Assembly (NCBI GenBank): GCA_015664885.1
Contig: DQPL01000027.1
Coordinates: forward strand, 1 to 60,470
DNA length: 60,470 nucleotides
Reading direction: 5' to 3'
From: Gemmatimonadota bacterium
Lineage (GTDB): Bacteria > Gemmatimonadota > Gemmatimonadetes > Longimicrobiales > Gaopeijiaceae
The position numbers and the translations under genes are program-made. Below, one piece after another: positions 1 through 60,470 of this stretch (positions are counted from its first letter, which is position 1; every line of letters starts with the position of its first letter). The notes below the pieces were generated by a model. That model was not told the DNA's origin, did not search any database, and worked only from the letters and a program-made list of their open reading frames with translations.

Positions 1-99
1 CCGCCATGGCCGTGCTCCATCAGAGAGTCCTGGAGGTTATGCGTTGTCTGCGACCCGCCCGGCGACGGTGAACGCCGCCCCCGTGCGCGCACCGGCGAT

Positions 100-1209
100 C
101 TACCCGGGAGTCTTCAGCTCGAACCTCTGCATCCGTCTACCGTTCCCCGCCTCTCCGGTATAGAGGTAGCCCCGTGAGTCGAGCACCACCATGTGTGCCC
201 GGATGAACTCGCCCGCCTGCCGACCGGGCCTGCCAAACCTGCCCAGGATCTCCAGGTCGGCGCGCCGCAGCATCCAGACACGTTCGTTCGTGCCATCGAT
301 CAGATACAGCAAGCTCTGTTCGGGATCCCTCGACAGCCCAAGGCTAAAGCCCGTCCCCGATCCGCCCGTCTCTGGAAGGACGAACCGCTCCATCAGATAC
401 TCGCCATTCTGGCGGAAGACCTGAATGCGGTTTCCCCGGCGGTCGGACACATAGACCAGGCCATCCTCCGAGCCGATGATGCCATGGACCGTGGAGTACT
501 GCTGTGGCGGGTCGTCGGACCTGACTGGATACTCATATCGGTAGGTGTCGTCCGGTGGCTGGCCGTACGCACCCCAATGACGCTGGTATTCGCCGGTCGC
601 CGCATCGAAGACCACCACGCGCCGGTTGCGGTATCCATCCGCGATGAAGAGCTCGTTCGTACTGGGCTCCACGAAGAAATTCGCCGGGCCGCCCAGATGA
701 GTCGGATCGTTGCTGCCCATGTTCACGCCGGGCTCACCGATGGTGAGAACGTGGCTGCCGTCCCTCGTGAACTTCATCACGTGGAATCCATTGCTCGTGC
801 CGAGCCAGACGAAACCGTTGTGATCGAGGTAGATCCCGTGCTCCTGGTCAAACCAGGTATAGCCCTCGCCCGGACCGCCCCAGGCTTGCAGGACGTTGCC
901 CTCGGGATCCAGCTCGAGAACCGGGGGAGCGGGAAAACAACAGTCCGCAATCGGTGGATCCTCGGCGGCCCCGATCTCCTGACGGGTTAGGCTCGACGGC
1001 ATGTGAACCACCCAGAGGTGGTCGCTTTCATCAACGAAGAGCCCTCTGATGTCGCCGAGGATCCAGTCGTTGGGCAGCGTCGGTGGCCACGTCGGGTCCA
1101 CTTCCCACTCGGGCAGTGCGGCCGATGTCGGCTCCGGTGCCGGCTGCGGGGTCTGAGAGTCGCAAGCGACGGTCATGATGAGCAAGGCTGCAGCGCTGAA
1201 GAATTTCAT
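100..1209 (-). CDS. Exported NHL-repeat lipoprotein (peptidyl-alpha-hydroxyglycine lyase-like propeller)
   Basis: Predicted lipoprotein of 369 aa. I start at the ATG ending at 1209 because it gives a clean signal peptide with lipobox TVAC and Cys16; an ATG 24 bases upstream adds a charged leader and is less likely. The mature part has repeated beta-propeller blades of the NHL type, with motifs such as DHLWV, GLVYVSDRRGNRIQVF and GYLYTGEAGNGRRMQRF near the C-terminus. NHL propellers include the peptidyl-alpha-hydroxyglycine alpha-amidating lyase domain, but most bacterial members have no known reaction. No operon partner is visible: the next minus-strand element is a tRNA more than 500 bases upstream. 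A second protein of this type lies at 27702-28640. Family assignment is firm, function unknown. Confidence 0.8.
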   Translation of the reverse strand: MKFFSAAALLIMTVACDSQTPQPAPEPTSAALPEWEVDPTWPPTLPNDWILGDIRGLFVDESDHLWVVHMPSSLTRQEIGAAEDPPIADCCFPAPPVLELDPEGNVLQAWGGPGEGYTWFDQEHGIYLDHNGFVWLGTSNGFHVMKFTRDGSHVLTIGEPGVNMGSNDPTHLGGPANFFVEPSTNELFIADGYRNRRVVVFDAATGEYQRHWGAYGQPPDDTYRYEYPVRSDDPPQQYSTVHGIIGSEDGLVYVSDRRGNRIQVFRQNGEYLMERFVLPETGGSGTGFSLGLSRDPEQSLLYLIDGTNERVWMLRRADLEILGRFGRPGRQAGEFIRAHMVVLDSRGYLYTGEAGNGRRMQRFELKTPG

Positions 1210-1724
1210 TCGATTCTCTGGGTCTCGGCGCACCTTGGGCTGACGATCACCTTCGGCGCGACGTTGCGGATGTGCTCTAGGCCTCGCAGGGGATCGAGCC
1301 GAGGTCAGTATCCGACGGGCGAGGGAGATGGCGCAAGCGATCTCGACGAGGCGTAGTGGCCGCCAGATCGAGCTTTGCCAAAGACCGCGTCGTCACCCAC
1401 CGACGCTCACCGACGCAACTATCCAAGTTGGTCTTCGTGTCGGCTTCGCGGTCAGCCGCTGTTGGCGGAGGATGCCCCGCGCGCTCACTTCCCCTCTGCG
1501 ACCCTACACGCCGCGCGCGACCTCCGCCGCCGACCGGAGCGACAGCGCAGTGAACGTGGGTGTTCCGTTGGCGCAGCCCCCAGACACGTGGGCGGAGAGG
1601 ACCCAAAACAGGGCCGAAACGGCGTCCAGTTGAGAGCAACTGTTGCGAGCAGATGAGCGGCACTAGCGTAATAACCGAAGCCCCGACCGGCGTAACGCCA
1701 GATGGGGCAAGGGCTTCCGGGAAG
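1210..1724. other. Intergenic stretch without a recognised gene
   Basis: About 515 bases between the NHL lipoprotein start and the tRNA. Open frames occur on both strands, but their translations are Arg/Pro/Ser-rich with no recognisable domain, as expected of chance frames in GC-rich DNA. Next to the 3' end of the tRNA, 1678-1716 holds nested inverted repeats: AAGCCC/GGGCTT outside, then CCCC/GGGG, then GGCGT/ACGCC. This could fold behind the tRNA transcript, but there is no U-tract. Confidence 0.5.
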
Positions 1725-1799
<75 letters not shown>

Positions 1800-1886
1800 A
1801 GGAGCCGAAAAAGCTAATCGGCTCATGGGTTCTCCTCAACCGCGTTTTCTCCTCGGCCCCGTTCCGTTCAACGAGGCCACGGGCCC

Positions 1887-2219
1887 TCACCCGCTGTGCG
1901 CCAGCCCCCCTCCGTCCGCAAACGCCAGCAGCGCGCGCAGCTGGCCGCTGGGGGCTACCGCCGCGATGCGACCGTCCTCGATGAGCACGGACATAGCGTC
2001 CCGCGCGGGCGTCCCCGTGCCGTCGTTGAGCAACACATGTTCGATGAGCACGCTTGTCGACTCGACAGATACGAATTGGCGCACGCCAGGGGCGAGGTCT
2101 TCTAGGCGCTGCGCATGGGCTGTGGCAGGCGTGATGGCGTGCGCCGCGACTTCGATCGTGAACGTGACTGCGTGACGGAGTTTGTGCCGCGCCACTACCG
2201 ACCTTGGCGCAACCACCAT
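1887..2219 (-). pseudogene. Truncated amidohydrolase (N-terminal fragment only)
   Basis: An open frame of up to 110 codons matches only the beginning of exported metal-dependent amidohydrolases of the imidazolonepropionase-like type: a leader ending AHAQ, then LAPGVRQFVSVES, then the N-terminal beta strands VLIEHVLLNDGTG and VLIEDGRIAAVAPSG. The PGxIDxHxH metal motif and the roughly 350-residue TIM barrel that should follow are absent. Translation stops after a short unrelated tail, about 90 bases before the tRNA. I read it as a remnant, because a protein of only the small beta domain would have no active site. The start codon is uncertain. Confidence 0.65.
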
Positions 2220-2242
2220 ACCCGGCAGCCTCCGCGCCTCGG

Positions 2243-2662
2243 CTAGTTGTTCTTCGCGCCCTCGGCGATCCAGGTCTTGATGGTCTCGATGTCGTCAGGG
2301 GACAGCGGGTCTGCTTCCTCCGGCATATCGCCCTCTTCGATCATCAAGAAGATCAGGCTGTCGTCGACATTGCTGGCCTCGACTACGCTGCCGAACTCGG
2401 AGCCCTTCATGACGGACTCGTAAGTCCTCAAATCCAAACCGGCTTCGAGAATCGACTCGCCGTCGGGGAGTCCTCCGTGGCACTTGATGCAGCTCGCGTC
2501 GAGGATCGGCGCTACGTCGTCAGCGAAACTCACGTCGAGGACTCGAGCGCTCACCGGGTCGGGGGCCACGGGTGTCGCAGTCCCGACTCCGCCCTGCAGC
2601 GTAAATCCGACCCCCAGAGGGAGTGCGATGATCGAGAGGAATTCGTAACGCGTAATGAGCAC
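2243..2662 (-). CDS. Small exported c-type cytochrome (planctomycete-cytochrome-like)
   Basis: A 139-aa protein with a hydrophobic N-terminal export segment and one heme-binding motif CIKCH (Cys58, Cys61, His62), preceded by the DVAPILDASC sequence typical of the PSCyt1/cytochrome C domain used in planctomycete and Gemmatimonadota proteins. The C-terminus (LSPDDIETIKTWIAEGA) matches the last helix of that domain, so this is a stand-alone domain and not a truncated fusion. The start is GTG with AAGGA about 7 bases upstream. It probably carries electrons in the periplasm; its partner is not evident, since the adjacent genes are RF3 and a broken amidohydrolase. Confidence 0.85.
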   Translation of the reverse strand: MLITRYEFLSIIALPLGVGFTLQGGVGTATPVAPDPVSARVLDVSFADDVAPILDASCIKCHGGLPDGESILEAGLDLRTYESVMKGSEFGSVVEASNVDDSLIFLMIEEGDMPEEADPLSPDDIETIKTWIAEGAKNN

Positions 2663-2778
2663 CGTCGTGTCCTTTTCGCTGTACGGGATGGAGGCTCAAT
2701 AGAAATGGCAGCAGCAATGTGTGCTGTCGAGAGGCGAGCCGCCACTGTTGAACCGACGATGAACCCCGTTTTGTTCCG

Positions 2779-4386
2779 TCAGGCGTTGGACTTCGGCTGT
2801 ACGGCGTGGAATCGAATGTCTTCAGCCTGCCCCTCGCTGCGCTGCAGCGCCCACTCGTTGTCGAACAGGATCATGGGAAGGCGGTCCACGTCCTCGACCA
2901 AGCGACGGCCGTGCATTGAGCCGAGCTGCTTGATCTCCGACTCGTCGCCCGTCACCCAGCGCGCGCAATGGAAGGGTAGGGTCTCGAGCCGAATGGACAC
3001 GCCGTACTCTCTCTCCAGGCGATCTACGAGCACGTCGAACTGGAGGCGACCGACGGCTCCGACGATGGGCACCGGTCCGGTCAATGACGGAGCGAAGAGA
3101 AGCAGGATCGTACCCTCTTCGGCCAGGTGGCTCAGCCCTCGGTCGAGCTGCTTCCGACGCATCGCTTCGTCGAGCTTCACTTGCGCGAAGTGCTCGGGTG
3201 AAAAGCGCGGGACGCCGGGGTACTCGAGGCCACCGGCGATCGCGACAGTGTCACCCACGCGCAGGCTGCCGCGGTCGTGCAAGCCCACCACGTCGCCGGC
3301 TACGGCGTCGTCCGTGAGCGTGCGCTCGCGCGCCATGAACTCCTGCGGTTGCACGAGACGCAGCGTCTTACCCGTCCTCGATACGACTGCGTCCACTCCC
3401 GCCTCGAAGCGCCCGGAGCAGATACGCAGAAACGCGATGCGGTCACGGTGTTTGAGGTCCATGTTCGCTTGCACTTTGAACACGAAGCCCGAGAACGGCG
3501 CATCGACGGGATCTACCACGCCTTGCGTGCTCTCCCGGGGCACCGGTGGTGGGGCGGCGGCGAGGAAGCGCTCGAGCAGCACGTCCACTCCGAAGTTCGT
3601 CAGCGCGCTGCCGAAGAACACCGGCGTCGCCTCGCCCGCTGCCACGGCTTCCGGGTCGGGCTGTTCGCCAGCCACGTCCAACAGCTCGATCTCGTCGCAG
3701 AGCTGGGCGAGCCCGGCGGCGCCCAGCCTCTCCTCGAGCAGGTCGTCGTCGAGCCCCACAACCACGAATTCAGGGCGAGAGGCTCCGTGGTCTTCGGCGC
3801 TCGTGTACAGAACAACCCGGTTGTCGGCGCGGTCGTACACGCCGATCAACCGTCCGTCCTTGCGGATCGGCCAGGTCGCCGCGAAAGCACGGATGCCCAG
3901 CTCGTTCTGCACGTCGTCGATGATGCCGAGCGGGTCCTCGCCGACCCGGTCGCATTTGTTGACGAGTGTGAAGATGGGGAGTCGCCGACGTTGGCAGACA
4001 TTGAACAGCTTTCGCGTCTGGCTCTCAACACCCTTGCGGTTGTCGAGCAGCATGATGGCGCTGTCAGCGGCGGTCAGCGCCCGGTACGTGTCTTCTGAGA
4101 AGTCTTGGTGACCCGGCGTGTCGAGCAGGTTGATGCGGAATCCGGCGTAGTCGAAGTGCAGCACGCTCGAAGTGATTGATATTCCGCGTTCTTGCTCCAT
4201 GTGGAGCCAGTCCGACGTCACGTGGCGCGCGGCACGGCGAGCCTTCACGGACCCGGCCAGATGAATGGCACCTCCGAAGAGCAGCAGCTTCTCGGTGAGG
4301 GTCGTCTTCCCGGCGTCGGGATGGCTGATGATGGCGAACGTGCGTCGCCGGCCGATCTCGTGTTCGAGGGATGCCGTCGTGCTCAG
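2779..4386 (-). CDS. prfC: Peptide chain release factor 3 (GTPase)
   Basis: RF3 is the translational GTPase that recycles RF1/RF2 from terminated ribosomes in the cytoplasm. The reading frame carries the P-loop SHPDAGKT (about residues 21-28), the switch II motif DTPGH and the guanine motif NKCD, then EF-Tu-like domain 2 and the RF3 C-terminal domain, for 535 aa in all, close to the usual 529. The first in-frame ATG lies after the P-loop and cannot be the start. No ATG, GTG or TTG exists between an upstream in-frame TGA (near 4414-4416) and the P-loop. The best start is CTG at 4384-4386, preceded by GGAG five bases away, giving the N-terminus (M)STTASLEHEIGRRRTFAI, which matches the family. 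rsmD lies upstream on the same strand. Function is certain, start codon inferred. Confidence 0.93.
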   Translation of the reverse strand: MSTTASLEHEIGRRRTFAIISHPDAGKTTLTEKLLLFGGAIHLAGSVKARRAARHVTSDWLHMEQERGISITSSVLHFDYAGFRINLLDTPGHQDFSEDTYRALTAADSAIMLLDNRKGVESQTRKLFNVCQRRRLPIFTLVNKCDRVGEDPLGIIDDVQNELGIRAFAATWPIRKDGRLIGVYDRADNRVVLYTSAEDHGASRPEFVVVGLDDDLLEERLGAAGLAQLCDEIELLDVAGEQPDPEAVAAGEATPVFFGSALTNFGVDVLLERFLAAAPPPVPRESTQGVVDPVDAPFSGFVFKVQANMDLKHRDRIAFLRICSGRFEAGVDAVVSRTGKTLRLVQPQEFMARERTLTDDAVAGDVVGLHDRGSLRVGDTVAIAGGLEYPGVPRFSPEHFAQVKLDEAMRRKQLDRGLSHLAEEGTILLLFAPSLTGPVPIVGAVGRLQFDVLVDRLEREYGVSIRLETLPFHCARWVTGDESEIKQLGSMHGRRLVEDVDRLPMILFDNEWALQRSEGQAEDIRFHAVQPKSNA

Positions 4387-4512
4387 CGAATCTCCACGCA
4401 GCTGCGCGCTTGTTCAGGTTCCGGGCCAGGCCCCGACAGCGCCGGATGCCGGAGGGAAACTAACAGCCCTGGCAGTCCGAGTTAGGCCATCGCCGAACGT
4501 CGCGCGCGTCCG

Positions 4513-5031
4513 TCACCTCCGGCGCAACACGGTCACTCGGGTCTCACCCTCGAAGTCGTACGACTTCCCCTTGATCGGGATGTCGTGGTCCTTGGCGTGT
4601 TCGATGGCCAGCAGTGCCGCGAAAGGGACCTCCCGCCAGCGCTCGATTACTAGATCGAGTTTTCTCGAGCCGTAGGGTGGATCCGCGAAGCACACGTCGT
4701 AGGCGCCGGCGTCGAGCTTGGCTATGAATGGGATCACGTCGCGCTTGTAGACTCGACACTTTTTTGTGACGCGCAGCGCGGCGACGTTGGCCTTGAGCGA
4801 GTGCAGGGCACCGGCACCGTTCTCGACGAAGTCGATGTAGCGCGCGCCGCGGGAGAGCGCCTCCAAGCCGATTGCCCCAGAGCCTGCGAACAAATCCAAG
4901 ACACGCGTGCCCGGGAGATCGGCCTCGAGGAGCCCGATCAGTCGGTCGCGCACCCCTTCGGCCGTGGGGCGCACGCTTCTGCCGGGCGACGTCAAATGTC
5001 GGCCCGCAAACTTTCCGCTGACGATTCGCAT
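4513..5031 (-). CDS. rsmD: 16S rRNA (guanine(966)-N2)-methyltransferase RsmD
   Basis: RsmD methylates G966 of 16S rRNA in the assembling 30S subunit using S-adenosylmethionine. The protein (172 aa from the ATG at 5031) starts with the family signature MRIVSGKFAGRHL, followed by RPTAEGVRDRL, the SAM-binding loop VLDLFAGSGAIGLEALSRGA (about residues 44-63), and the catalytic DPPY at 117-120. Length and motif order are normal. An ATG 15 bases upstream would add MRCFA and is less likely, since RsmD proteins begin at MRI. It precedes RF3 on the same strand with 126 bases between them, so both may be co-transcribed translation genes. Confidence 0.93.
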   Translation of the reverse strand: MRIVSGKFAGRHLTSPGRSVRPTAEGVRDRLIGLLEADLPGTRVLDLFAGSGAIGLEALSRGARYIDFVENGAGALHSLKANVAALRVTKKCRVYKRDVIPFIAKLDAGAYDVCFADPPYGSRKLDLVIERWREVPFAALLAIEHAKDHDIPIKGKSYDFEGETRVTVLRRR

Positions 5032-5043
5032 GGCGAAACATCG

Positions 5044-5079
5044 CAAAACGCCCCGGCCAGGAGCATCCCTGGCCGGGGC
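5044..5079 (-). terminator. Rho-independent terminator after the TonB receptor gene
   Basis: A perfect 12-bp stem, GCCCCGGCCAGG at 5050-5061 and CCTGGCCGGGGC at 5068-5079, with a six-base loop. Read on the minus strand, the hairpin is followed by GTTTTG. It lies 38 bases beyond the stop of the TonB receptor gene and just before rsmD, so it separates the two transcripts. Confidence 0.85.
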
Positions 5080-5116
5080 GATGCGCGATCAGGGATCGCG
5101 CCAGGGTTTCGTCGGG

Positions 5117-7813
5117 TTAGAACGAGTACTGCAGCTTGACCATGCCGACCCGGCCTATGAACGGCGCACCGATGAATTCCTGGTGCAGGTTGTTCAGCGC
5201 GTTGTTCAGGGTGAGCGACACGATGAAGCCGGTGTATCCCGGGACCCTGTAGCCCATATTCAGATCGAGTACCTGGTAGCCCGCCACATCTCCCTGGTAG
5301 ACGCCGGAGTTCATCGGGAAGGCGCCACTGACCCGCACTCTGCCGCTAATGAAGGTGCCGGCCACCTTGTTGTCGTAGCTGACCCCGAACGAACCCTTGT
5401 CGGTCGGCGCGTTCAGCGCGATGTCCCGGCCGGCGCAGCCGGCCTCCCCGTCGAAGTCGAAGCACTCCTCGCTCACGTGCGAGTAGGAGCCGTTCAACGT
5501 GACTCGGTCGGTGGCATGGAACTCGAAGCCGAAATCGGCTCCGTAGAAGTCTATGTCGTCGGTGGTATTCTGGCGGAACGTCATCAGGATGTCGGAGTCG
5601 GACTGCTGGTCAGTGGCGACCGTCCCGAGGGGAACCGTCGCCGCGGTGGCCGCGATTCCTGCAGCGAGCTGAGATGCAACAGACAGCGGAATGCCGACCG
5701 CCGTCAGGCGCCCGACGAGGAATGCCGCAACCGAAGAGCCGTCCAAGAATACGTTCGGCGTTTCGACCCTCAATGGGCCTGTGAAGTTGTTGATCCTCGT
5801 GACATATCCGGACGCCGAGAAGCGAAGCTTGCCGCCGATGAGGCCGTTGTAGCCGAGCTCATATGTGTTGGTGATGCCTGGCTGGAGCCGAGCGACCGAC
5901 GAGGTACCTGGCTCCGGGTCGAAGGCCAAATCGCCCGTGTTGAAGCGCAGTAAGTAAGAGGTGAGGTCGCTGGCTCCTGGATTGCCGATGATCGCCGCGA
6001 AGGACTGCGGGGTCAGGCCGAGCAACGGCAACGTTGCCAGCAGTGTAGGATCGGCCAGCACCAATGGTACCAAGACGTTATCCCAGAGAACCGTTCCCGT
6101 CGCCGGGAGCTGTGTGCCGGGCGCGAACGGCGAGTACATGCAGTAGTTGTTCACTCCACCAGTGCACGTGTTGTTGAACGTAAAGCCCGTCGTCCCTACG
6201 CCGGAGGCTCGTATGTTGTAACCGACGGTCGGCAGGATCGGTATGCGACCCGCTACGATGTCCAAGAACAGGCCGTTTGTACCCGGCGTACTGAAGGCGC
6301 GGTTGTACGTCGCGCGCAGCGTGTGCCCGTCGGCCGGGGTGAAGACGAAGGCGGCACGTGGCGAGAAGACGGGGTCCTCGAGGTGCTCGTGGTCGTCCGC
6401 GCGCAGCGCGGCGACGAAATCGAGTCTGTCGCTGAGCCTCGTAGTCGTCTGCAGATAAGCGCCCATCTCGGTGGTCTGGTCGATGTCCTCGTTCCTGCCG
6501 GTGATCGTGCGCCCCGTAACGGGGTTGGTCTTGGAGTAGTCGTAACCGACGACCGCGTCGATCCTATCGCCGAGCGTGAGGTCGTACTGGAGTTGGGCGG
6601 CGAACAGCGAGGACTCGTCCACGATGGGATTGCCCGTTCGCAGCATGTAGGTATTGCCTGCGTCGCTGCCGTTCCAGAACACTTGTGCGAAGAGGGATCC
6701 CTTGCGCAGCCGTGCCTGTACGAACTGGTACTTCCAGTTCTGGGCCTGAGCCGCCCCGATACCAGTCATCTCGACCGAGTTGATGAGCTCGCTGAGGCCG
6801 TACGTGAAGATGATGTCATCGTCAGGGTTGTCCCAGGGGCGGAAGTCCATCCGCGCTTCGACGGTGTACCGTTCGGCCTCGGTGTTTCGTTGCCCGATGA
6901 CGGTGCCCGGGTTCGCGGCTGCAGCAGCCTGCTCCGCGGGATCGCTGTAGGTGAAGTCGTCACCTCGGAAGTACTGCCCGGAGACCTTGAAGCCGACAGT
7001 CTGGTCGTCGTTGGCCCATGCCTGGCGGGCGACGCCCTGGAGGATCCTGCGGCCACCGCCCGCCATGCTGAGGGTGGTTCCCTGTTCGTCGAAGGGTGAC
7101 TTGGTGATGATGTGCATCACGCCGCTGGCCGAGTTCGGGCCGTAGAGAGCCGCGGCCGGTCCGAGCAGGACCTCGACGCTCTGTACGTCGAGGGGCGTCG
7201 TGGCGAGTATGTTGTACGCGTTGAGATTGAGCGACGGCACCCTGGCGTAGCGGTTGTCCGTCAAGACCAGCAGCGCGCCGCTGAACACGTTGTTGAATCC
7301 GCGTGCCACGGTGTTGCTCTGGGTGAGGCCCGTCTGCACCACGTCCACCCCAGGCATACCCTTCACGTACTCGATCGGCGTCGGTGCAGCGATCTTCTCG
7401 ATCATCTCCGGGTCCACGACGTTGACCATGGCTGGAGCAGCGAGCGAGCGCTGCCCGCGGTTACGATTCACGGTGACGCTGACGGGGGCGAGGGCGATCG
7501 CAGTCGAAGTCAATGAGATGCTGATGTTTGCGCCAGCCTGGACGCCATCGATTCGCTGCGTTTCGAAGCCGATGAACTGGATCGCGATGGAGTATCGTCC
7601 GCTCGGCACGTTGACGCTGAAGTTGCCTCGAGCATCGCTCAGAGTACCTTCAGAGCTGCCGACCACCGATACTTGCGCGCCAGCGATAGGCTGGTTGTTC
7701 GCGGCATCGACCACCTGGCCAGAGATGGTCTGCTGAGCCGCAGTCGGCGCGGCGAAGGCCAGGAAAGCAAAAAGCGAGAGTCCGAAGAACTTCGTCAGTG
7801 TTGAGCGAGTCAT
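5117..7813 (-). CDS. TonB-dependent outer-membrane receptor with N-terminal carboxypeptidase-regulatory-like domain
   Basis: An 898-aa outer-membrane receptor. After a signal peptide ending TAAAQQ there is a CarboxypepD-reg-like beta sandwich (about 28-110: ISGQVVDAANNQPIAGAQVSV), then a plug domain (about 120-235, with EVLLGPAAALYGPNSASGV), then a 22-strand-type barrel ending in the aromatic C-terminus QYSF. Such receptors import ligands too large for porins, using TonB energy; the ligand cannot be read from sequence. There is no SusD partner, so a classic SusC/D pair is unlikely. The ATG has AAGGAG seven bases upstream. A palindrome at 7898-7925 may be its operator, and a strong terminator follows the gene. 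Confidence 0.93.
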   Translation of the reverse strand: MTRSTLTKFFGLSLFAFLAFAAPTAAQQTISGQVVDAANNQPIAGAQVSVVGSSEGTLSDARGNFSVNVPSGRYSIAIQFIGFETQRIDGVQAGANISISLTSTAIALAPVSVTVNRNRGQRSLAAPAMVNVVDPEMIEKIAAPTPIEYVKGMPGVDVVQTGLTQSNTVARGFNNVFSGALLVLTDNRYARVPSLNLNAYNILATTPLDVQSVEVLLGPAAALYGPNSASGVMHIITKSPFDEQGTTLSMAGGGRRILQGVARQAWANDDQTVGFKVSGQYFRGDDFTYSDPAEQAAAAANPGTVIGQRNTEAERYTVEARMDFRPWDNPDDDIIFTYGLSELINSVEMTGIGAAQAQNWKYQFVQARLRKGSLFAQVFWNGSDAGNTYMLRTGNPIVDESSLFAAQLQYDLTLGDRIDAVVGYDYSKTNPVTGRTITGRNEDIDQTTEMGAYLQTTTRLSDRLDFVAALRADDHEHLEDPVFSPRAAFVFTPADGHTLRATYNRAFSTPGTNGLFLDIVAGRIPILPTVGYNIRASGVGTTGFTFNNTCTGGVNNYCMYSPFAPGTQLPATGTVLWDNVLVPLVLADPTLLATLPLLGLTPQSFAAIIGNPGASDLTSYLLRFNTGDLAFDPEPGTSSVARLQPGITNTYELGYNGLIGGKLRFSASGYVTRINNFTGPLRVETPNVFLDGSSVAAFLVGRLTAVGIPLSVASQLAAGIAATAATVPLGTVATDQQSDSDILMTFRQNTTDDIDFYGADFGFEFHATDRVTLNGSYSHVSEECFDFDGEAGCAGRDIALNAPTDKGSFGVSYDNKVAGTFISGRVRVSGAFPMNSGVYQGDVAGYQVLDLNMGYRVPGYTGFIVSLTLNNALNNLHQEFIGAPFIGRVGMVKLQYSF

Positions 7814-7897
7814 TCGCCAACTCCTTACCTATCGGAAAGCGACCACGAGTACTAGGGCGAAGCTACACCCGTTCGCTGGGGGAGCCAAGGCAATCGT

Positions 7898-7925
7898 TAC
7901 GTAAACGCATTGGCGTCTTTACGTA
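7898..7925. promoter_or_regulatory. Palindrome TACGTAAA-N12-TTTACGTA (candidate operator or hairpin)
   Basis: Perfect 8-bp inverted repeats flank a 12-base spacer that itself contains CGC/GCG. The element lies between the stop of the SRPBCC gene (7934) and the start of the TonB receptor gene (7813). Its AT-rich arms and position about 85-110 bases upstream of the receptor ATG fit an operator for that gene. The alternative is a hairpin ending the SRPBCC transcript, but it lacks a GC-rich stem and U-tract. Confidence 0.4.
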
Positions 7926-7933
7926 GTCTGTGG

Positions 7934-8383
7934 CTACGCCTCGCTCTCCAGGCGCTGCTTCAGCAGCGACAGGGATTTCTTCATCTGGTCGCGAAACGCG
8001 GCCTCGAGTACGGCGCCCGGCACGAAGCGCGATACGCCCTTTGGCTTGCCCTCCACCGACATCGTGACGCGCGTACCGGTGCCCTCGCTGGCCCACAGAA
8101 CCTCGTTGGTTGCGGTGACCGTCGAGTCGGGCATCGACTCGAGTACCACGCGCTGGTTCCGCTCGTACGTCTTTACTTCGTAGCTGTTCTTCACCGGTCG
8201 GCCCATGAAGTCGGTCACGTAGTGGCGCCGCGTGCCCACAGCGGCGGCCCCCGGAGGCTCCTGTTCCGCGTCTCGTAGATTGGGCTGCCACTCATGCTCG
8301 AGGCGGACGTCGTCCATGTAGGCAAAAACGTCGGCAACCGCGCGTTGAATGAAGATGCTGTCGCTGTGTCGAACCGTCGCCAC
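7934..8383 (-). CDS. SRPBCC (START/polyketide-cyclase-like) family protein
   Basis: A 149-aa cytoplasmic protein of the SRPBCC helix-grip fold. It shows the typical opening SIFIQRAVADVFAYMDD, a central W near the first strand (HEWQPNLRDAEQ), the NEVLW strand, and the long C-terminal helix FRDQMKKSLSLLKQRLES that closes the hydrophobic pocket. Members bind or modify small hydrophobic ligands; the ligand here is unknown. I choose the GTG ending at 8383, with GGGAGGG a few bases upstream, because the open frame further upstream overlaps the divergent peptidase gene and shows no family features. Confidence 0.75.
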   Translation of the reverse strand: MATVRHSDSIFIQRAVADVFAYMDDVRLEHEWQPNLRDAEQEPPGAAAVGTRRHYVTDFMGRPVKNSYEVKTYERNQRVVLESMPDSTVTATNEVLWASEGTGTRVTMSVEGKPKGVSRFVPGAVLEAAFRDQMKKSLSLLKQRLESEA

Positions 8384-8484
8384 TTGCCCTCCCGTAGTGC
8401 TCTGAGCAAGTATCGCTGGAACGACTCGGGCGTAGTAGAGTGGTGGCCTGCCCACAACCTCGTATCCATTCGATTGTGACACAT

Positions 8485-10599
8485 ATGACGACGAAGCTTC
8501 ACCAGATTTTCCCCGGCCCGCGTGGCTCGCTCGGCCGAGCCGTGGCAACTGTGCTTGCATGCCTGACCTTGCTCACGGTTCCGCTCGGCGCTCAGGACCG
8601 GCTGAAGGGCATGCCCGGGTATGACCGCTTCATGGAGATGGCTCCCCAGATGGCTCGCTCCCTCGTTTCAGGGGCCGTTCGCCCGGTGTGGGCGGAGGAC
8701 GGGAAGAGCTTCCAGTACGCGCACGCCGGAACGGCGTACCGCTTCGACGTCGTGACCGGCATGTCGTCGGTTGATCTGGATCCGCCCAGCGGTGGGCGGG
8801 GGAGGCGCGGTGGCCGCGCGCGCGGGCGCCAGTTCGTTGAAGCCGAATCTCCGGATGGCACGTACAAGGCATTCTACCGCGACAGCAACCTCTACGTGAG
8901 TCGCGTGGACGGAAGCGAGGAGCGGGCGATCACGAGTGATGGTAGCGTCGAGGATCGGATCAAATACGGCACCGCGAGCTGGGTGTACGGTGAGGAGTTG
9001 AATCAGATCACCGCCATGTGGTGGTCGCCGGACGCCTCGAAGCTCGCCTACTACCGCTTCGACGAAAATCCGGTGCCGGACTTCTTCATCGAAATGGACC
9101 AGACGCAGCTCCAGAGCTCGCTCGACGTAGAGGCGTACCCAAAGGCTGGAGTCGACAATCCGGTCGTGGACCTGTTCGTCTACGACGTGGCGACGGGCTC
9201 GGCCACGCGTATCGATGTGCGGGATGGGCAGCCGTTCACGGACGACGCGCTGGGGCACTACGTATACCGGGTCGGTTGGTCGCCGGACGGCTTGGAGATC
9301 ACGTTCAACAGGGCCAACCGCCGGCAAAACGTCACCGAATTCACGGCGTGTGATCCGGACACCGGTGCCTGTCGGGTGGTGGTGCGGGAGCAGTGGCCCG
9401 CTAGCTGGGTGGAGAACTCGCCTGCTATGCGTTACCTCGGGGACGAGGAGCGCTTCATCTGGACGTCGGAACGCGACGGCTTCCGCAACTTCTACCTGTA
9501 CAGTCTTTCCGGTGAGCAGATTGCGACGATCACGGACCACGCGTTCGAGGTTGGGAGCATCGTGCGCGTGGACGAAGATGCGGGCGTGCTGTACTACACG
9601 GCGCGCAGTGGTGACAACCACATGAAGATGCAGCTGCACCGCGTCGGGCTGGATGGGAGCGACGACGAACGGCTGACCGATCCGGCGTTCCACCACACGA
9701 TCACTTTTTCGCCCGACGGCGAGCACTTCGTTGACGTGGCCCAGACGCACGATCAGCCGCCGATCTCCGTAGTACGCGATGCGGGTGGGCGCCAGGTCGC
9801 TGACATCGCGGCGAGCGATCTCTCGCGTTTCGACGAGTTGGGATTCAATCGCGTCGAGATGTTCACGTTCATGGCGGCAGACGGCGTGACCCAGCTTCAC
9901 GGCATGCTGCACAGGCCGTCCAACTTCGACGCAAATCGGAGTTATCCGGTGCTGGTATCGATCTACGGGGCCCCAGGCTCGAACGAAGCGCGCGAGACCT
10001 TCACGATGCCCCATCCGTTCACGGAGTACGGCTTCCTCGTGGTCCAGATGGACTCACGAAGCGCCGGAGGTCGCGGCAAGGAGTTCCTCGACGCGATCTA
10101 CATGAAACTGGGGGTCGTCGAGGTCGACGATCAGGCGGCCGGCATCCGGTCGCTTTGGAGCCGACCGTATTTTGACCGAAACCGCGTCGGCATCTTCGGA
10201 ACGTCGTACGGAGGCTACGTCTCAGCGCTCGCCCTGCTTCGACACCCGGACGCGTTCCGCGCCGCGTCTGCGGCGTCCCCGGTCACCGACTGGCGTCACT
10301 ACGATACGATCTACACTGAGCGCTACATGTGGACGCCTCAGGGCAATACGGCCGGGTACGACGCCGGTTCGGCGATGACGTATGCCGCGGATCTGAGGGG
10401 ACGCCTGATGCTCTACTACGGAACCGCAGACAACAACGTGCACACGACGAACACCATGCAGCTCATCGCGGCGCTGCAACGCGCCGGCAAGAGCTTCGAG
10501 GTGCAGGTGGGCCCGGACCGTGGACACTCGGGAATCAACCCGGACCGAATGATGGAGTTCTTCATCGAGAACCTGGTGGTGTCGCCTGTTGTGTTCTAG
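8485..10599 (+). CDS. Exported S9 family peptidase (dipeptidyl peptidase IV-like)
   Basis: Serine exopeptidase of the DPP-IV (S9B) group, 704 aa, exported by a signal peptide ending GAQ. It has an N-terminal eight-bladed propeller with the substrate-anchoring double Glu in WVYGEELNQ, and a C-terminal alpha/beta hydrolase domain. The catalytic triad is complete: Ser574 in GTSYGG, Asp649 in YGTADNNVH and His681 in DRGHSG. DPP-IV enzymes release N-terminal Xaa-Pro or Xaa-Ala dipeptides. The region RGRRGGRARGRQF (about 113-125) is an unusual Arg/Gly-rich insertion. The ATG at 8485 is preferred over an in-frame start 45 bases upstream because it begins the signal peptide. It is divergent from the SRPBCC gene. 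Confidence 0.93.
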   Translation: MTTKLHQIFPGPRGSLGRAVATVLACLTLLTVPLGAQDRLKGMPGYDRFMEMAPQMARSLVSGAVRPVWAEDGKSFQYAHAGTAYRFDVVTGMSSVDLDPPSGGRGRRGGRARGRQFVEAESPDGTYKAFYRDSNLYVSRVDGSEERAITSDGSVEDRIKYGTASWVYGEELNQITAMWWSPDASKLAYYRFDENPVPDFFIEMDQTQLQSSLDVEAYPKAGVDNPVVDLFVYDVATGSATRIDVRDGQPFTDDALGHYVYRVGWSPDGLEITFNRANRRQNVTEFTACDPDTGACRVVVREQWPASWVENSPAMRYLGDEERFIWTSERDGFRNFYLYSLSGEQIATITDHAFEVGSIVRVDEDAGVLYYTARSGDNHMKMQLHRVGLDGSDDERLTDPAFHHTITFSPDGEHFVDVAQTHDQPPISVVRDAGGRQVADIAASDLSRFDELGFNRVEMFTFMAADGVTQLHGMLHRPSNFDANRSYPVLVSIYGAPGSNEARETFTMPHPFTEYGFLVVQMDSRSAGGRGKEFLDAIYMKLGVVEVDDQAAGIRSLWSRPYFDRNRVGIFGTSYGGYVSALALLRHPDAFRAASAASPVTDWRHYDTIYTERYMWTPQGNTAGYDAGSAMTYAADLRGRLMLYYGTADNNVHTTNTMQLIAALQRAGKSFEVQVGPDRGHSGINPDRMMEFFIENLVVSPVVF

Positions 10600-11612
10600 A
10601 AGAGCGATTTCGGGATCATTACGTGCACCCCCACCTTCCTGTCCACCAACTGCGTGATGCGCAGATCACACGCGACGCTGATCAGCTGATAGGCATCTCG
10701 GGGAGCGATGTCGTACACGTCGCCCAGTAGCGCGATGGCCTGTTGGATCGCGATTCGAGTCGCCTCGGCGAGATCTTCGTCGCTGCCCATGGCGATGTGG
10801 TGGGTCGGCGTCTCACCGCGCGGCCACTCGATCGACATGTCTTTGCGCCCGATGAGTTGGAAGCGGCCGCGCAGCGAGGTCTCGATCCCGGTCTGATCGA
10901 CCTCACCGTCCCCCTGGGCCGCGTGTCCGTCCCCGGCCTCGAAGAGGGCTCCGGCCACATGCACTGGGATGAACAGCGTCGTGCCCGCCACCATCTCCTT
11001 GTTGTCGATGTTGCCCGCGTGAATCCAGGGTGGCACGCTGCTCCAACGCCCCGCGTCCGAAGGAGGTGCCACGCCCATGCTGCCGAAGAACGGTGCCAGC
11101 GGCACCGTCACGCCCGGCAGGAATTCGGCGGTATTCTGCTCGCGGTCGAGCCAGACGATCTTCATGCCCACGCCCTCACACGCCTCGCGGATGTAGCCGC
11201 TGCAGCCGTTGTACCCGTACGCCAGCGGCATCTCGACGCTGAGGATGCGCACCTCGAGCACGTCGCCTGGCTCGGCACCTTCCACGTAGACGGGTCCGGT
11301 GAGGATGTGTCCGCCGGGACCCCTCTCCGTCACTTCGGCGTAGACGGCGCGCAACGCGGGCTCGACTTGCTCGGGCGGGATGCCGGCGCGTTCCAGCCTG
11401 TCGGGGCTCGAGGTCAGGAACGTCGACATCTCGACGATGTCACCGGACTCGATGCGAAGCACCGGCGGAGCCTCTGACCAGTAGTAGCCCCACGCGACCG
11501 TTGTCGGGCCGCCCTCGAGCACGTGGACGGTGGGTTGCTGGGCCGCTGCGGCGGACGGCATGAGGCTCGAGGCTGCCACGACACCCATCGCGATGCATGC
11601 GAGCGTCCTCAT
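10596..11612 (-). CDS. Exported acetamidase/formamidase family protein
   Basis: A 338-aa protein of the FmdA/AmdA family, zinc-type hydrolases that release ammonia from formamide or acetamide. Family features are GPVYVEGAEPGDVLEVRI, the central PLAPFFGSMGVAPP, and the conserved stretch IHAGNIDNKEMVAGTTLFIPVHVAGALFEAGDGHAAQGDGE. Unlike typical cytosolic FmdA it starts with a signal peptide (MRTLACIAMG..AAAAQQ). The ATG overlaps the TGA of the upstream quinone oxidoreductase by four bases (ATGA), so the two are translationally coupled. It converges with the S9 peptidase gene, the two ends overlapping by four bases. True substrate unknown. Confidence 0.87.
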   Translation of the reverse strand: MRTLACIAMGVVAASSLMPSAAAAQQPTVHVLEGGPTTVAWGYYWSEAPPVLRIESGDIVEMSTFLTSSPDRLERAGIPPEQVEPALRAVYAEVTERGPGGHILTGPVYVEGAEPGDVLEVRILSVEMPLAYGYNGCSGYIREACEGVGMKIVWLDREQNTAEFLPGVTVPLAPFFGSMGVAPPSDAGRWSSVPPWIHAGNIDNKEMVAGTTLFIPVHVAGALFEAGDGHAAQGDGEVDQTGIETSLRGRFQLIGRKDMSIEWPRGETPTHHIAMGSDEDLAEATRIAIQQAIALLGDVYDIAPRDAYQLISVACDLRITQLVDRKVGVHVMIPKSLF

Positions 11613-12592
11613 GAGCCGACCACGAGCACCGTGGAGCCCACGGTCTCGCGCGCTTCCAGCGCGCGGTGCGCGTCCGCGACGTGCTCGAGCGCAAACGTCT
11701 GCCCTATATGAGCGCGCACCTTGCCGGACGTCACCATGTCGAACAGCGCGGCGCAGCCGTCGGCAGATTCCTCGGCGGACGTGTAATAGTCTCCGAGCTT
11801 CGGGCGGGTCAGGAAAAGGGATCCGCCTTGTGCCAGCACCAGCGGCTGTATCGGCGGAACCGGCCCAGACGCGTTTCCATACGTGACCATCATCCCGCGT
11901 GGTCGGAGGGACGCGATCGACCCTTCGAAGGTCGCCGCGCCGACCGAGTCGTAGACGACGTGCACGCCGGCGCCGTCGGTGATCTGCTTTACGCGTTCCG
12001 CGACGTCTTCCTCTCGGTACAGGATCGTGTGGTGGCACCCGTTGGCGCGCGCGAGCTCAGCCTTGGCTTCGGAGCCGACGGTGCCGATGACCGTCGCGCC
12101 CAGCGCTTTCAACCACTGACTAGCGAGGAGACCCACGCCTCCCGCGGCCGCGTGCAGCAGCACGACATGACCCTCGTGCACGGGGAAGGTGCGCCGAACC
12201 AGGTATTCCACCGTGCAGCCCTTGAGCATGATCGCCGCCGCGGTCTGCTCGTCGATCCCGTCCGGAAGCGGCACGAGTCGCGAACGTGGTAGAACCCGCC
12301 CCTCGCGGTACGATCCTGCAGGGCCGTTGCCCGTGTAGGCGACCGCGTCGCCCGGCGAGAGATCCGCAACGCCCTCGCCGACAGCTTCAACGCGGCCGGC
12401 GCCTTCCATCCCAGGCGTGAACGGGAGCTCCAGCGGATACAGCCCCTCCCGTTGATAGACATCGATATAGTTGAGGCCCACCGCGGTATGGCGGATGAGC
12501 ACCTCACCCGGACCGGGTTGGCCCGGATCGGACTGAGTCCACTCGAGGACTTCGCTTCCACCGTTCGCTCGCACGACGATTGCGCCATCCAT
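11609..12592 (-). CDS. Zinc-independent quinone oxidoreductase (MDR family)
   Basis: Cytoplasmic NADPH:quinone oxidoreductase-like protein, about 327 aa. It has the GroES-like N-terminal domain (GLNYIDVYQREGLYP, TPGMEGAGRVEAVG) and a Rossmann domain with HAAAGGVGLLASQWLKALGA for NADPH; structural and catalytic zinc ligands are absent, as in Qor. Start choice is between ATG (12592) and GTG six bases upstream; GAGGA fits the ATG with nine bases of spacing. It is the first gene of a pair coupled by ATGA to the exported amidase. Enzyme class is firm, natural substrate unknown. Confidence 0.9.
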   Translation of the reverse strand: MDGAIVVRANGGSEVLEWTQSDPGQPGPGEVLIRHTAVGLNYIDVYQREGLYPLELPFTPGMEGAGRVEAVGEGVADLSPGDAVAYTGNGPAGSYREGRVLPRSRLVPLPDGIDEQTAAAIMLKGCTVEYLVRRTFPVHEGHVVLLHAAAGGVGLLASQWLKALGATVIGTVGSEAKAELARANGCHHTILYREEDVAERVKQITDGAGVHVVYDSVGAATFEGSIASLRPRGMMVTYGNASGPVPPIQPLVLAQGGSLFLTRPKLGDYYTSAEESADGCAALFDMVTSGKVRAHIGQTFALEHVADAHRALEARETVGSTVLVVGS

Positions 12593-12740
12593 CGTCACGA
12601 TTCCTCACTGTGGGGGTTGGACAGGCGTGTAGGACGGGGATATTGGCGGCCCCTGGCGGCCAGCGCCACCGCCCGTCAACGTGTCCCCTCGGGAAGACTC
12701 GAACACGGCGTGGGGCATCGTGAAGAAGGCAGAGATTAGG

Positions 12741-13412
12741 GTGAAGTCATGGCCGCGAACGTCGGCGGCAGCTTCTCTCTCGGTACTCGTGCTAGCGCTC
12801 GCCGCCTGCATGCCGGGCAGCACCATTTGGACTCCTAGCTATGAGGAGTTGAACACACACGCGCCCGACTCGTTCGTAGTCGCGATGGAGACGAGCGAAG
12901 GTCCCATCGAGATCACGATGTACCGCGAGTGGTCGCCGCTCGCGGTTGACCGGGCCCACTACTTGATGGCCAACGACTTCTATGCGGGGGCCCGCTTCTA
13001 CCGCGTCGTGCCCGGATTCGTCGCGCAGTGGGGCCTCACCGGAAAACCCGTGCTCGACTCGCTCTGGCAGGAGAGGGGGATCGACGACGAGCCTGTCGTA
13101 GACAGCAACGCCCGCGGCACCGTGGCTTTCGCGAGGGCCGGACGGCGTACGCGGTCGTTTCAGCTCTTCATCAACCTCGCGGACAATTCGCGGCTCGACG
13201 ACTACGCGTCCGGGGGCGTTCTCGGCTTCCCTCCGATCGGCCGCGTCAATACCGGCATGGACGTCGTCGACGGACTGTACGGCGCGTACGGTCAACCGGG
13301 CGACATGCAAGACTCGATCTCCGCCATCGGCAGCACATACCTCACGCGGACGTACCCGCAGCTCGACTCGATCCTGAGTACGCGCGTGGTTCGGAGTTGG
13401 CCCCCACGGTGA
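12741..13412 (+). CDS. Cyclophilin-type peptidyl-prolyl isomerase, lipoprotein
   Basis: Catalyses cis-trans isomerisation of X-Pro bonds, here in the cell envelope. The leader ends with lipobox LAAC, after which comes a full cyclophilin domain: [34 protein letters not shown] (catalytic Arg in the FYRV motif), and [21 protein letters not shown] at 12741 gives a compact signal peptide (223 aa); in-frame GTG and ATG codons up to 12681 are alternatives. Its TGA overlaps the GTG of the acyl-CoA ligase gene (GTGA), so the two are coupled although their roles are not obviously related. Confidence 0.88.
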
Positions 13413-15085
13413 ACCGGAGCTACGTGCATGGCGCTTTCTCCACGCCGTTCCTAGACACGACGATCGGGCGGGAACTCGACCGCGCAGCGGAGCAGCACTC
13501 GGACCGTGAAGCGCTCGTGGTCCGGCACCAATCGATCCGGTGGAGCTATGCGGAGCTTCGCGAACGCGTCGACCGGTGTGCCGCGGGCCTGTTGTCGCTC
13601 GGACTGGAGCCGGGCGATCGCGTCGGCATGTGGTCGCCGAACAATGCGGAATGGACCATCACGCAGTTCGCGACCGCCAAGGCCGGCCTCATCCTCGTGA
13701 ACATCAACCCGGCGTATCGCCTCACCGAGCTGGCTTACGCCATCAACAATGTCGAGTGCCGCGCAATCATTACCGCAGCGAGCTTCAAGACCAGCGACTA
13801 CCTGAGCATGCTGCGCTCGCTCGCGCCGGAGCTCGACGACGCCGGTGCCGGAGCACTGAGGTCCGAGAAGCTGCCCTCGCTGGAGTTCGTCGTGCATCTC
13901 GGGGCCGAGACGGAGGCGGGCATGCTTCGCTTCCAGGATCTCATGGATGCTGGCACATCCGCGGACGCGAGCCGCGTGCGCGCGCTCGCGGAGACGCTGC
14001 AGTTCGACGATGCCATCAACATCCAATTCACATCAGGCACGACGGGCATGCCGAAGGGTGCGACGCTCACGCACCACAACATCCTGAACAACGGCTACTT
14101 CGTCGGGGAAGCGCTGAAGCTCACGCACGAGGACCGCATTTGTATCCCGGTCCCTCTCTATCACTGCTTCGGCATGGTCATCGGCAACCTGGCGGCGATC
14201 ACGCACGGCTCCACGATGGTCTACCCGTCCGAGGGTTTCGAGCCCGGCGCCGTGCTGGAGGCCGTGAGCGAAGAGCGCTGCACCACGTTGTACGGCGTGC
14301 CCACGATGTTCATCGCGGAGCTGGAGCATCCGGAGTTCGCTTCCTACGACCTCTCTTCGCTGCGCACGGGCATCATGGCGGGTAGTCCGTGTCCCAGCGA
14401 GGTGATGAAGCGGGTGATTGGCGACATGCACATGGAGGAGGTGGCCATCGCGTACGGCATGACCGAGACCAGCCCCGTCAGCTTCCAGACCGCGCCCGAC
14501 GACCCGCTCGATCGGCGCGTCGGCACGGTCGGGCGCATCCACCCGCACGTGGAAGCCAAGGTCATCGACAGCGAGGGTCGCACCGTTTCCCCGGGAGAGC
14601 CCGGCGAACTGTGCACGCGTGGGTATCTGGTCATGCTCGGGTATTGGGGCGACGCTGAGCGTACGGCCGAGGCCGTCGATGCCGCGGGTTGGATGCACAC
14701 CGGGGATCTCGCGACTATCGACGCCGAGGGATACTGCGAAATCGTGGGCCGCATCAAGGACATGGTCATCCGGGGCGGCGAGAACGTGTATCCGCGGGAG
14801 ATCGAGGAGTACTTGTATGGCCATCCCAGCATCGAGGACGTGCAGGTCATCGGCGTCCCCGACGAGAGATTCGGCGAGCAGCTGTGCGCTTGCATCAAGC
14901 TCCGCGATGGCGCTTCGGTGACGACCGAGCAGATCCAGGAATTCTGCGAAGGACAGATAGCCCACTTCAAGATCCCGCACTACGTGAGGATCGTGGACTC
15001 GTTCCCGATGACCGTGACCGGCAAGATCCAGAAGTTCGTCATGCGGGAGCAGATGATTCAGGAGCTAGGGCTCACCGAGCAGTAA
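13409..15085 (+). CDS. Fatty-acyl-CoA synthetase (AMP-binding enzyme)
   Basis: Activates a carboxylic acid to its CoA thioester by way of an acyl-adenylate in the cytoplasm. The 558-aa protein has the P-loop-like signature [16 protein letters not shown] (about 207-222), the adenine motif YGMTETSP, the hinge [16 protein letters not shown], and catalytic Lys539 in TVTGKIQK. The sequence resembles the medium/long-chain FadD-like group; chain length cannot be deduced. It starts with GTG overlapping the stop of the cyclophilin gene by four bases. The long frame extending upstream through that gene is a shadow. Confidence 0.92.
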
Positions 15086-15168
15086 GCGGATTGCGCGGGA
15101 GCCCGCCTCTCTGCAGCATGTTCCCGTCCCGCGCCGTTGCGCGCAGCCCCACCGCCAGGGAACGCCTC

Positions 15169-16710
15169 ATGGACCGCGACCGGAGCCAGTCGTTTCAGGA
15201 GTCCTCCGAGCCGGATGCCTTCTCCGATCAGGAGTTGTCGGATGCTTTCTCCGATCTGGAGCAACCGGATCTGACCCTCAAGGGGCTCATGGGCCACTTC
15301 GGACCGGGCATCATTCTGATGATGACCGGGATCGGCACGAGCCACCTGGTCACGGCACCGGCCGCCGGTGGGCGTTTCGCGTATGCGCTGCTGTGGTGCA
15401 TCCCGGTCGCGTACATCTTCAAGTACTACGGCTTCGAGATGGCCTTCCGCTTCACCAACGCGACCGGCAAGAGCATGATCGAGGCGTACGGGACCGCGTG
15501 GAAGAAGTGGCCGCTCTGGTACGTGCTCATCACCACGCTCATCCAGTGCGCGCTCGGGCAAGCCGGGCGCCTCATCGCGGCAGCAGCCGTGCTCTACTAC
15601 GTCTTCACCGAGGTGGCGGGCCTCCCACTCACCATCACGCACTATGGCATCGGCGTCGGAGCGGTCTCGGTGGCGATCATCCTGCGAGGAAACTACCAAG
15701 CGGTCGAGGTGGTTGCGAAGCTGCTGGCAGGAATCCTCGTGCTCTCGGTGTTGGCGGTCTACGTCGTGGCGCCCGCGCCCATCTCCGAGATGGGGCACTT
15801 CTTCATGGTGGAGATCCCGGACGGCTCGTGGCTCGTGATCGCTGCATTCCTCGGCCTTCTGCCGACCGGCATGGATGTCTCCCTGCAAGCGTCGGAGTGG
15901 GGCAAGGCCAAGAAGAAGGGCATGAGCAAGATTCGCGAACGCATGGAGGACATGGGCCTCGCCCCTCGTTTCGATCCCTTCGCGCCCAACCGCAGCCACC
16001 TCACCGTGGACACTTCGAAGCTCCCGGAAGGTGCCCGCGAATACTGTCAGCGCTGGTTCAAGATCGGGATCTGGGACTTCAGAGCGGGGCACGTCGTGTC
16101 GTTCTTCCTCGCCTGCATCTTCATGCTTCTGGCCGCGGTGTGGATGTACCCGAGTGCGGTCGAGGGGCGGGGCGTCATGGGCGAGATCGCGGGGATCTTC
16201 ACGCGCAGCATCGGGCCCCAGATGATGGTCGTCTTCATGCTGGGCGCCTTTGCCGCAACCTTCTCCACCGCCTTCAACTACTTCGATGGCTGGCCGCGCA
16301 TCGTGGGTGCCTGCTGCCGGAATCTCTTCCCCGAGACTGCGAGGTTGCAGGGCATTGCCCGGGACGATCTGACTCCGGAGCATCGGAGCACTTGGTACTC
16401 CGAGTACAACATCTACCGAATCACGATGTTTTACTCGCTGTTCGCTTCCGTCGCGATCGTAGCGGGCCTCGAACGCCCCGTATTTCTCGTGCTCGTGGCC
16501 TCGGCGCTCGCGTTCTTCATCGCGCCGGTGATCTTCTTTCTGAACTTTTACTATTGCCTGACGATCATCCCCAGGGGCGACCGCACGTTCTACCCGTCGA
16601 CGTTCGCAAAATGGTTCGGTTGGTTCAGCTTCGTCGTCTTCACCGGGATGAGCCTGATCCTGATCTTCTGGCGGATATGGACTCCGGTCGCGGAGATGAT
16701 TCGGGGATGA
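15169..16710 (+). CDS. Nramp-family membrane transporter, atypical metal-site motifs
   Basis: Integral membrane protein of 513 aa with about 11 predicted helices, beginning after an acidic, repetitive cytoplasmic N-terminus (DAFSDQELSDAFSDLEQ). The start of helix 1, GPGIILMMTGIG, and overall spacing place it in the Nramp (SLC11) superfamily of divalent metal/proton symporters. The helix-1 DPGN metal motif is replaced by GTSHLVTA, and the helix-6 region reads LPTGMDVSLQASEWG without the usual MPH, so the substrate may not be Mn or Fe. The ATG at 15169 has AGGGA nearby; an ATG at 15118 in the same frame is possible. It follows the acyl-CoA ligase gene by 83 bases. Confidence 0.82.
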   Translation: MDRDRSQSFQESSEPDAFSDQELSDAFSDLEQPDLTLKGLMGHFGPGIILMMTGIGTSHLVTAPAAGGRFAYALLWCIPVAYIFKYYGFEMAFRFTNATGKSMIEAYGTAWKKWPLWYVLITTLIQCALGQAGRLIAAAAVLYYVFTEVAGLPLTITHYGIGVGAVSVAIILRGNYQAVEVVAKLLAGILVLSVLAVYVVAPAPISEMGHFFMVEIPDGSWLVIAAFLGLLPTGMDVSLQASEWGKAKKKGMSKIRERMEDMGLAPRFDPFAPNRSHLTVDTSKLPEGAREYCQRWFKIGIWDFRAGHVVSFFLACIFMLLAAVWMYPSAVEGRGVMGEIAGIFTRSIGPQMMVVFMLGAFAATFSTAFNYFDGWPRIVGACCRNLFPETARLQGIARDDLTPEHRSTWYSEYNIYRITMFYSLFASVAIVAGLERPVFLVLVASALAFFIAPVIFFLNFYYCLTIIPRGDRTFYPSTFAKWFGWFSFVVFTGMSLILIFWRIWTPVAEMIRG

Positions 16711-16818
16711 TGTTGGCGGGAGCGGCCTGCTCGTCTAGGTCAGGCGCATTCAAGCGAAAAGGGCGACCGCGGCTGCGATCAGCCACATAGCGACCGTTAC
16801 CACCCAGCCGCTGCCCGC

Positions 16819-17070
16819 GTGCCCATACTCGCGATCGCGGCCATAGGCCTGGCGATCTTCACCACCAACCGGACGGCGGGGCCGTTGATCCTGATCACGC
16901 GTGCCTCCGACGCGGTAAAGGAAGGCAACCTGGATCACCGCCTGAGGTTCCGGGAAAGTGATCGGCATCTAAAGCAATTAGAGGTGGCCTTCAACGACAT
17001 GATGGTGTCGATTTGCGGACGGGCCGACTTTGGCCAGCCGAAAGACGCGGAGGCGTCCGCGAGCGACTAG
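16819..17070 (+). pseudogene. HAMP-domain protein fragment
   Basis: A frame of 83 codons encodes one transmembrane helix (ILAIAAIGLAIF) directly followed by a HAMP-like sequence (TNRTAGPLILITRASDAVKEG, then DRHLKQLEVAFNDMM). Proteins of this short TM-HAMP type normally have a first membrane helix and a periplasmic loop; these are missing. The in-frame DNA upstream encodes polar residues unlike a membrane helix. GTG at 16819 would be the only start and has no good ribosome-binding site. Probably a decayed gene. The opposite strand at about 16743-16815 carries a hydrophobic C-terminus-like sequence (VVTVAMWLIAAAVALFA) that may be another remnant. Confidence 0.5.
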
Positions 17071-18140
17071 CTGGTCGGGCCTTGGCTGCGGTTTTTTGCT
17101 AGGCGGTCGTCTACGAGTGTGACGACCTCGTCCATGGTCTTGGACTCGAGACCGAGTTGCCGCCCGATCTCCCGGATGAGGCAGTCGACGCGCTCGATGT
17201 GTTCGGCGCCGCCGAATAGCGCGCGCGCCGCAGAGGACGGCTTGCCCAGACCCTCCGCAGCTTTTGCGTACTTCTCGAAGGGCACCAGATCAGCGTCGGC
17301 GGCACCCAGCCGCGTGCACAGCTCCCAAGCCCATGCGTATGCCTCGCGGGTCGCGTCCAGATCGCCGTGCACGGCATCCCTGATGGGGATCATCTCGTCG
17401 CGCTTGATGCAGCGGTAGTTCCCGGCGAGCAGCATGGGCCACTTGGCTAGCGGCACGAAGAGTGATTCGTGCACGCGCAGCTTCACCGGAATCTCGAGGG
17501 CCCCGTCACCGGGATCGAAGCGCGCATCCACGATGTCGGCTTCCAGATTGCGCAGCATTTCGGTGTGCTCTTCCGCCTCGAAGCGCGCCGCCTTGAAGTT
17601 GGTCGGTAGGCCGACTTGGAGAATATTCTTTGCCTCTCCCGGCTGGCGATAAGCCTGCGGATCCGGGCTCGCCATCGTGACCAGCCCGGGCTCGAAGCCG
17701 TCCCACACTTCCGGGTCTACGAAGCAGCGCTTCAGCGGCTCGATCGACAGTCCGGGAATGCGCTCCAGGTAGGGCAGAGGTGGCATGTTCATGATCGCCA
17801 GGCACGGCGTGCGCGAGGCCGCGATCCGAGCCATCAGCTCGCGAACGCCCGGGCTGCCGTACTGCGACTCCTGCATGCCCAGCACGACCAGGTCGAAGTC
17901 GGCGGGGTCGACCCCGGCGGGCACGCTGGCGGCGAGTGACCCCTCGAGCCCCTGCGAAGCGACCTCGACCAGCTCCTCGCGACCCCTGATGGGGAACCGC
18001 ACGACGGTCCCCTCCTGGTTGATCAGCTGCGCGGTCGATTCTGTGCAGACCAACGTCACCGAGTGCCCCGCGAGCAGCAGCTTGGTGCCGACCAGGGAGC
18101 CATAGGAGGCCCCCAGGATGAGCACGTCGTACTTGGGCAT
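17067..18140 (-). CDS. Ketopantoate reductase/ApbA-like NAD(P)-binding protein
   Basis: A 357-aa cytoplasmic protein with an N-terminal Rossmann fold (YDVLILGASYGSLVGTKLLLAGHSVTLV) and a C-terminal helical domain, matching the ApbA/PanE superfamily in outline. The dinucleotide loop is GASYGS, not GxGxxG, so it is a divergent member and need not reduce ketopantoate. The ATG overlaps the TGA of the upstream CoA-transferase gene by one base (TGATG), which implies coupled synthesis and possibly a shared acyl-CoA pathway. Superfamily is likely, substrate unknown. Confidence 0.7.
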   Translation of the reverse strand: MPKYDVLILGASYGSLVGTKLLLAGHSVTLVCTESTAQLINQEGTVVRFPIRGREELVEVASQGLEGSLAASVPAGVDPADFDLVVLGMQESQYGSPGVRELMARIAASRTPCLAIMNMPPLPYLERIPGLSIEPLKRCFVDPEVWDGFEPGLVTMASPDPQAYRQPGEAKNILQVGLPTNFKAARFEAEEHTEMLRNLEADIVDARFDPGDGALEIPVKLRVHESLFVPLAKWPMLLAGNYRCIKRDEMIPIRDAVHGDLDATREAYAWAWELCTRLGAADADLVPFEKYAKAAEGLGKPSSAARALFGGAEHIERVDCLIREIGRQLGLESKTMDEVVTLVDDRLAKNRSQGPTS

Positions 18141-19387
18141 CAGATCGCGCCCTGCTCGCGCGCATCAGCGACGTCATCGTCACTCATGCCGAGCACATCC
18201 TTGAGGATCTCGACGGTGTGCTCACCGAGTAGCGGCGAACGCCTGACGTCGGCTGCCGAGTCCGACAGCTTGATCGGGTTCCCGATCGTCAGGTACTTGC
18301 CGCGTTCGGGATGATCGACCTCGACGATCGTGCCGGTTTCCCGCAGGGACGGCTCCTCGGCGATCTCCTTCATGGAGAGGATCGGCCCGCACGGGACATT
18401 GAGCGGGTTGAGGATGTTCATGACCTCCATCTTGTCCTTGCTCACCGTCCATTTCTCGATCTCCGAGAACATCTCGTCGATCTTGTCCAGGCGCGCGTCG
18501 GCGGTCTTCCACTCCGGGTCCGCGTTCCACTCAGGGCGACCGATCGCTTCCGCCAGGTCCGAGAATACCCGCGCCTGCGTGATGACGTAGATGTAGGCGT
18601 CCGGGTCGGTCTCCCATCCTTTGCACTTCACGATCCAACCAGGCTGACCACCACCAGAGGCGTTGCCGGCGCGAGGCACGGCGTCACCAAATTCGCCGTG
18701 TGGGTACTGCGGATACTCGCTGAGCGGGCCGTGCGTGAGGCGCTGCTGATCGCGCATTTTCACGCGACAGAGGTTGATCACAGAATCTTGCATAGCGCAG
18801 GTCACGCGCTGGCCCCGGCCGCTGTGCGTCCGGTGGTATAGCGCCGCGAGGATGCCCGCGACGAGGTGGATGCCGGTTCCGGAGTCACCGATTTGCGCAC
18901 CGGTCACGGTGGGGACGCCGCCGACCTGGCCCGTCGTCGAGGCCGCACCCCCGGTGCACTGCGCCACGTTCTCGTAGACCTTGCAATCCTGGTACGGACC
19001 GGGTCCGAATCCGTCGACCGAGGCGTAGATGATGCGAGGGTTGATCTCCTGGATCTTCTCCCAAGGAAACCCCATGCGGTCGATTGCGCCCGGAGCGAAG
19101 TTCTCGACCATGACGTCGCACTCTTCGATGAGCCTCGTGAAGATCCTTTTTCCCGCCTCTGTCTTGGGGTTTAGGGTGACGCTGCGCTTGTTCGCGTTGA
19201 GCATGGTGAAATAGAGGCTGTCGACGTCGGGTATGTCGCGAAGCTGGCCTCGCGTGATGTCACCGATGCCAGGGCGCTCGATCTTGATGACGTCGGCGCC
19301 GAACCACGCCAGAATCTGCGTGCACGTAGGTCCTGATTGGACATGGGTCATGTCGAGGATTCGGACGCCCTCGAGAGCCTTGCTCAT
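18140..19387 (-). CDS. frc: Formyl-CoA:oxalate CoA-transferase-like class III CoA-transferase
   Basis: Class III (CaiB/BaiF) CoA-transferase of 415 aa. Catalytic Asp168 lies in [10 protein letters not shown], at almost the same position as Asp169 of Oxalobacter Frc. The glycine loop GGGQPGW followed by KCKGWETD and the late motif [17 protein letters not shown] also match Frc closely. Frc moves CoA from formyl-CoA to oxalate in oxalate breakdown. The partner oxalyl-CoA decarboxylase is not in this window, so use of another acid remains possible. The ATG at 19387 begins the family N-terminus [15 protein letters not shown]; the frame upstream is an untypical Arg-rich leader. The gene is coupled by TGATG to the ApbA-like gene. 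Confidence 0.87.
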
Positions 19388-19529
19388 TGTGATGCTTTTC
19401 TCCGCCAATGGTATGAACGAGGGGCGCAATCTAGGGCATGCTCGCGGAACCGGCGACAGGCTGGTTGCGCGACCGATCCTCGGGCATCTCGACCCAGAGT
19501 GCCTGGTCAACATCGACGACTTGCGCGTG

Positions 19530-19562
19530 CTACGTCATCTGTGACACTCCTTCTACGTCATC
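19530..19562. promoter_or_regulatory. 10-bp direct repeat CTACGTCATC, 23 bp apart
   Basis: CTACGTCATC occurs at 19530-19539 and again at 19553-19562. The 23-base period (about two helical turns) in the divergent region between frc and the gene starting at 19655 suggests binding of a regulator on one DNA face. No convincing -35/-10 pair could be assigned. Confidence 0.35.
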
Positions 19563-19654
19563 GCACGTATGCGCACTTGCTTTGGGAAAGGGTACGATCC
19601 ACTGGTCGAAGCACAGAGGGTAGACCCCAAGGATCACGAGCCAGTGAGGCGCCG

Positions 19655-20482
19655 ATGAATGTCCGGTCATGTGCAGCAGCGCTGAAGTGTCGTGGGCTTG
19701 GGTGGGGAGCCGTGCTCGTGATGGCTCTCATCGCGATCGCGGCTCCTGCGACGCCTGCCGTCGCCCAAGAAGTGGACGTCGAGGCGCTCGCCGTCGGGGA
19801 GGCGCTCTACGAGATCCGATTGACTGACGGCTCGGTGCTCTTCGCTCGCGTAACCGAGGCCGGGGGCGAGACGATCGTGCTGGTCACTTCCGGCGGTGCC
19901 CGTCTCGAATTGGAGCGCTCACAGATCCGGGAAGCGCGGGTCGCGCAGGGGAGGGTCGTGGAGGGTGAGTTCTGGAGGAAGGACTCGAACACGTCACGCC
20001 TCTTTTTCACCGCGACAGGACGCACACTCGACAAAGGAAATTGGTATGCCGGTACTACGCTCGTCATCTTCCCCTGGGTGGCCGTAGGCATCTCGGACCG
20101 CGTGACGCTCGCCGCTGGCGGGTCGTTGTTCGTGAGCGAGTTCCGCTGGTTCTATGTCGCACCCAAGGTATAGTTGCTCAGGACTCCTACCGCCCAAGTT
20201 TCCGTGGGCACGTTGGTGCTCTTCGCCGAAGACGAAGAGGTGGGTATCACCTACGGCGTCGGAACCTTCGGCACCCCCGACAACTCGCTCACCGTCGGGC
20301 TCGGCTTCGGGTTTTCGGGCGCTGACTACGCCAGCCAACCCGTCGCGATGATCGGGGGCGAGGCCCGCGCGACTCGGCGCATCAAGCTGATCACCGAGAA
20401 CTACTTCCTGCCGGACGACACCGGGGTTCTGTTCTCGGCAGGACTGCCAGCGCCAAGAACCAATATTGGCTCGTGGGAATGA
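19655..20482 (+). pseudogene. Exported protein gene interrupted by an amber stop and truncated at its 3' end
   Basis: The frame begins at ATG 19655 with GAGG upstream and encodes a signal peptide (ending PAVAQE), a domain rich in short strands (YEIRLTDGSVLFARV, LELERSQI), and a beta-rich outer-membrane-like part up to FYVAPKV, where TAG at 20171-20173 stops translation. The same frame then continues with normal coding character (PTAQVSVGTLVLFAEDEEVGITYG..NSLTVGLGFGF) to 20482. Continuity across the stop suggests one gene with a CAG-to-TAG type change. The last residues (after GVLFSAGL) fit poorly, which marks a second break. Function unknown. Confidence 0.65.
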
Positions 20483-20664
20483 ACGTCGACGGCGACACTA
20501 GGCCGATCAATACGTTCGCCGTCACAGGGGCTAATCCAACCACTGCCCCGGTCAACATCATTCCCATCTTGCGCGACTCCCGCGTCGCAGCGTCGGCTCC
20601 CATGTAGTTGCGCACCACCTGCAGCAAGGATCCGCCGAGGCGCGGCAAACTTCTATGACTCGTC
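20443..20664 (-). pseudogene. Fragment of a membrane sensor-type protein
   Basis: On the minus strand a frame opens with GTG overlapping the end of the upstream four-helix protein gene. It encodes RNYMGADAATRESRKMG followed by two hydrophobic segments (MMLTGAVVGLAPVTANVLIGL and TSQYWFLALAV). This resembles the membrane region of multi-helix sensor kinases or PP2C-type phosphatases, but it breaks off near 20443, exactly where the plus-strand exported gene also loses its family character. The signalling domain is absent. I read it as one side of a deletion junction. The resemblance is weak, and a small independent membrane protein is the alternative. Confidence 0.4.
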
Positions 20665-21159
20665 ACGTATCGACGCCCCCGCGGCCCAGCGTATCAGGCC
20701 CGCGATCACGACCGCCACGAGCATGACCGTGAAGAAGACCATCCCCATGCCTGCAAAGCGATTCAGCGCACCGACCAGGGAACCTTCCGCAATGTTGAAC
20801 ATCAGCATGGCCATCGACACGAACCAGACCAGGACGCTGGCGCCGAAGCCGCCCAACGCGGTCAGGAAGCTGGAACCGAGCGGGCCTCCGAAGCGCCGGA
20901 GGTGCTTGGCCGCGAGCCCGATCAATGTCATTCCGGTGCCCGCGAGCGCGATGCTACCCAGCACAGCGAGCATGCCGAGTACTTGCAGGTCGGTTTCGAA
21001 GAAGAATCCGCCAACGAACAGTGTCGGACCGGACAGGAGCATCAACGTCCCACCCGTGAAGATTCGATTCACCGCGCCTTCGCGGGACGCGACCACATCG
21101 GCGTCGCTCGATGCGGTGAGCTCGAGCGCGTCGGTCGGAGTCAGGTGACCCTCCCTCAC
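20653..21159 (-). CDS. Four-helix integral membrane protein of unknown function
   Basis: A 168-aa protein with a polar N-terminus (HLTPTDALELTASSDADVVASREG) and four predicted membrane helices (about 34-55, 62-85, 96-120 and 135-158). No domain is recognised. The GTG start follows the TAA of the PQQ dehydrogenase gene with no gap, so it is the second gene of that operon and may serve the dehydrogenase, for example as a membrane anchor or quinone-side subunit; that role is inference only. It ends at a frame that overlaps a degraded downstream fragment. Confidence 0.65.
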   Translation of the reverse strand: MREGHLTPTDALELTASSDADVVASREGAVNRIFTGGTLMLLSGPTLFVGGFFFETDLQVLGMLAVLGSIALAGTGMTLIGLAAKHLRRFGGPLGSSFLTALGGFGASVLVWFVSMAMLMFNIAEGSLVGALNRFAGMGMVFFTVMLVAVVIAGLIRWAAGASIRDES

Positions 21160-23202
21160 TTAACCGGGTAGGCGCAGCGCCACCAACCGACCCGGCCGAC
21201 CGACCTGCACCACCACATGCTGCTGACCTTCGTGCATGTAGGTCATCATGCCGTACTGGCCGGGCGAGGGTAACTCGACCTCGCCCACCTGCATGCCGGT
21301 ACGCTTGTCGAAAGCGTTGAGAACCGCCGGCCCGCTCGAGCCTTCGGTCGCGTAAAGCAAGTCCCCTGCGACCATCTGAATCGAGAGCGCGCCGCTACCC
21401 ATGCGGGAGAGGTCGGCGTCCTGCAATGCGGGGTGATCCCGGGCTGCTTGGGGAGCATCCCCGACCGGAATCCACCAGAGGCGCTCGCCCGTGTTCATGT
21501 CGAACGCGGACAGGCGGCTGTAGGGTGGCTTGTGGATCGGCAGCCCTTGCACGGTACCCATGCCACCGCCGGGACCCGCGACCCATTGAGAGATCGTGGT
21601 GCCCGTCGTTCTCGGGTTCGCTGGATCATCGGCCTCGATGCCGACTGCGACACTGCCGCCGCTGCAGCGACGCGCCGAAGCCATGTAGAGGATGCCGGTC
21701 GATGGGTCGAGCGTCGCGGGATTCGTGATGTTCAAGCCGCCGTAGCAGCGGATGTTGTCCTCGAAGCCCGTGCTGTGATCGTCGTAGAGCCGCGGCATGA
21801 ACGGACCGCCCACCTGATACCTGCTGATGATCTCGAGCGCCTCAGCGTGCATCTCGGGGGTGAAGTCGATTACGTCTTTTTCGGGTAGCCCAAACGGCTC
21901 CGCGGACTCCGGCCGTGTGGGAATGGGCTGCGTCTCTGCCGTCCAGTTCCCGGGCACCACGGTCTGTACGACTGGCTTCTCCTCAATGGGCCAGATCGGC
22001 TCTCCGGACTCACGGTCGAATGCGTAGATCATGCCCGTCTTGGATGTCTGCACCACCGCGGACACCGCCCTCCCGTCCACGTCGAGATCGACGATGATGG
22101 GCACATTGGGGATGTCGTAGTTCCACTGGTCGTTGTGCACGGTCTGGAAGTGCCACACGCGCTCACCGGTCTCGGCATTGAGTGCGATCACGCTGGTGCC
22201 GAACAGGTTGTTGCCTGGCCGGAAACCACCGAAGTAGTCGATGGTGGGTGGGTTGGTCGGGATGTATACGATCCCCCGCTCCTGGTCCGCGGACATCGGC
22301 GCCCACGAAGAGACGTCGCCCGTGGTCTGCCATGCGTCGTTCAACCACGTCTCGTGCCCGACTTCGCCGGGGCGCGGAATGACGTGGAATTTCCACTTGA
22401 AGTCCCCGGTCGAGACGTCGTAAGCAAGGATGTCCCCCGGCACGTTCTCGATGCGTGTCTGGTTGTAGCCCTGCTCGGCGGAGTTCCCGACCACTACGGT
22501 TCCGTTCACGACGATCGGAGGCGATGAGGTCGTGATGAACCCCAACTCTCGCGGAATCCCGAAGTCCGGATCGTACGGCTGATCCCACGCTTCCCACGGA
22601 GCCCAGTCGTCCAGAAGGTCGACGAGCAGATCGACGACCCCGGTCTGTGGGAAGCCTTCGAGTGGGACGCGAGCGCCAAAGCCCTCGATGTGCCTTCCCG
22701 TCTTGGCGTCCAGAGCGTGCAGGAAAAACGCGGGCGAGGTGTAGAAGATCACGCCCCTGCCATCGATCTCTCCGTAAGCCACGCCCTTGCCGTAGTTCTG
22801 CCGCATGGAGCGTTCCCACCGAGTGGTGTTCGGCTCGCGGTACGTCCAGAGCGTTTCGCCAGTCGCGGGGTCGATGGCCGCTACGGTGCGGCGCTGACCT
22901 GCGACCGTGTAGAGAATCCCGTCGATGTACGTCGGCGTCGACTTGAATTGGTAGTCGACTTCGGGGCCGTAGTTGTTGGCCTGCCAGACCCACGCCACCT
23001 CGAGGTCGCCGAAATTGTTGGCGTTGATCTGATCCACCGGCGAGTAGCGCGTGCCCCACGAGTCGGCGCTCTGAAAGCGCCACTCCCCATACGGATTGGC
23101 TCGATCCTGAGCGCGTGCAAACTGCGGCACGGTCAGCAAGACGGCGAGTGCGAGCGCGAGGCTCTGCGGGAGGCGGGAGGGTCTGCGAGACGACGAAGGC
23201 AT
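21160..23202 (-). CDS. PQQ-dependent quinoprotein dehydrogenase
   Basis: Periplasmic quinoprotein of 680 aa with a signal peptide ending RAQ. It carries the eight-bladed propeller of PQQ alcohol/glucose dehydrogenases: the opening GEWRFQSADSWGTRYSPVDQINANNFGDLEVAWVW, repeated tryptophan-docking segments (TLWTY, DFKWKFH, RVWHFQ), and the blade sequence VHNDQWNYDIPNVPIIVDL. There is no fused cytochrome c domain and no N-terminal membrane helices, so electrons must go to a separate acceptor. A four-helix membrane protein is encoded immediately downstream. The substrate, probably an alcohol or sugar, cannot be told. Confidence 0.9.
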   Translation of the reverse strand: MPSSSRRPSRLPQSLALALAVLLTVPQFARAQDRANPYGEWRFQSADSWGTRYSPVDQINANNFGDLEVAWVWQANNYGPEVDYQFKSTPTYIDGILYTVAGQRRTVAAIDPATGETLWTYREPNTTRWERSMRQNYGKGVAYGEIDGRGVIFYTSPAFFLHALDAKTGRHIEGFGARVPLEGFPQTGVVDLLVDLLDDWAPWEAWDQPYDPDFGIPRELGFITTSSPPIVVNGTVVVGNSAEQGYNQTRIENVPGDILAYDVSTGDFKWKFHVIPRPGEVGHETWLNDAWQTTGDVSSWAPMSADQERGIVYIPTNPPTIDYFGGFRPGNNLFGTSVIALNAETGERVWHFQTVHNDQWNYDIPNVPIIVDLDVDGRAVSAVVQTSKTGMIYAFDRESGEPIWPIEEKPVVQTVVPGNWTAETQPIPTRPESAEPFGLPEKDVIDFTPEMHAEALEIISRYQVGGPFMPRLYDDHSTGFEDNIRCYGGLNITNPATLDPSTGILYMASARRCSGGSVAVGIEADDPANPRTTGTTISQWVAGPGGGMGTVQGLPIHKPPYSRLSAFDMNTGERLWWIPVGDAPQAARDHPALQDADLSRMGSGALSIQMVAGDLLYATEGSSGPAVLNAFDKRTGMQVGEVELPSPGQYGMMTYMHEGQQHVVVQVGRPGRLVALRLPG

Positions 23203-23284
23203 GGTGTCCTCCTCGACACTGAGTACAACGGGTCGGCCTTTTTGGCACAGGGATGGTACTGCACGGGGTCGGACTCAGCTAGCA

Positions 23285-23307
23285 GACTATTTGACTAGTC
23301 TGACTAG
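23285..23307. promoter_or_regulatory. Triple GACTA repeat with palindrome, candidate operator of the toxin-antitoxin pair
   Basis: GACTA occurs at 23285, 23293 and 23302. The middle copy forms the perfect palindrome GACTAGTC (23293-23300), and TGACTAG is repeated at 23292 and 23301. The array ends 18 bases before the antitoxin ATG. Toxin-antitoxin operons of the Phd type are repressed by antitoxin-toxin complexes bound to repeated palindromes at the promoter, which fits this position. Confidence 0.5.
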
Positions 23308-23324
23308 ACAGAACATCTTCCCTC

Positions 23325-23600
23325 ATGGCCGATATCTACTCCATATACGATGCCAAGGCGCGATTCAGCGAGCTGATCCGCAAAGTGAGGGGGGGGCGCA
23401 CCGTCGTGGTCTCCTATCGCGGCGAGCCAGTCGCGGAGATTAGGCCGGTCGGTGGGGCAGGTAGCGAGCTGGCACGCCGTCTCAACGTGCTTGAAGGGCT
23501 CGGTATGCTCGTCGGCGGGGACGACCGTCAGGGCGAGCTACGTCCTGTCGCGCGGAAGCCAGGGGCCCTGCAACGATTCCTCGACGAGCGGGACGATTGA
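23325..23600 (+). CDS. Phd/YefM-type antitoxin
   Basis: A 91-aa antitoxin. The N-terminal half has the Phd/YefM DNA-binding fold: IYDAKARFSELIRKVRGGRTVVVSYRGEPVAEIRP. The C-terminal part (VARKPGALQRFLDERDD) is charged and likely disordered until it wraps around the toxin. It neutralises the PIN toxin encoded next and represses the operon. The stop TGA overlaps the TTG start of the toxin by three of four bases (TTGA), so the two are translationally coupled. A repeat array lies just upstream. Confidence 0.9.
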   Translation: MADIYSIYDAKARFSELIRKVRGGRTVVVSYRGEPVAEIRPVGGAGSELARRLNVLEGLGMLVGGDDRQGELRPVARKPGALQRFLDERDD

Positions 23601-23977
23601 AAGCCGCGTACGTCGACACGTCTTGTCTGGTTGCGATCGCTTTCGGGGAGTCCGAGGCGGCTCAGGTGGTCTCTCGACTCCGGGAGCACGACGTCCTGCT
23701 TTCGTCCAATCTGCTCGAGGCCGAGTTGCGGGCGACGTTGGTTCGCGAGGCCGCGGAGGTCGACGAAGCTCTCTTTTCGTGGATTAAGTGGGTTCTCCCC
23801 GACCGGCCTCTCTCCGTTGAGATCATCCGTGTCCTCCGGGCCGGTTACCTACGCGGCGCTGATCTATGGCACCTGGCAACCGCGATGTATGTCACGCCCG
23901 AGCCCAGAGACCTCACGTTCTTGACGCTCGACCGCCGGCAAGAGGAAGTAGCGGAGGAGCTCGGTTTCAAGGTCTGA
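23597..23977 (+). CDS. PIN-domain ribonuclease toxin (VapC-like)
   Basis: A 126-aa PIN-domain nuclease. The conserved acidic residues for metal-dependent RNA cleavage are present: Asp7 in AYVDTS, Glu41/Glu43 in LLEAELRAT, Asp89 in GADLWHLATA and Asp112 in LTLDRR. Its usual length and complete acidic set suggest an active toxin that would cleave tRNA or rRNA unless bound by the antitoxin. It starts with TTG inside the antitoxin stop codon, which probably keeps toxin synthesis low. No mobile element is adjacent. Confidence 0.9.
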   Translation: MKAAYVDTSCLVAIAFGESEAAQVVSRLREHDVLLSSNLLEAELRATLVREAAEVDEALFSWIKWVLPDRPLSVEIIRVLRAGYLRGADLWHLATAMYVTPEPRDLTFLTLDRRQEEVAEELGFKV

Positions 23978-24099
23978 GTCAGATCATTCTCTTCTTCGGC
24001 CGGCCGAGCCTGTGACCGTGTAGTTGCAGTCGGGGGTTGGCTGGCGGAACTTGGCCGCAGGCCATCACGCTGAACGCCTCAGACGCGAGCGACTCACCG

Positions 24100-25740
24100 A
24101 TGCATCACCCTCGACCCCACACCAAGCGAGCCCAAGTTGCCCGGCACGGGCCGTTCCCCACCGCCATTGCGGTGCTGCTCGCGCTCGCAGGACTCGCGCT
24201 CAGTCCGGCACTGCTCGACTTCCGGCTCGTCGCCCAGGATGCCACTAGATGGCCGGTGGACCTCGACGTGATCGCGAAGATCCGCGAGGAGGGTCTGCAG
24301 CGCTCGCAACTTCCCAATACGCTCTCCTACATGACGGACGTGCTCGGTGCGCGCCTCACCAACTCCGACGACATGGACCGGGCGCAGCGCTGGGTCGTCG
24401 AGCAGATGAAGCGCATCGGTCTCACCAACACCGCTCTCGAGCCTTTCATGGACTACGGCGTGAGTTGGGACAACGAATACGTCTCGCTGCACATGCTGGA
24501 GCCCGACTACTCCCCGCTGGTGGGGTACCCGATCGCGCACACGCCCGGCACCGACGGCAAGCAGCGCCTAGGGGCGGTGATTGGGAATGCGCGCACCCGG
24601 CAAGACCTCGAGAAGTACCGCGGTCGACTGCGGGGCATGGCGGTGCTGTCGTCGCCACCTCCGGTGATTGACCAGACCAGGTTCGCCAGGGGTACACCGC
24701 GCCGGACCGACGAGGAGATGCGCGCGCTCGCTGAGGACGTCATCCTGCCGCCCGCGGGACCTGACTACTTCTCACGTCTCTACCCGCCAACGCCCCGCAA
24801 TCCGGATATTCTGACCGCTGCCCAGAAATTGGACTTCTACGTAGCCGAGGGGGCGGCCGTCGTGCTCGAATCGAGCAGCGGCTGGCCCGGCGCGGTACGC
24901 GGCTTTGCTCGGCCGGGCGCAAAGATCGATCGCTGGGCGCGCGATGCGACGTTGGCCTCGGTGCCCGTGATTGCCATCACGCCCGAGCACTACAACCGCA
25001 TGTACCGGGTGCTCGCGCGTGACATCCCGGTCGAGGTAGAGGTCGAGGTCCGCAATCGGCACGGTGCCGCCGTGAGCCAGGCGAACAACGTTGTCGGGGA
25101 GATTCCGGGAAGTGATCGCGCCGACGAGGTCGTTATGCTCGGAGCGCACTTCGATACGTGGCACGCCAGCCCCAACGCCTCCGACAACACGTCCGGCGTT
25201 GCCGTGATGCTCGAGGCGATGCGGATTCTGAAGGCGGTCGGCGCCGCGCCGCGGCGAACCATCCGGATCGCGCTCTGGTCCGGTGAGGAGCAGGGCCTCT
25301 GGGGATCGCGCGCCTACGTGCGCGAGCACTTCGGCGACCCTGACGATCCCGCGGTCGGCAAGAAAGATGGGTACGACAAGCTTTCCGTGTATTTCAACCA
25401 GGACTACGGCCCGGGTCAGTATCGGGGGATCTGGCTGCAGGGCAACGAGCACGTGCGCGCCCCGTTTTCGGCGTGGATGGAGCCGCTTCGGGACATGGGC
25501 ATGAGCACGATCTCGCCGCAGGGCGTCGGCAGCACCGACCACGTGCCTTTCGACGAGGTGGGACTGCCGGCCTTTCAGTTCCTGCAGGCTCGCGTCGGTG
25601 GGACCGGCGGGCACACCAACCTCGACTTCTTCGACACGATTCCGCTGGACGACCTGAAGAAGAACGCTGTGATCATGGCGGTGTTCGTGTACCACGCCGC
25701 GATCGCGGAGGACGTGTTGCCGCGGACGGGGAGCCGTTAG
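24100..25740 (+). CDS. Exported M28 family zinc aminopeptidase/carboxypeptidase
   Basis: A 546-aa secreted metallopeptidase. After a signal anchor (residues about 19-45) and a protease-associated-like insertion, the M28 catalytic core shows all dinuclear-zinc ligands: His350 and Asp352 in AHFDTWH, bridging Asp362 in SDNTSG, catalytic Glu396 and ligand Glu397 in SGEEQGLWGS, Asp435 in NQDYGPG, and His481 in STDHVPF. It probably trims peptides from one end. The ATG at 24100 is chosen over an upstream in-frame ATG because it directly precedes the positively charged signal n-region. Confidence 0.9.
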   Translation: MHHPRPHTKRAQVARHGPFPTAIAVLLALAGLALSPALLDFRLVAQDATRWPVDLDVIAKIREEGLQRSQLPNTLSYMTDVLGARLTNSDDMDRAQRWVVEQMKRIGLTNTALEPFMDYGVSWDNEYVSLHMLEPDYSPLVGYPIAHTPGTDGKQRLGAVIGNARTRQDLEKYRGRLRGMAVLSSPPPVIDQTRFARGTPRRTDEEMRALAEDVILPPAGPDYFSRLYPPTPRNPDILTAAQKLDFYVAEGAAVVLESSSGWPGAVRGFARPGAKIDRWARDATLASVPVIAITPEHYNRMYRVLARDIPVEVEVEVRNRHGAAVSQANNVVGEIPGSDRADEVVMLGAHFDTWHASPNASDNTSGVAVMLEAMRILKAVGAAPRRTIRIALWSGEEQGLWGSRAYVREHFGDPDDPAVGKKDGYDKLSVYFNQDYGPGQYRGIWLQGNEHVRAPFSAWMEPLRDMGMSTISPQGVGSTDHVPFDEVGLPAFQFLQARVGGTGGHTNLDFFDTIPLDDLKKNAVIMAVFVYHAAIAEDVLPRTGSR

Positions 25741-25816
25741 ACGGCCTTTGAACAGGTAGGACGCGCTCGAGCTCTCACGCGAGCGGCTCTACAAATGCTG
25801 CCACGATGAAACCACC

Positions 25817-25990
25817 ATGCGGCAACTATTCGGCAACCTGGAGAAGGTCCTCAGGGGCGTGGACATCTTACGCGTGATGGACCGCGAAACGCTGTCCAGT
25901 GAGGAGTTCAGCCTCGAGTTCGAGGCTCTTTTGACGTCCTTCCGTGCGCGCGGTGGCCGGGTGGAATTCGCCGACGCGTTTGCGCGCTGA
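25817..25990 (+). CDS. Small hypothetical protein (57 aa)
   Basis: ATG at 25817 opens a 57-codon frame with normal amino-acid balance: MRQLFGNLEKVLRGVDIL, then EEFSLEFEALLTSFRARGG. The frame is open back to 25760 with coding-like composition (ELSRERLYKCCHDETT) but has no usual start there, so it may be the tail of a lost gene or may start at a rare codon. Predicted mainly alpha-helical, no membrane segment. It lies between the M28 peptidase and the VOC gene, both on the same strand. No family recognised. Confidence 0.4.
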   Translation: MRQLFGNLEKVLRGVDILRVMDRETLSSEEFSLEFEALLTSFRARGGRVEFADAFAR

Positions 25991-26045
25991 CGCGCCCCGC
26001 ATTACGCCTTACGCAGATAAAGCACCGCATCAACAGGAGATTGAC

Positions 26046-26849
26046 ATGCGACCGTCCGCAGCCAGAGTGATCCTAGCACTTGCCGCCACCGCCTTCTTTG
26101 CCGGAACCGCGAGCGCCCAGGTCACGACTCGCCTCTACGACCACGTCCATATGTCGGTCCCGGAGCCGCTGGTCGCGGCGCAGTGGTACCATGACCACAT
26201 CGGCGGCGAGTGGGTCGACGGCAGGACGGACCGCCTGCTGTTCGGCACTACCCGCATCATGTTCCTCGGGAACCGAGGCAATACGAGAACGCCCAGCGCC
26301 GAAGGGTCGATCGCGCACCTCGGGTTCTCCTACACGGACATCGCGGCCAAGGTCGACGAGGCCGAGGCCGCGGGCGCGTCGGTCACGACACCTGTGCGGG
26401 AGGTGCCGGGGCTCTTCAAGCTGGCGTTCATCGTCGATCCCTGGGGCACCACGCTCGAGTTCGTCGAGGACGAGCAGCACCTCGGGTTCCATCATGTGCA
26501 CCTACGCTCGCCAGACCCGAAAGAGACGCTCCAGTGGTACGAGGACACGTTCGGCGGAGTGCGCATGAACCTGAGGGGCCGCTTGGACGGCATCCTATAC
26601 CCGGGCAACGTCTGGATCCTCGTGCAGCGCGGAGAGACCTTCCCAAGCAATGAAGGCACGATCGACCACATAGGTTGGCGCGCCCCGGACGCGGCGCCCA
26701 CGCTCGCCGATCTGACGGCGAGAGGAATCGAGATGACGGTAGCTCCTCGAGAGATGACCCTGCCGAGCGGGATGATCGAGTTCTTCTACGTCGCGGGGCC
26801 GCACGGTGCCAGGGTCGAACTCGTCGACCGCGCACCCGATATGCGGTAG
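26046..26849 (+). CDS. Exported VOC (glyoxalase/dioxygenase fold) protein
   Basis: A 267-aa protein with a signal peptide (ending ASAQ) and two vicinal-oxygen-chelate modules: about 26-130 (LYDHVHMSVPEPLVAAQWYHDHIGG .. PWGTTLEFVED) and about 136-260 (LGFHHVHLRSPDPKETLQWYEDTFGG .. PHGARVELVD). The potential metal ligands are His in DHVH/HHVH and Glu in LEFVE/VELVD, as in glyoxalase-type enzymes. Export is uncommon for this superfamily. AGGAG lies six bases before the ATG. Substrate unknown; a second VOC gene lies at 28637-29638. Confidence 0.83.
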   Translation: MRPSAARVILALAATAFFAGTASAQVTTRLYDHVHMSVPEPLVAAQWYHDHIGGEWVDGRTDRLLFGTTRIMFLGNRGNTRTPSAEGSIAHLGFSYTDIAAKVDEAEAAGASVTTPVREVPGLFKLAFIVDPWGTTLEFVEDEQHLGFHHVHLRSPDPKETLQWYEDTFGGVRMNLRGRLDGILYPGNVWILVQRGETFPSNEGTIDHIGWRAPDAAPTLADLTARGIEMTVAPREMTLPSGMIEFFYVAGPHGARVELVDRAPDMR

Positions 26850-26943
26850 GCCGTCACTACTGCGGGACCAGGCTAGGGCTTGGCCCCGCAGCTTGTGGGC
26901 TTATGGCCGGGGTACAAGCGCCTCGTCCCCAGCTATTTGGTTC

Positions 26944-27567
26944 TTACCTGGATTTTTTCCAGGTGCGCGACCTATCGACGTCACGCCCGCAGAACGTGCC
27001 GACCAGAGCAACAGTGTTTGCGGCGGTGTCGACGGTCCTAGTGAGGCTGATCGCGCAGGTTCCGCTCTTGCCGGTGCTCTTGGCCCAGTCGAAGCTACCG
27101 GCCCATGCCGTGATCCAGTTTCCCACCGGGGCTCGGGCGGCGTAGTGACGCTCGTGCGTCCACGCGCTACTCCCGTTCAGCGTGATGGTCGTCTCACCCC
27201 GTGCGCGAGCGCAGTTGGTCCGGGTCTTGGTGCCGCTGCTCGCGATATCGTAGGTCTTGGCCTCACGGTCCCACGTGCGTGTGCTGCTGCCCGCGACCGC
27301 AACTGTGCCGCCGGCGGGGCAATCGCGGCTCTTCTCCCACGAGCGTGTGGTGACTCTGGGGTCGGACTGCGCGGCCGCACTCGAGGGACCATCCGTGCTC
27401 GTACCGAGGAAGTCGTTGAGCATGCTCGCGAGATCGGCGTCCGAGAGCTCGGTCAGGAACGCGACGTCGGCGTCGTCCAGCTGTGGGTCCGGGGCCGTGA
27501 CGGTCTCTCCGCATGCCGCGAGGAACAGCGTACCGGTAGCGAGCAAGCAAGTCGCGTGCTTGAACAT
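26944..27567 (-). CDS. Hypothetical lipoprotein
   Basis: A 207-aa lipoprotein with signal peptide MFKHATCLLATGTLFLAAC (Cys19), followed by GETVTAPDPQ, a leader type common in Gemmatimonadota. An acidic helix (DADVAFLTELSDADLASMLND) comes next, then a Thr/Ser/Arg-rich beta part with two cysteine pairs possible (Cys in RDCPAGG, TNCARARG, GTCAIS and TFCGRD) that repeats the motif TRSWEKSRD/TRTWDREAK/SRTWKKSR. No known domain. The ATG at 27567 is used because the upstream extension is not signal-like. The gene stands alone. Confidence 0.7.
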   Translation of the reverse strand: MFKHATCLLATGTLFLAACGETVTAPDPQLDDADVAFLTELSDADLASMLNDFLGTSTDGPSSAAAQSDPRVTTRSWEKSRDCPAGGTVAVAGSSTRTWDREAKTYDIASSGTKTRTNCARARGETTITLNGSSAWTHERHYAARAPVGNWITAWAGSFDWAKSTGKSGTCAISLTRTVDTAANTVALVGTFCGRDVDRSRTWKKSR

Positions 27568-27701
27568 GGACACCTCTATCGTGAGGACAGGGTTGAGTCG
27601 GAATCGGCCAGATGGGGGTCTCAAACGCCGCTAAGGATAGCGAGCGGCTCCTTGGGCACGCAAGATCATGTGGATTCCCACTTGCAGGTATGGAGGCAGT
27701 G

Positions 27702-28640
27702 ATGTCTGATGCGGGCCGAATTCTGATGGCTGCCGCAGTGGTAGCGCTTGGGGCAGCGAACGCTGATGCCCAGCAGGTGTCGTACCGTCTGGTCGACGGT
27801 TGGGCGCAGTTGCCGGATGGCGTGGAGGCGTGGGGACAGACCATCGGGATGGAGATGGCGCCGGACGGAAACCTTTGGGTGTTCCAGCGTTGCTTCGCGA
27901 ACAACTGCGTAGACGGCCGGGAAGGCGTGACGCCCATGCTCCGGTACGATGCATCGGGTAGGCTCGTCGACAGTTGGGGCGCAGGCATGTTCGTGTGGCC
28001 GCACGGGTCCACGTTGGACACCGAGGGGAATCTCTGGACGACCGATGCGCAGGGTCGCGAGGGCATGGGCCACCAGGTCTTCAAGCTCAGTCAGGATGGG
28101 ACCGTGCTCATGACGCTCGGTACCGCCGGGGTTGCAGGCGAGTCGCCGAGCACGTTCAACGGTCCCGCCGACGTCGCCATCGCGCCGAACGGTGACATCT
28201 TCGTGGCCGACGGCCACGGCAACGACCGAGTCGTGAAGTTCTCGAGCGACGGTGAATTCCTCATGGCTTGGGGCAAGGAGGGCACCGCTCCCGGCGAATT
28301 TAATGAGCCACACAGCCTAGCGTTCGACTCCAGAGGAAGGCTGTTCGTCGGCGATCGCGTGAATCAGCGGATTCAGGTCTTCGACCAGCAGGGAAACTAT
28401 CTGGCTGAGTGGCCGGGCATCATGGCGAGCGGCATGCACATTACCGACGACGACGTCATCTACGTGGCCGACTACCAACTGAGAGAGGGCATCGTGATCG
28501 CCAACGCCGACGACTTCTCCGAGATCGGTTTCATCTCCGAGGCTTCGGCCGAGGGAGTCGTCGTGGACGCCGCCGGCAACGTGTATGCAGGAGAAGTGCT
28601 ATCGCGCAATCTGAAGAAGTTCGTCCGGAATGAGCGGTGA
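27702..28640 (+). CDS. Exported NHL-repeat protein (peptidyl-alpha-hydroxyglycine lyase-like)
   Basis: A 312-aa secreted six-bladed NHL propeller. Signal peptide ends ADAQQ; blades carry GQTIGMEMAPDGNLWVFQRC, PHGSTLDTEGNLWTTDAQG, GPADVAIAPNGDIFVADGHGNDRVVKF and PHSLAFDSRGRLFVGDRVNQRIQVFD. The pattern of Asp/His at blade edges resembles the lyase half of peptide amidating enzymes, though the activity is unproven in bacteria. GGAGG lies five bases before the ATG at 27702. The stop overlaps the GTG of the next VOC gene (GTGA), so the pair is co-translated. Confidence 0.83.
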   Translation: MSDAGRILMAAAVVALGAANADAQQVSYRLVDGWAQLPDGVEAWGQTIGMEMAPDGNLWVFQRCFANNCVDGREGVTPMLRYDASGRLVDSWGAGMFVWPHGSTLDTEGNLWTTDAQGREGMGHQVFKLSQDGTVLMTLGTAGVAGESPSTFNGPADVAIAPNGDIFVADGHGNDRVVKFSSDGEFLMAWGKEGTAPGEFNEPHSLAFDSRGRLFVGDRVNQRIQVFDQQGNYLAEWPGIMASGMHITDDDVIYVADYQLREGIVIANADDFSEIGFISEASAEGVVVDAAGNVYAGEVLSRNLKKFVRNER

Positions 28641-29638
28641 GCGGCGCCCATCATGGCGGGCTCCTAACCCGTAGAGCGCTTCTGCTTTCACTGCCTGCTA
28701 TGGCCGTGGCCCGGCGCTTGTTTGCGCTGGAGCAGGCGGTTTCGCTACGAGTGCGCGGGCTCAACCAAGTTACACTGGCCGTATCTGACCTTGAGCGCTC
28801 ATTGGAGTTTTATCAGGGGCTCTTCGGCATGCCGGTGCAGGCGCGGCGAACGGGCGCAGTCGTGCTGCGCATCGGAGACGGGCCGGTCTTCCTGGCGCTC
28901 ACCGAGGCGGGCTCCAGCCCGCCGAGCATCCATCACTTCGGCATGGCGGTCGAGGACTTCGACGTCGATCGTGTCGTGCGCGTTCTGGGCGAGCATGGAG
29001 TCGCGACAGCGAGCGGAGGCCAAGGGCTGAGCGGGGGTGCGATGCGCGTACGCGTCACCTTGAGCGGAAACACACGCGAAGTGCACCTCGGCGATCCCGA
29101 CGGGCTCGTGATTCAGCTGCAGGACCCCAGCTACTGTGGTGGCAGCGGCCCTCTCGGCGACGTCTGCGCGGACGCCGAGCCTGCCCCGGGGCGGGGGCCA
29201 CTCACGTCGCTCGGCCTGAGCCACTTCACGATCAACGTGACCGATCCGGCTCGCACGAACGCCTTTTATCAGCAGGCGTTCGGTTTTGGAATCCAGGCCT
29301 ATCAGGCCGCCACGCCCGCGCTCGCCGTGGGGCCGGACGATCACTTCCTGATGTTCATTGGGGCCGGCGCAGGCGGCGCGCGCATCAACCACGTCTGCCT
29401 CACGGTGGCGGATTTCGACGTGGAGCGCGTTCAGGGCGTGCTGGAGGATCACGGCGTCACGCCGCGGGATGACGCCCCGGGGCCGCTGAAGCATTGGATA
29501 TCCCTGCGCATGCCGAACCGCGGCGGCGCGCCGGAAGGCACGCCGGAGCTCTATTTCAGCGACCCCGACGGCCTATCGATCCAGCTTCAGGACCCGTCGT
29601 ACTGCGGTGGTGGGGGGTATTTGGGAGAAGTCTGCTAG
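28637..29638 (+). CDS. Exported two-domain VOC protein with duplicated Cys-containing tail motif
   Basis: A 333-aa protein beginning at GTG inside the previous stop codon. The N-terminus has a Tat-like signal (LLTRRALLLSLPAMA). Two VOC domains follow (about 40-175 and 190-330), each with a His-bearing first strand (LNQVTLAVSDLERSLEFYQ; LSHFTINVTDPARTNAFYQ) and each ending in nearly the same sequence: DPDGLxIQLQDPSYCGG plus LGDVC or LGEVC. The repeated Cys pair is unusual for this fold and suggests a disulfide or metal role. It is coupled to the NHL protein gene. Function unknown. Confidence 0.83.
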   Translation: MSGAHHGGLLTRRALLLSLPAMAVARRLFALEQAVSLRVRGLNQVTLAVSDLERSLEFYQGLFGMPVQARRTGAVVLRIGDGPVFLALTEAGSSPPSIHHFGMAVEDFDVDRVVRVLGEHGVATASGGQGLSGGAMRVRVTLSGNTREVHLGDPDGLVIQLQDPSYCGGSGPLGDVCADAEPAPGRGPLTSLGLSHFTINVTDPARTNAFYQQAFGFGIQAYQAATPALAVGPDDHFLMFIGAGAGGARINHVCLTVADFDVERVQGVLEDHGVTPRDDAPGPLKHWISLRMPNRGGAPEGTPELYFSDPDGLSIQLQDPSYCGGGGYLGEVC

Positions 29639-29642
29639 CCTC

Positions 29643-30848
29643 CTACATCCCCAAGTTCTCGTACCACTTGATCATGCCGCCGGCGCCGGTGCAGATAAGG
29701 TCTGGCCGTCCGTCCTGATTCATGTCGCCGCCCACGCAGCTGTTCATGGCATGGTCGCTCTCGATGCGCACGTAGCTCCACTCGCCGGTCGCGGGATCTT
29801 CAGGCGAGAAGAATACGTGTACCCCTGGCGTCCCGTTCGGGCGGTTCTCCGTAATGCGGCTGTTGTCGTTGGCCACGATGTCTGCTCGGCCGTCGCCGTT
29901 GAGGTCGAGCACGGCAATCTCGTGTCCGCTGGTGATCTCGTCGTAGATGACGCGGCGCTGCCAGGATCCGCCGGCCTTCGTGTAGACCACCACTTCGTTT
30001 CCGTGCCAGGGCTCGACCGACGCCACGATGCGGCTGCCGTTGCTCATGCCCACGCCCACGTCGCTCGCGCCGAGCCTAGGTGCCGCTCCGACATGGCCGT
30101 TCGATATGACTTCTTTCTCGAACGTCATCGAGGCGCCCTCACCCGATCCGCGATACAGCGTGATGCCCTCGAAACTCGCTAGCAGAATTTGCTCGCGGTT
30201 GCCCGGATCCCACTTGACCGTGCGCACGCGGTGAATGACGCCCGGAACGTCTGTCGCAACATTGCCGCGCCGCCAGCCATCTTGCCCATACCAGAAGACC
30301 GATGCCCGGTCCTGATCGTAGGTAGGCTGCAGGCTTCCATGTCCGATGAGCGCCGCGTTGACGAGTTCCTTGGCACCGTCGCCATCGAGGTCGGCCCAGG
30401 TCACGTGGTGTGAGGTCGCCCAGCGATCGATCGGCTCGGCCTTCCATGGCATCTCGGGATTGCCCTGACTCCTGGCGATCCAGTTGATGCCCTCGCTGTT
30501 CTCCGCCTGCATCGCGAACGAGCTCTGGAACGCAAGCTCGGGGATGCCGTCGCCGTCGAGGTCGGCGATCGCCTGATTCACGATGCCGCGCGTGTCGGCA
30601 ATGATTTGGTGACGTTCCCAGGTGGGATTCTCGAGCCACGCGACTCCGGGGACGCCGATGGAGTTCGCCATCACGTCGAGGCGACCGTCGTTGTTGAAGT
30701 CGGCTACCAAGACTGCGTACCCAGGGAACTCCGCGATGACGTGCGTGCGGAAGCGAATGGGTGCGGTGGAGGGCGATTGCGCCGCTATGGCAGGCGCGCC
30801 CACGGCCAAGGCCGCGACGGTTGCGAGTGTAAGGCTCTTCCAAGACAT
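29643..30848 (-). CDS. Exported FG-GAP/VCBS repeat protein
   Basis: A 401-aa secreted beta-propeller with signal peptide ending AIAAQ. Five calcium-binding-type loops are visible: DFNNDGRLD, DLDGDGIPE, DLDGDGAKE, DLNGDGRAD and DMNQDGRPD, the signature of FG-GAP/VCBS repeats also found in integrin-like and surface proteins. No catalytic domain is attached. It converges with the VOC gene, with four bases between the stops. Possible roles are ligand binding or adhesion at the cell surface; none can be assigned. Confidence 0.85.
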   Translation of the reverse strand: MSWKSLTLATVAALAVGAPAIAAQSPSTAPIRFRTHVIAEFPGYAVLVADFNNDGRLDVMANSIGVPGVAWLENPTWERHQIIADTRGIVNQAIADLDGDGIPELAFQSSFAMQAENSEGINWIARSQGNPEMPWKAEPIDRWATSHHVTWADLDGDGAKELVNAALIGHGSLQPTYDQDRASVFWYGQDGWRRGNVATDVPGVIHRVRTVKWDPGNREQILLASFEGITLYRGSGEGASMTFEKEVISNGHVGAAPRLGASDVGVGMSNGSRIVASVEPWHGNEVVVYTKAGGSWQRRVIYDEITSGHEIAVLDLNGDGRADIVANDNSRITENRPNGTPGVHVFFSPEDPATGEWSYVRIESDHAMNSCVGGDMNQDGRPDLICTGAGGMIKWYENLGM

Positions 30849-30948
30849 ATGGGGCCCCCTCCGTTGGCTTGCGCCGTCGTATCCACGTACTGGTTACCAC
30901 ACATCAGACGTGTCTTGGACGAAGGGGGCAAGGGGGGGGCGTGCCTGC

Positions 30949-31344
30949 CTAGTCAGCGTGCGCGTGCAGACCGAGTCCCATGTGTCGAAACAGGCGCTCG
31001 AACCTGCCGCGCACGACGTCCCAATCCAGAGGCATGATGAGGTAGTCGAGCACGCCCAAGCCGATCATTCGTTTCACGACTTCCTTATCCGTGACGTATG
31101 AGACGGCCACTACGGGGACGTCCGCGCCGCCCGGCCTGCCGCGGAGCTCCTCCAGCATGGCGGGGCCGTCCATCACGGGCATTTCGACGTCTAGCACCAC
31201 CAGATCCACCTGTTCCTCCGCGATCTTTTCCAAGCCCTGCTCGCCGTCGCTCGCCTCGACGACCTGCGCGCCAAATGACTTCTCCAGAAACCTTCGCAGG
31301 AGCAGGCGCTGCATCGAACCGTCTTCCACAACGAGGATTTTCAA
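30949..31344 (-). CDS. Single-domain response regulator (CheY-like), atypical active site
   Basis: A 131-aa receiver domain alone. The phosphoacceptor Asp52 is present in VVLDVEMPVMDG, acidic residues Glu7-Asp8 in VVEDG, and Ser82 stands for the switch Thr. The nearly invariant Lys before the cis-Pro is replaced by Met104 (LIMPLDW), so normal phosphorylation signalling may be altered. The start is TTG at 31344 with AGGAG eight bases upstream; longer frames lack receiver features. It is divergent from the OmpR-type regulator gene and shares the 31345-31514 region with it. Confidence 0.8.
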   Translation of the reverse strand: MKILVVEDGSMQRLLLRRFLEKSFGAQVVEASDGEQGLEKIAEEQVDLVVLDVEMPVMDGPAMLEELRGRPGGADVPVVAVSYVTDKEVVKRMIGLGVLDYLIMPLDWDVVRGRFERLFRHMGLGLHAHAD

Positions 31345-31476
31345 TGGTTGATCTCCTGGAAGAAGCGAGAGCTGGGGGGCCTGAGGCTCGGAGGCGCAAG
31401 GATACCTTAGTGCGGAGGCTACATTGTCTGAATGCGAGGATCGGCGCTCAACCAAGAATATTTAGGGTTTCATAGG

Positions 31477-31500
31477 GACTCTTAAGGAATCATAAGAGTC
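31477..31500. promoter_or_regulatory. Palindrome GACTCTTA-N8-TAAGAGTC, candidate response-regulator operator
   Basis: A perfect 8-bp inverted repeat with an 8-base spacer lies immediately upstream of the ribosome-binding site (GGAG, 31501-31504) of the OmpR-type regulator gene, in the AT-richest stretch of the divergent region. OmpR-family regulators of heavy-metal systems autoregulate through such dyads. No second copy was found upstream of copA. Confidence 0.5.
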
Positions 31501-31514
31501 GGAGACGTGAAGAC

Positions 31515-32195
31515 TTGCGAATCCTGGTAGTCGAAGACGAGAAGAAGGTCGCGCGCTTCCTCGAGAAAGGGCTGCGTGAGGAAGGGTACTCGGTGGACGT
31601 CTCGCACGACGGCACCGACGGCCTACTCAAGGCGCATGTGCACGACTACGACCTGCTCGTGCTCGACGTGATGTTGCCTGGAAAGAGCGGCCTCGAGGTC
31701 GTTCGTGAACTCCGGGCCCGCGAATCGTCGGTGCCGGTTCTGCTGCTGACCGCTCGAGGTGACCAAGATGACATCGTGCTCGGGTTGGACGCTGGCGCGG
31801 ACGACTATCTGACCAAGCCGTTCGGCTTCGACGAGTTGCTCGCGCGTGTGCGCGCGTTGCTGCGCAGGGGTGGCTCGGCTAGGCCGGATCGGTTGATCTA
31901 CGACGACCTCGAGCTCGATCGCGTCACACACAAGGCGCACCGTGGCGGCGATCGTCTGGATCTTACCCCCAAGGAATTCCAACTGCTCGAGTTCTTGATG
32001 CTCAACGCGGAGCGTGTAGTGCGCAGGACCGAGCTGTTGGAGAAAGTCTGGGACCTGCAGTTTGATCCGATGAGCAACGTGATCGACGTGCATGTGGGGC
32101 ATCTGAGGCGGAAGCTCCGTGAGAGCGGCGACGATCCCCTGGTCCACACCGTCCGGGGGGTCGGGTACATCTTCCAGAAGGGCGAAGCGAAGTGA
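31515..32195 (+). CDS. OmpR/CusR-type response regulator
   Basis: DNA-binding response regulator of 226 aa. The receiver domain has Glu7-Asp8-Glu9, phosphoacceptor Asp51 (LVLDVMLPGKSG), Thr79 and Lys101 (LTKPF). The C-terminal winged helix shows LDLTPKEFQLLEFLMLN and VIDVHVGHLRRKL. Both domains match the heavy-metal (CusR/CopR) subgroup. Start is TTG at 31515, with GGAG about ten bases away. It overlaps the sensor kinase by GTGA, and the pair converges on the copABCD operon, so copper sensing is the likely task (inference from context). Confidence 0.9.
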   Translation: MRILVVEDEKKVARFLEKGLREEGYSVDVSHDGTDGLLKAHVHDYDLLVLDVMLPGKSGLEVVRELRARESSVPVLLLTARGDQDDIVLGLDAGADDYLTKPFGFDELLARVRALLRRGGSARPDRLIYDDLELDRVTHKAHRGGDRLDLTPKEFQLLEFLMLNAERVVRRTELLEKVWDLQFDPMSNVIDVHVGHLRRKLRESGDDPLVHTVRGVGYIFQKGEAK

Positions 32196-33628
32196 CCCAC
32201 TCCTTCCGATTCCAGCTCGCGCTGCGGGCGACCGCGGGGGCCACCTTGGGATTGGCGGTCCTCTCAGGCGTCACGCTGCTGACTCTGCGCGCGGTGCTCG
32301 ATCGCGAGCTCAACCGTTCGATCAGCAGCGTGGCTTCCATCCAGGCTGCATCGCTGGCCGATGGGACACCGGGCGGCATGCACTTCCACGAGTGGGACCT
32401 CACGCCGGAGGAGGCGGCCTCGGTCAGCGGCCTCATTCGTTATGCGCAGGTGTGGCAGACCGACGGCGTGAGTCTGCTGCGCAGCCGCTACATGATGTCC
32501 GACCTCCCCTCGGATGCTGAGACTCTGGTGAGGGCAGACGCGGGGGAGCTAATCTGGGCTGAGCAGCAGTTTGAAGGCTCGCCCGTCAGGACGCTGTTCT
32601 ACCCGCTCGATCGCCTTGGTGAGGGGCATGAAGCGCACGTATTGCAAATCGCCGCTCCGCTGCTAGCCAGGAACGAAATGCTGGGCCGAGCCGGCTATTT
32701 CCTGATCCTGCTCACAACGCTGTTGGCGGGAGCGACGTTCGCCGGCTCCTGGTGGCTGGCCGGCAGCGCGATTCGCCCCATCCATGCGGTGATCGACCAG
32801 GCGGAGGAGATCGGAGGGGGGTCGTTGGACCGTGGTATTCAAGCTTATGCGGACACGTCGGAGTATCAGCGACTGGTGGAAGTCCTCAACACCATGCTCG
32901 GGCGTATCCACAGCGCCTTCGAGTCGCAGCGCAGATTCACCGCGGATGCGAGCCACGAGCTGAAGTCCCCTCTGACCGCGATGCGCGGCGAGATCGAGAT
33001 CGCGCTTCGGCGGCCTCGCGAGGCAGAGGAGTACGCGAGCGTGCTGGGTAGCACCCTCGAAGAAGTCATGCGCCTCTCCAAACTCACCGAAGATTTGCTC
33101 ACCCTGGCCAGGTCGGATGCCGGCGCTCTGGCACCGCAGGTAGAGGCGGCCGATGCGGCCGAGATCGCGGCTCGGATGGTCGATCGGCTCCGGCCACACG
33201 CCGAGGCGAAGGGAATCGACCTCGTCCTGGATGCACCCGAATCGTTGTTGGCGCTGCTCGATCAGGGCTTGCTCGGCCAATGCGTGTGGAATCTTACCGA
33301 CAACGCGTTGAAGTTCGCGGATCAGGGCGGGCACGTACGCGTCGCGATCAGCGAATGCTCCGGCGAGCTCATTTTGGAAGTAGAGGATGACGGCCCGGGC
33401 CTCGGCGATCTCGACACTTCGAGCCTGTTCGAGCGGTTCTTCCGTGCCGACGAGGCCCGAGCGCGCGATCCCGCGACTGCCGGCACTGGCCTGGGCCTTG
33501 CCATCGTCAAGGTGGCGGCCGAGGCACACGGAGGACACGCCACTGCTGAGAACCGATCGCAAGGTGGAGCGCGGTTCACCGTGCGCTTCCCGCTCAGCTC
33601 TCTCCGGTTGTCAGGGATGGCACTATAG
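32192..33628 (+). CDS. Sensor histidine kinase, probable copper sensor
   Basis: A 478-aa inner-membrane kinase. Membrane helices at about 10-32 and 168-190 flank a periplasmic sensor region that contains GGMHFHEW (about 61-68), a Met/His cluster suitable for metal binding. HAMP follows, then HisKA with His255 in ASHELKSPL, and the ATPase with NLTDNALKFA (N box), DDGPGLG (G1) and GTGLGLAIV (G2). GTG start overlaps the regulator stop (GTGA). Architecture equals CusS/CopS-type sensors. It ends four bases from the end of copD on the other strand. Confidence 0.9.
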   Translation: MTHSFRFQLALRATAGATLGLAVLSGVTLLTLRAVLDRELNRSISSVASIQAASLADGTPGGMHFHEWDLTPEEAASVSGLIRYAQVWQTDGVSLLRSRYMMSDLPSDAETLVRADAGELIWAEQQFEGSPVRTLFYPLDRLGEGHEAHVLQIAAPLLARNEMLGRAGYFLILLTTLLAGATFAGSWWLAGSAIRPIHAVIDQAEEIGGGSLDRGIQAYADTSEYQRLVEVLNTMLGRIHSAFESQRRFTADASHELKSPLTAMRGEIEIALRRPREAEEYASVLGSTLEEVMRLSKLTEDLLTLARSDAGALAPQVEAADAAEIAARMVDRLRPHAEAKGIDLVLDAPESLLALLDQGLLGQCVWNLTDNALKFADQGGHVRVAISECSGELILEVEDDGPGLGDLDTSSLFERFFRADEARARDPATAGTGLGLAIVKVAAEAHGGHATAENRSQGGARFTVRFPLSSLRLSGMAL

Positions 33629-33631
33629 CGC

Positions 33632-34540
33632 TCAATGATCCATGGGTGAGGTTCTCACCAGGATCGCCGTCGCGAACAACACAACCTGTGCGAGCAGCAG
33701 CTCGACGCTTGCCGCCTTGCGCAGGGCATCGTTTCCGCTTTGCTCGCCCAGCTTGGGCGTGAGGACGCGGAAGTTTAGAGCGCCTAGCCCCAGCACCGCT
33801 GCCACCAGGATCAGCTTCAGGGTCAGCGTTCGTCCATACACCGTCGAGACCAATGCTGCGAAGCTGTCCACATGCAGCCAAGCCGCGTAGCTGCCGGTCA
33901 GAACCAACGTAGCAACGCACGCCATCGCGACCGGTGAAAAGGCCGGGACCAGCCTGGGCAAGAGACTATTTCCGCCCCCCGGAGTCTCACGCCTCCAGCG
34001 CCATTCGAGGTAGAGAACCACGGCCAGCCCTCCCATCCACCCTGACGCGGCCCAGACGTGGAGCGTATCCGCAGCGAGCGCGAGCAGGCGAAGCTCTTCT
34101 TCGCCCGCGGCGTGGCCGGTGAACGCGGGGAACGCGCCCAGGGCGAGCACCGCGGGTGCGGCGACCCACCAACCTGCCTGCCGACCGGATCGCGCGAGCA
34201 GAAACGCAAATGAAGCGACGAGAGAAGCTGCCACGCCCCACAGCCATGTGCGACCCCAGGCCGTTCCGGTCAGCAGCAGGCGTGCGTCCTCGGACCAGGG
34301 AGCGTAGGGGTCGCGAAACTCCAAGAGCTGCCGGACGAAAAAGAGCCCAAGGGCGACCGGCAGGACGAGCGCTGCCGCCGAGCCGATGCGTGCGGCGCCG
34401 CCGACCAACCATTCCGACGACAGCCCCTCATCCTTGAGGACTCGAGGGAGAATCACAGCACGCGCGATCGCGGCCCCCCCCGAGAGCGCGATCGACGCGA
34501 ACAACAGCCAGCCGGTAATGGCGTTGAATGTGCCGGACAT
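33632..34540 (-). CDS. copD: Copper resistance membrane protein CopD
   Basis: Inner-membrane protein of 302 aa with about eight predicted helices, matching CopD, which works with CopC in copper handling across the inner membrane. Recognisable segments are FPAFTGHAAGEEELRLLALAADTLHVWAASGWMGGLAVV, with the paired His residues of CopD, and SYAAWLHVDSFAALVSTVYGRTLTLKLILVAAVLGLGALN. It is the last gene of a minus-strand cop operon, nine bases after copC, and converges with the sensor kinase gene. Confidence 0.9.
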   Translation of the reverse strand: MSGTFNAITGWLLFASIALSGGAAIARAVILPRVLKDEGLSSEWLVGGAARIGSAAALVLPVALGLFFVRQLLEFRDPYAPWSEDARLLLTGTAWGRTWLWGVAASLVASFAFLLARSGRQAGWWVAAPAVLALGAFPAFTGHAAGEEELRLLALAADTLHVWAASGWMGGLAVVLYLEWRWRRETPGGGNSLLPRLVPAFSPVAMACVATLVLTGSYAAWLHVDSFAALVSTVYGRTLTLKLILVAAVLGLGALNFRVLTPKLGEQSGNDALRKAASVELLLAQVVLFATAILVRTSPMDH

Positions 34541-34549
34541 GGTGGGTGT

Positions 34550-34933
34550 CTACTGGGCCACCACCGTGAACTCGTAGTCGTCGCGCACGACATGGCCGTC
34601 CGAGCCCATTGCTCGCCAGGCAACCTTGTATGTACCCGACGAGAGAGCGCTTTCGAGCGCCACGCTGAACGACTGGCGGTCGTCCGTGTCCTGAGTGACG
34701 TCGCCCGTGTGAATCACCTGCTCATCGGCTCCGATCAAGCGAATCGACGTCGTGCCCGCGTCAGGGACCTCGGTGAACCAAAGCCTGATCTCGGGCGGAG
34801 ATTCGACGGACGAGTCCGCTATGGGCATCGACTTGCTGAGTGCGAAATGGAACTCCGTGTCCACGACGTTCGAGGGTGTCGCAGCCGCTAGGCCGACCAG
34901 AAGTGTGAGCGGCAGCAGTGTTCTGCGGATCAT
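34550..34933 (-). CDS. copC: Periplasmic copper-binding protein CopC
   Basis: A 127-aa periplasmic protein. After the signal peptide (MIRRTLLPLTLLVGLAAA) the mature part has the CopC beta barrel: FHFALSKSMPIADSSVESPPEIRLWFTE, and near the C-terminus SGTYKVAWRAMGSDGHVVRDDYEFTV. The His of FHFAL and of DGH fall where Cu(II) ligands lie in CopC, but the first His is not at the mature N-terminus, so the site may differ. The ATG at 34933 has GGGAG upstream. It lies between copB and copD in the operon. Confidence 0.9.
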   Translation of the reverse strand: MIRRTLLPLTLLVGLAAATPSNVVDTEFHFALSKSMPIADSSVESPPEIRLWFTEVPDAGTTSIRLIGADEQVIHTGDVTQDTDDRQSFSVALESALSSGTYKVAWRAMGSDGHVVRDDYEFTVVAQ

Positions 34934-34974
34934 GGGGATCTCCCTCTTTGATTGTATTGGGAACATGAGCGCCA

Positions 34975-35685
34975 TCAGTAAATGAGGCGAATACCGACAC
35001 CCAGGCGGAAGCCGTCCAGCTCAGCTTCGGCCAGAGTGGGCGTGCGTTGAGCTTTTTCACGCGACCAGGTCAGGTCCACATAGGGCGCGAGCTTTCGGCG
35101 GATCTCGTAGCGGGTCCGCACACCGACTCGGAGTCTGCGAAACCCAGCGCCGAGGTCGAGTTCGTCGTTAGCCGTGATGAGCCAGTCGAGCTCGGTCGCC
35201 AGCCGAAGTACGAGTCGTTGAGTGAGATACAGATCGTCTTCGCCCTCGAAGCGCAGACTCGGCTTGCCCTGGTCGCTGACGAATCCGAACAACCCAATTT
35301 CGAACCAGTACGGGGCAAGGCCCATGATCCCGAACGTGAGATACCCCTGGGACGTAGGCTCGAAGTCGTGCCTGTATCCGACCACCAGGTCCCAGAAGCG
35401 TCGTGCGTAGTGGCCATAGAGAAGCATCGCCTCGGCCTCGTACAAGCTTCCGCCGTCGACCTCGCCCGATGTGTTCCACCAGAAGCGATCGAAGTCGGTC
35501 CCGATCCAACCAGAGCCTTCCCACCGACCCGTCGTCGCTGATGTGGCCCGCGACGCGTCGGCTTCGATCAGCGAATAGTGGAAGACACCATTCTCCAGCT
35601 CCTGGCCCGCCAGGGTCGCCGAGCCGTGTGGCGCCACGGGACCGAACAAGAACGCGAGCAGGGCGCTTCTGGCCAACAGCTTCAT
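34975..35685 (-). CDS. copB: Outer-membrane copper resistance protein CopB
   Basis: A 236-aa outer-membrane barrel of the CopB/PcoB family. After the signal peptide come WWNTSGEVDGGSLYEAEAMLLYGHYARRFWDLVVGYRHDFEP and YLTFGIMGLAPYWFEI, both diagnostic, and it ends in the barrel strand DGFRLGVGIRLIY. It lacks the long Met/His-rich N-terminal extension of Pseudomonas CopB. Its ATG overlaps the TGA of copA (ATGA), giving coupled synthesis. Confidence 0.9.
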   Translation of the reverse strand: MKLLARSALLAFLFGPVAPHGSATLAGQELENGVFHYSLIEADASRATSATTGRWEGSGWIGTDFDRFWWNTSGEVDGGSLYEAEAMLLYGHYARRFWDLVVGYRHDFEPTSQGYLTFGIMGLAPYWFEIGLFGFVSDQGKPSLRFEGEDDLYLTQRLVLRLATELDWLITANDELDLGAGFRRLRVGVRTRYEIRRKLAPYVDLTWSREKAQRTPTLAEAELDGFRLGVGIRLIY

Positions 35686-37385
35686 GTATTCTCGGCGAGC
35701 GGTCCGTCAGTCACTTCGACCCGGGCGAACATGCCCGTCGCCATGTGATAGAGCAGATGGCAGTGGAGCGCCCAGGGCCCGGCCACCTCGTACGTGACGT
35801 GGGCCTCGACCGTCTCGAGCGGGTTCACGCTGATCGTGTGCTTTCTCGGAGCGTGTGCGCGGTCCTGCCCGTTCTGCAGCTCCATGAAGACGCCGTGCAA
35901 GTGCATCGGGTGCTCCATCATCGTCTCGTTGACGAATTGAATGCGCACGCGCTCACCCACTTGTAACCGGATCGGATCGGAGTCACTCAGCTTCTTGTCG
36001 TTGAGCGTCCAGAAATACCGTTCCATGTCACCTGTGAGGCGGAAGACCACGGTCTTGGTCGGCTCCCGGACGTCAACGTTGGGGCTCAGAGCACGGAGGT
36101 GTGCGTATTCGAGCTTGGCGTGAACCGTGCGCGAGGCAGGCCCAACCACATGTTCCGCATGGGCGACGGGATTGGTCGGCATGTTCGTGGCAGCCGTCGG
36201 CATCTCGTGGCCGGCCATGGGCATCTCGTGCCCCGCCATGGGCATCTTGCGTAGGGGCCTCGGACTCCTCGCAGGGACATGAGCCTCAGCGCCCTCGCGT
36301 TCAGAGAGGGTTCCGCGGGCGAAGCCACTGCGGTCCAACGTCTGCGCGAAGATCGTGTAGGCCTGACCCGCCTCCGGTTCCACAACTACGTCGTACGTCT
36401 CGGCCGTCGCGATCTGGAGCTCCTCGACGGCCACCGGCTCGACGTCCTGACCATCCGCCTGCACGACGGTCATGGTGAGGCCCGGGATCTTCAGATCGAA
36501 GTAGGTCATCGCCGCCGCATTGACGATGCGTAGCCGCACACGCTCGCCTGCACAGAAGAGCCCCGTCCAGTTCTGCTCCGCGGTCTGACCGTTGAGCAGG
36601 AACGTGTACGTGGCGCCCGAAACGTCCGCGAGATCGGTCGGATCCATGCGCATGCGGCCCCACATGTCCCGATCACGGATCGCGGCTCCCGCATCGTCGA
36701 ACAGATCCTTGACGAACCCCGGCAGCGTTCGCTTTCCGTAGTTGTAGTAGCCGCCGTTGCCCTTGAGGTTGCGAAGCACCTCCATCGGCTTTTCGTCCGT
36801 CCAGTCCGAGAGCACGATGACGTGCTCACGATCGAACTCGACCGGATCGTCACCGGCTGGATCGATGACGATGGGGGCGTACACGCCGCGTTGCTCCTGC
36901 CCCCCTGAGTGGCTGTGATACCAGTAGGTCCCGCTTTGCCGGACCCGGAACCGGTACGTGAAGGTCTCGCCCGGCTCGATGCCCGAGTAGCTGAAGCCTG
37001 GCACGCCGTCCATGTCGAACGGTACGAGCAGCCCGTGCCAGTGCAACGACGTCGTCTCATCGAGGTTGTTGGTGACGCGTAGGATGACGTCCTGACCCTC
37101 TTTGAGGCGCAGAAGCGGACCCGGAATCATCCCGTTGATGGCGCGGGCTTCAGCAGAATCGCCGCTGAACGACACTCCGAGGTGGCCCACGGCGAGGTCG
37201 TACTCGACGGCCTCGGCGAAGTCCTCATCCGCGGGCTCGACAAATGCCCACAGCTCCTGGCTTCGGAGGCCGACACCGGAGAGCACGCTGAAGCCGGCCG
37301 ACATCCTGAGGAACTGGCGCCGGTCGATGCTAGCGAGCCCGGTAGGGGTCGCCAGGAATCCTAGAGAGCCTGGATGGCGAGGCAT
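35682..37385 (-). CDS. copA: Multicopper oxidase CopA (periplasmic copper resistance)
   Basis: Periplasmic cuprous oxidase of 567 aa exported by Tat (DRRQFLRMSAG, about 21-31). The four copper-site motifs are intact: HWHG (His115, His117), YHSHSGG (His157, His159), HPMHLHG (His492, His495, His497) and HCHLLYHMATGM (His541, Cys542, His543, His547). Residues 381-403 hold the repeat MPMAGHE twice plus MPTA, a Met/His-rich region that probably binds Cu(I). First gene of copA-copB-copC-copD. No dyad like the one at 31477-31500 was seen in the 130 bases upstream. Confidence 0.93.
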   Translation of the reverse strand: MPRHPGSLGFLATPTGLASIDRRQFLRMSAGFSVLSGVGLRSQELWAFVEPADEDFAEAVEYDLAVGHLGVSFSGDSAEARAINGMIPGPLLRLKEGQDVILRVTNNLDETTSLHWHGLLVPFDMDGVPGFSYSGIEPGETFTYRFRVRQSGTYWYHSHSGGQEQRGVYAPIVIDPAGDDPVEFDREHVIVLSDWTDEKPMEVLRNLKGNGGYYNYGKRTLPGFVKDLFDDAGAAIRDRDMWGRMRMDPTDLADVSGATYTFLLNGQTAEQNWTGLFCAGERVRLRIVNAAAMTYFDLKIPGLTMTVVQADGQDVEPVAVEELQIATAETYDVVVEPEAGQAYTIFAQTLDRSGFARGTLSEREGAEAHVPARSPRPLRKMPMAGHEMPMAGHEMPTAATNMPTNPVAHAEHVVGPASRTVHAKLEYAHLRALSPNVDVREPTKTVVFRLTGDMERYFWTLNDKKLSDSDPIRLQVGERVRIQFVNETMMEHPMHLHGVFMELQNGQDRAHAPRKHTISVNPLETVEAHVTYEVAGPWALHCHLLYHMATGMFARVEVTDGPLAENT

Positions 37386-37520
37386 CGAGCGCCGACTCCA
37401 TGTCGTGGTTGCATGATTGGGATTGAGGTCTAAGGATGCGCTGGGGTTCGTGAAGAGACAGTGAACGCAAGATGAAGGCGCCTTTAATGAAGCCAGCCAA
37501 GAGACTTGGCCTTTCTCCGT

Positions 37521-39239
37521 CTACGGCCCGCCCCCTGTCCAACCCGGCCCCCGCACCACGCGCCCCGGCGTCGCCCCGGTATGCTCACCGTCGCGCAGTA
37601 CCTGACCGCCATTCACAAAAACATGCACGACACCGGTCGAGTATTGGTGCGGGTCCTCGAACGTTGCGTGGTCGATGATGGTGGCGGGGTCGAACACTAC
37701 CACGTCCGCGTAATAGCCCTCGGCAAGCATGCCCCGATCCGAGATGCTCAGGTTGGTGGTCGGCAGCGACGTCAGCTTGCGAATCGCCTCCTCCAGCGGG
37801 ATGACGCCTTCTTCGCGCACATACTTGCCTAGCAGCCGCGCGAAGTTGCCATAGGCGCGCGGGTGCGTGCTCCCGTCTGTGAAGGGCGGCTCGGGAGCCA
37901 TCGAGCCTGCGTCTGAATCGAAGGAAACCCACGGTAGAGCGATCTGGCGTTTCACGTTGTCTTCAGACATGAGGAAGTACACGACCTGGACGCGGCTTCC
38001 GTCCTCGACCACGAGGTCCATCGCGGTCTTCTGCGCGGACGTGCCTCGTTCTGCGGCGACGTCGGCGAGCGTGCGCCCGATGTAGCCGCGTAGGTTTGGG
38101 TTTCGGAATTCGACGAGCAGCGAACCTTCGGGAGTCGCGCCCTGCATGAGGTTCTCCCAGTCGTCTTGCTGTGCGACCATCTCAGCCGCGACGCGGGCTC
38201 GCACGCTCGGGTCGCGAAGGCGCTCAGCCCACGCGTCGTATCCGCCCTCCTGGACCCAAGGCGGCATTGCGGCGTCGAGCCCGGTGGATCCCGCGATGTA
38301 GTTGTACATGTCAGCGGTGATGCGCAGGCCCTCGGCGCGAGCGGCTTCCACCATCTCGATGACCTGATCGAGCTTGTCCCAGTTTTGCTCGCCGCCCTGT
38401 TTGAGATGGTAGATCTCGGCGGGTAGACCAGCCGCACGGGAGATGCCGATCAACTCCTCGACGGCCTCGAGCAGCCGGTTGCCCTCGCTGCGCATATGCG
38501 AGATGTACATGCCACCGTACTCGGCGGCGACCGAGGAGATTGCGACGAGCTCGTCCGTCTTGGCGTAAAACGCAGGTGCATAGATGAGTGAGGAGCCGAT
38601 GCCCATGGCGCCCTCGCGCATGGCTGTGTGCACGAGCTGCCGCATGCGTTCGAGCTCTTCTTCGTTCGGAGCACGGTCCGCGTAGCCCAGCTCGTGGATG
38701 CGTGTGGTGGTCGCGCCCAGAAACGAGGCCACGTTGGTCGAGATGCCCTTTGTCTCGAGGAACTCGAGGTAGTCGCTCAGTGTGGTCCAGGGCACTTCAA
38801 CCGCCCCCCCTAGCAGCTCCGCGGCTCGCTGCTCGGAGCCGACGTAGTCCACGAACGTCTCCAACCATTCTTCCTTCATGGCGACGTTCATCGGCCCCAG
38901 CGAGTTGCCCTCTCCGAAAACTTCGAGCGTGACGCCCTGGCGAAGATCGCCCTGTGAGCGCCCGTCGACGATGAGGGACTCGGTTGCCCAAGAGAGCATG
39001 TTCACGAAGCCGGGCGAAACCGCGAGGCCGGTCGCATCAACCACGCTCTCCGCCGTGGCGGCGGAGAGGTCTCCGACCGCAACCACACGATCTCCATTGA
39101 TCGCGACGTCTCCCACGAAGGGCGCCGCGCCGGAGCCGTCGTATACGGTTCCCCCGCTGATGAGCACGTCGTAGTTGGCTGCGTCGGCGCACGCCGCTGC
39201 CGCAATCAGAGTGGCGATGGATAGCATCCGTCTGATCAT
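37521..39239 (-). CDS. D-aminoacylase-like amidohydrolase (N-acyl-D-amino-acid deacylase family)
   Basis: Exported 572-aa amidohydrolase starting at ATG 39239 (GGAG upstream), with a leader ending ACADA. Family features are YDVLISGGTVYDGSGAAPFVGDVAINGDRVVAVGDL, YISHMRSEG, AEIYHLKQGG, and SFDSDAGSMAPE near the C-terminal metal/catalytic Asp. The usual PGFIDxHxH motif reads PGFVNMLSWA, so the HxH ligand pair is missing. This is a consistent subgroup trait in related annotated D-aminoacylases as far as I know, and implies a single-metal site or another activity. The ending PGWTGGGP is Gly/Pro-rich. Confidence 0.82.
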   Translation of the reverse strand: MIRRMLSIATLIAAAACADAANYDVLISGGTVYDGSGAAPFVGDVAINGDRVVAVGDLSAATAESVVDATGLAVSPGFVNMLSWATESLIVDGRSQGDLRQGVTLEVFGEGNSLGPMNVAMKEEWLETFVDYVGSEQRAAELLGGAVEVPWTTLSDYLEFLETKGISTNVASFLGATTTRIHELGYADRAPNEEELERMRQLVHTAMREGAMGIGSSLIYAPAFYAKTDELVAISSVAAEYGGMYISHMRSEGNRLLEAVEELIGISRAAGLPAEIYHLKQGGEQNWDKLDQVIEMVEAARAEGLRITADMYNYIAGSTGLDAAMPPWVQEGGYDAWAERLRDPSVRARVAAEMVAQQDDWENLMQGATPEGSLLVEFRNPNLRGYIGRTLADVAAERGTSAQKTAMDLVVEDGSRVQVVYFLMSEDNVKRQIALPWVSFDSDAGSMAPEPPFTDGSTHPRAYGNFARLLGKYVREEGVIPLEEAIRKLTSLPTTNLSISDRGMLAEGYYADVVVFDPATIIDHATFEDPHQYSTGVVHVFVNGGQVLRDGEHTGATPGRVVRGPGWTGGGP

Positions 39240-39317
39240 GCGCTTCTCCCTCAGGGTCATTTGGCGATAGGTTGGCTCGAATGACGCGTTTTGGCCACTG
39301 GGAGAACGACGACGCTC

Positions 39318-39569
39318 ATGAAATCGATACTATCGACCTCGTTCATATTGTTGGCACTGGCGGTGCTGACCCACCCGGCGTTCGCTCAGACCGTGTTCCC
39401 GACAGGCACCACGATCTACGATCCCGCCGAGGCCCACAGCAGCTACATCCTGATATCAGACCACTCCGCGGTGGGCAACCATCCGAGCGCGAACGTGCGG
39501 GCACAAGGCGGGCGTGGAGATCAACGACTGACCACCTCACCATTTCGGAGAAGACCATGCACCAAGTGA
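39318..39569 (+). pseudogene. N-terminal fragment of an arylsulfotransferase-like exported protein
   Basis: ATG at 39318 begins a good signal peptide (MKSILSTSFILLALAVLTHPAFAQ) followed by TVFPTGTTIYDPAEAHSSYILISDHSAVGNHPSANV, which resembles the start of secreted arylsulfotransferase (ASST)-type propellers, whose first blade follows FPTGTTIYDP. The reading then turns into an Arg-rich tail and stops at 39569, overlapping the DinB gene. The remaining some 400 residues are missing. Likely a truncated remnant. Confidence 0.5.
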
Positions 39570-40153
39570 CCCGTTCGATGACTTTCCTGTCCGTTCTCGC
39601 CGTGGCGGGCTCGCTTTGGGCGCCTCTCGCTGAACCACTAGCGGCGCAGTCGACGCCCGACGGCTTCAAGGCGGAGATCCAGATGCAGTTCGAAGGGTCG
39701 GCTAGGAAGGCCGTCATGCTCGCCGAGGTGATGCCGGCCGAGAAGTATGGCTGGAGCCCAGGGGAGGGTGTGGCGTCCATCGCGAGGGTTTACATGCACA
39801 TTGCCCGCTACAACTACATGTACCTGGAGCAAAGCATGGGCATCACGTCCCCGATGGGTGCGGATGCGTACAGCAGTTGGGAGGACGATGTGACCGCCCG
39901 CTTCCAGTCGAAGACAGCGTCCGCCGAGGACAAGGAGTGGATCGTCGGGGTCCTCAGCGCGTCGATGGACCACGTGCGCGACCACCTCGAGCCGATGTCT
40001 GATTCGGACCTCGCGGCGTCTACGCGGCAATACGGTCGGCAGGTGCAGAAGTGGTCGGTCATGCTGCAGCTCGTCGCCCACATGAACGAGCACCTGGGAC
40101 AGTCCATCGCGTACGCGCGCATGAACGACGTCGTGCCTCCGTGGTCGAGGTAG
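39557..40153 (+). CDS. Exported DinB-family protein
   Basis: A 198-aa protein with signal peptide (ending LAAQ) and the four-helix DinB/YfiT fold. Metal-site histidines appear in VYMHIARYNYMY and LQLVAHMNEHLGQSIAYAR, matching the three-His arrangement of this superfamily of putative metalloenzymes (thiol transferases among them). GGAG lies six bases before the ATG at 39557. Export is uncommon for DinB proteins. The gene end overlaps the likely GTG start of the aldolase gene. Confidence 0.83.
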   Translation: MHQVTRSMTFLSVLAVAGSLWAPLAEPLAAQSTPDGFKAEIQMQFEGSARKAVMLAEVMPAEKYGWSPGEGVASIARVYMHIARYNYMYLEQSMGITSPMGADAYSSWEDDVTARFQSKTASAEDKEWIVGVLSASMDHVRDHLEPMSDSDLAASTRQYGRQVQKWSVMLQLVAHMNEHLGQSIAYARMNDVVPPWSR

Positions 40154-41082
40154 GGGTTCGGCGAGCGGCGGGGCCACCGGTCGTCGCCGGACGTGACGGG
40201 CGGCTCCTCGCGCTGACGCTGCTTTGGCTATTCGCACTGAGTGGTTGTGTTGGAGAGGCCTCAGAAGCCGCGGCTGGTGATGCCGCTCCGACGGCCAGCG
40301 CTACCTCCCCCGCACAATCGGTTGCGATCCGCCTTTGGGCGGAAGGCCAGCCGGCGTTCGGAATTTTCGTACCCAGCGAGCGGCCGCGCGGCGAGCGAGG
40401 GCCGGGCGGTGAACGGCTGCCTGCGCTTTACACTGCCGACGGCGGCACCGAGCTCGGCCGGAACGACCTGTTGGACTACCTCTTCCTGAACCTCGAAGGC
40501 TCGTATGACGCGGAGGCCATCTCCGCCATTTCTAGCGGGCTGGGCAGGGAAGGGACCCCTGAGAGAAAGACCCTGCTCGTGCGCATTCCCCCGATCTCGA
40601 CGGACGGCCCAGAGGCGGCCCGGGCGCGCGTCGTCGAGGCGCTCAAGCGCGGCGCCGACGGGGTTGTATTGCCGCACGTGCGCAGTGCCGAAGAGGCGGC
40701 CCTGGCGGTGAGTTTCTTCACGGACGCTGGAGCCAATGTATGGTCGCCCGCGAACCCGACAGGGACCACGATCGCGATGATCATGATCGAGGATCCGGGC
40801 GCGTTGGCCGAAGCTCGGGCGATCGCGGACACACCGGGCTACAGCGTTCTGGCTTGTGGGATCGGCAGTCTGACCGGGGCCCTGGGCGGTGACCGCGAGG
40901 CGGGTGAGGCCGGAAACCAGGAAGTACTGGTGCACACCAAGCGAGTCGGTGTCCCCGACATCATCACGGCAAACCGCGACGATGTGGCTCGCCGCATCGA
41001 TGAGGGGTTCCTAGGACTGCTCATGCGCGGTTCGGAAGCCGACGACGCGATCAGGCTCGGGCGGGCGGCTGCCGGGCGCTAG
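40141..41082 (+). CDS. Exported HpcH/HpaI aldolase/citrate-lyase family protein
   Basis: A 313-aa protein. The N-terminus has a lipoprotein-like signal (LLALTLLWLFALSGC, Cys36 from GTG 40141). The rest resembles HpcH/HpaI-type TIM-barrel lyases: DYLFLNLEGSYDAEAI at the first strand, VRIPPISTDG with the family Arg, GADGVVLPHVRSAEEA, MIMIEDPGALAEARAIA with the metal-binding Glu, and the late GVPDIITANRDDVARRIDEGF. Family members cleave 2-oxo acids in the cytosol; an envelope location would be new. The GTG start overlaps DinB by 13 bases and is uncertain. Confidence 0.72.
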   Translation: MVEVGVRRAAGPPVVAGRDGRLLALTLLWLFALSGCVGEASEAAAGDAAPTASATSPAQSVAIRLWAEGQPAFGIFVPSERPRGERGPGGERLPALYTADGGTELGRNDLLDYLFLNLEGSYDAEAISAISSGLGREGTPERKTLLVRIPPISTDGPEAARARVVEALKRGADGVVLPHVRSAEEAALAVSFFTDAGANVWSPANPTGTTIAMIMIEDPGALAEARAIADTPGYSVLACGIGSLTGALGGDREAGEAGNQEVLVHTKRVGVPDIITANRDDVARRIDEGFLGLLMRGSEADDAIRLGRAAAGR

Positions 41083-41133
41083 CCGCGCGGCAGAAGCCCT
41101 CGGCCGAGCTATTGCAGAAGCCCGAAGAGCCGC

Positions 41134-42372
41134 TTAGCTGGCTGCCGCGGCCACCCCGATCCGCAGTGCTTCCACGATCCGGGGAACCTGCGCTTCCGGC
41201 GTGGCGCACAGCGCGACCCTGACTGCACCCTCCATGGGCACGACGTAGACGCCTTCGGCTCGCATGGCCTCAGCGGTCTCTTCGCCGTCGGGGGTGAAGA
41301 CCGCGACGAAGAAGCCGCCTTCATAGCGCGGAAGGTCCAGCCCGGCTGCGGCGGCTCCTTCGTTGAAGACCGCCACGCGTCCTCGCAGCATCTCGATCAA
41401 GCCATCGCGTTCGGAGTCCGCACGCCCCTTCAGGTCCGGGTCTGTGAGCAGCTCAGCGATGGCCAGTTGACCGAGGTGGTTGCAGTTGGACCAGGTTGCG
41501 CGACACGAGTACGAGAGCGCGTTCGTGAGGCGCACACGCTCATCCGCGTCCCGGTGCATCGCGATGAGTGCTCCGATTCGCGCGCCATATTGCGCGAAGG
41601 TTTTGGAGGCGGTCCACGCCACCAGCACGGTGCCCGACTCGAGCATGGTCTCGATGGCGTGCAACCAGTGGTCGGACTCTGGATCCTGGAAGCGTAGGTA
41701 TGCACAGTCGAGTACGGTAGCGACGGGCGCTCGTTCGCCCGCCATGCGAATGACTTCCGCGACACCGACCCACTCCGACTCATCCAACGAATACCCCGTC
41801 GGGTTGTGGCACGGGAAGTTGAGCAACAGCAGCGCTCGCCCCTGCTGATCGATGTGGCGGTCGATACCGATGGCCATCGCGTCGAGATCGAGGCGCCCAT
41901 CTTCCCCGAACATGTGGAAGGTGTCGACTCCTCGCCCCGAGTGCCCCGTGATCACGCCGTAGGGGCCCCAGTAATAGCTGGAGGTCAGCGCGCTCTGTCC
42001 GGGTTCCAGGAAGTTGACGACCGCGTGGTGGATCGCACCCGTCCCGCCGGGAGTAGCCGCCGAAATGGATTGCGCGGCGAGCGGACCGTCGTCGAAGAGA
42101 TCCGAGATGGTCGCCGACAAGAACCCAGCTGCCCCCGCGATCGGGGAGTACGCGGCTGCGCGCTCCAACGGAACCCGCTGGAGCGCCTCGGACACGCTGG
42201 GCATGACCGCCAGTTTGCCTGCGTCGTTCATCAGCACGCCCAGCGTCGCATTCAGGATGGACTCGCCAGCGGCGCTACGGCTCGCGGCTTCCGCATTGAG
42301 TGAGAAGATGGGGTCGTTTCCCGACCTGTTCTGCGAGCCCTGTATGAGCGCGCTTGCGATGGAATCTGTCAC
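41134..42372 (-). CDS. PLP-dependent aromatic/aspartate-type aminotransferase
   Basis: Fold-type I aminotransferase of 412 aa. PLP contacts are visible: Asn190 in FPCHNPTGYS, Asp222 and Tyr225 in LDCAYLRF, and Schiff-base Lys257 in TASKTFAQYGARIG. A C-terminal Arg for the substrate carboxylate lies in VRVALC. This is the class I aspartate/tyrosine aminotransferase pattern; the amino donor is not known. GTG at 42372 has GGGAG upstream and overlaps the TGA of the MBL gene (GTGA). It converges with the aldolase gene. Confidence 0.88.
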   Translation of the reverse strand: MTDSIASALIQGSQNRSGNDPIFSLNAEAASRSAAGESILNATLGVLMNDAGKLAVMPSVSEALQRVPLERAAAYSPIAGAAGFLSATISDLFDDGPLAAQSISAATPGGTGAIHHAVVNFLEPGQSALTSSYYWGPYGVITGHSGRGVDTFHMFGEDGRLDLDAMAIGIDRHIDQQGRALLLLNFPCHNPTGYSLDESEWVGVAEVIRMAGERAPVATVLDCAYLRFQDPESDHWLHAIETMLESGTVLVAWTASKTFAQYGARIGALIAMHRDADERVRLTNALSYSCRATWSNCNHLGQLAIAELLTDPDLKGRADSERDGLIEMLRGRVAVFNEGAAAAGLDLPRYEGGFFVAVFTPDGEETAEAMRAEGVYVVPMEGAVRVALCATPEAQVPRIVEALRIGVAAAAS

Positions 42373-43331
42373 CCGGACTCCCTTGGTAGTTCTCCGTTCA
42401 GCTCCGCGTACACTTGCTGCAACGCACGCGCCTTCTGGCTGGAACTCAGTGACCATGTCTCGAGGTCTCCAACGTCCGCTTGTGCCTGCGCATCCTCCAG
42501 GCTCAACCCCTGACTGTGCAGTCGCGTGGCCTCCGCGATGACGGTTATCAGCGCTTGCCGATAGGTCTCGAGTTCCTCCTCGAGCACCTCGGGCGAATCG
42601 ACGAAACCGTGGCCGGGCACGTAGATGTCCACGTCCATGGCCTGTGCACGCTCGATCATCGCTACCCATTCCGACGGGAACGCCGTACGCATGGCCGGGA
42701 AGACCCGGTGCAGGTACGCCTCGCTCATGAAGAGGATCTTCTCGGCGGGAAGATAGACGGAGAGGTCGCCTCCGGTGTGCGCCCGGCCGAGGAAGAGCAC
42801 CTCAATCTCCGTGTCACCTAGCATAATGGTCGTCGCATCGCGCACGACCTCTGTGGCGAGCACGGCCGGGGGGGCGTCTTCGCGACGGCTCGGGTTGTTC
42901 GCACTAGAAGCCAGCGCGGTGGCAGACGTTGCGTGCGCTAGAAAGACGGCGGCGCTGGGGAAAGCGGAGTTGCCAGCCGTGTGATCGCCGTGGTCCGAGC
43001 AGATCACCACATGCGTGATCGGTTGGTCGGTGATTTCGGCAATGTGGTCGATCATTCGCTGCGTCTCTTCGACACTCCCCTGACCGTCCGCCACCAGAAC
43101 ACCCTCGCCGGTAACCACGAACATGCTCACAGTCGTGAAGCGCTCGTCACCGGCGGAGCGGAGCTGCTCGTACGAGTACACGTTGGCAGCGAGCTCTCGG
43201 ATGCGAGGGAAGTCCTTGTCCGTATAGCCTCGAGCGTCCGGGTCGGCGGTGCGAACGAGCGGGGCCGGCTGCGAGCAACCGCCAATGATGAGGGCCAACG
43301 CGAGTCCCGTAGCCCATCGTTGCTTCGCCAT
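42369..43331 (-). CDS. MBL-fold hydrolase, lipoprotein, with altered first metal ligand
   Basis: A 320-aa lipoprotein (lipobox IIGGC, Cys19) with the metallo-beta-lactamase fold. The core motif reads Ser112-Asp113-His114-Gly115-Asp116-His117 where HxHxDH is usual, so the first zinc ligand is Ser. The later ligands are present: RAHTGGD and VPGHGF. A C-terminal helical tail (EELETYRQALITVIAEATRLH) is added. Substrate unknown. The gene is coupled to the aminotransferase by GTGA. The ATG at 43331 is chosen because it starts the signal peptide. Confidence 0.83.
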   Translation of the reverse strand: MAKQRWATGLALALIIGGCSQPAPLVRTADPDARGYTDKDFPRIRELAANVYSYEQLRSAGDERFTTVSMFVVTGEGVLVADGQGSVEETQRMIDHIAEITDQPITHVVICSDHGDHTAGNSAFPSAAVFLAHATSATALASSANNPSRREDAPPAVLATEVVRDATTIMLGDTEIEVLFLGRAHTGGDLSVYLPAEKILFMSEAYLHRVFPAMRTAFPSEWVAMIERAQAMDVDIYVPGHGFVDSPEVLEEELETYRQALITVIAEATRLHSQGLSLEDAQAQADVGDLETWSLSSSQKARALQQVYAELNGELPRESG

Positions 43332-43373
43332 AGATGATTTTCCCGCTGTAGAGTGCAGCCACCGCGCAAGAAA

Positions 43374-43402
43374 CAGCCGGGGGATCCGAGATCCCCCGGC
43401 TG
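43374..43402 (-). terminator. Hairpin terminator after the copper monooxygenase gene
   Basis: A perfect 13-bp stem, CAGCCGGGGGATC and GATCCCCCGGCTG, with loop CGA. Read on the minus strand it is followed by TTTCTTG. It lies 37 bases past the stop of the monooxygenase gene and before the MBL lipoprotein start, so it ends that transcript. Confidence 0.75.
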
Positions 43403-43439
43403 TGCTCACGTCCAGGAAGGACGAGCCTAGTGCCAAGCC

Positions 43440-44846
43440 CTACCGGTTCGCAGGAGCCGGCGGCCCGTCCTCATCGTTCGCCGGATCGGCGGTCTTCCCT
43501 TCGCGTTTGGCGACTTCGCTCTTGTATTCTTCCTGGGTCAGGTAGGTGACGTCGACCCAAGCGTGGGCCATCTCGTCGACCGTCCTATCACCCCATCCGA
43601 CCCACTGCGTGTGATCGGGGTTGTTCGCGTTTTCAGCGGTGTTGTCGTGCCAAGCCGTGATCACGAGCGTCGTACCTGCCGGCAACAGCGGAGCCGCGTC
43701 GTCCGCGAAGATGTAGTTGACGTGCCACTGCCACTGGAAGTTGTTGACCTGGCTCAGGATCCTCTTGCGGCCGTCGGGATAGATCGCCTCCATCGACATC
43801 GCTTTGCCGCGCATGTGCATGTGCGGCTGGAAGTTCTCCAAGCGCGCAGGCCACTTCAGTACGTGGAAGTCCTGAGTCACCGCGACCTCGCCCGGCGGAA
43901 TGTCGAGATCCGAACGGCCGCGCGCGTCGAACATGTTCAGACGCGTGCGGTTCCGGGGTGTCTCGCCGACGGGGTAGAGCCAGACACCGAGCTCCACTTG
44001 GCCGGCCTCCACCTTCTCACCGATGGCGTGCAGGTGCATTTCCCAGAGAATCCTCGCGCCGGGCATCATCAGCTTTCCCGCGCCCTCGGGGAAGATCTCG
44101 CCGCGCTTGCCGACCGCCCATTCCATGAAGAGTCCAGGGCCTCCCATGGCTCCGCGATCGGTCACCTCCGCGGATCCCGCGCTCCGCTCGCCCTGCTCCT
44201 CATCCTGCAGGAGGAACGCGAGCGCGTGGTGAATGATTCTGCGACTCCCCAGACCCACCGGCCGGATCTCGATCGCCTTGACCCAGCGCTCCTCGGTGAT
44301 CCCAGTCTCCGTGATGGGCCGATACCACTTGTCCTGCGTCACGGCGTCGAGGTCATATGCTTCGGAAACGAAGACCATATCCGGCTCCCCGAAGTCGGGC
44401 GCGAACTGCCAGTCGTTCGGGTCGGGAAATTCCATTGGCGGGGGCATATCAGCCTCGTCCCCGAACGGTGAGCCGTTGTCGACCCACTGAACGATCGTCT
44501 CGATCTCGGCGTCCGTGAGGCCGCGGTCGTTCTTGAAGTCCTGGATACCGACGCTGCGGTCGATGTGCCATGGCGGCATCGAGCGCTCCGCGACCTTCGA
44601 ACGAATCCGCCGCGCGTACCGGTGGGCGTCGTCGTAGGTCATCAGCGAAATGGGCGCGATGGATCCTGGTTGGTGACAGACCTGGCAGTTCTGCTGCAGA
44701 ATCGGCGCGACATCGCGCGCGTAGGTCACGTCGTCCTCGAGGCTCTCCTGGGCCACGACATCTCCGCCGCCAATGGCAAAAGTGATCGCAAGCGTCAGAA
44801 CACCGGTGCCCGCCTTCAGCAACATCGAACTCGCCGTCTCTCGCAT
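43440..44846 (-). CDS. Cytochrome c fused to a type II copper (PHM-like) monooxygenase
   Basis: A 468-aa exported protein. Residues 35-130 are a cytochrome c domain with CQVCH (54-58) and probable axial Met90 in MPPWH. Residues 150-440 match the two copper domains of ascorbate-dependent monooxygenases: CuH ligands His206-His207 (IIHHAL) and His273 (MHLHAIG), CuM ligands His342 and His344 (HMHMRGK), and Met426 (VDEMAH), the same order as in peptidylglycine alpha-hydroxylating monooxygenase. The fused heme could feed electrons in place of ascorbate. AAGGAG precedes the ATG. It follows the small exported protein gene by 37 bases in the same operon. The substrate is unknown. Confidence 0.87.
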   Translation of the reverse strand: MRETASSMLLKAGTGVLTLAITFAIGGGDVVAQESLEDDVTYARDVAPILQQNCQVCHQPGSIAPISLMTYDDAHRYARRIRSKVAERSMPPWHIDRSVGIQDFKNDRGLTDAEIETIVQWVDNGSPFGDEADMPPPMEFPDPNDWQFAPDFGEPDMVFVSEAYDLDAVTQDKWYRPITETGITEERWVKAIEIRPVGLGSRRIIHHALAFLLQDEEQGERSAGSAEVTDRGAMGGPGLFMEWAVGKRGEIFPEGAGKLMMPGARILWEMHLHAIGEKVEAGQVELGVWLYPVGETPRNRTRLNMFDARGRSDLDIPPGEVAVTQDFHVLKWPARLENFQPHMHMRGKAMSMEAIYPDGRKRILSQVNNFQWQWHVNYIFADDAAPLLPAGTTLVITAWHDNTAENANNPDHTQWVGWGDRTVDEMAHAWVDVTYLTQEEYKSEVAKREGKTADPANDEDGPPAPANR

Positions 44847-44883
44847 GTGGCGCTCCTTCTAGTGTAAAACGGACCGTCCAATA

Positions 44884-45747
44884 TTAACGGACCGTGACCT
44901 TCACAAAGCCGTTCGTCCAACAACATTGGGAGTGGCCGGACGTGGCGACTGCCGAATCGTTCGCCCTCACCCTCAGAATGTACTCTCCTGGCGCGTCGAA
45001 TGTGGCGGTCGTAGTCATCATGCCACCCTCGGCCGGCACGCGCTCGGTTCCCTGGCTGAACATCACCTGTCCCGGGCCCTGATGCTTGAACCAGGTCAGC
45101 GTCACGCGTGGCGGGGCTCTCCCGCGGCCCCCGGAGAACGCCGCGGCCAGGCCAGCGCCGGCCACGGCGTCGTCCTTCGACCAAACGGTGACCTCCACAG
45201 GCTCACCGACGCTGCCATGTAGTGCGGGACCCACGATGCCGAGAGGCGCGGCACCGTCGGGGCCTCCCTCCACAAAAGAAAGCCGCGGCGGCGTATTTCC
45301 ATTCGCGCCTTCGCCTTCGAGTGCGTCGATTTTCCAATCGGTCTTCAGAGCGGCGGGGATGGAGTATTCGTGGCTGCCCATCTTGATGGTCCACGTAACC
45401 GTCGCATGCTGCCCGAAGTCCGCTGGAACGACGATCCCGAACACGCCCCAATGCCGTCGGGCCTCGAAGCGGGTCGGCTGCATGCCGTCGAACTCGGCGG
45501 GCTCGATCGAGTTGTTCTCACCCAACGGGATCTCGAGCACCTGGTCGGTATTTCGGTTGAAGTAGCCGAAGGAGAGCGTGAAGGTGCCATCCGGGTTGGC
45601 ATACCACCCCTCGTAGGCGGGCGTCACGCCTTGGCCGCTGGCACTCGTGAGACCGAGCGGGACCCCCTGTGCGGCGATCGGCACCTGTAGCCACAAACCG
45701 GCGATCAGTGCTACCGCGCCGATCGCAAAGAAACGCTGACTGCGCAT
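44884..45747 (-). CDS. Exported beta-rich protein, partner gene of the copper monooxygenase
   Basis: A 287-aa secreted protein with signal peptide ending PIAAQ. The sequence is beta-rich: YEGWYANPDGTFTLSFGYFNRNTDQVLEIPLGENN early, an Ig-like region with VTVWSKDDAV in the middle, and FDAPGEYILRVRANDSA at the end, followed by SGHSQCCWTNGFVKVTVR with a vicinal Cys pair. No named domain is recognised. It sits 37 bases upstream of the monooxygenase gene on the same strand, so a joint function such as substrate or copper delivery is plausible (inference). The start is the ATG at 45747. Confidence 0.7.
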   Translation of the reverse strand: MRSQRFFAIGAVALIAGLWLQVPIAAQGVPLGLTSASGQGVTPAYEGWYANPDGTFTLSFGYFNRNTDQVLEIPLGENNSIEPAEFDGMQPTRFEARRHWGVFGIVVPADFGQHATVTWTIKMGSHEYSIPAALKTDWKIDALEGEGANGNTPPRLSFVEGGPDGAAPLGIVGPALHGSVGEPVEVTVWSKDDAVAGAGLAAAFSGGRGRAPPRVTLTWFKHQGPGQVMFSQGTERVPAEGGMMTTTATFDAPGEYILRVRANDSAVATSGHSQCCWTNGFVKVTVR

Positions 45748-45832
45748 CGATTCTCCGTGGGACGAATTTTTCAACGCCATGGTCAGGCCGGGGCGGAGTT
45801 TTCGCAACCGAATTCGACCTCGCCGAAGCGTT

Positions 45833-46675
45833 CTACTTGCCGCGGCGCTGATCGGCTTTCCATGCATCGTAGCGCATGCGCAGCGTGATGACCGGGTTGG
45901 CGTTTTCGTGCCGCTGAATGTCGTCGTCCGTGACGTTGATGTACATGTCGTAGTCACCGTCATTGAACGAATCGCCCTCGGCGTCGCCGTCGTCAGCGGC
46001 CAGGATGTACGCCACGTGTGCGTTCTTGCTGTCGCAAGGCGCGTCGGGAAGCGGCTCCCTCTCGCAGGTACAGCGCACGTCGCCGCCGGCCTCGTCTGCG
46101 GCCTCCATGGCCGCCATCACACGGTCGGCGAGCGTTCCTTGGGTCTGCTCGAGCGCGCGCGCCGCGTCGTGGACCACCGCGTCGGAAGCCAGGATGTTGC
46201 CTTGCACCGAGTAGTAGATGTTGGTGCCCGGCACGCGCGCCTGCACGGACAGCGACGCTGGGCTGTTTCCGCTTCCCGAAAAGCCCGCCGAACGGCCTTG
46301 CCGATCGATGATGCCGAATTGACGGCGTTCGATGTTGGGATCGGCCTTGAGCAGTGCGAGGATCTGCTCGGGGTGGGTGCCCGCCTTGAGCTGCGCGTAG
46401 ATGAGCCGCTGGTTCTCACGCGTACCGTCCACGCCCGCCTGGGCCGCCGCCACGCCGATCCCGGGCACGACAATCGCCTGGATGTCCATCAGACCCTTGG
46501 CGGGGAAGCCCGCGAAGCGCCCCTGGGGTACACACGTCGCGGACGCGACGATGAGCCGACCCGTGCGGGCGTCGATGGCGATCACCGACCAGGTGGCCGA
46601 CGCCATTGTCGGTAGCAGCGCGAGAGCCAGCAACGACAAAAGCACCCAGCGCGTGGGGCGTATGGCCGATGACAT
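45833..46675 (-). CDS. Exported DUF1028 protein
   Basis: A 280-aa secreted protein. Signal peptide (ending ASA) is followed by TWSVIAIDARTGRLIVASATCVPQGRFA and GVAAAQAGVDGTRENQRLIYAQLKAGTHPEQILALLKAD, diagnostic of DUF1028, an Ntn-hydrolase-like family of unknown substrate. A C-terminal segment with CTCEREPLPDAPC and DGDAEGDSFNDGDYDMYI is added. AAGGAG lies seven bases before the ATG at 46675. The same frame continues upstream without a stop into another gene, but that part is out of frame with its own gene (see 46765-47443). First of a run with the Ig-like and monooxygenase genes. Confidence 0.87.
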   Translation of the reverse strand: MSSAIRPTRWVLLSLLALALLPTMASATWSVIAIDARTGRLIVASATCVPQGRFAGFPAKGLMDIQAIVVPGIGVAAAQAGVDGTRENQRLIYAQLKAGTHPEQILALLKADPNIERRQFGIIDRQGRSAGFSGSGNSPASLSVQARVPGTNIYYSVQGNILASDAVVHDAARALEQTQGTLADRVMAAMEAADEAGGDVRCTCEREPLPDAPCDSKNAHVAYILAADDGDAEGDSFNDGDYDMYINVTDDDIQRHENANPVITLRMRYDAWKADQRRGK

Positions 46676-46764
46676 GGAGAAACTCCTTCGTCCTCGTGTG
46701 TGGCGTGTGCTACGGTAGTGACACCCCGCACGGAGCGGGAAGTGCGCGCCAGGGCTCTCCCGGC

Positions 46765-47443
46765 TCAGCCCTCGGGCTCCTCCGCCAGCACCAGGAGTCC
46801 CTTCGTGCTCGCGTCGTAGGCGTGACGCGAAAGCGTCGCAGCGAGGCGCTCGACCCGCGCGCGACTGCGCGCGGAGAGCCCGGTTCCAGAAGAAGCGGCC
46901 CGCGGCTTCTCCTGCCAGTGCGGCGGCCACAAACGCCGCCGCAGTTCCAGCAGCCGTCGCGTCTGTCCAGCTCATGAAGCCGCCTGCGAACATGGTGGCC
47001 CATGCGGTTGGGAGGAGAAGAGTCAGGCGTTGCAAACGTGGACGCACCTTCTCGACTACCTGGACCACGGTCTCGCCGTTCTGTGGCGTCCGGGAGACCT
47101 GCGTGGTCCGGAACCGGTCTCTGGCGGCCCAACGTACCGTGCCCAGCGCCTCGGCGATTGCTCCGGCAGAGTCGGTTTCGTCGTCCATCAAGCCGATCAG
47201 CTGTCCGAGCGCCTCGTCGTTGAGCTCTCCACGGACCGCATGCACCGCCTTGTACGCCGCGGGAGCGCCCGCGAGCAGATGCGTACGTACCCGACCAGTG
47301 TCCAAGCCATCGGCCGCCTTTGCGATCGCCTCTGGGGCGATACCGACCTCGCGAGCGATCTCCTGTAGATCCTCCAGGGATAGCCCGCCGCTCCCGGCCG
47401 AGCCCTCCCGCTCTTCGATCTCCGAGGCCTTGCGCAGCACCAT
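46765..47443 (-). pseudogene. Membrane protein gene with a frameshift in a GC repeat
   Basis: From ATG 47443 the frame encodes a charged helical N-terminus (VLRKASEIEEREG, LSLEDLQEIAREVGIAPEAIAKAADGL), a soluble middle (VRWAARDRFRTTQVSRTPQNGETVVQVVEKV), and two membrane helices up to AGRFFWNRALRAQSRA. There the frame turns non-coding at the tract 46857-46863 (GCGCGCG). In the adjacent frame the protein continues naturally as RVERLAATLSRHAYDASTKGLLVLAEEPEG and stops at 46765-46767. Loss of one CG unit explains it: phase variation, decay or an assembly error. The N-terminal helix pattern recurs in the protein at 52627-53604. Confidence 0.68.
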
Positions 47444-47536
47444 CGCGACCTCTCGGTCGGTGAATCGTCGGCTCCCGTCCGAGGTAATTCTCTCTCCCCC
47501 CCCGTTGATAGCCGCAAGCGTTGGAATGTACGGAAC

Positions 47537-48622
47537 TCAGTCGCGCCAAGTTTCTCCGAGCACGCGCAACCAATTCCTGTACGCAACCTGCTCGATTTCC
47601 TTCTCATCAAACCCCGCGTCCCGGAACGCCTCGATGAGGCGGGGCAGTCCGGTCACGTCACCCATGTCGCTCGGAATCCTCGCGCCGTCGTAGTCGGAAC
47701 CGAGCGCGACGTGGTCGACTCCGATCCGGTCGGCTACGTAGCGCGCGTGGCGTACGATCTCGGTGAGCGGAGTGGCGACCTCGCCGCTGCCATTCCCGTC
47801 AGCCCGCAGGAATGCCGCAGCATGGTTGATTCCCACTACGCCACCGCTCTTCCCGACGGTGTCGATCTGCTCGTCCGTGAGGTTGCGCGGCGTGTGAGAA
47901 AGCTCCCAGGCCGCCGAGTGGGTGGCGACCAGCGGCGCGTTCGAGAGACGGCTGACGTCCCAGAATCCCTTTTCGTTCAGGTGCGACAAATCGATCAAGA
48001 CTCCGAGCTCGTTGCAGCGCTCGACCAAGCGATGCCCTGCTGGCGTGAGCCCCGGGCCGGTATCGGGGCTGCGCGGGAAGTCGAACGGGACCCCGTGACC
48101 GAATATCGTCGGGCGGCTCCACACCGGCCCGAGCGAGCGTAGGCCGGCCTCGTAGAAGACGTCGAGCGTCTCCAGGTTCTCGTCGATCGACTCCGCGCCC
48201 TCGATGTGCAGGATGATTGCGAACGTGCCTTCGTCGATGCAACGCCGGAGATCCGCTACCGTGCGCACCACCTCGATCTCGCCCTCCGATTCGGCTTCCA
48301 GCCGGAACGCGTCGGACATCACCGACAGCGTCCATGCCGTCGCGATGTCGCGGTCGAGCGGCGGAGGCAGCTGAATCGACCTCCCACCAGGCACGACTTC
48401 CCCGTCTGGGCCCAGGAGTGGGCCGATGACCCGTTGGTGATCGGGCGAGGACGTGAAGATCGCGAAGAATCCTCCCGCGAGCCCGCCCTCGCGGGCGCGC
48501 GGCAGGTCCAGATGGCCTAGCTCACTGCGCTCGAGGAAGGAACGCTGAGCGTCCGGCCCTCCGTGGCGAATCTTCGTGAGCGTATCGTTGTGGCCGTCGA
48601 AGACGGGGATGGTCTCCGGCAT
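47537..48622 (-). CDS. Membrane dipeptidase (peptidase M19)
   Basis: Zinc dipeptidase of 361 aa, renal-dipeptidase type, hydrolysing dipeptides. Zinc-site motifs are DGHND at the start (FDGHNDTL), bridging Glu in HIEGAES, His in LIDLSHLNEKGFWD and VATHSAAWELSHTPRN, and Asp in LGSDYDG near the end. No signal peptide is visible, so despite the family name it is likely cytoplasmic. The gene follows the HExxH protease gene by 12 bases and may be co-transcribed, fitting a peptide-degradation unit. Confidence 0.9.
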   Translation of the reverse strand: MPETIPVFDGHNDTLTKIRHGGPDAQRSFLERSELGHLDLPRAREGGLAGGFFAIFTSSPDHQRVIGPLLGPDGEVVPGGRSIQLPPPLDRDIATAWTLSVMSDAFRLEAESEGEIEVVRTVADLRRCIDEGTFAIILHIEGAESIDENLETLDVFYEAGLRSLGPVWSRPTIFGHGVPFDFPRSPDTGPGLTPAGHRLVERCNELGVLIDLSHLNEKGFWDVSRLSNAPLVATHSAAWELSHTPRNLTDEQIDTVGKSGGVVGINHAAAFLRADGNGSGEVATPLTEIVRHARYVADRIGVDHVALGSDYDGARIPSDMGDVTGLPRLIEAFRDAGFDEKEIEQVAYRNWLRVLGETWRD

Positions 48623-48634
48623 CGGTACTCCTCG

Positions 48635-51205
48635 TCAGCGGTAGAAATCCAAAATGCCGACTCCCCAGGTGCACCACGGCTCCAGGCCGAGCCAGTCCTG
48701 CGCCGGCTGCCCCATCCACTGCAGCCCCGGGTCGCCGATCGGTGCGCCCGGAGGCGCGGATACCGGGTTGGGTGCGGTCACGGGCGTAGCCGGACGCTGT
48801 AAGAACCGCTGCACATCGAGCGCGAGTGTCGCGGCCTGGGGCGAGTCGTTCATCGCCATGAGATTCGTATGCATACGCTGCAGCACCGCGGTAGAAGCCG
48901 TGCGCACCTGCAGCATCGGCGCGTTCTCCGCGAGCCACTTGATGCGATCGATTACCAGGCCCTCGACCACGTGCTTGACCTCTGCCTCGTAGGCACCGTT
49001 CGCCGAAGCACCGAAGCTCGCGTCGATGAGGCGGCCCAGCACGTCTCGCAGGCTCGGCAAAGACGAATCGAGCATGTGCTGCTCGACCATTCTGGCCGCT
49101 CGGTCTGATGTGAGCAGCGAATTGACCGTGGTACTCGCAGCGACGACTGCGGGAGTGAGCGCGTCGAACGCGCCGCCGGTGTAACGAGGGAATGTCTCGC
49201 GGCTTCGGCCGAAACCCGGGGGACGCGGCGGGATGAGCGCCAGAATCGACTCGGGCAACGCCAGTTCCGACGGAGACAGTGTGCGCATGAGCGCATCCAG
49301 AGCGCGGTTCTGCGCGTCCGCCGGGATGCGCCAGTGCGGCGTGAGGCCGTCACCCCGGGTCGCGTAGACGTATCCGACGCCCCCCACGGCGGTGACCGTC
49401 GACTCGACTTGGTAGCGGTGGTACATGTAGAGCGGCACAAGCACCTCTTCGACTTTCGCCATGGGCGTGCCGTTCTTGATCGCGGTCTCACCGAAGCGCG
49501 ACAGCGCGGCGGCGCGCACGTCCATCATGCGATCCAGCTCGCTCCCCATGTCTGTTCCATTTGCCCATTGATCAGCCTGGGGCGTGGTCCCGACATCCTG
49601 ACCCGTCATGTAGCGGATGTCGTCGTCCCAGGCGTCCTGCAGGATGCGCTGGAGCTCGGCTTCCTCGTCGGTACCTGCGGGGAAATCCTGATAGCCGTAG
49701 GTGACCGCCACCTTGTCCCACTCGCCGATGCCGACGTCGTAGACCTGGGAGTGGTCGAGGGAACCATCGCGGTTCAACGTTACGAGGGGGTGCGGATAGT
49801 CGAGTACCGAGATTCGCCCCGCGCTGCTGTTGTAGTAGTTGTGGCCGAGACCGATGGTGTGGCCGACTTCATGTGCCGCGAGTTGACGAATGCGAGCGAG
49901 CGCCCACACCGCCAGCTCGGGAGGCGTCTCGTCGCCGGATGCATACGGCGAGAGCAGGCCCTCGGCCATCATGTAGTCCTGACGCACCCGCAGTGAGCCG
50001 AGCGTGACCACACCCTTGATGATCTCGCCCGTGCGCGGGTCGGTCACCGATCCACCGGTGCTCCAGCCGCGTGTCGAGCGGTGTACCCAGTTGATCACGT
50101 TGTAGCGTGCGTCGAGGGAGCTGATGCTGTCTGGGCGCATCACGACCTGGAACGCGTTGCGGTAGCCGGCGGCCTCGAAGGCCTGATTCCACCAGCGGGC
50201 GCCGTCGAGCAGAGCGGACCGCACAGGCTCCGGTGTGCCGGGATCGAGATAATAGATGATGGGCTCGACCGGATCGCTCATGGCGGCGTTGGGGTCGACC
50301 TTCTTCAGCCGATGCCGTCGAACGAAGCGCTGCGTCATGTCCTCGCCGAGCGCGACCGCATAGTCCTGATACGACGACGAACCGTAGCCGGAACGCGAAT
50401 CGAAGGCGCGCGTCTCGTAGTCGTCGTCCGGCAGCTCGAAGAAAGAGTGATGGATGCGGATCGTCGCAGCCTCACCTGTGGAGGCTACCGAGCCCACCCC
50501 CTCGAAGGCTCCACCGCCACGGCCTCCGCCACGACCGCCTCGACCACCACCGTCGCCCGAAACGAAGGTGAGTTCAACCTCCAATTCCGTATTGCTCGGG
50601 AAGACGTCTGTCATGTCCATGTAGACCGAGCTGCGGCTGTTGTCGAGCCGGTAGCCCCCCATTCGGTTCCCAGCGCCTACGGCATCCCGCATCAAGAAGC
50701 CCGTCATGTCCACGAGCACACGGCCGTCGGTCTCGGCGGCCGCGGTGAACCCCCAGAGCACCGATCGCGCGAAAGCGTCGCGCACCGCTTTTGCCTCGCT
50801 CGGGTTGTCGGTGATGGCGCGGAAGCGGTAGTTGGGCTGAACCATCATGATCTTCCGCCCCACGCGCTCGAATTCGACGATGCGGGAGCCACGCAGCGCG
50901 CCGCGGTCGAGACCGAGGTCGTTCGACCCCAAGCCAGCGCCGAACCCCATGAAGTGGATCATCTCCTGGTCGAGCTCTGGGATCTCCATCCAGAGCTGCC
51001 CGAGGTCCGAGTCCCAATAGAGCGGGAGGAAGCCGTCCAATTTCTCCATATCGGCCGTCTTCTCTTCGATAGACGGCAGGTCGCCGGAATTGCTGCCGCC
51101 TCCACCGTCGCCGTCGCGCTGCGCGGCAACAGGGAGGGCGGTCGCGATCAGCAAGAAAGCGGTGGCGGCTACTAGCTCGAACGTACGGCGTGCTGCACGG
51201 ATCAT
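48635..51205 (-). CDS. Large exported HExxH zinc metalloprotease (DUF5117/DUF5118 type)
   Basis: An 856-aa secreted metalloprotease. Signal peptide ends VAAQ, then a Gly/Ser linker. The catalytic motif is HEVGHTIGLGH, with zinc ligands His445, His449 and His455 and general base Glu446, the metzincin-like pattern of this family. Flanking domains fit DUF5118 (N-terminal, KTADMEKLDGFLPLYWDSDLGQLWMEI), DUF5117 and a C-terminal helical region. A Gly/Arg-rich stretch GGRGGRGGGRGGGAF (about 223-237) interrupts the N-terminal part. Length is normal. It lies upstream of the M19 peptidase gene on the same strand. Confidence 0.9.
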   Translation of the reverse strand: MIRAARRTFELVAATAFLLIATALPVAAQRDGDGGGGSNSGDLPSIEEKTADMEKLDGFLPLYWDSDLGQLWMEIPELDQEMIHFMGFGAGLGSNDLGLDRGALRGSRIVEFERVGRKIMMVQPNYRFRAITDNPSEAKAVRDAFARSVLWGFTAAAETDGRVLVDMTGFLMRDAVGAGNRMGGYRLDNSRSSVYMDMTDVFPSNTELEVELTFVSGDGGGRGGRGGGRGGGAFEGVGSVASTGEAATIRIHHSFFELPDDDYETRAFDSRSGYGSSSYQDYAVALGEDMTQRFVRRHRLKKVDPNAAMSDPVEPIIYYLDPGTPEPVRSALLDGARWWNQAFEAAGYRNAFQVVMRPDSISSLDARYNVINWVHRSTRGWSTGGSVTDPRTGEIIKGVVTLGSLRVRQDYMMAEGLLSPYASGDETPPELAVWALARIRQLAAHEVGHTIGLGHNYYNSSAGRISVLDYPHPLVTLNRDGSLDHSQVYDVGIGEWDKVAVTYGYQDFPAGTDEEAELQRILQDAWDDDIRYMTGQDVGTTPQADQWANGTDMGSELDRMMDVRAAALSRFGETAIKNGTPMAKVEEVLVPLYMYHRYQVESTVTAVGGVGYVYATRGDGLTPHWRIPADAQNRALDALMRTLSPSELALPESILALIPPRPPGFGRSRETFPRYTGGAFDALTPAVVAASTTVNSLLTSDRAARMVEQHMLDSSLPSLRDVLGRLIDASFGASANGAYEAEVKHVVEGLVIDRIKWLAENAPMLQVRTASTAVLQRMHTNLMAMNDSPQAATLALDVQRFLQRPATPVTAPNPVSAPPGAPIGDPGLQWMGQPAQDWLGLEPWCTWGVGILDFYR

Positions 51206-51328
51206 GCGTGCCTCCCGGGCCCGGTCGGGCGCGTACTGGATGAATCAGGGGCGTGAAGATGCCACGTGATGGGCAACCTGGCTATTGCCGAAGGAACCCT
51301 TCGGGGGCGGTTCGTCGTATACCCTTAC

Positions 51329-52369
51329 ATGAGCATACGACGACTATTTCGGACGCGGGCGCTGCTCTTGCTCGCCCTCGGGGCGGACCTGCTGATTTTT
51401 GCGGGTCCCCAAGATCCCTTTGCCTTCAGCGGAGCCTCTTTCGAGGCAGCGTTGGCGCTCCAGGAACAGGTCACCGATGACTGGCTTGCACGCGAGGGCG
51501 TGGTGGGCACCGCCATTGGCGTGGACGGACGAGGGCATGCCGTTCTCAAAGTCTATGTAACCTCGATCGCTGCGGTCGCCGGCTTCCCCCAGTACATGGT
51601 GGGCGTGGAAGTCGAAACGGAAGTCACCGGACCCTTCCTGGCCCTAGGGGACATGCCGACTCCGGCAGATGCCGAGGCGGTCGATCCCAAGAAGAACTTC
51701 CCACGGCCTGTACCCATCGGGGTCAGCACAGGGCATCCGAGCGTGACCGCCGGCACCATCGGTGCCCGCGTGACGGACGGCTCGCGCATTTTTGCGCTCA
51801 GCAACAATCACATCTTTGCGGCGAACAATGGCGGGAAGATGGGCGACAATCTGCTGCAGCCCGGTAGGGTCGATGGCGGGCGTGACCCCGATGACGTGCT
51901 CGGCACGCTACACGACTACGAGGCGATCGACTTCTGCAGTGGCCGCCTCTGCGGCATGAACAAGATCGACGCGGCTGTGGCGCTCACGACCGCGGACGAT
52001 CTGCACAACGAGACGCCCGAGGGTGGCTACGGCGCGCCCCGAAGCTGGACCATCGAAGCCAAGATCGGCATGGAGGTGCAGAAGTACGGCCGCACCACCG
52101 GTTATACCAAGGGTCGAATCACCGGTCTCAACGCGACCATCGATGTCGGTTACGCGGCGGGAACCGCGCGCTTCGAGGATCAGATCGTGATCTCGGGCAA
52201 CGGCTTCAGTGCGGGCGGAGACTCGGGGTCGCTCATCGTGAGCGACGGCTTCCTGCTCGCAGACCGGCGGCCGGTTGGGCTGCTCTTTGCGGGCACGGCC
52301 GTCTCCACGCTAGCCAACCCCATCGATGTGGTGCTGGATCGCTTCGGCGTCACGATCGACGGCAATTGA
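51329..52369 (+). CDS. Exported trypsin-like serine protease with N-terminal prodomain-like module
   Basis: A 346-aa protein from the ATG at 51329, which begins a signal sequence (SIRRLFRTRALLLLALGADLL); an ATG at 51269 is possible. Residues 55-104 form a small module (EGVVGTAIGV .. LKVYVTSI .. GVEVETEVTGPF). The rest is a chymotrypsin-fold domain with triad His161 (LSNNHIF), Asp214 (NKIDAAVAL) and Ser299 (GGDSGS). This is the Nal1-like/S1-related group of bacterial proteases. A separate gene directly downstream encodes a copy of the N-terminal module only. The triad is strong, the family name inferred. Confidence 0.85.
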   Translation: MSIRRLFRTRALLLLALGADLLIFAGPQDPFAFSGASFEAALALQEQVTDDWLAREGVVGTAIGVDGRGHAVLKVYVTSIAAVAGFPQYMVGVEVETEVTGPFLALGDMPTPADAEAVDPKKNFPRPVPIGVSTGHPSVTAGTIGARVTDGSRIFALSNNHIFAANNGGKMGDNLLQPGRVDGGRDPDDVLGTLHDYEAIDFCSGRLCGMNKIDAAVALTTADDLHNETPEGGYGAPRSWTIEAKIGMEVQKYGRTTGYTKGRITGLNATIDVGYAAGTARFEDQIVISGNGFSAGGDSGSLIVSDGFLLADRRPVGLLFAGTAVSTLANPIDVVLDRFGVTIDGN

Positions 52370-52391
52370 TCACGATTCGTCGTGGCATCTG

Positions 52392-52601
52392 ATGGCCGGC
52401 GACATCAAGACCGCCCAGCGCGAACTCAACGGCAAAGTCATGGGCCGCCCCGGCATCTCGGGGACTTCGATTGGCGAGCGCGGTGGCAAGCCGTGCCTCA
52501 CCGTATATGTCTCCGACTCCAAAGCCGGCGGTCGCGTCCCGAAGAGGATCGGTAGCTTTCCGGTTGTGGTGGAGAAGACCGGAGGGTTTCAGAGGCTCTG
52601 A
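52392..52601 (+). CDS. Small protein homologous to the N-terminal module of the adjacent protease
   Basis: A 69-aa protein starting at ATG 52392, 22 bases after the protease stop. It has GRPGISGTSIGERGGKPCLTVYVSDSKAGGRVPKRIGSFPVVVEKTGGF, which aligns over its length to residues 55-104 of the neighbouring protease (GVVGTAIG.., LKVYV.., GVEVETEVTGPF). No signal peptide is seen, so it would stay in the cytosol unless exported otherwise. It could inhibit or help fold the protease. The ribosome-binding site is weak, so translation may depend on the upstream gene. Confidence 0.72.
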   Translation: MAGDIKTAQRELNGKVMGRPGISGTSIGERGGKPCLTVYVSDSKAGGRVPKRIGSFPVVVEKTGGFQRL

Positions 52602-52626
52602 GCCAGCGGGATAGTCCGGACAGCGG

Positions 52627-53604
52627 CTACTCCCCGGGGTCACTCAACTTGTCACGACCGCCGAGTTCGTCTCGCGTCCAGCCGCGTTGACCCGCATCGT
52701 CGCGAGAGGGGGACCCGGCCCCCCAGCCCGCGATTACCGCCACGTTGAGCGCGCCGAGCAGCCCCTCTAAACCCCGCAGGCCCCGGCCCAGTCCGTACCC
52801 ATAGAGCTTCCTGAACACCGGCCGTGTTGCGGTCCCGAGTGTCCCACCGGCCAGCAGAGCGAGCCCACCAACAAACGGCACGAGTCCCGCGGTCGCCAAA
52901 CCCAAACCTGTACCTACGGCCAATCCCAAGCTGACGCCAAAGACTCCGCCACCGAGCCCGGCCGCACTTGCAAGCGCGGTGCCAAGTCCTCCTATGACAC
53001 GGCGGTGGAAGCGAACGGATGACCGTACGACCACCTCACAAGACTCTTCACCCACCGGATGTATCGAGACCATGATCTGCTTGAGGGACGCCCAGGACAT
53101 CTCGTATTCAAAAGAGGTGTAGCTCAGGGCCGTGATGCTGGGTACGTCGAAGACCATGACACCTCCGCGCAGCACGTCGCCTTGGATGTCACGTAGGGAG
53201 AGATTGTAGGGGGGAGCCGGGAAGCTGCCTTGCATCGTTTTGTAGATGTCCTCGGCAGGAGCCGCCACTACGCGACGGACCTCGAGGAACTCCGGACCTG
53301 TACCCAGAATCCTCTGTGCGAGGCTGTCCATTACGGAGTTCTTGTGGTGCCCGGCGACGTCATGAGCCGTGACCTCTGCGAGTGCTGCGTCTACGAACTC
53401 CCCAGCGATGCCCGCTTCCTCGGCGGCTTGGCGCACGTGGCCCAGGGCGTAGCCCGATGTGTCCGGTTCCGAGATCTCTGCCTCGGCCGCAAGCCGAGAC
53501 GTGGCTTCGATACGCTTTGCGGCCTCGGACTGCAGCTCGGCAGCTCGCTGCCACAGATGAGCAGCCATCTCCTCGCTCAATCGCTGCTTGTCGTCGTTGC
53601 TCAT
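52627..53604 (-). CDS. Membrane-associated protein with N-terminal helical domain and glycine-rich helices
   Basis: A 325-aa protein from ATG 53604. The N-terminus is helical (RLSEEMAAHLWQRAAELQSEAAKRIEATSRLA, then YALGHVRQAAEEAGIAGEFVDAALAEV), like that of the frameshifted gene at 46765-47443. A central soluble part (ILGTGPEFLEVRRVVAAP .. CEVVVRSSVRFHR) follows, then a long glycine-rich hydrophobic region (GGLGTALASAAGLGGGVFGVSLGLAVGTGLGL) that could be two or three membrane helices. No known function. Transcribed away from the sirtuin gene and convergent with the small protein at 52392. Confidence 0.68.
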   Translation of the reverse strand: MSNDDKQRLSEEMAAHLWQRAAELQSEAAKRIEATSRLAAEAEISEPDTSGYALGHVRQAAEEAGIAGEFVDAALAEVTAHDVAGHHKNSVMDSLAQRILGTGPEFLEVRRVVAAPAEDIYKTMQGSFPAPPYNLSLRDIQGDVLRGGVMVFDVPSITALSYTSFEYEMSWASLKQIMVSIHPVGEESCEVVVRSSVRFHRRVIGGLGTALASAAGLGGGVFGVSLGLAVGTGLGLATAGLVPFVGGLALLAGGTLGTATRPVFRKLYGYGLGRGLRGLEGLLGALNVAVIAGWGAGSPSRDDAGQRGWTRDELGGRDKLSDPGE

Positions 53605-53698
53605 TCCGGGCGGCGCATGGTCGAGGGGACTCAGTCCCGTAGGTTCTCTCTGTGCAAGCAAGATACGAACAAGACCCTCCGCAGCATCAGGGCCGGCC

Positions 53699-54466
53699 AT
53701 GACCTACGACGCTTCAGGGCACGACTCAAGCCTCGAACGGGCGCGTGAGCTCATCGACGCTTCCAGTCGGATCGTTGTGCTGACCGGGGCAGGAATCTCC
53801 ACCGAATCCGGCATCCCGGACTTCCGCGGGCCCAAAGGAGTGTGGACCAAGAACCCGGAAGCCGAGAAGATGGCCACCATCCAGCACTACATGGCGGACG
53901 GGGAGCTGCGCGAGCGGTCCTGGAGGTCGAAGCTCGACTCAGCCGCACGCAGAGCGAAGCCGAATGCTGGTCACCGTGCGCTCGTCGCCCTGGAACGGCG
54001 GGGAAAGCTCCACACTCTCGTCACCCAGAACGTCGACGGCCTGCACCAGGACGCCGGCACGAATCCCGAAAAAGTCGTAGAGATCCACGGCACGATGCGC
54101 GAGGTGATGTGCATGTCGTGCGGCGACCGCGCTCCCATGGAGGTCGCATTCGAGCGAGTCCGTGCAGGTGAGGCGGACCCCGCGTGCCTGAGCTGCGGGG
54201 GCATCCTCAAGTCGGCGACCATTTCCTTCGGTCAGGGCCTGGTGGCGGAGGACCTGGCGCGGTCCCAGCAAGCCGCCCTAGAGTGCGACTTGATGTTCGC
54301 CATCGGAACCACACTAGCAGTGTTTCCCATCGCGGCCGTCGTGCCCGTTGCCCATCGAGCAGGAGCGAGCGTGGTGATCTTGAACGCAGAAGCCACTGAA
54401 ATGGACGACTTGGCGGACGTGGTGCTGCGGGGTCAGATCGGGGAGATCTTGCCTGCGTTGATTTGA
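53699..54466 (+). CDS. Sirtuin, NAD-dependent protein deacylase
   Basis: A 255-aa cytoplasmic class III deacetylase (CobB-like). NAD-binding motifs are GAGISTESGIPDFRG (30-44) and TQNVDGLH (109-116), with catalytic His130 in EIHGTM. The zinc ribbon has four cysteines: Cys138, Cys141, Cys163 and Cys166. Length and order are normal. It removes acyl groups from lysine, for example on acetyl-CoA synthetases; no partner is nearby, though an acyl-CoA synthetase gene lies elsewhere in the window. Start at 53699 gives MTYDASGHDS; the upstream frame is not sirtuin-like. Confidence 0.94.
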   Translation: MTYDASGHDSSLERARELIDASSRIVVLTGAGISTESGIPDFRGPKGVWTKNPEAEKMATIQHYMADGELRERSWRSKLDSAARRAKPNAGHRALVALERRGKLHTLVTQNVDGLHQDAGTNPEKVVEIHGTMREVMCMSCGDRAPMEVAFERVRAGEADPACLSCGGILKSATISFGQGLVAEDLARSQQAALECDLMFAIGTTLAVFPIAAVVPVAHRAGASVVILNAEATEMDDLADVVLRGQIGEILPALI

Positions 54467-54488
54467 GGGCGAGCCGGGCTCCCAGTCC

Positions 54489-54956
54489 CTAGTTGTTGAC
54501 CGTGAACATCACGGTGTCCACCACCATCGGGTTGAGCGGAACGTGGATGCCGTCCGCCACGACGGCGATCAGGCGGTGCTCGCCGGCCGAAACGCCTTCG
54601 AACGTGTACTCGGCCGAGCCATCACCCATGTGCACCACGCTTCCTGGAATCGAGGGCACGGGCGCGTCGGCAGCCGCCAGGTCGGCGTCGAGATACAAAT
54701 GGTGATGACCGGTACCTGCGGTCATGTCACCCGCCGGCACAATCTGAACGCCATCCACCGTGAGCGTCACCGTAACCGAGGTCGTCATGATCGCCGCGCC
54801 ATCGGCAGGCGAGCCAATGGATACGGATGCCATGGTCGCGGCAGGCGCGGCCTCAGGCGCCCCGGCTTCTTCGGCGTCGGCGGGGGGTTCGCCACCACAG
54901 GAAGACACGAGGGCGACTGAAAGAATCAAGACCGTATGACGGAACGAGTTTTTCAT
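54489..54956 (-). CDS. DUF4399 lipoprotein
   Basis: A 155-aa lipoprotein with lipobox VSSC (Cys20), an acidic Ala/Pro/Glu linker, and a DUF4399 domain: SVSIGSPADGAAIMTTSVTVTLTVDGVQIVPAGDMTAGTGHHHLYLDAD, then HMGDGSAEYTFEGVSAGEHRLIAVVADGIHVPLNP. The GTGHHHL cluster suggests a metal site. Family function is unknown. The ATG at 54956 is preferred over upstream in-frame starts because it begins the signal peptide. Confidence 0.87.
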   Translation of the reverse strand: MKNSFRHTVLILSVALVSSCGGEPPADAEEAGAPEAAPAATMASVSIGSPADGAAIMTTSVTVTLTVDGVQIVPAGDMTAGTGHHHLYLDADLAAADAPVPSIPGSVVHMGDGSAEYTFEGVSAGEHRLIAVVADGIHVPLNPMVVDTVMFTVNN

Positions 54957-55121
54957 GGCGAAGGCTGGCAGAGTTGGAAGGCCGTAAGGTTCAAACTTAT
55001 GGAGTGGGTCTAAGGAGCACGTTGCGGACGCGTTCCGCAAGCGGTTGTGATAGCGGCGTACAGTCCGTCGTCCTTAGCTTCGTCGATCCACGTCGACTCC
55101 TGCCACGGACCGTGAAGACGC

Positions 55122-56198
55122 ATGCGCCGCTTTCTTGTCACCGGGTTGCTCGTATTTCAGGTCGCTTCATGTACTGAGGCGCCGCCCTCGGACATCACCA
55201 CCGAGCCCGAACCGGTGCGTGGACTCATGTTGAGCCAGCAGTCGTCGGGGACCGACGCGCTGCTGCAGGCCGTGAGCCCCGTTAACGACGACGTCGTATG
55301 GGTCAGCGGGCACGAAGCCACCTACGCGCGCACCTCAGATGGTGGCCGAACGTGGATCTCTTCTGTGATGCCCGACGCCGAAGGCCTCCAGTTCCGCGAC
55401 GTTGCCGCCTTCAACGAGCGGACCGCCTACCTGATGAGCGCGGGCACCGGCGAACTGTCGCGGATTTACCGGACGGATGACGCGGGGCGAAACTGGACGC
55501 TGCAATACATGGCCGATCACCCCGACGCGTTCCTGGATTGCATGGACTTCTGGGACGTGAACCGAGGATTGGCGTACGGGGACGCAGTGGACGGCGTCCC
55601 GTTTCTTCTGTTGACCATGGACGGTGGATCCACATGGCAGCGGGTCCCAGTCGAGGGGTTACCAGCAGCGCAGGACGGAGAGGGCGGATTCGCCGCGAGC
55701 GGTACATGCGTGGCTGCGGACGACGAGGGGCGCGCATGGGTCGCCATGGGCAATGCGGAGCGGGCGCGCATACTGCGAACTGCGGACTACGGACAGTCGT
55801 GGTCAGTGACGGACGCGCCCGTGGTCGGCGGCTTGGGAGCGGGCCTGACCACGGTGCAGGTGGGGCCGGATGAGATCGGCCTCGCGTTGGGTGGGCGGAT
55901 CGGTCAGGACTCGGTGCGTACCGAGAACGTCGCCATAACCGCGGACGGCGGCCTCACGTGGACCTTGGGTGGTGCTCTCGAGATGGAGGGGCCCGTGTAC
56001 GGCTCCGCCTTGCTCATGGGGGGAGCTGCCGTAGCGGTCGGTCCGAGAGGGCTCGATTGGAGCGCGGACGGGGGCCGGACGTGGCAGTCGAGCGTCACGC
56101 TCACCTACTGGGCGGTGGCGTTCTCCTCACCGGGGTCCGGTTGGGCGGTGGGGCCGGGAGGGCGGATCACGAAACTGGGATTCGTGGTCACGAGATGA
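55122..56198 (+). CDS. YCF48/BNR-like beta-propeller lipoprotein
   Basis: A 358-aa lipoprotein (lipobox VASC, Cys17) with a YCF48-like or sialidase-type propeller. Six Asp-box-like motifs are visible: TSDGGRTW, TDDAGRNW, TMDGGSTW, TADYGQSW, TADGGLTW and SADGGRTW. Such proteins bind partners or glycans; no catalytic residues can be assigned. The stop overlaps the ATG of the DUF374 gene (ATGA), so both are co-translated, an unexplained pairing. Confidence 0.85.
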   Translation: MRRFLVTGLLVFQVASCTEAPPSDITTEPEPVRGLMLSQQSSGTDALLQAVSPVNDDVVWVSGHEATYARTSDGGRTWISSVMPDAEGLQFRDVAAFNERTAYLMSAGTGELSRIYRTDDAGRNWTLQYMADHPDAFLDCMDFWDVNRGLAYGDAVDGVPFLLLTMDGGSTWQRVPVEGLPAAQDGEGGFAASGTCVAADDEGRAWVAMGNAERARILRTADYGQSWSVTDAPVVGGLGAGLTTVQVGPDEIGLALGGRIGQDSVRTENVAITADGGLTWTLGGALEMEGPVYGSALLMGGAAVAVGPRGLDWSADGGRTWQSSVTLTYWAVAFSSPGSGWAVGPGGRITKLGFVVTR

Positions 56199-56884
56199 CC
56201 GTCGTTCCTCGCTCACTGCTTGCTTGGCTCGGCGCCATCGTTCTGACCACAATCAATTGGACGTTGCGGGTCAAATTCCACGACGACCCACGTGAGGGGT
56301 TGAAGGCCTCGAACCGTGGATACATCTACGCAATTCTCCACGCGCATCAAATCACCGCTGGAATGAATCACGGAGAGAAGGCGTGTGTCGCCATGGTGTC
56401 GCGCTCGGCAGACGGTGATCTCCTCATTCCCTTGTGCAGATTGCATCGCATCACGCCCGTCCGTGGCTCGTCGCAAAAAGAAAGCAAGAACAAGGGCGGC
56501 CGCCGGGCACTCGTGGAGTTGATCGATTTCGTTTCCGGCAACAAGCCATGCACGATGGCGGTTGACGGACCGCGGGGTCCCAGGGGTGTCGTCAAGGCGG
56601 GTGTAGTTGAGATCGCCCAGGCAACAGGAGCACTGATTCTACCGGTGGTTGCCGTTCCCAGTGGCCGGTGGGTTCTTAGGCGAACCTGGGACCGCTTCCA
56701 GATTCCCAAGCCGTTTGCGCGGGTTGTGTTTGCCTTCGGTGCACCCATCGATGCGGACAACGACTCAGCGCTCGACGAGCTCTGCGTTCAAGTAGGCCGC
56801 AGCCTTGCGGATCTGGAACAGCTCCACGACCCATCTGAGTCAAAGATCCACTCAGAGGCAGCTCAACGATCGACCCTGAGGTAG
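56195..56884 (+). CDS. DUF374 lysophospholipid acyltransferase family protein
   Basis: A 229-aa membrane-associated protein of the DUF374 family, related to LpxL-type and glycerolipid acyltransferases. It has a single N-terminal membrane helix (LLAWLGAIVLTTINWTLRV), the catalytic-type motif AILHAHQ where an HxxxxD box is normally sought, the MVSRSADGDLL block, and CTMAVDGPRGPRGVVKAGVVEIAQATGALILPV, which is diagnostic. It probably acylates a lipid or lipid A precursor. ATG overlaps the stop of the propeller lipoprotein. Confidence 0.88.
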   Translation: MTVVPRSLLAWLGAIVLTTINWTLRVKFHDDPREGLKASNRGYIYAILHAHQITAGMNHGEKACVAMVSRSADGDLLIPLCRLHRITPVRGSSQKESKNKGGRRALVELIDFVSGNKPCTMAVDGPRGPRGVVKAGVVEIAQATGALILPVVAVPSGRWVLRRTWDRFQIPKPFARVVFAFGAPIDADNDSALDELCVQVGRSLADLEQLHDPSESKIHSEAAQRSTLR

Positions 56885-56915
56885 GACTAGGATGAGCAGA
56901 TGGCGCGACGTGTCA

Positions 56916-59900
56916 TCAGGAGATGATCTCCTCCTCTTCGTCTTCTTCCTCCTCGGTCTCCGCGGGCCGAGGTCGATTCATCTTGATCGATACTCCGCCG
57001 AAGAATCGAGAGCCTGACCGCTTTACCTCATGCTCCGCCTCGTAGAGGTAGTCGAGGATCGCCTGATCCCACGATAGTCCCGCCTTGGCCACGAGTTCCA
57101 TATAGGGGCCATAGGCGGTCTCGTCGGGTGCCTCGGTCGTTCCGCTCCAGATCGTGATCCTGGGATTGTATCCACCCCCCCCGCCGCCTCCGCCACCAGT
57201 CGAGCCCTTCAGTGGCATCTGGATCATGACGCTGTCCGTCATCGGCAGTCGGAACACATCAGGGTCGAACTGGGCTCCGTAGCGCTCGTAGCGAGCGTAG
57301 CTGCGCTGGTTGAGGTCGAAGACGTCGCGGTTGGAGTTGATGCCGCGCGTGATGTAGTCGCGGATCTCGAATGCGGCGTCTTTGTGCCTGGGGTACTCGG
57401 GGCTGTCGACATAGCCGAATCCGGGCATGAACCAACCCTTGTTGAATCCCCAGTTCCGCTCGGTCACGCGGCCGCGGCGTACCAGACCCGTATATTCGCT
57501 GAAGAGCTGCACTACCTGATGCGACGGGTAGCCGTGCGGGTTCAAGAACACGTCGGGCAGCCATGTCGACCACAGTCGGCCGCGGACGGTGGACTCGGGG
57601 TAGATCGGATGATCACCGTTGCCGCCCGAGGTCGCGTCCTGGCCGAGGGAGCCCAAGTATCCGGCATGCAGGATGTAGTCGGGCGTGATGTTGTAGAGGT
57701 CGTATGCGAGCTGTGCGCCATCGGCGTTGGTGAACGGGTGGATGACCACGTTGACCTTGTCGAGTTTCTTGCGCTGCTCCGGGTCGGTGAGCAGTAGCTC
57801 CGCGTGCCGGAGCACGTGGCTGGTCGAGGAGACCTCGTTGGCGTGTTGTCGCGCCGAGTACACGACGGTGGGCTTGAACGTCGTGGCCTTCGCGTGCGAC
57901 CAGTGCGTCGCAGTGATCGCTGGCTGTAGATCCATCGCCCAGAGGTCCTTGCCAAGGTAGGACTCCCCGACCTTGTAGACCGACGCCTCGGAGAAGGCAT
58001 CGCCCAGCTTGGCGAGCATCTCATGCCCCTCGGGAGGCGGGATCGGCGTGTCCCACTGGACGACGCGGTCACCCGAGTAGCTCCAGTCATTGGGCAGAAG
58101 CGCTCGCCACTCGGGGAGCGGTGCTGGGGTCCCGTTTGCCGCCAGCGTGCCTGTTCTACGCGAATCTGCATCCTGCTCGTGCGTCCATTCGGCCCACACT
58201 TCGATCGAGCCCAGGCCGTCGAATGCCAGGGCGGACACGTATAGCCCCGCCGCGCGCAGACCCTCGACTTCATGCATGACCGCCACGATCTGTTCGGCAG
58301 ATACCATGCTGCGATCGACCTGCCGTGGCGTGCCGAAGGTCAACAGGCTGTCGCGCACGTCGGCGTCGGTATCGATACGCACACGCAGGCCCAGATGCGT
58401 GAGGCCTGCCACGCCAGCCTGCACCTTCGCCATCCTCGCCGAGGGTCGTTCCAGGGAGGTCTTGGGGATGTCGAGGCGGACCTGACCCGAGTCGCCTGCC
58501 GCGTCCTGGTACGTGACGACCACGGCAGGCCGCGACGTCGCAAAACCGGTGACGCTGATATCGACCGTGGCTGCCGAGCCGTCCTGCTTGGGCCGCATGA
58601 TGGGGATGATGCGACCGGGGAATGTCAGCCCCTGCCCGCGTGAGTTCCGGCCCAGCACGTCGAAAAATTCGACGGTACCGAAGAAGATCTCCTCGTGCAG
58701 CGCGTCCATCGGCGCGTGGATCTCGTTGTCGATTCCGAGCCGGTAATCGGGTTCGCTCATCGACATCTCGACCGTGAGCTCCCCGAAGAATGGTGCGTCG
58801 GTGCTGCCCCCCTGGGGCAGGCCGTCGTGCAGATCCATCACATGGTCGTAGACAGCCGGAAGCACCGTGCTCTGGTAGTGGTCCCAGAACGCCTCGGGGT
58901 CGGTGACGATACGCTCATCGACGATCGTCTCGCCGCCGGCTGTCGCGTTGAGCCATCCAGTCGTGACGCGGACGTGCTCGTAGTCCTGGAACCGGTCGAA
59001 ATAGGGCCGCAGGACCCACTTGGGTTCGAACGTGGAGGTCAGGAATGGGGCACCGCTAGCGTCGGTCACCTGGACCGTGTATGTCGGCCCTTCGCGTACC
59101 TGTTCAAAGCGGACCTGGTCCAGCTCGAGCCCGAGATCGCGCGCGAGCACCTCATCGATGGGGAAGATCTCGTGCAACCAGCGCAGAGGTGTATGAATCG
59201 CCTGTTGTGGCCAATCTTCCGGCGGGTCGTTGCGACGGAAACGGATCACGATTTCTCCGACTTCCAGCCCATCTAGTCGTGGAGCGACAACCTCCTCAAG
59301 CCACGAGAAGCCCTGCTTGAATGCCGACAGGATTCTGACTTCCGTGTCCGGGGAGGCTCCTGCATCGATCAGCATCCGCCCCGCCTCGTCTTCCATCGCG
59401 GTGCGCAGTGCTGGCGGCTCGCTGAGGCGGGCCTCGACGCGAATGGTTTGCCCGGGCGCTTCAGGTAAAACCTGTGAGCGGAACAGCTGCCAGAAGCTGT
59501 CGACCTCGGAGGGGAGCGTGATGTGTTCTTCGAAGATCACCTCAGCGCGCTGGACGTCCCGGTCGTCGATCGTGACCTCGATGTCCGATATGCCGAGCGC
59601 GATCACCGCGCGGTTGCGCACGAGCTGGGCGAGTCCCGGGTCAGCCTTCTCGACCGACATCAGTACGCGAGCGGCAGTCACGCTGCTGTCCGCGAGCACC
59701 TCCCCGATGCGGTCGAGCTTGTACAGACCGATCGCTGCCTGGCCAATGGGCGCGTAGCCCGCGAGCACATCCCAGAGTTCTTTCTCGACGTCGTCGACCG
59801 TAGGTCGGTCCTTTCCTCTCTCGGAGAGATTGGGGAAGGTGATGGCGACCTGTTCCAGCGCCCGCTCCGCCCCGATTTCGTCCGCGCCCGTGATCACGAA

Positions 59901-60470
59901 CGACGGCTTGGAGCCGAACGCTTCGGGCACGAACTGGATCAGCCCTTCTCCCGCGCCGAGTGCCTCGACGTCGATGAGGCCCGAGTCTGCGAGTTGGTCC
60001 GTGAGCTGGTTCTCGGTGCCGGCCAGCACCATTGTCGGTTGGCTACTCGCTCGCTCGACACTCGATGCAGGCTCGACGAGCGGGATGATCAAGCCCGTCG
60101 ATTCCAGGCCGAGTCGTCCGGCGAGTTCTGGCAAGCCGTCGACGCCTGCATTGCCGGGCACGAGCTTGATGTCGATCCGGTCGGGGATGGGGCCACCGCC
60201 CAGCAAGCCGTCGGTCGTGTATACACTCGACAGGTCGAGCTCGTCTTTGGCTCCGGACCCAGGTCGTCCGGAAATCGGACCTGGTCGGTCGGGCTCGGCG
60301 CGGCCTTCCAGGCGGATGGTCGGGCCTCCCGAGATTCGGACCTCCACGGAGCCGAGACCCGGGTAGGCGAGGGGGTCGCTGGAGGGCTCGTCGTCCTCTG
60401 CGGTGGCGTCGTCGTCCGGGTCCTCCGAGTCGGGATCAGCCGAGTCGGGATCAGCTGAGTCGGGATCAGC
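56916..60470 (-). CDS. Giant M14-family zinc carboxypeptidase, N-terminus beyond the window
   Basis: The frame runs off the right edge, so the gene is partial; 1184 residues lie in the window. The M14 domain has zinc ligands His876 and Glu879 in ARQHANEVSS and His979 in FLNPHGYPSHQ (numbered from the first codon here). A long N-terminal region without known domains precedes it (residues 40-800). Low-complexity features are the acidic ADPDS repeats at the very start, a GGGGGGGGGYNP loop after the peptidase core, and a Glu/Asp-rich tail (EEEEDEEEE) at the end. A GTG at 60347 is in frame but the frame continues upstream, so I do not take it as the start. Confidence 0.85.
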   Translation of the reverse strand, partial: ADPDSADPDSADPDSEDPDDDATAEDDEPSSDPLAYPGLGSVEVRISGGPTIRLEGRAEPDRPGPISGRPGSGAKDELDLSSVYTTDGLLGGGPIPDRIDIKLVPGNAGVDGLPELAGRLGLESTGLIIPLVEPASSVERASSQPTMVLAGTENQLTDQLADSGLIDVEALGAGEGLIQFVPEAFGSKPSFVITGADEIGAERALEQVAITFPNLSERGKDRPTVDDVEKELWDVLAGYAPIGQAAIGLYKLDRIGEVLADSSVTAARVLMSVEKADPGLAQLVRNRAVIALGISDIEVTIDDRDVQRAEVIFEEHITLPSEVDSFWQLFRSQVLPEAPGQTIRVEARLSEPPALRTAMEDEAGRMLIDAGASPDTEVRILSAFKQGFSWLEEVVAPRLDGLEVGEIVIRFRRNDPPEDWPQQAIHTPLRWLHEIFPIDEVLARDLGLELDQVRFEQVREGPTYTVQVTDASGAPFLTSTFEPKWVLRPYFDRFQDYEHVRVTTGWLNATAGGETIVDERIVTDPEAFWDHYQSTVLPAVYDHVMDLHDGLPQGGSTDAPFFGELTVEMSMSEPDYRLGIDNEIHAPMDALHEEIFFGTVEFFDVLGRNSRGQGLTFPGRIIPIMRPKQDGSAATVDISVTGFATSRPAVVVTYQDAAGDSGQVRLDIPKTSLERPSARMAKVQAGVAGLTHLGLRVRIDTDADVRDSLLTFGTPRQVDRSMVSAEQIVAVMHEVEGLRAAGLYVSALAFDGLGSIEVWAEWTHEQDADSRRTGTLAANGTPAPLPEWRALLPNDWSYSGDRVVQWDTPIPPPEGHEMLAKLGDAFSEASVYKVGESYLGKDLWAMDLQPAITATHWSHAKATTFKPTVVYSARQHANEVSSTSHVLRHAELLLTDPEQRKKLDKVNVVIHPFTNADGAQLAYDLYNITPDYILHAGYLGSLGQDATSGGNGDHPIYPESTVRGRLWSTWLPDVFLNPHGYPSHQVVQLFSEYTGLVRRGRVTERNWGFNKGWFMPGFGYVDSPEYPRHKDAAFEIRDYITRGINSNRDVFDLNQRSYARYERYGAQFDPDVFRLPMTDSVMIQMPLKGSTGGGGGGGGGYNPRITIWSGTTEAPDETAYGPYMELVAKAGLSWDQAILDYLYEAEHEVKRSGSRFFGGVSIKMNRPRPAETEEEEDEEEEIIS
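60426..60470. repeat. Three tandem 15-bp repeats encoding ADPDS
   Basis: Units (C/T)GAGTCGGGATCAGC at 60426, 60441 and 60456 differ at one position and encode Ala-Asp-Pro-Asp-Ser on the minus strand within the M14 carboxypeptidase gene. The series may continue beyond the window. In-frame repeat length means copy-number change would not break the gene. Confidence 0.85.

Follow-up and report, generated by a model that had tools for sequence, protein, structure and literature searches.

A NAL1-like serine protease of Gemmatimonadota is paired with a stand-alone copy of its N-terminal module, a candidate propeptide-like inhibitor acting in trans

We report a gene pair of the Gemmatimonadota in which a NAL1-like serine protease is accompanied by a small protein homologous to the protease's own N-terminal module. 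The pair was studied in a 60,470-nucleotide stretch of DNA from a Gemmatimonadota bacterium (GenBank assembly GCA_015664885.1, contig DQPL01000027.1), the whole of which is called the window below, and in loci read from other genomes. We consider it probable, with considerable room for doubt, that the small protein, P0002, is a propeptide-like inhibitor of the neighbouring protease, P0001, and acts upon it in trans; binding, the binding site, inhibition and purpose are alike things that we infer from the comparisons reported here.

The window belongs to a genome of 3.96 Mb in 136 contigs. The open reading frame at 51329-52369 of the forward strand encodes P0001, a protease of 346 amino acids with a GDSGS motif, which is assigned to the NAL1-like, trypsin-fold serine proteases from its translation, its match to the Pfam family Nal1_C and its predicted fold. 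The protease stop codon is followed by a gap of 22 bp (52370-52391) and then, at 52392-52601 on the same strand, by the gene for P0002, a stand-alone module of 69 amino acids without a signal peptide, which was recognised from its reading frame, its homologues and profile comparisons. An earlier reading of the letters alone (the sequence-only reading) had placed the two genes at these positions, on one strand and with this spacing, and our analysis reproduces its coordinates. Both flanking ORFs, a large one upstream at 48635-51205 and the next one downstream at 52627-53700, lie on the opposite strand, so that the protease and the small gene form an isolated pair. The large ORFs at 48635-51205 and 56916-60347 resemble secreted metallopeptidases by motif (HEVGHTIGLGHNY in 48635-51205), which makes the surroundings peptidase-rich. 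A promoter scan found none and was uninformative.

P0001 begins with a hydrophobic helix (residues 3-24; 51335-51400, forward strand), which is apparent in the sequence and helical in the structure model, is preceded by Arg residues and has no lipobox; the signal peptide that the sequence-only reading gave the protease is borne out insofar as this helix is predicted, and it may instead be a signal anchor. The N-module follows at residues 37-105 (51437-51643, forward strand), as delimited by its profile match to stand-alone copies and by hhalign, and its modelled elements are a helix (35-53) and strands at 58-65, 71-77 and 93-99. The linker between the N-module and the protease domain (residues 106-125; 51644-51703, forward strand) is modelled with low confidence (pLDDT about 60, and below 50 at residues 113-116) and is possibly a processing region. 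The protease domain, residues 126-346 (51704-52366, forward strand), has a streptogrisin/alpha-lytic-like core, as taken from fold alignments that run from model residues 126-128 to 344-346.

The membership of P0001 in the family is supported by its match to Nal1_C (PF25819; E 8.3e-9, 35.4 bits, curated cut-off 26.1) and by its structure model (pLDDT 91.7, pTM 0.87), which aligns over both domains with rice NAL1 (8pmi_A; Z 27.1, 291 residues, 3.4 Å, model residues 34-346). The catalytic domain of the model scores Z 21.2 with streptogrisin (2sfa) and about 20 with alpha-lytic protease, and the model contains a long hairpin of strands 258-275 and 278-289. His161, Asp214 and Ser299 are invariant across 73 related proteases and are predicted, by homology, to form the catalytic triad.

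The P0002 reading frame is a real gene under purifying selection, because its dN is far below its dS and homologues occur in dozens of genera. Compared with its nearest relative (locus L080) dN is 0.044 and dS 0.573, and compared with L079 the values are 0.016 and 0.623; the differences from the closest relatives are mostly at silent sites, and a copy that is 97% identical is present in a Gemmatimonadetes bacterium. Nine columns are invariant over 41 stand-alone copies (set A1), among them Cys35 of P0002 (52494-52496, forward strand), at the matching place of which the N-module in the window has Val. No match to P0002 was found in Pfam or NCBIfam, and the NAL1_N family of Pfam (PF25608) matched neither P0001 nor P0002 nor any member of sets A3 and A4; its cut-off was passed only by a distant relative at L195/L200 (28.7 against 27 bits). 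A sequence search of the PDB with single module proteins and with profiles gave chance-level matches only.

The match between P0002 and the N-terminal part of the protease that the sequence-only reading had quoted proves to be real. Direct BLASTP of P0002 against P0001 yielded no meaningful match (E 0.25, in the wrong register). We gathered stand-alone copies in 146 genomes belonging to the same order, fetched their surroundings and built a profile from the stand-alone copies only; this profile matches the N-module of P0001 at E 1.1e-12 among 8,943 ORFs. The sequence-only reading had staked its proposal on a significant profile match between the two modules, and one is found: hhalign matches the profile of 41 stand-alone copies to that of 67 protease N-modules at 99.4% probability and E 8e-22 over 63 columns. 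By these sequence comparisons P0002 and the N-module of P0001 are clearly homologous. Read-through of the protease stop codon into the small ORF was rejected as an account of the layout: a continuation in the same frame directly behind the protease stop is seen at some of the loci only, other frames being common, and it is simpler to suppose that the small gene is translated on its own.

The structure model of P0002 (pLDDT 80.8, pTM 0.63) has the order helix-strand-strand-helix-strand, which is also that predicted for the N-module of P0001. A Foldseek search with the model returned nothing significant (E above 0.04). Its best structural alignments are to the N-domain of NAL1 (8hau_A, Z 6.4; 8pmm_C, Z 6.1, 61 residues, 2.4 Å), all below a Z of 8, and to the C-lobe of the alpha-lytic pro region (4pro_C, Z 6.3, 67 residues, 3.1 Å, residues 1-69 on 87-166; 3pro_C, Z 6.2; 2pro_C, Z 5.8), and the unrelated C-terminal domain of MamB stands close behind at Z 6.0; values of about 6 are in the ambiguous range and can reflect a mere common arrangement. 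The modelled resemblance of P0002 to the NAL1 N-domain and the alpha-lytic pro region is therefore suggestive only. The hint of a pro-region fold gains interest because the catalytic domains are also related, and an N-domain fold for the module is supported by the alignment of the whole protease to NAL1.

The pairing of the two genes extends well beyond the window. Among the loci read from other Gemmatimonadota genomes, 106 of the 123 modules outside a protease have a GDSG protease gene as their same-strand neighbour, a figure that includes near relatives and so does not count independent events. All but six of these 106 (100) lie just downstream of the protease, with a median of 20 bp from the protease stop to the module start, and the six that lie just upstream all belong to one family. 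Stand-alone copies lying mostly far from such proteases, an outcome that the sequence-only reading had named as contrary to its proposal, are thus not what is seen; its view that a propeptide-like module is also supplied in trans beside the protease holds as regards homology (hhalign E 8e-22) and pairing (106/123). By genus, the module was found in 48 and the protease in 46 of the 138 genera of the phylum that were sampled. Of the 17 modules that are not adjacent, one belongs to a protease truncated where its contig stops (L074), three lie at the ends of contigs (L052, L115, L117), one is beside a protease just past the distance limit (L144), four are fused to beta-propellers (L061-L064) and one is a lipoprotein elsewhere in the window's genome (L108); the rest fall into none of these groups. 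No partner was seen in the stretch read for 13 or more proteases, and of these at least L189 and L187 lie close to the end of a contig. Each intact protease that we inspected has one cis module of its own, and two were never seen. No protease that lacked a module of its own and relied on its partner was seen; the one candidate, L191, has a divergent module by eye. A stand-alone module at L072 (4149-4385), altered in its first half and with no protease in the stretch read, is perhaps a partner decaying after the loss of its protease.

The signals of the two proteins vary together, as far as can be judged from a heuristic that combines an automatic lipobox count with several weak lipoboxes read by eye. 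Proteases in the family of the window start with a hydrophobic helix that lacks a lipobox, and their partners carry no signal; from these sequence features P0002 is predicted to stay in the cytosol and P0001 is probably exported. The partner is also without a signal in family f7, where its gene comes first and where lipobox matches whose Cys falls within the membrane helix are probably spurious. In several other families protease and partner are both lipoprotein-like, and such partners usually have two module cysteines (as in LCxGxxC) instead of one. L165 is a clear exception to the pattern and L150 an uncertain one. The absence of a signal from the small protein, which the sequence-only reading found puzzling, is confirmed, but it becomes less so, for it depends on the lineage and has precedents in Spi and the staphostatins.

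When 93 stand-alone modules and 89 from proteases are placed in one tree, 4 changes of label between the two classes are counted, compared with a mean of 61 for shuffled labels, so that the partner is an old companion and not a fresh copy made in each genome; at least two of the changes are forced by well-supported branches, in a tree that rests on only 77 columns and leaves many forks open. Judged from this tree, the stand-alone modules and those of the proteases belong to separate lineages of long standing, retained together as a pair, and recent duplication within a genome is ruled out. One genome (G262; L195/L200) has a pair with modules of the NAL1_N type, which is probably of independent origin.

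Outside the phylum, a plasmid of Rubrobacter radiotolerans (Actinomycetota) encodes a NAL1-like protease and then a 77-aa protein (the pair RRADSPS_RS15435/RS15440), which hhalign identifies as the same module (97.1%, E 7.6e-11); in a search of the whole record the 77-aa protein was found at E 1e-10, and the only other match was the protease's own module. Protease and partner both appear to be without a signal peptide in this organism. An 81-aa ORF begins 8 bp after a NAL1-like protease on plasmid pRlvC of Rhizobium leguminosarum (L206, 3376-3621). Its layout is similar by eye and its similarity is not significant (E 0.19), so we do not count it as a pair, and it is possibly a very divergent partner. 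The neighbour of a NAL1-like protease in Clostridiaceae is unrelated by eye, and searches of plasmids and phages with the stand-alone proteins gave no match. Among 14 control genomes, NAL1_N (PF25608) was over its cut-off in Methanosarcina acetivorans.

Some relatives of the module are joined to other domains. One (L115, 2-712) is fused to BsuPI, the Pfam family named 'Intracellular proteinase inhibitor' (E 1.8e-24), and two, L186 beside a protease and L198, are fused to PEBP/YbhB domains (E 5.5e-17 and 1.7e-17, respectively). Members of the PEBP family inhibit serine proteases, and the two kinds of fusion are a natural link of the module to inhibitor-type folds. The proteins at L061-L064 are six-bladed beta-propellers (DUF5128/NHL) that look like lipoproteins; the module is their C-terminal domain, and no protease lies nearby. 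The window's own genome has, on another contig (G000:C26; L108, 5154-5999), an orphan lipoprotein copy of the module, so that with P0002 it has one cytosolic and one exported module. The open frame at L108 also carries a cut-off protein kinase N-lobe upstream (Pkinase, E 1e-8) and is possibly a gene fusion or a chance open frame.

Of the three roles that the sequence-only reading had offered, inhibitor, chaperone or recognition domain, we favour the inhibitor, because of the BsuPI and PEBP fusions, the fold likeness to the alpha-lytic pro region and the cis module in every intact protease inspected; these make it the best supported of the three, with the function itself an interpretation. The partner would mimic the N-module and bind the mature protease where the N-module binds, and its short C-terminal tail, placed in or near the active-site cleft, would block the enzyme in trans, after the manner of Spi with SpeB or of SUB1-ProM. 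In the lineage of the window a cytosolic partner might silence protease that had folded before export, as proposed for Spi and the staphostatins, and in the lipoprotein pairs the partner might act outside the cytoplasm at the site of its protease, on the pattern proposed for Bacteroides. Several observations speak against an inhibitor. The solved protein of plant NAL1 constructs retains the N-domain, which therefore need not be a removable propeptide; the partner in the window has no signal peptide though its protease is probably exported; and there are the partnerless proteases (at least 13) and the copies far from any protease (the beta-propeller fusions and L108).

The stand-alone module might instead be a foldase: supplied in trans, it would help the protease to fold, which a pro region is able to do. 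Its fold likeness is to the alpha-lytic pro region, which speeds folding (PMC2829044), and co-encoding would yield both proteins together. We nevertheless think this unlikely: one cis module in each intact protease, and never two, agrees better with an extra layer of control than with a foldase that the enzyme needs; the partner in the window is predicted to be cytosolic, and the protease should fold after export; and the BsuPI and PEBP fusions point to inhibition. The same fusions fit inhibition better than they fit a regulatory subunit, an activator or adaptor that pairs with or replaces N-modules in a multimer. For such a subunit one may cite the several multi-chain entries of NAL1, the closest structural relative, which include open and closed forms, the possibility that free modules swap with cis modules, and the conservation of the pair in both gene orders; on balance we hold it quite improbable. 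That the module recognises a third partner, a substrate or a surface, and that its stand-alone copy serves as a decoy or sensor with a target other than the protease, is suggested by the protease-less copies (the propeller lipoproteins L061-L064 and the orphan lipoprotein L108), and is given only a very slim chance when 106 of 123 stand-alone copies are tied to a protease gene and conservation of the protease-linked forms extends over the phylum. That the two genes are neighbours by chance, or that the small one is a non-functional leftover of a module duplication, would agree with a pairwise similarity below BLAST significance, and can be set aside in view of a dN far below dS, the invariant residues and an adjacency kept across the phylum and in Rubrobacter.

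If P0002 is indeed an inhibitor, a wider history may be proposed, which we hold possible rather than likely: that the N-domain of NAL1 is an ancient pro-domain, inhibitory and of alpha-lytic type, which in at least two phyla was made into a free, co-encoded trans inhibitor, cytoplasmic or lipoprotein according to where the protease is. On that history plant NAL1 would gain a testable autoinhibitory domain. NAL1-like proteases range from bacteria and archaea to cereals, in which NAL1 shapes leaf form and yield. Their N-terminal domain probably controls the enzyme, because a free copy is kept beside the protease across a phylum and is in some places fused to inhibitor domains. The pair described here is small and easily expressed, and suits tests of what the N-domain does.

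Stand-alone propeptide-like inhibitors are already known as a kind, from SUB1-ProM and other examples of MEROPS family I9 and from Spi. We know of no earlier propeptide-mimic system for the NAL1 or chymotrypsin fold, and the literature searched, in which subscription journals are thinly covered, held no description of a stand-alone propeptide-like inhibitor of such a protease. Spi resembles the propeptide of SpeB. In Streptococcus pyogenes the two are encoded as a bicistronic pair of protease and small inhibitor, the latter thought to act inside the cell (PMC5613712). The likeness to our pair is that of a protease gene with a small partner gene; the differences are that SpeB is a papain-fold cysteine protease, whereas P0001 is a NAL1-like serine protease of the chymotrypsin fold, that the module has another fold, and that P0002 is a candidate inhibitor. 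SUB1-ProM is a stand-alone propeptide-like inhibitor encoded beside subtilase genes (PMC6993865), and with POIA1 and the yeast proteinase B inhibitor, also of family I9, it has in common with P0002 a small propeptide-fold product without an attached protease. Family I9, however, targets subtilases, whereas the module in the window appears related to NAL1_N, and no sequence link to I9 was found.

In Bacteroides, candidate inhibitor genes (Bfi, Bti) lie up- or downstream of C10 protease genes, with exported or lipoprotein inhibitors accompanying lipoprotein proteases, and in the staphopain-staphostatin systems of Staphylococcus the staphostatins are cytosolic (PMC3462683). As in our pair, the candidate inhibitor gene adjoins that of the protease, but these inhibitors are mainly beta-sheet, are unrelated to the protease's own propeptide and act on cysteine proteases; the P0002 model, with its two helices and three strands, does not have the beta-sheet fold of the staphostatins and Bti. 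In alpha-lytic protease the C-terminal junction of the pro region lies across the active site, and the pro region, which speeds folding, joins a protease hairpin to make a sheet (PMC2829044). The P0001 core resembles that enzyme at a Z of about 20, the P0001 model also has a long hairpin (258-289), and P0002 matches the C-lobe of the pro region at a Z of 5.8-6.3, in the ambiguous range; the alpha-lytic pro region differs in being encoded in cis and has no significant sequence match to P0002. No stand-alone partner of the N-domain of plant NAL1 appeared in the literature searched. Plant NARROW LEAF 1 itself, with its domains NAL1_N and Nal1_C, has the two-domain layout of P0001 (model residues 34-346, Z 27.1), at an identity of only about 20%. 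If our reading of P0002 is true, a chymotrypsin-fold family joins those with propeptide-mimic inhibitors, which are known mainly for subtilases and cysteine proteases.
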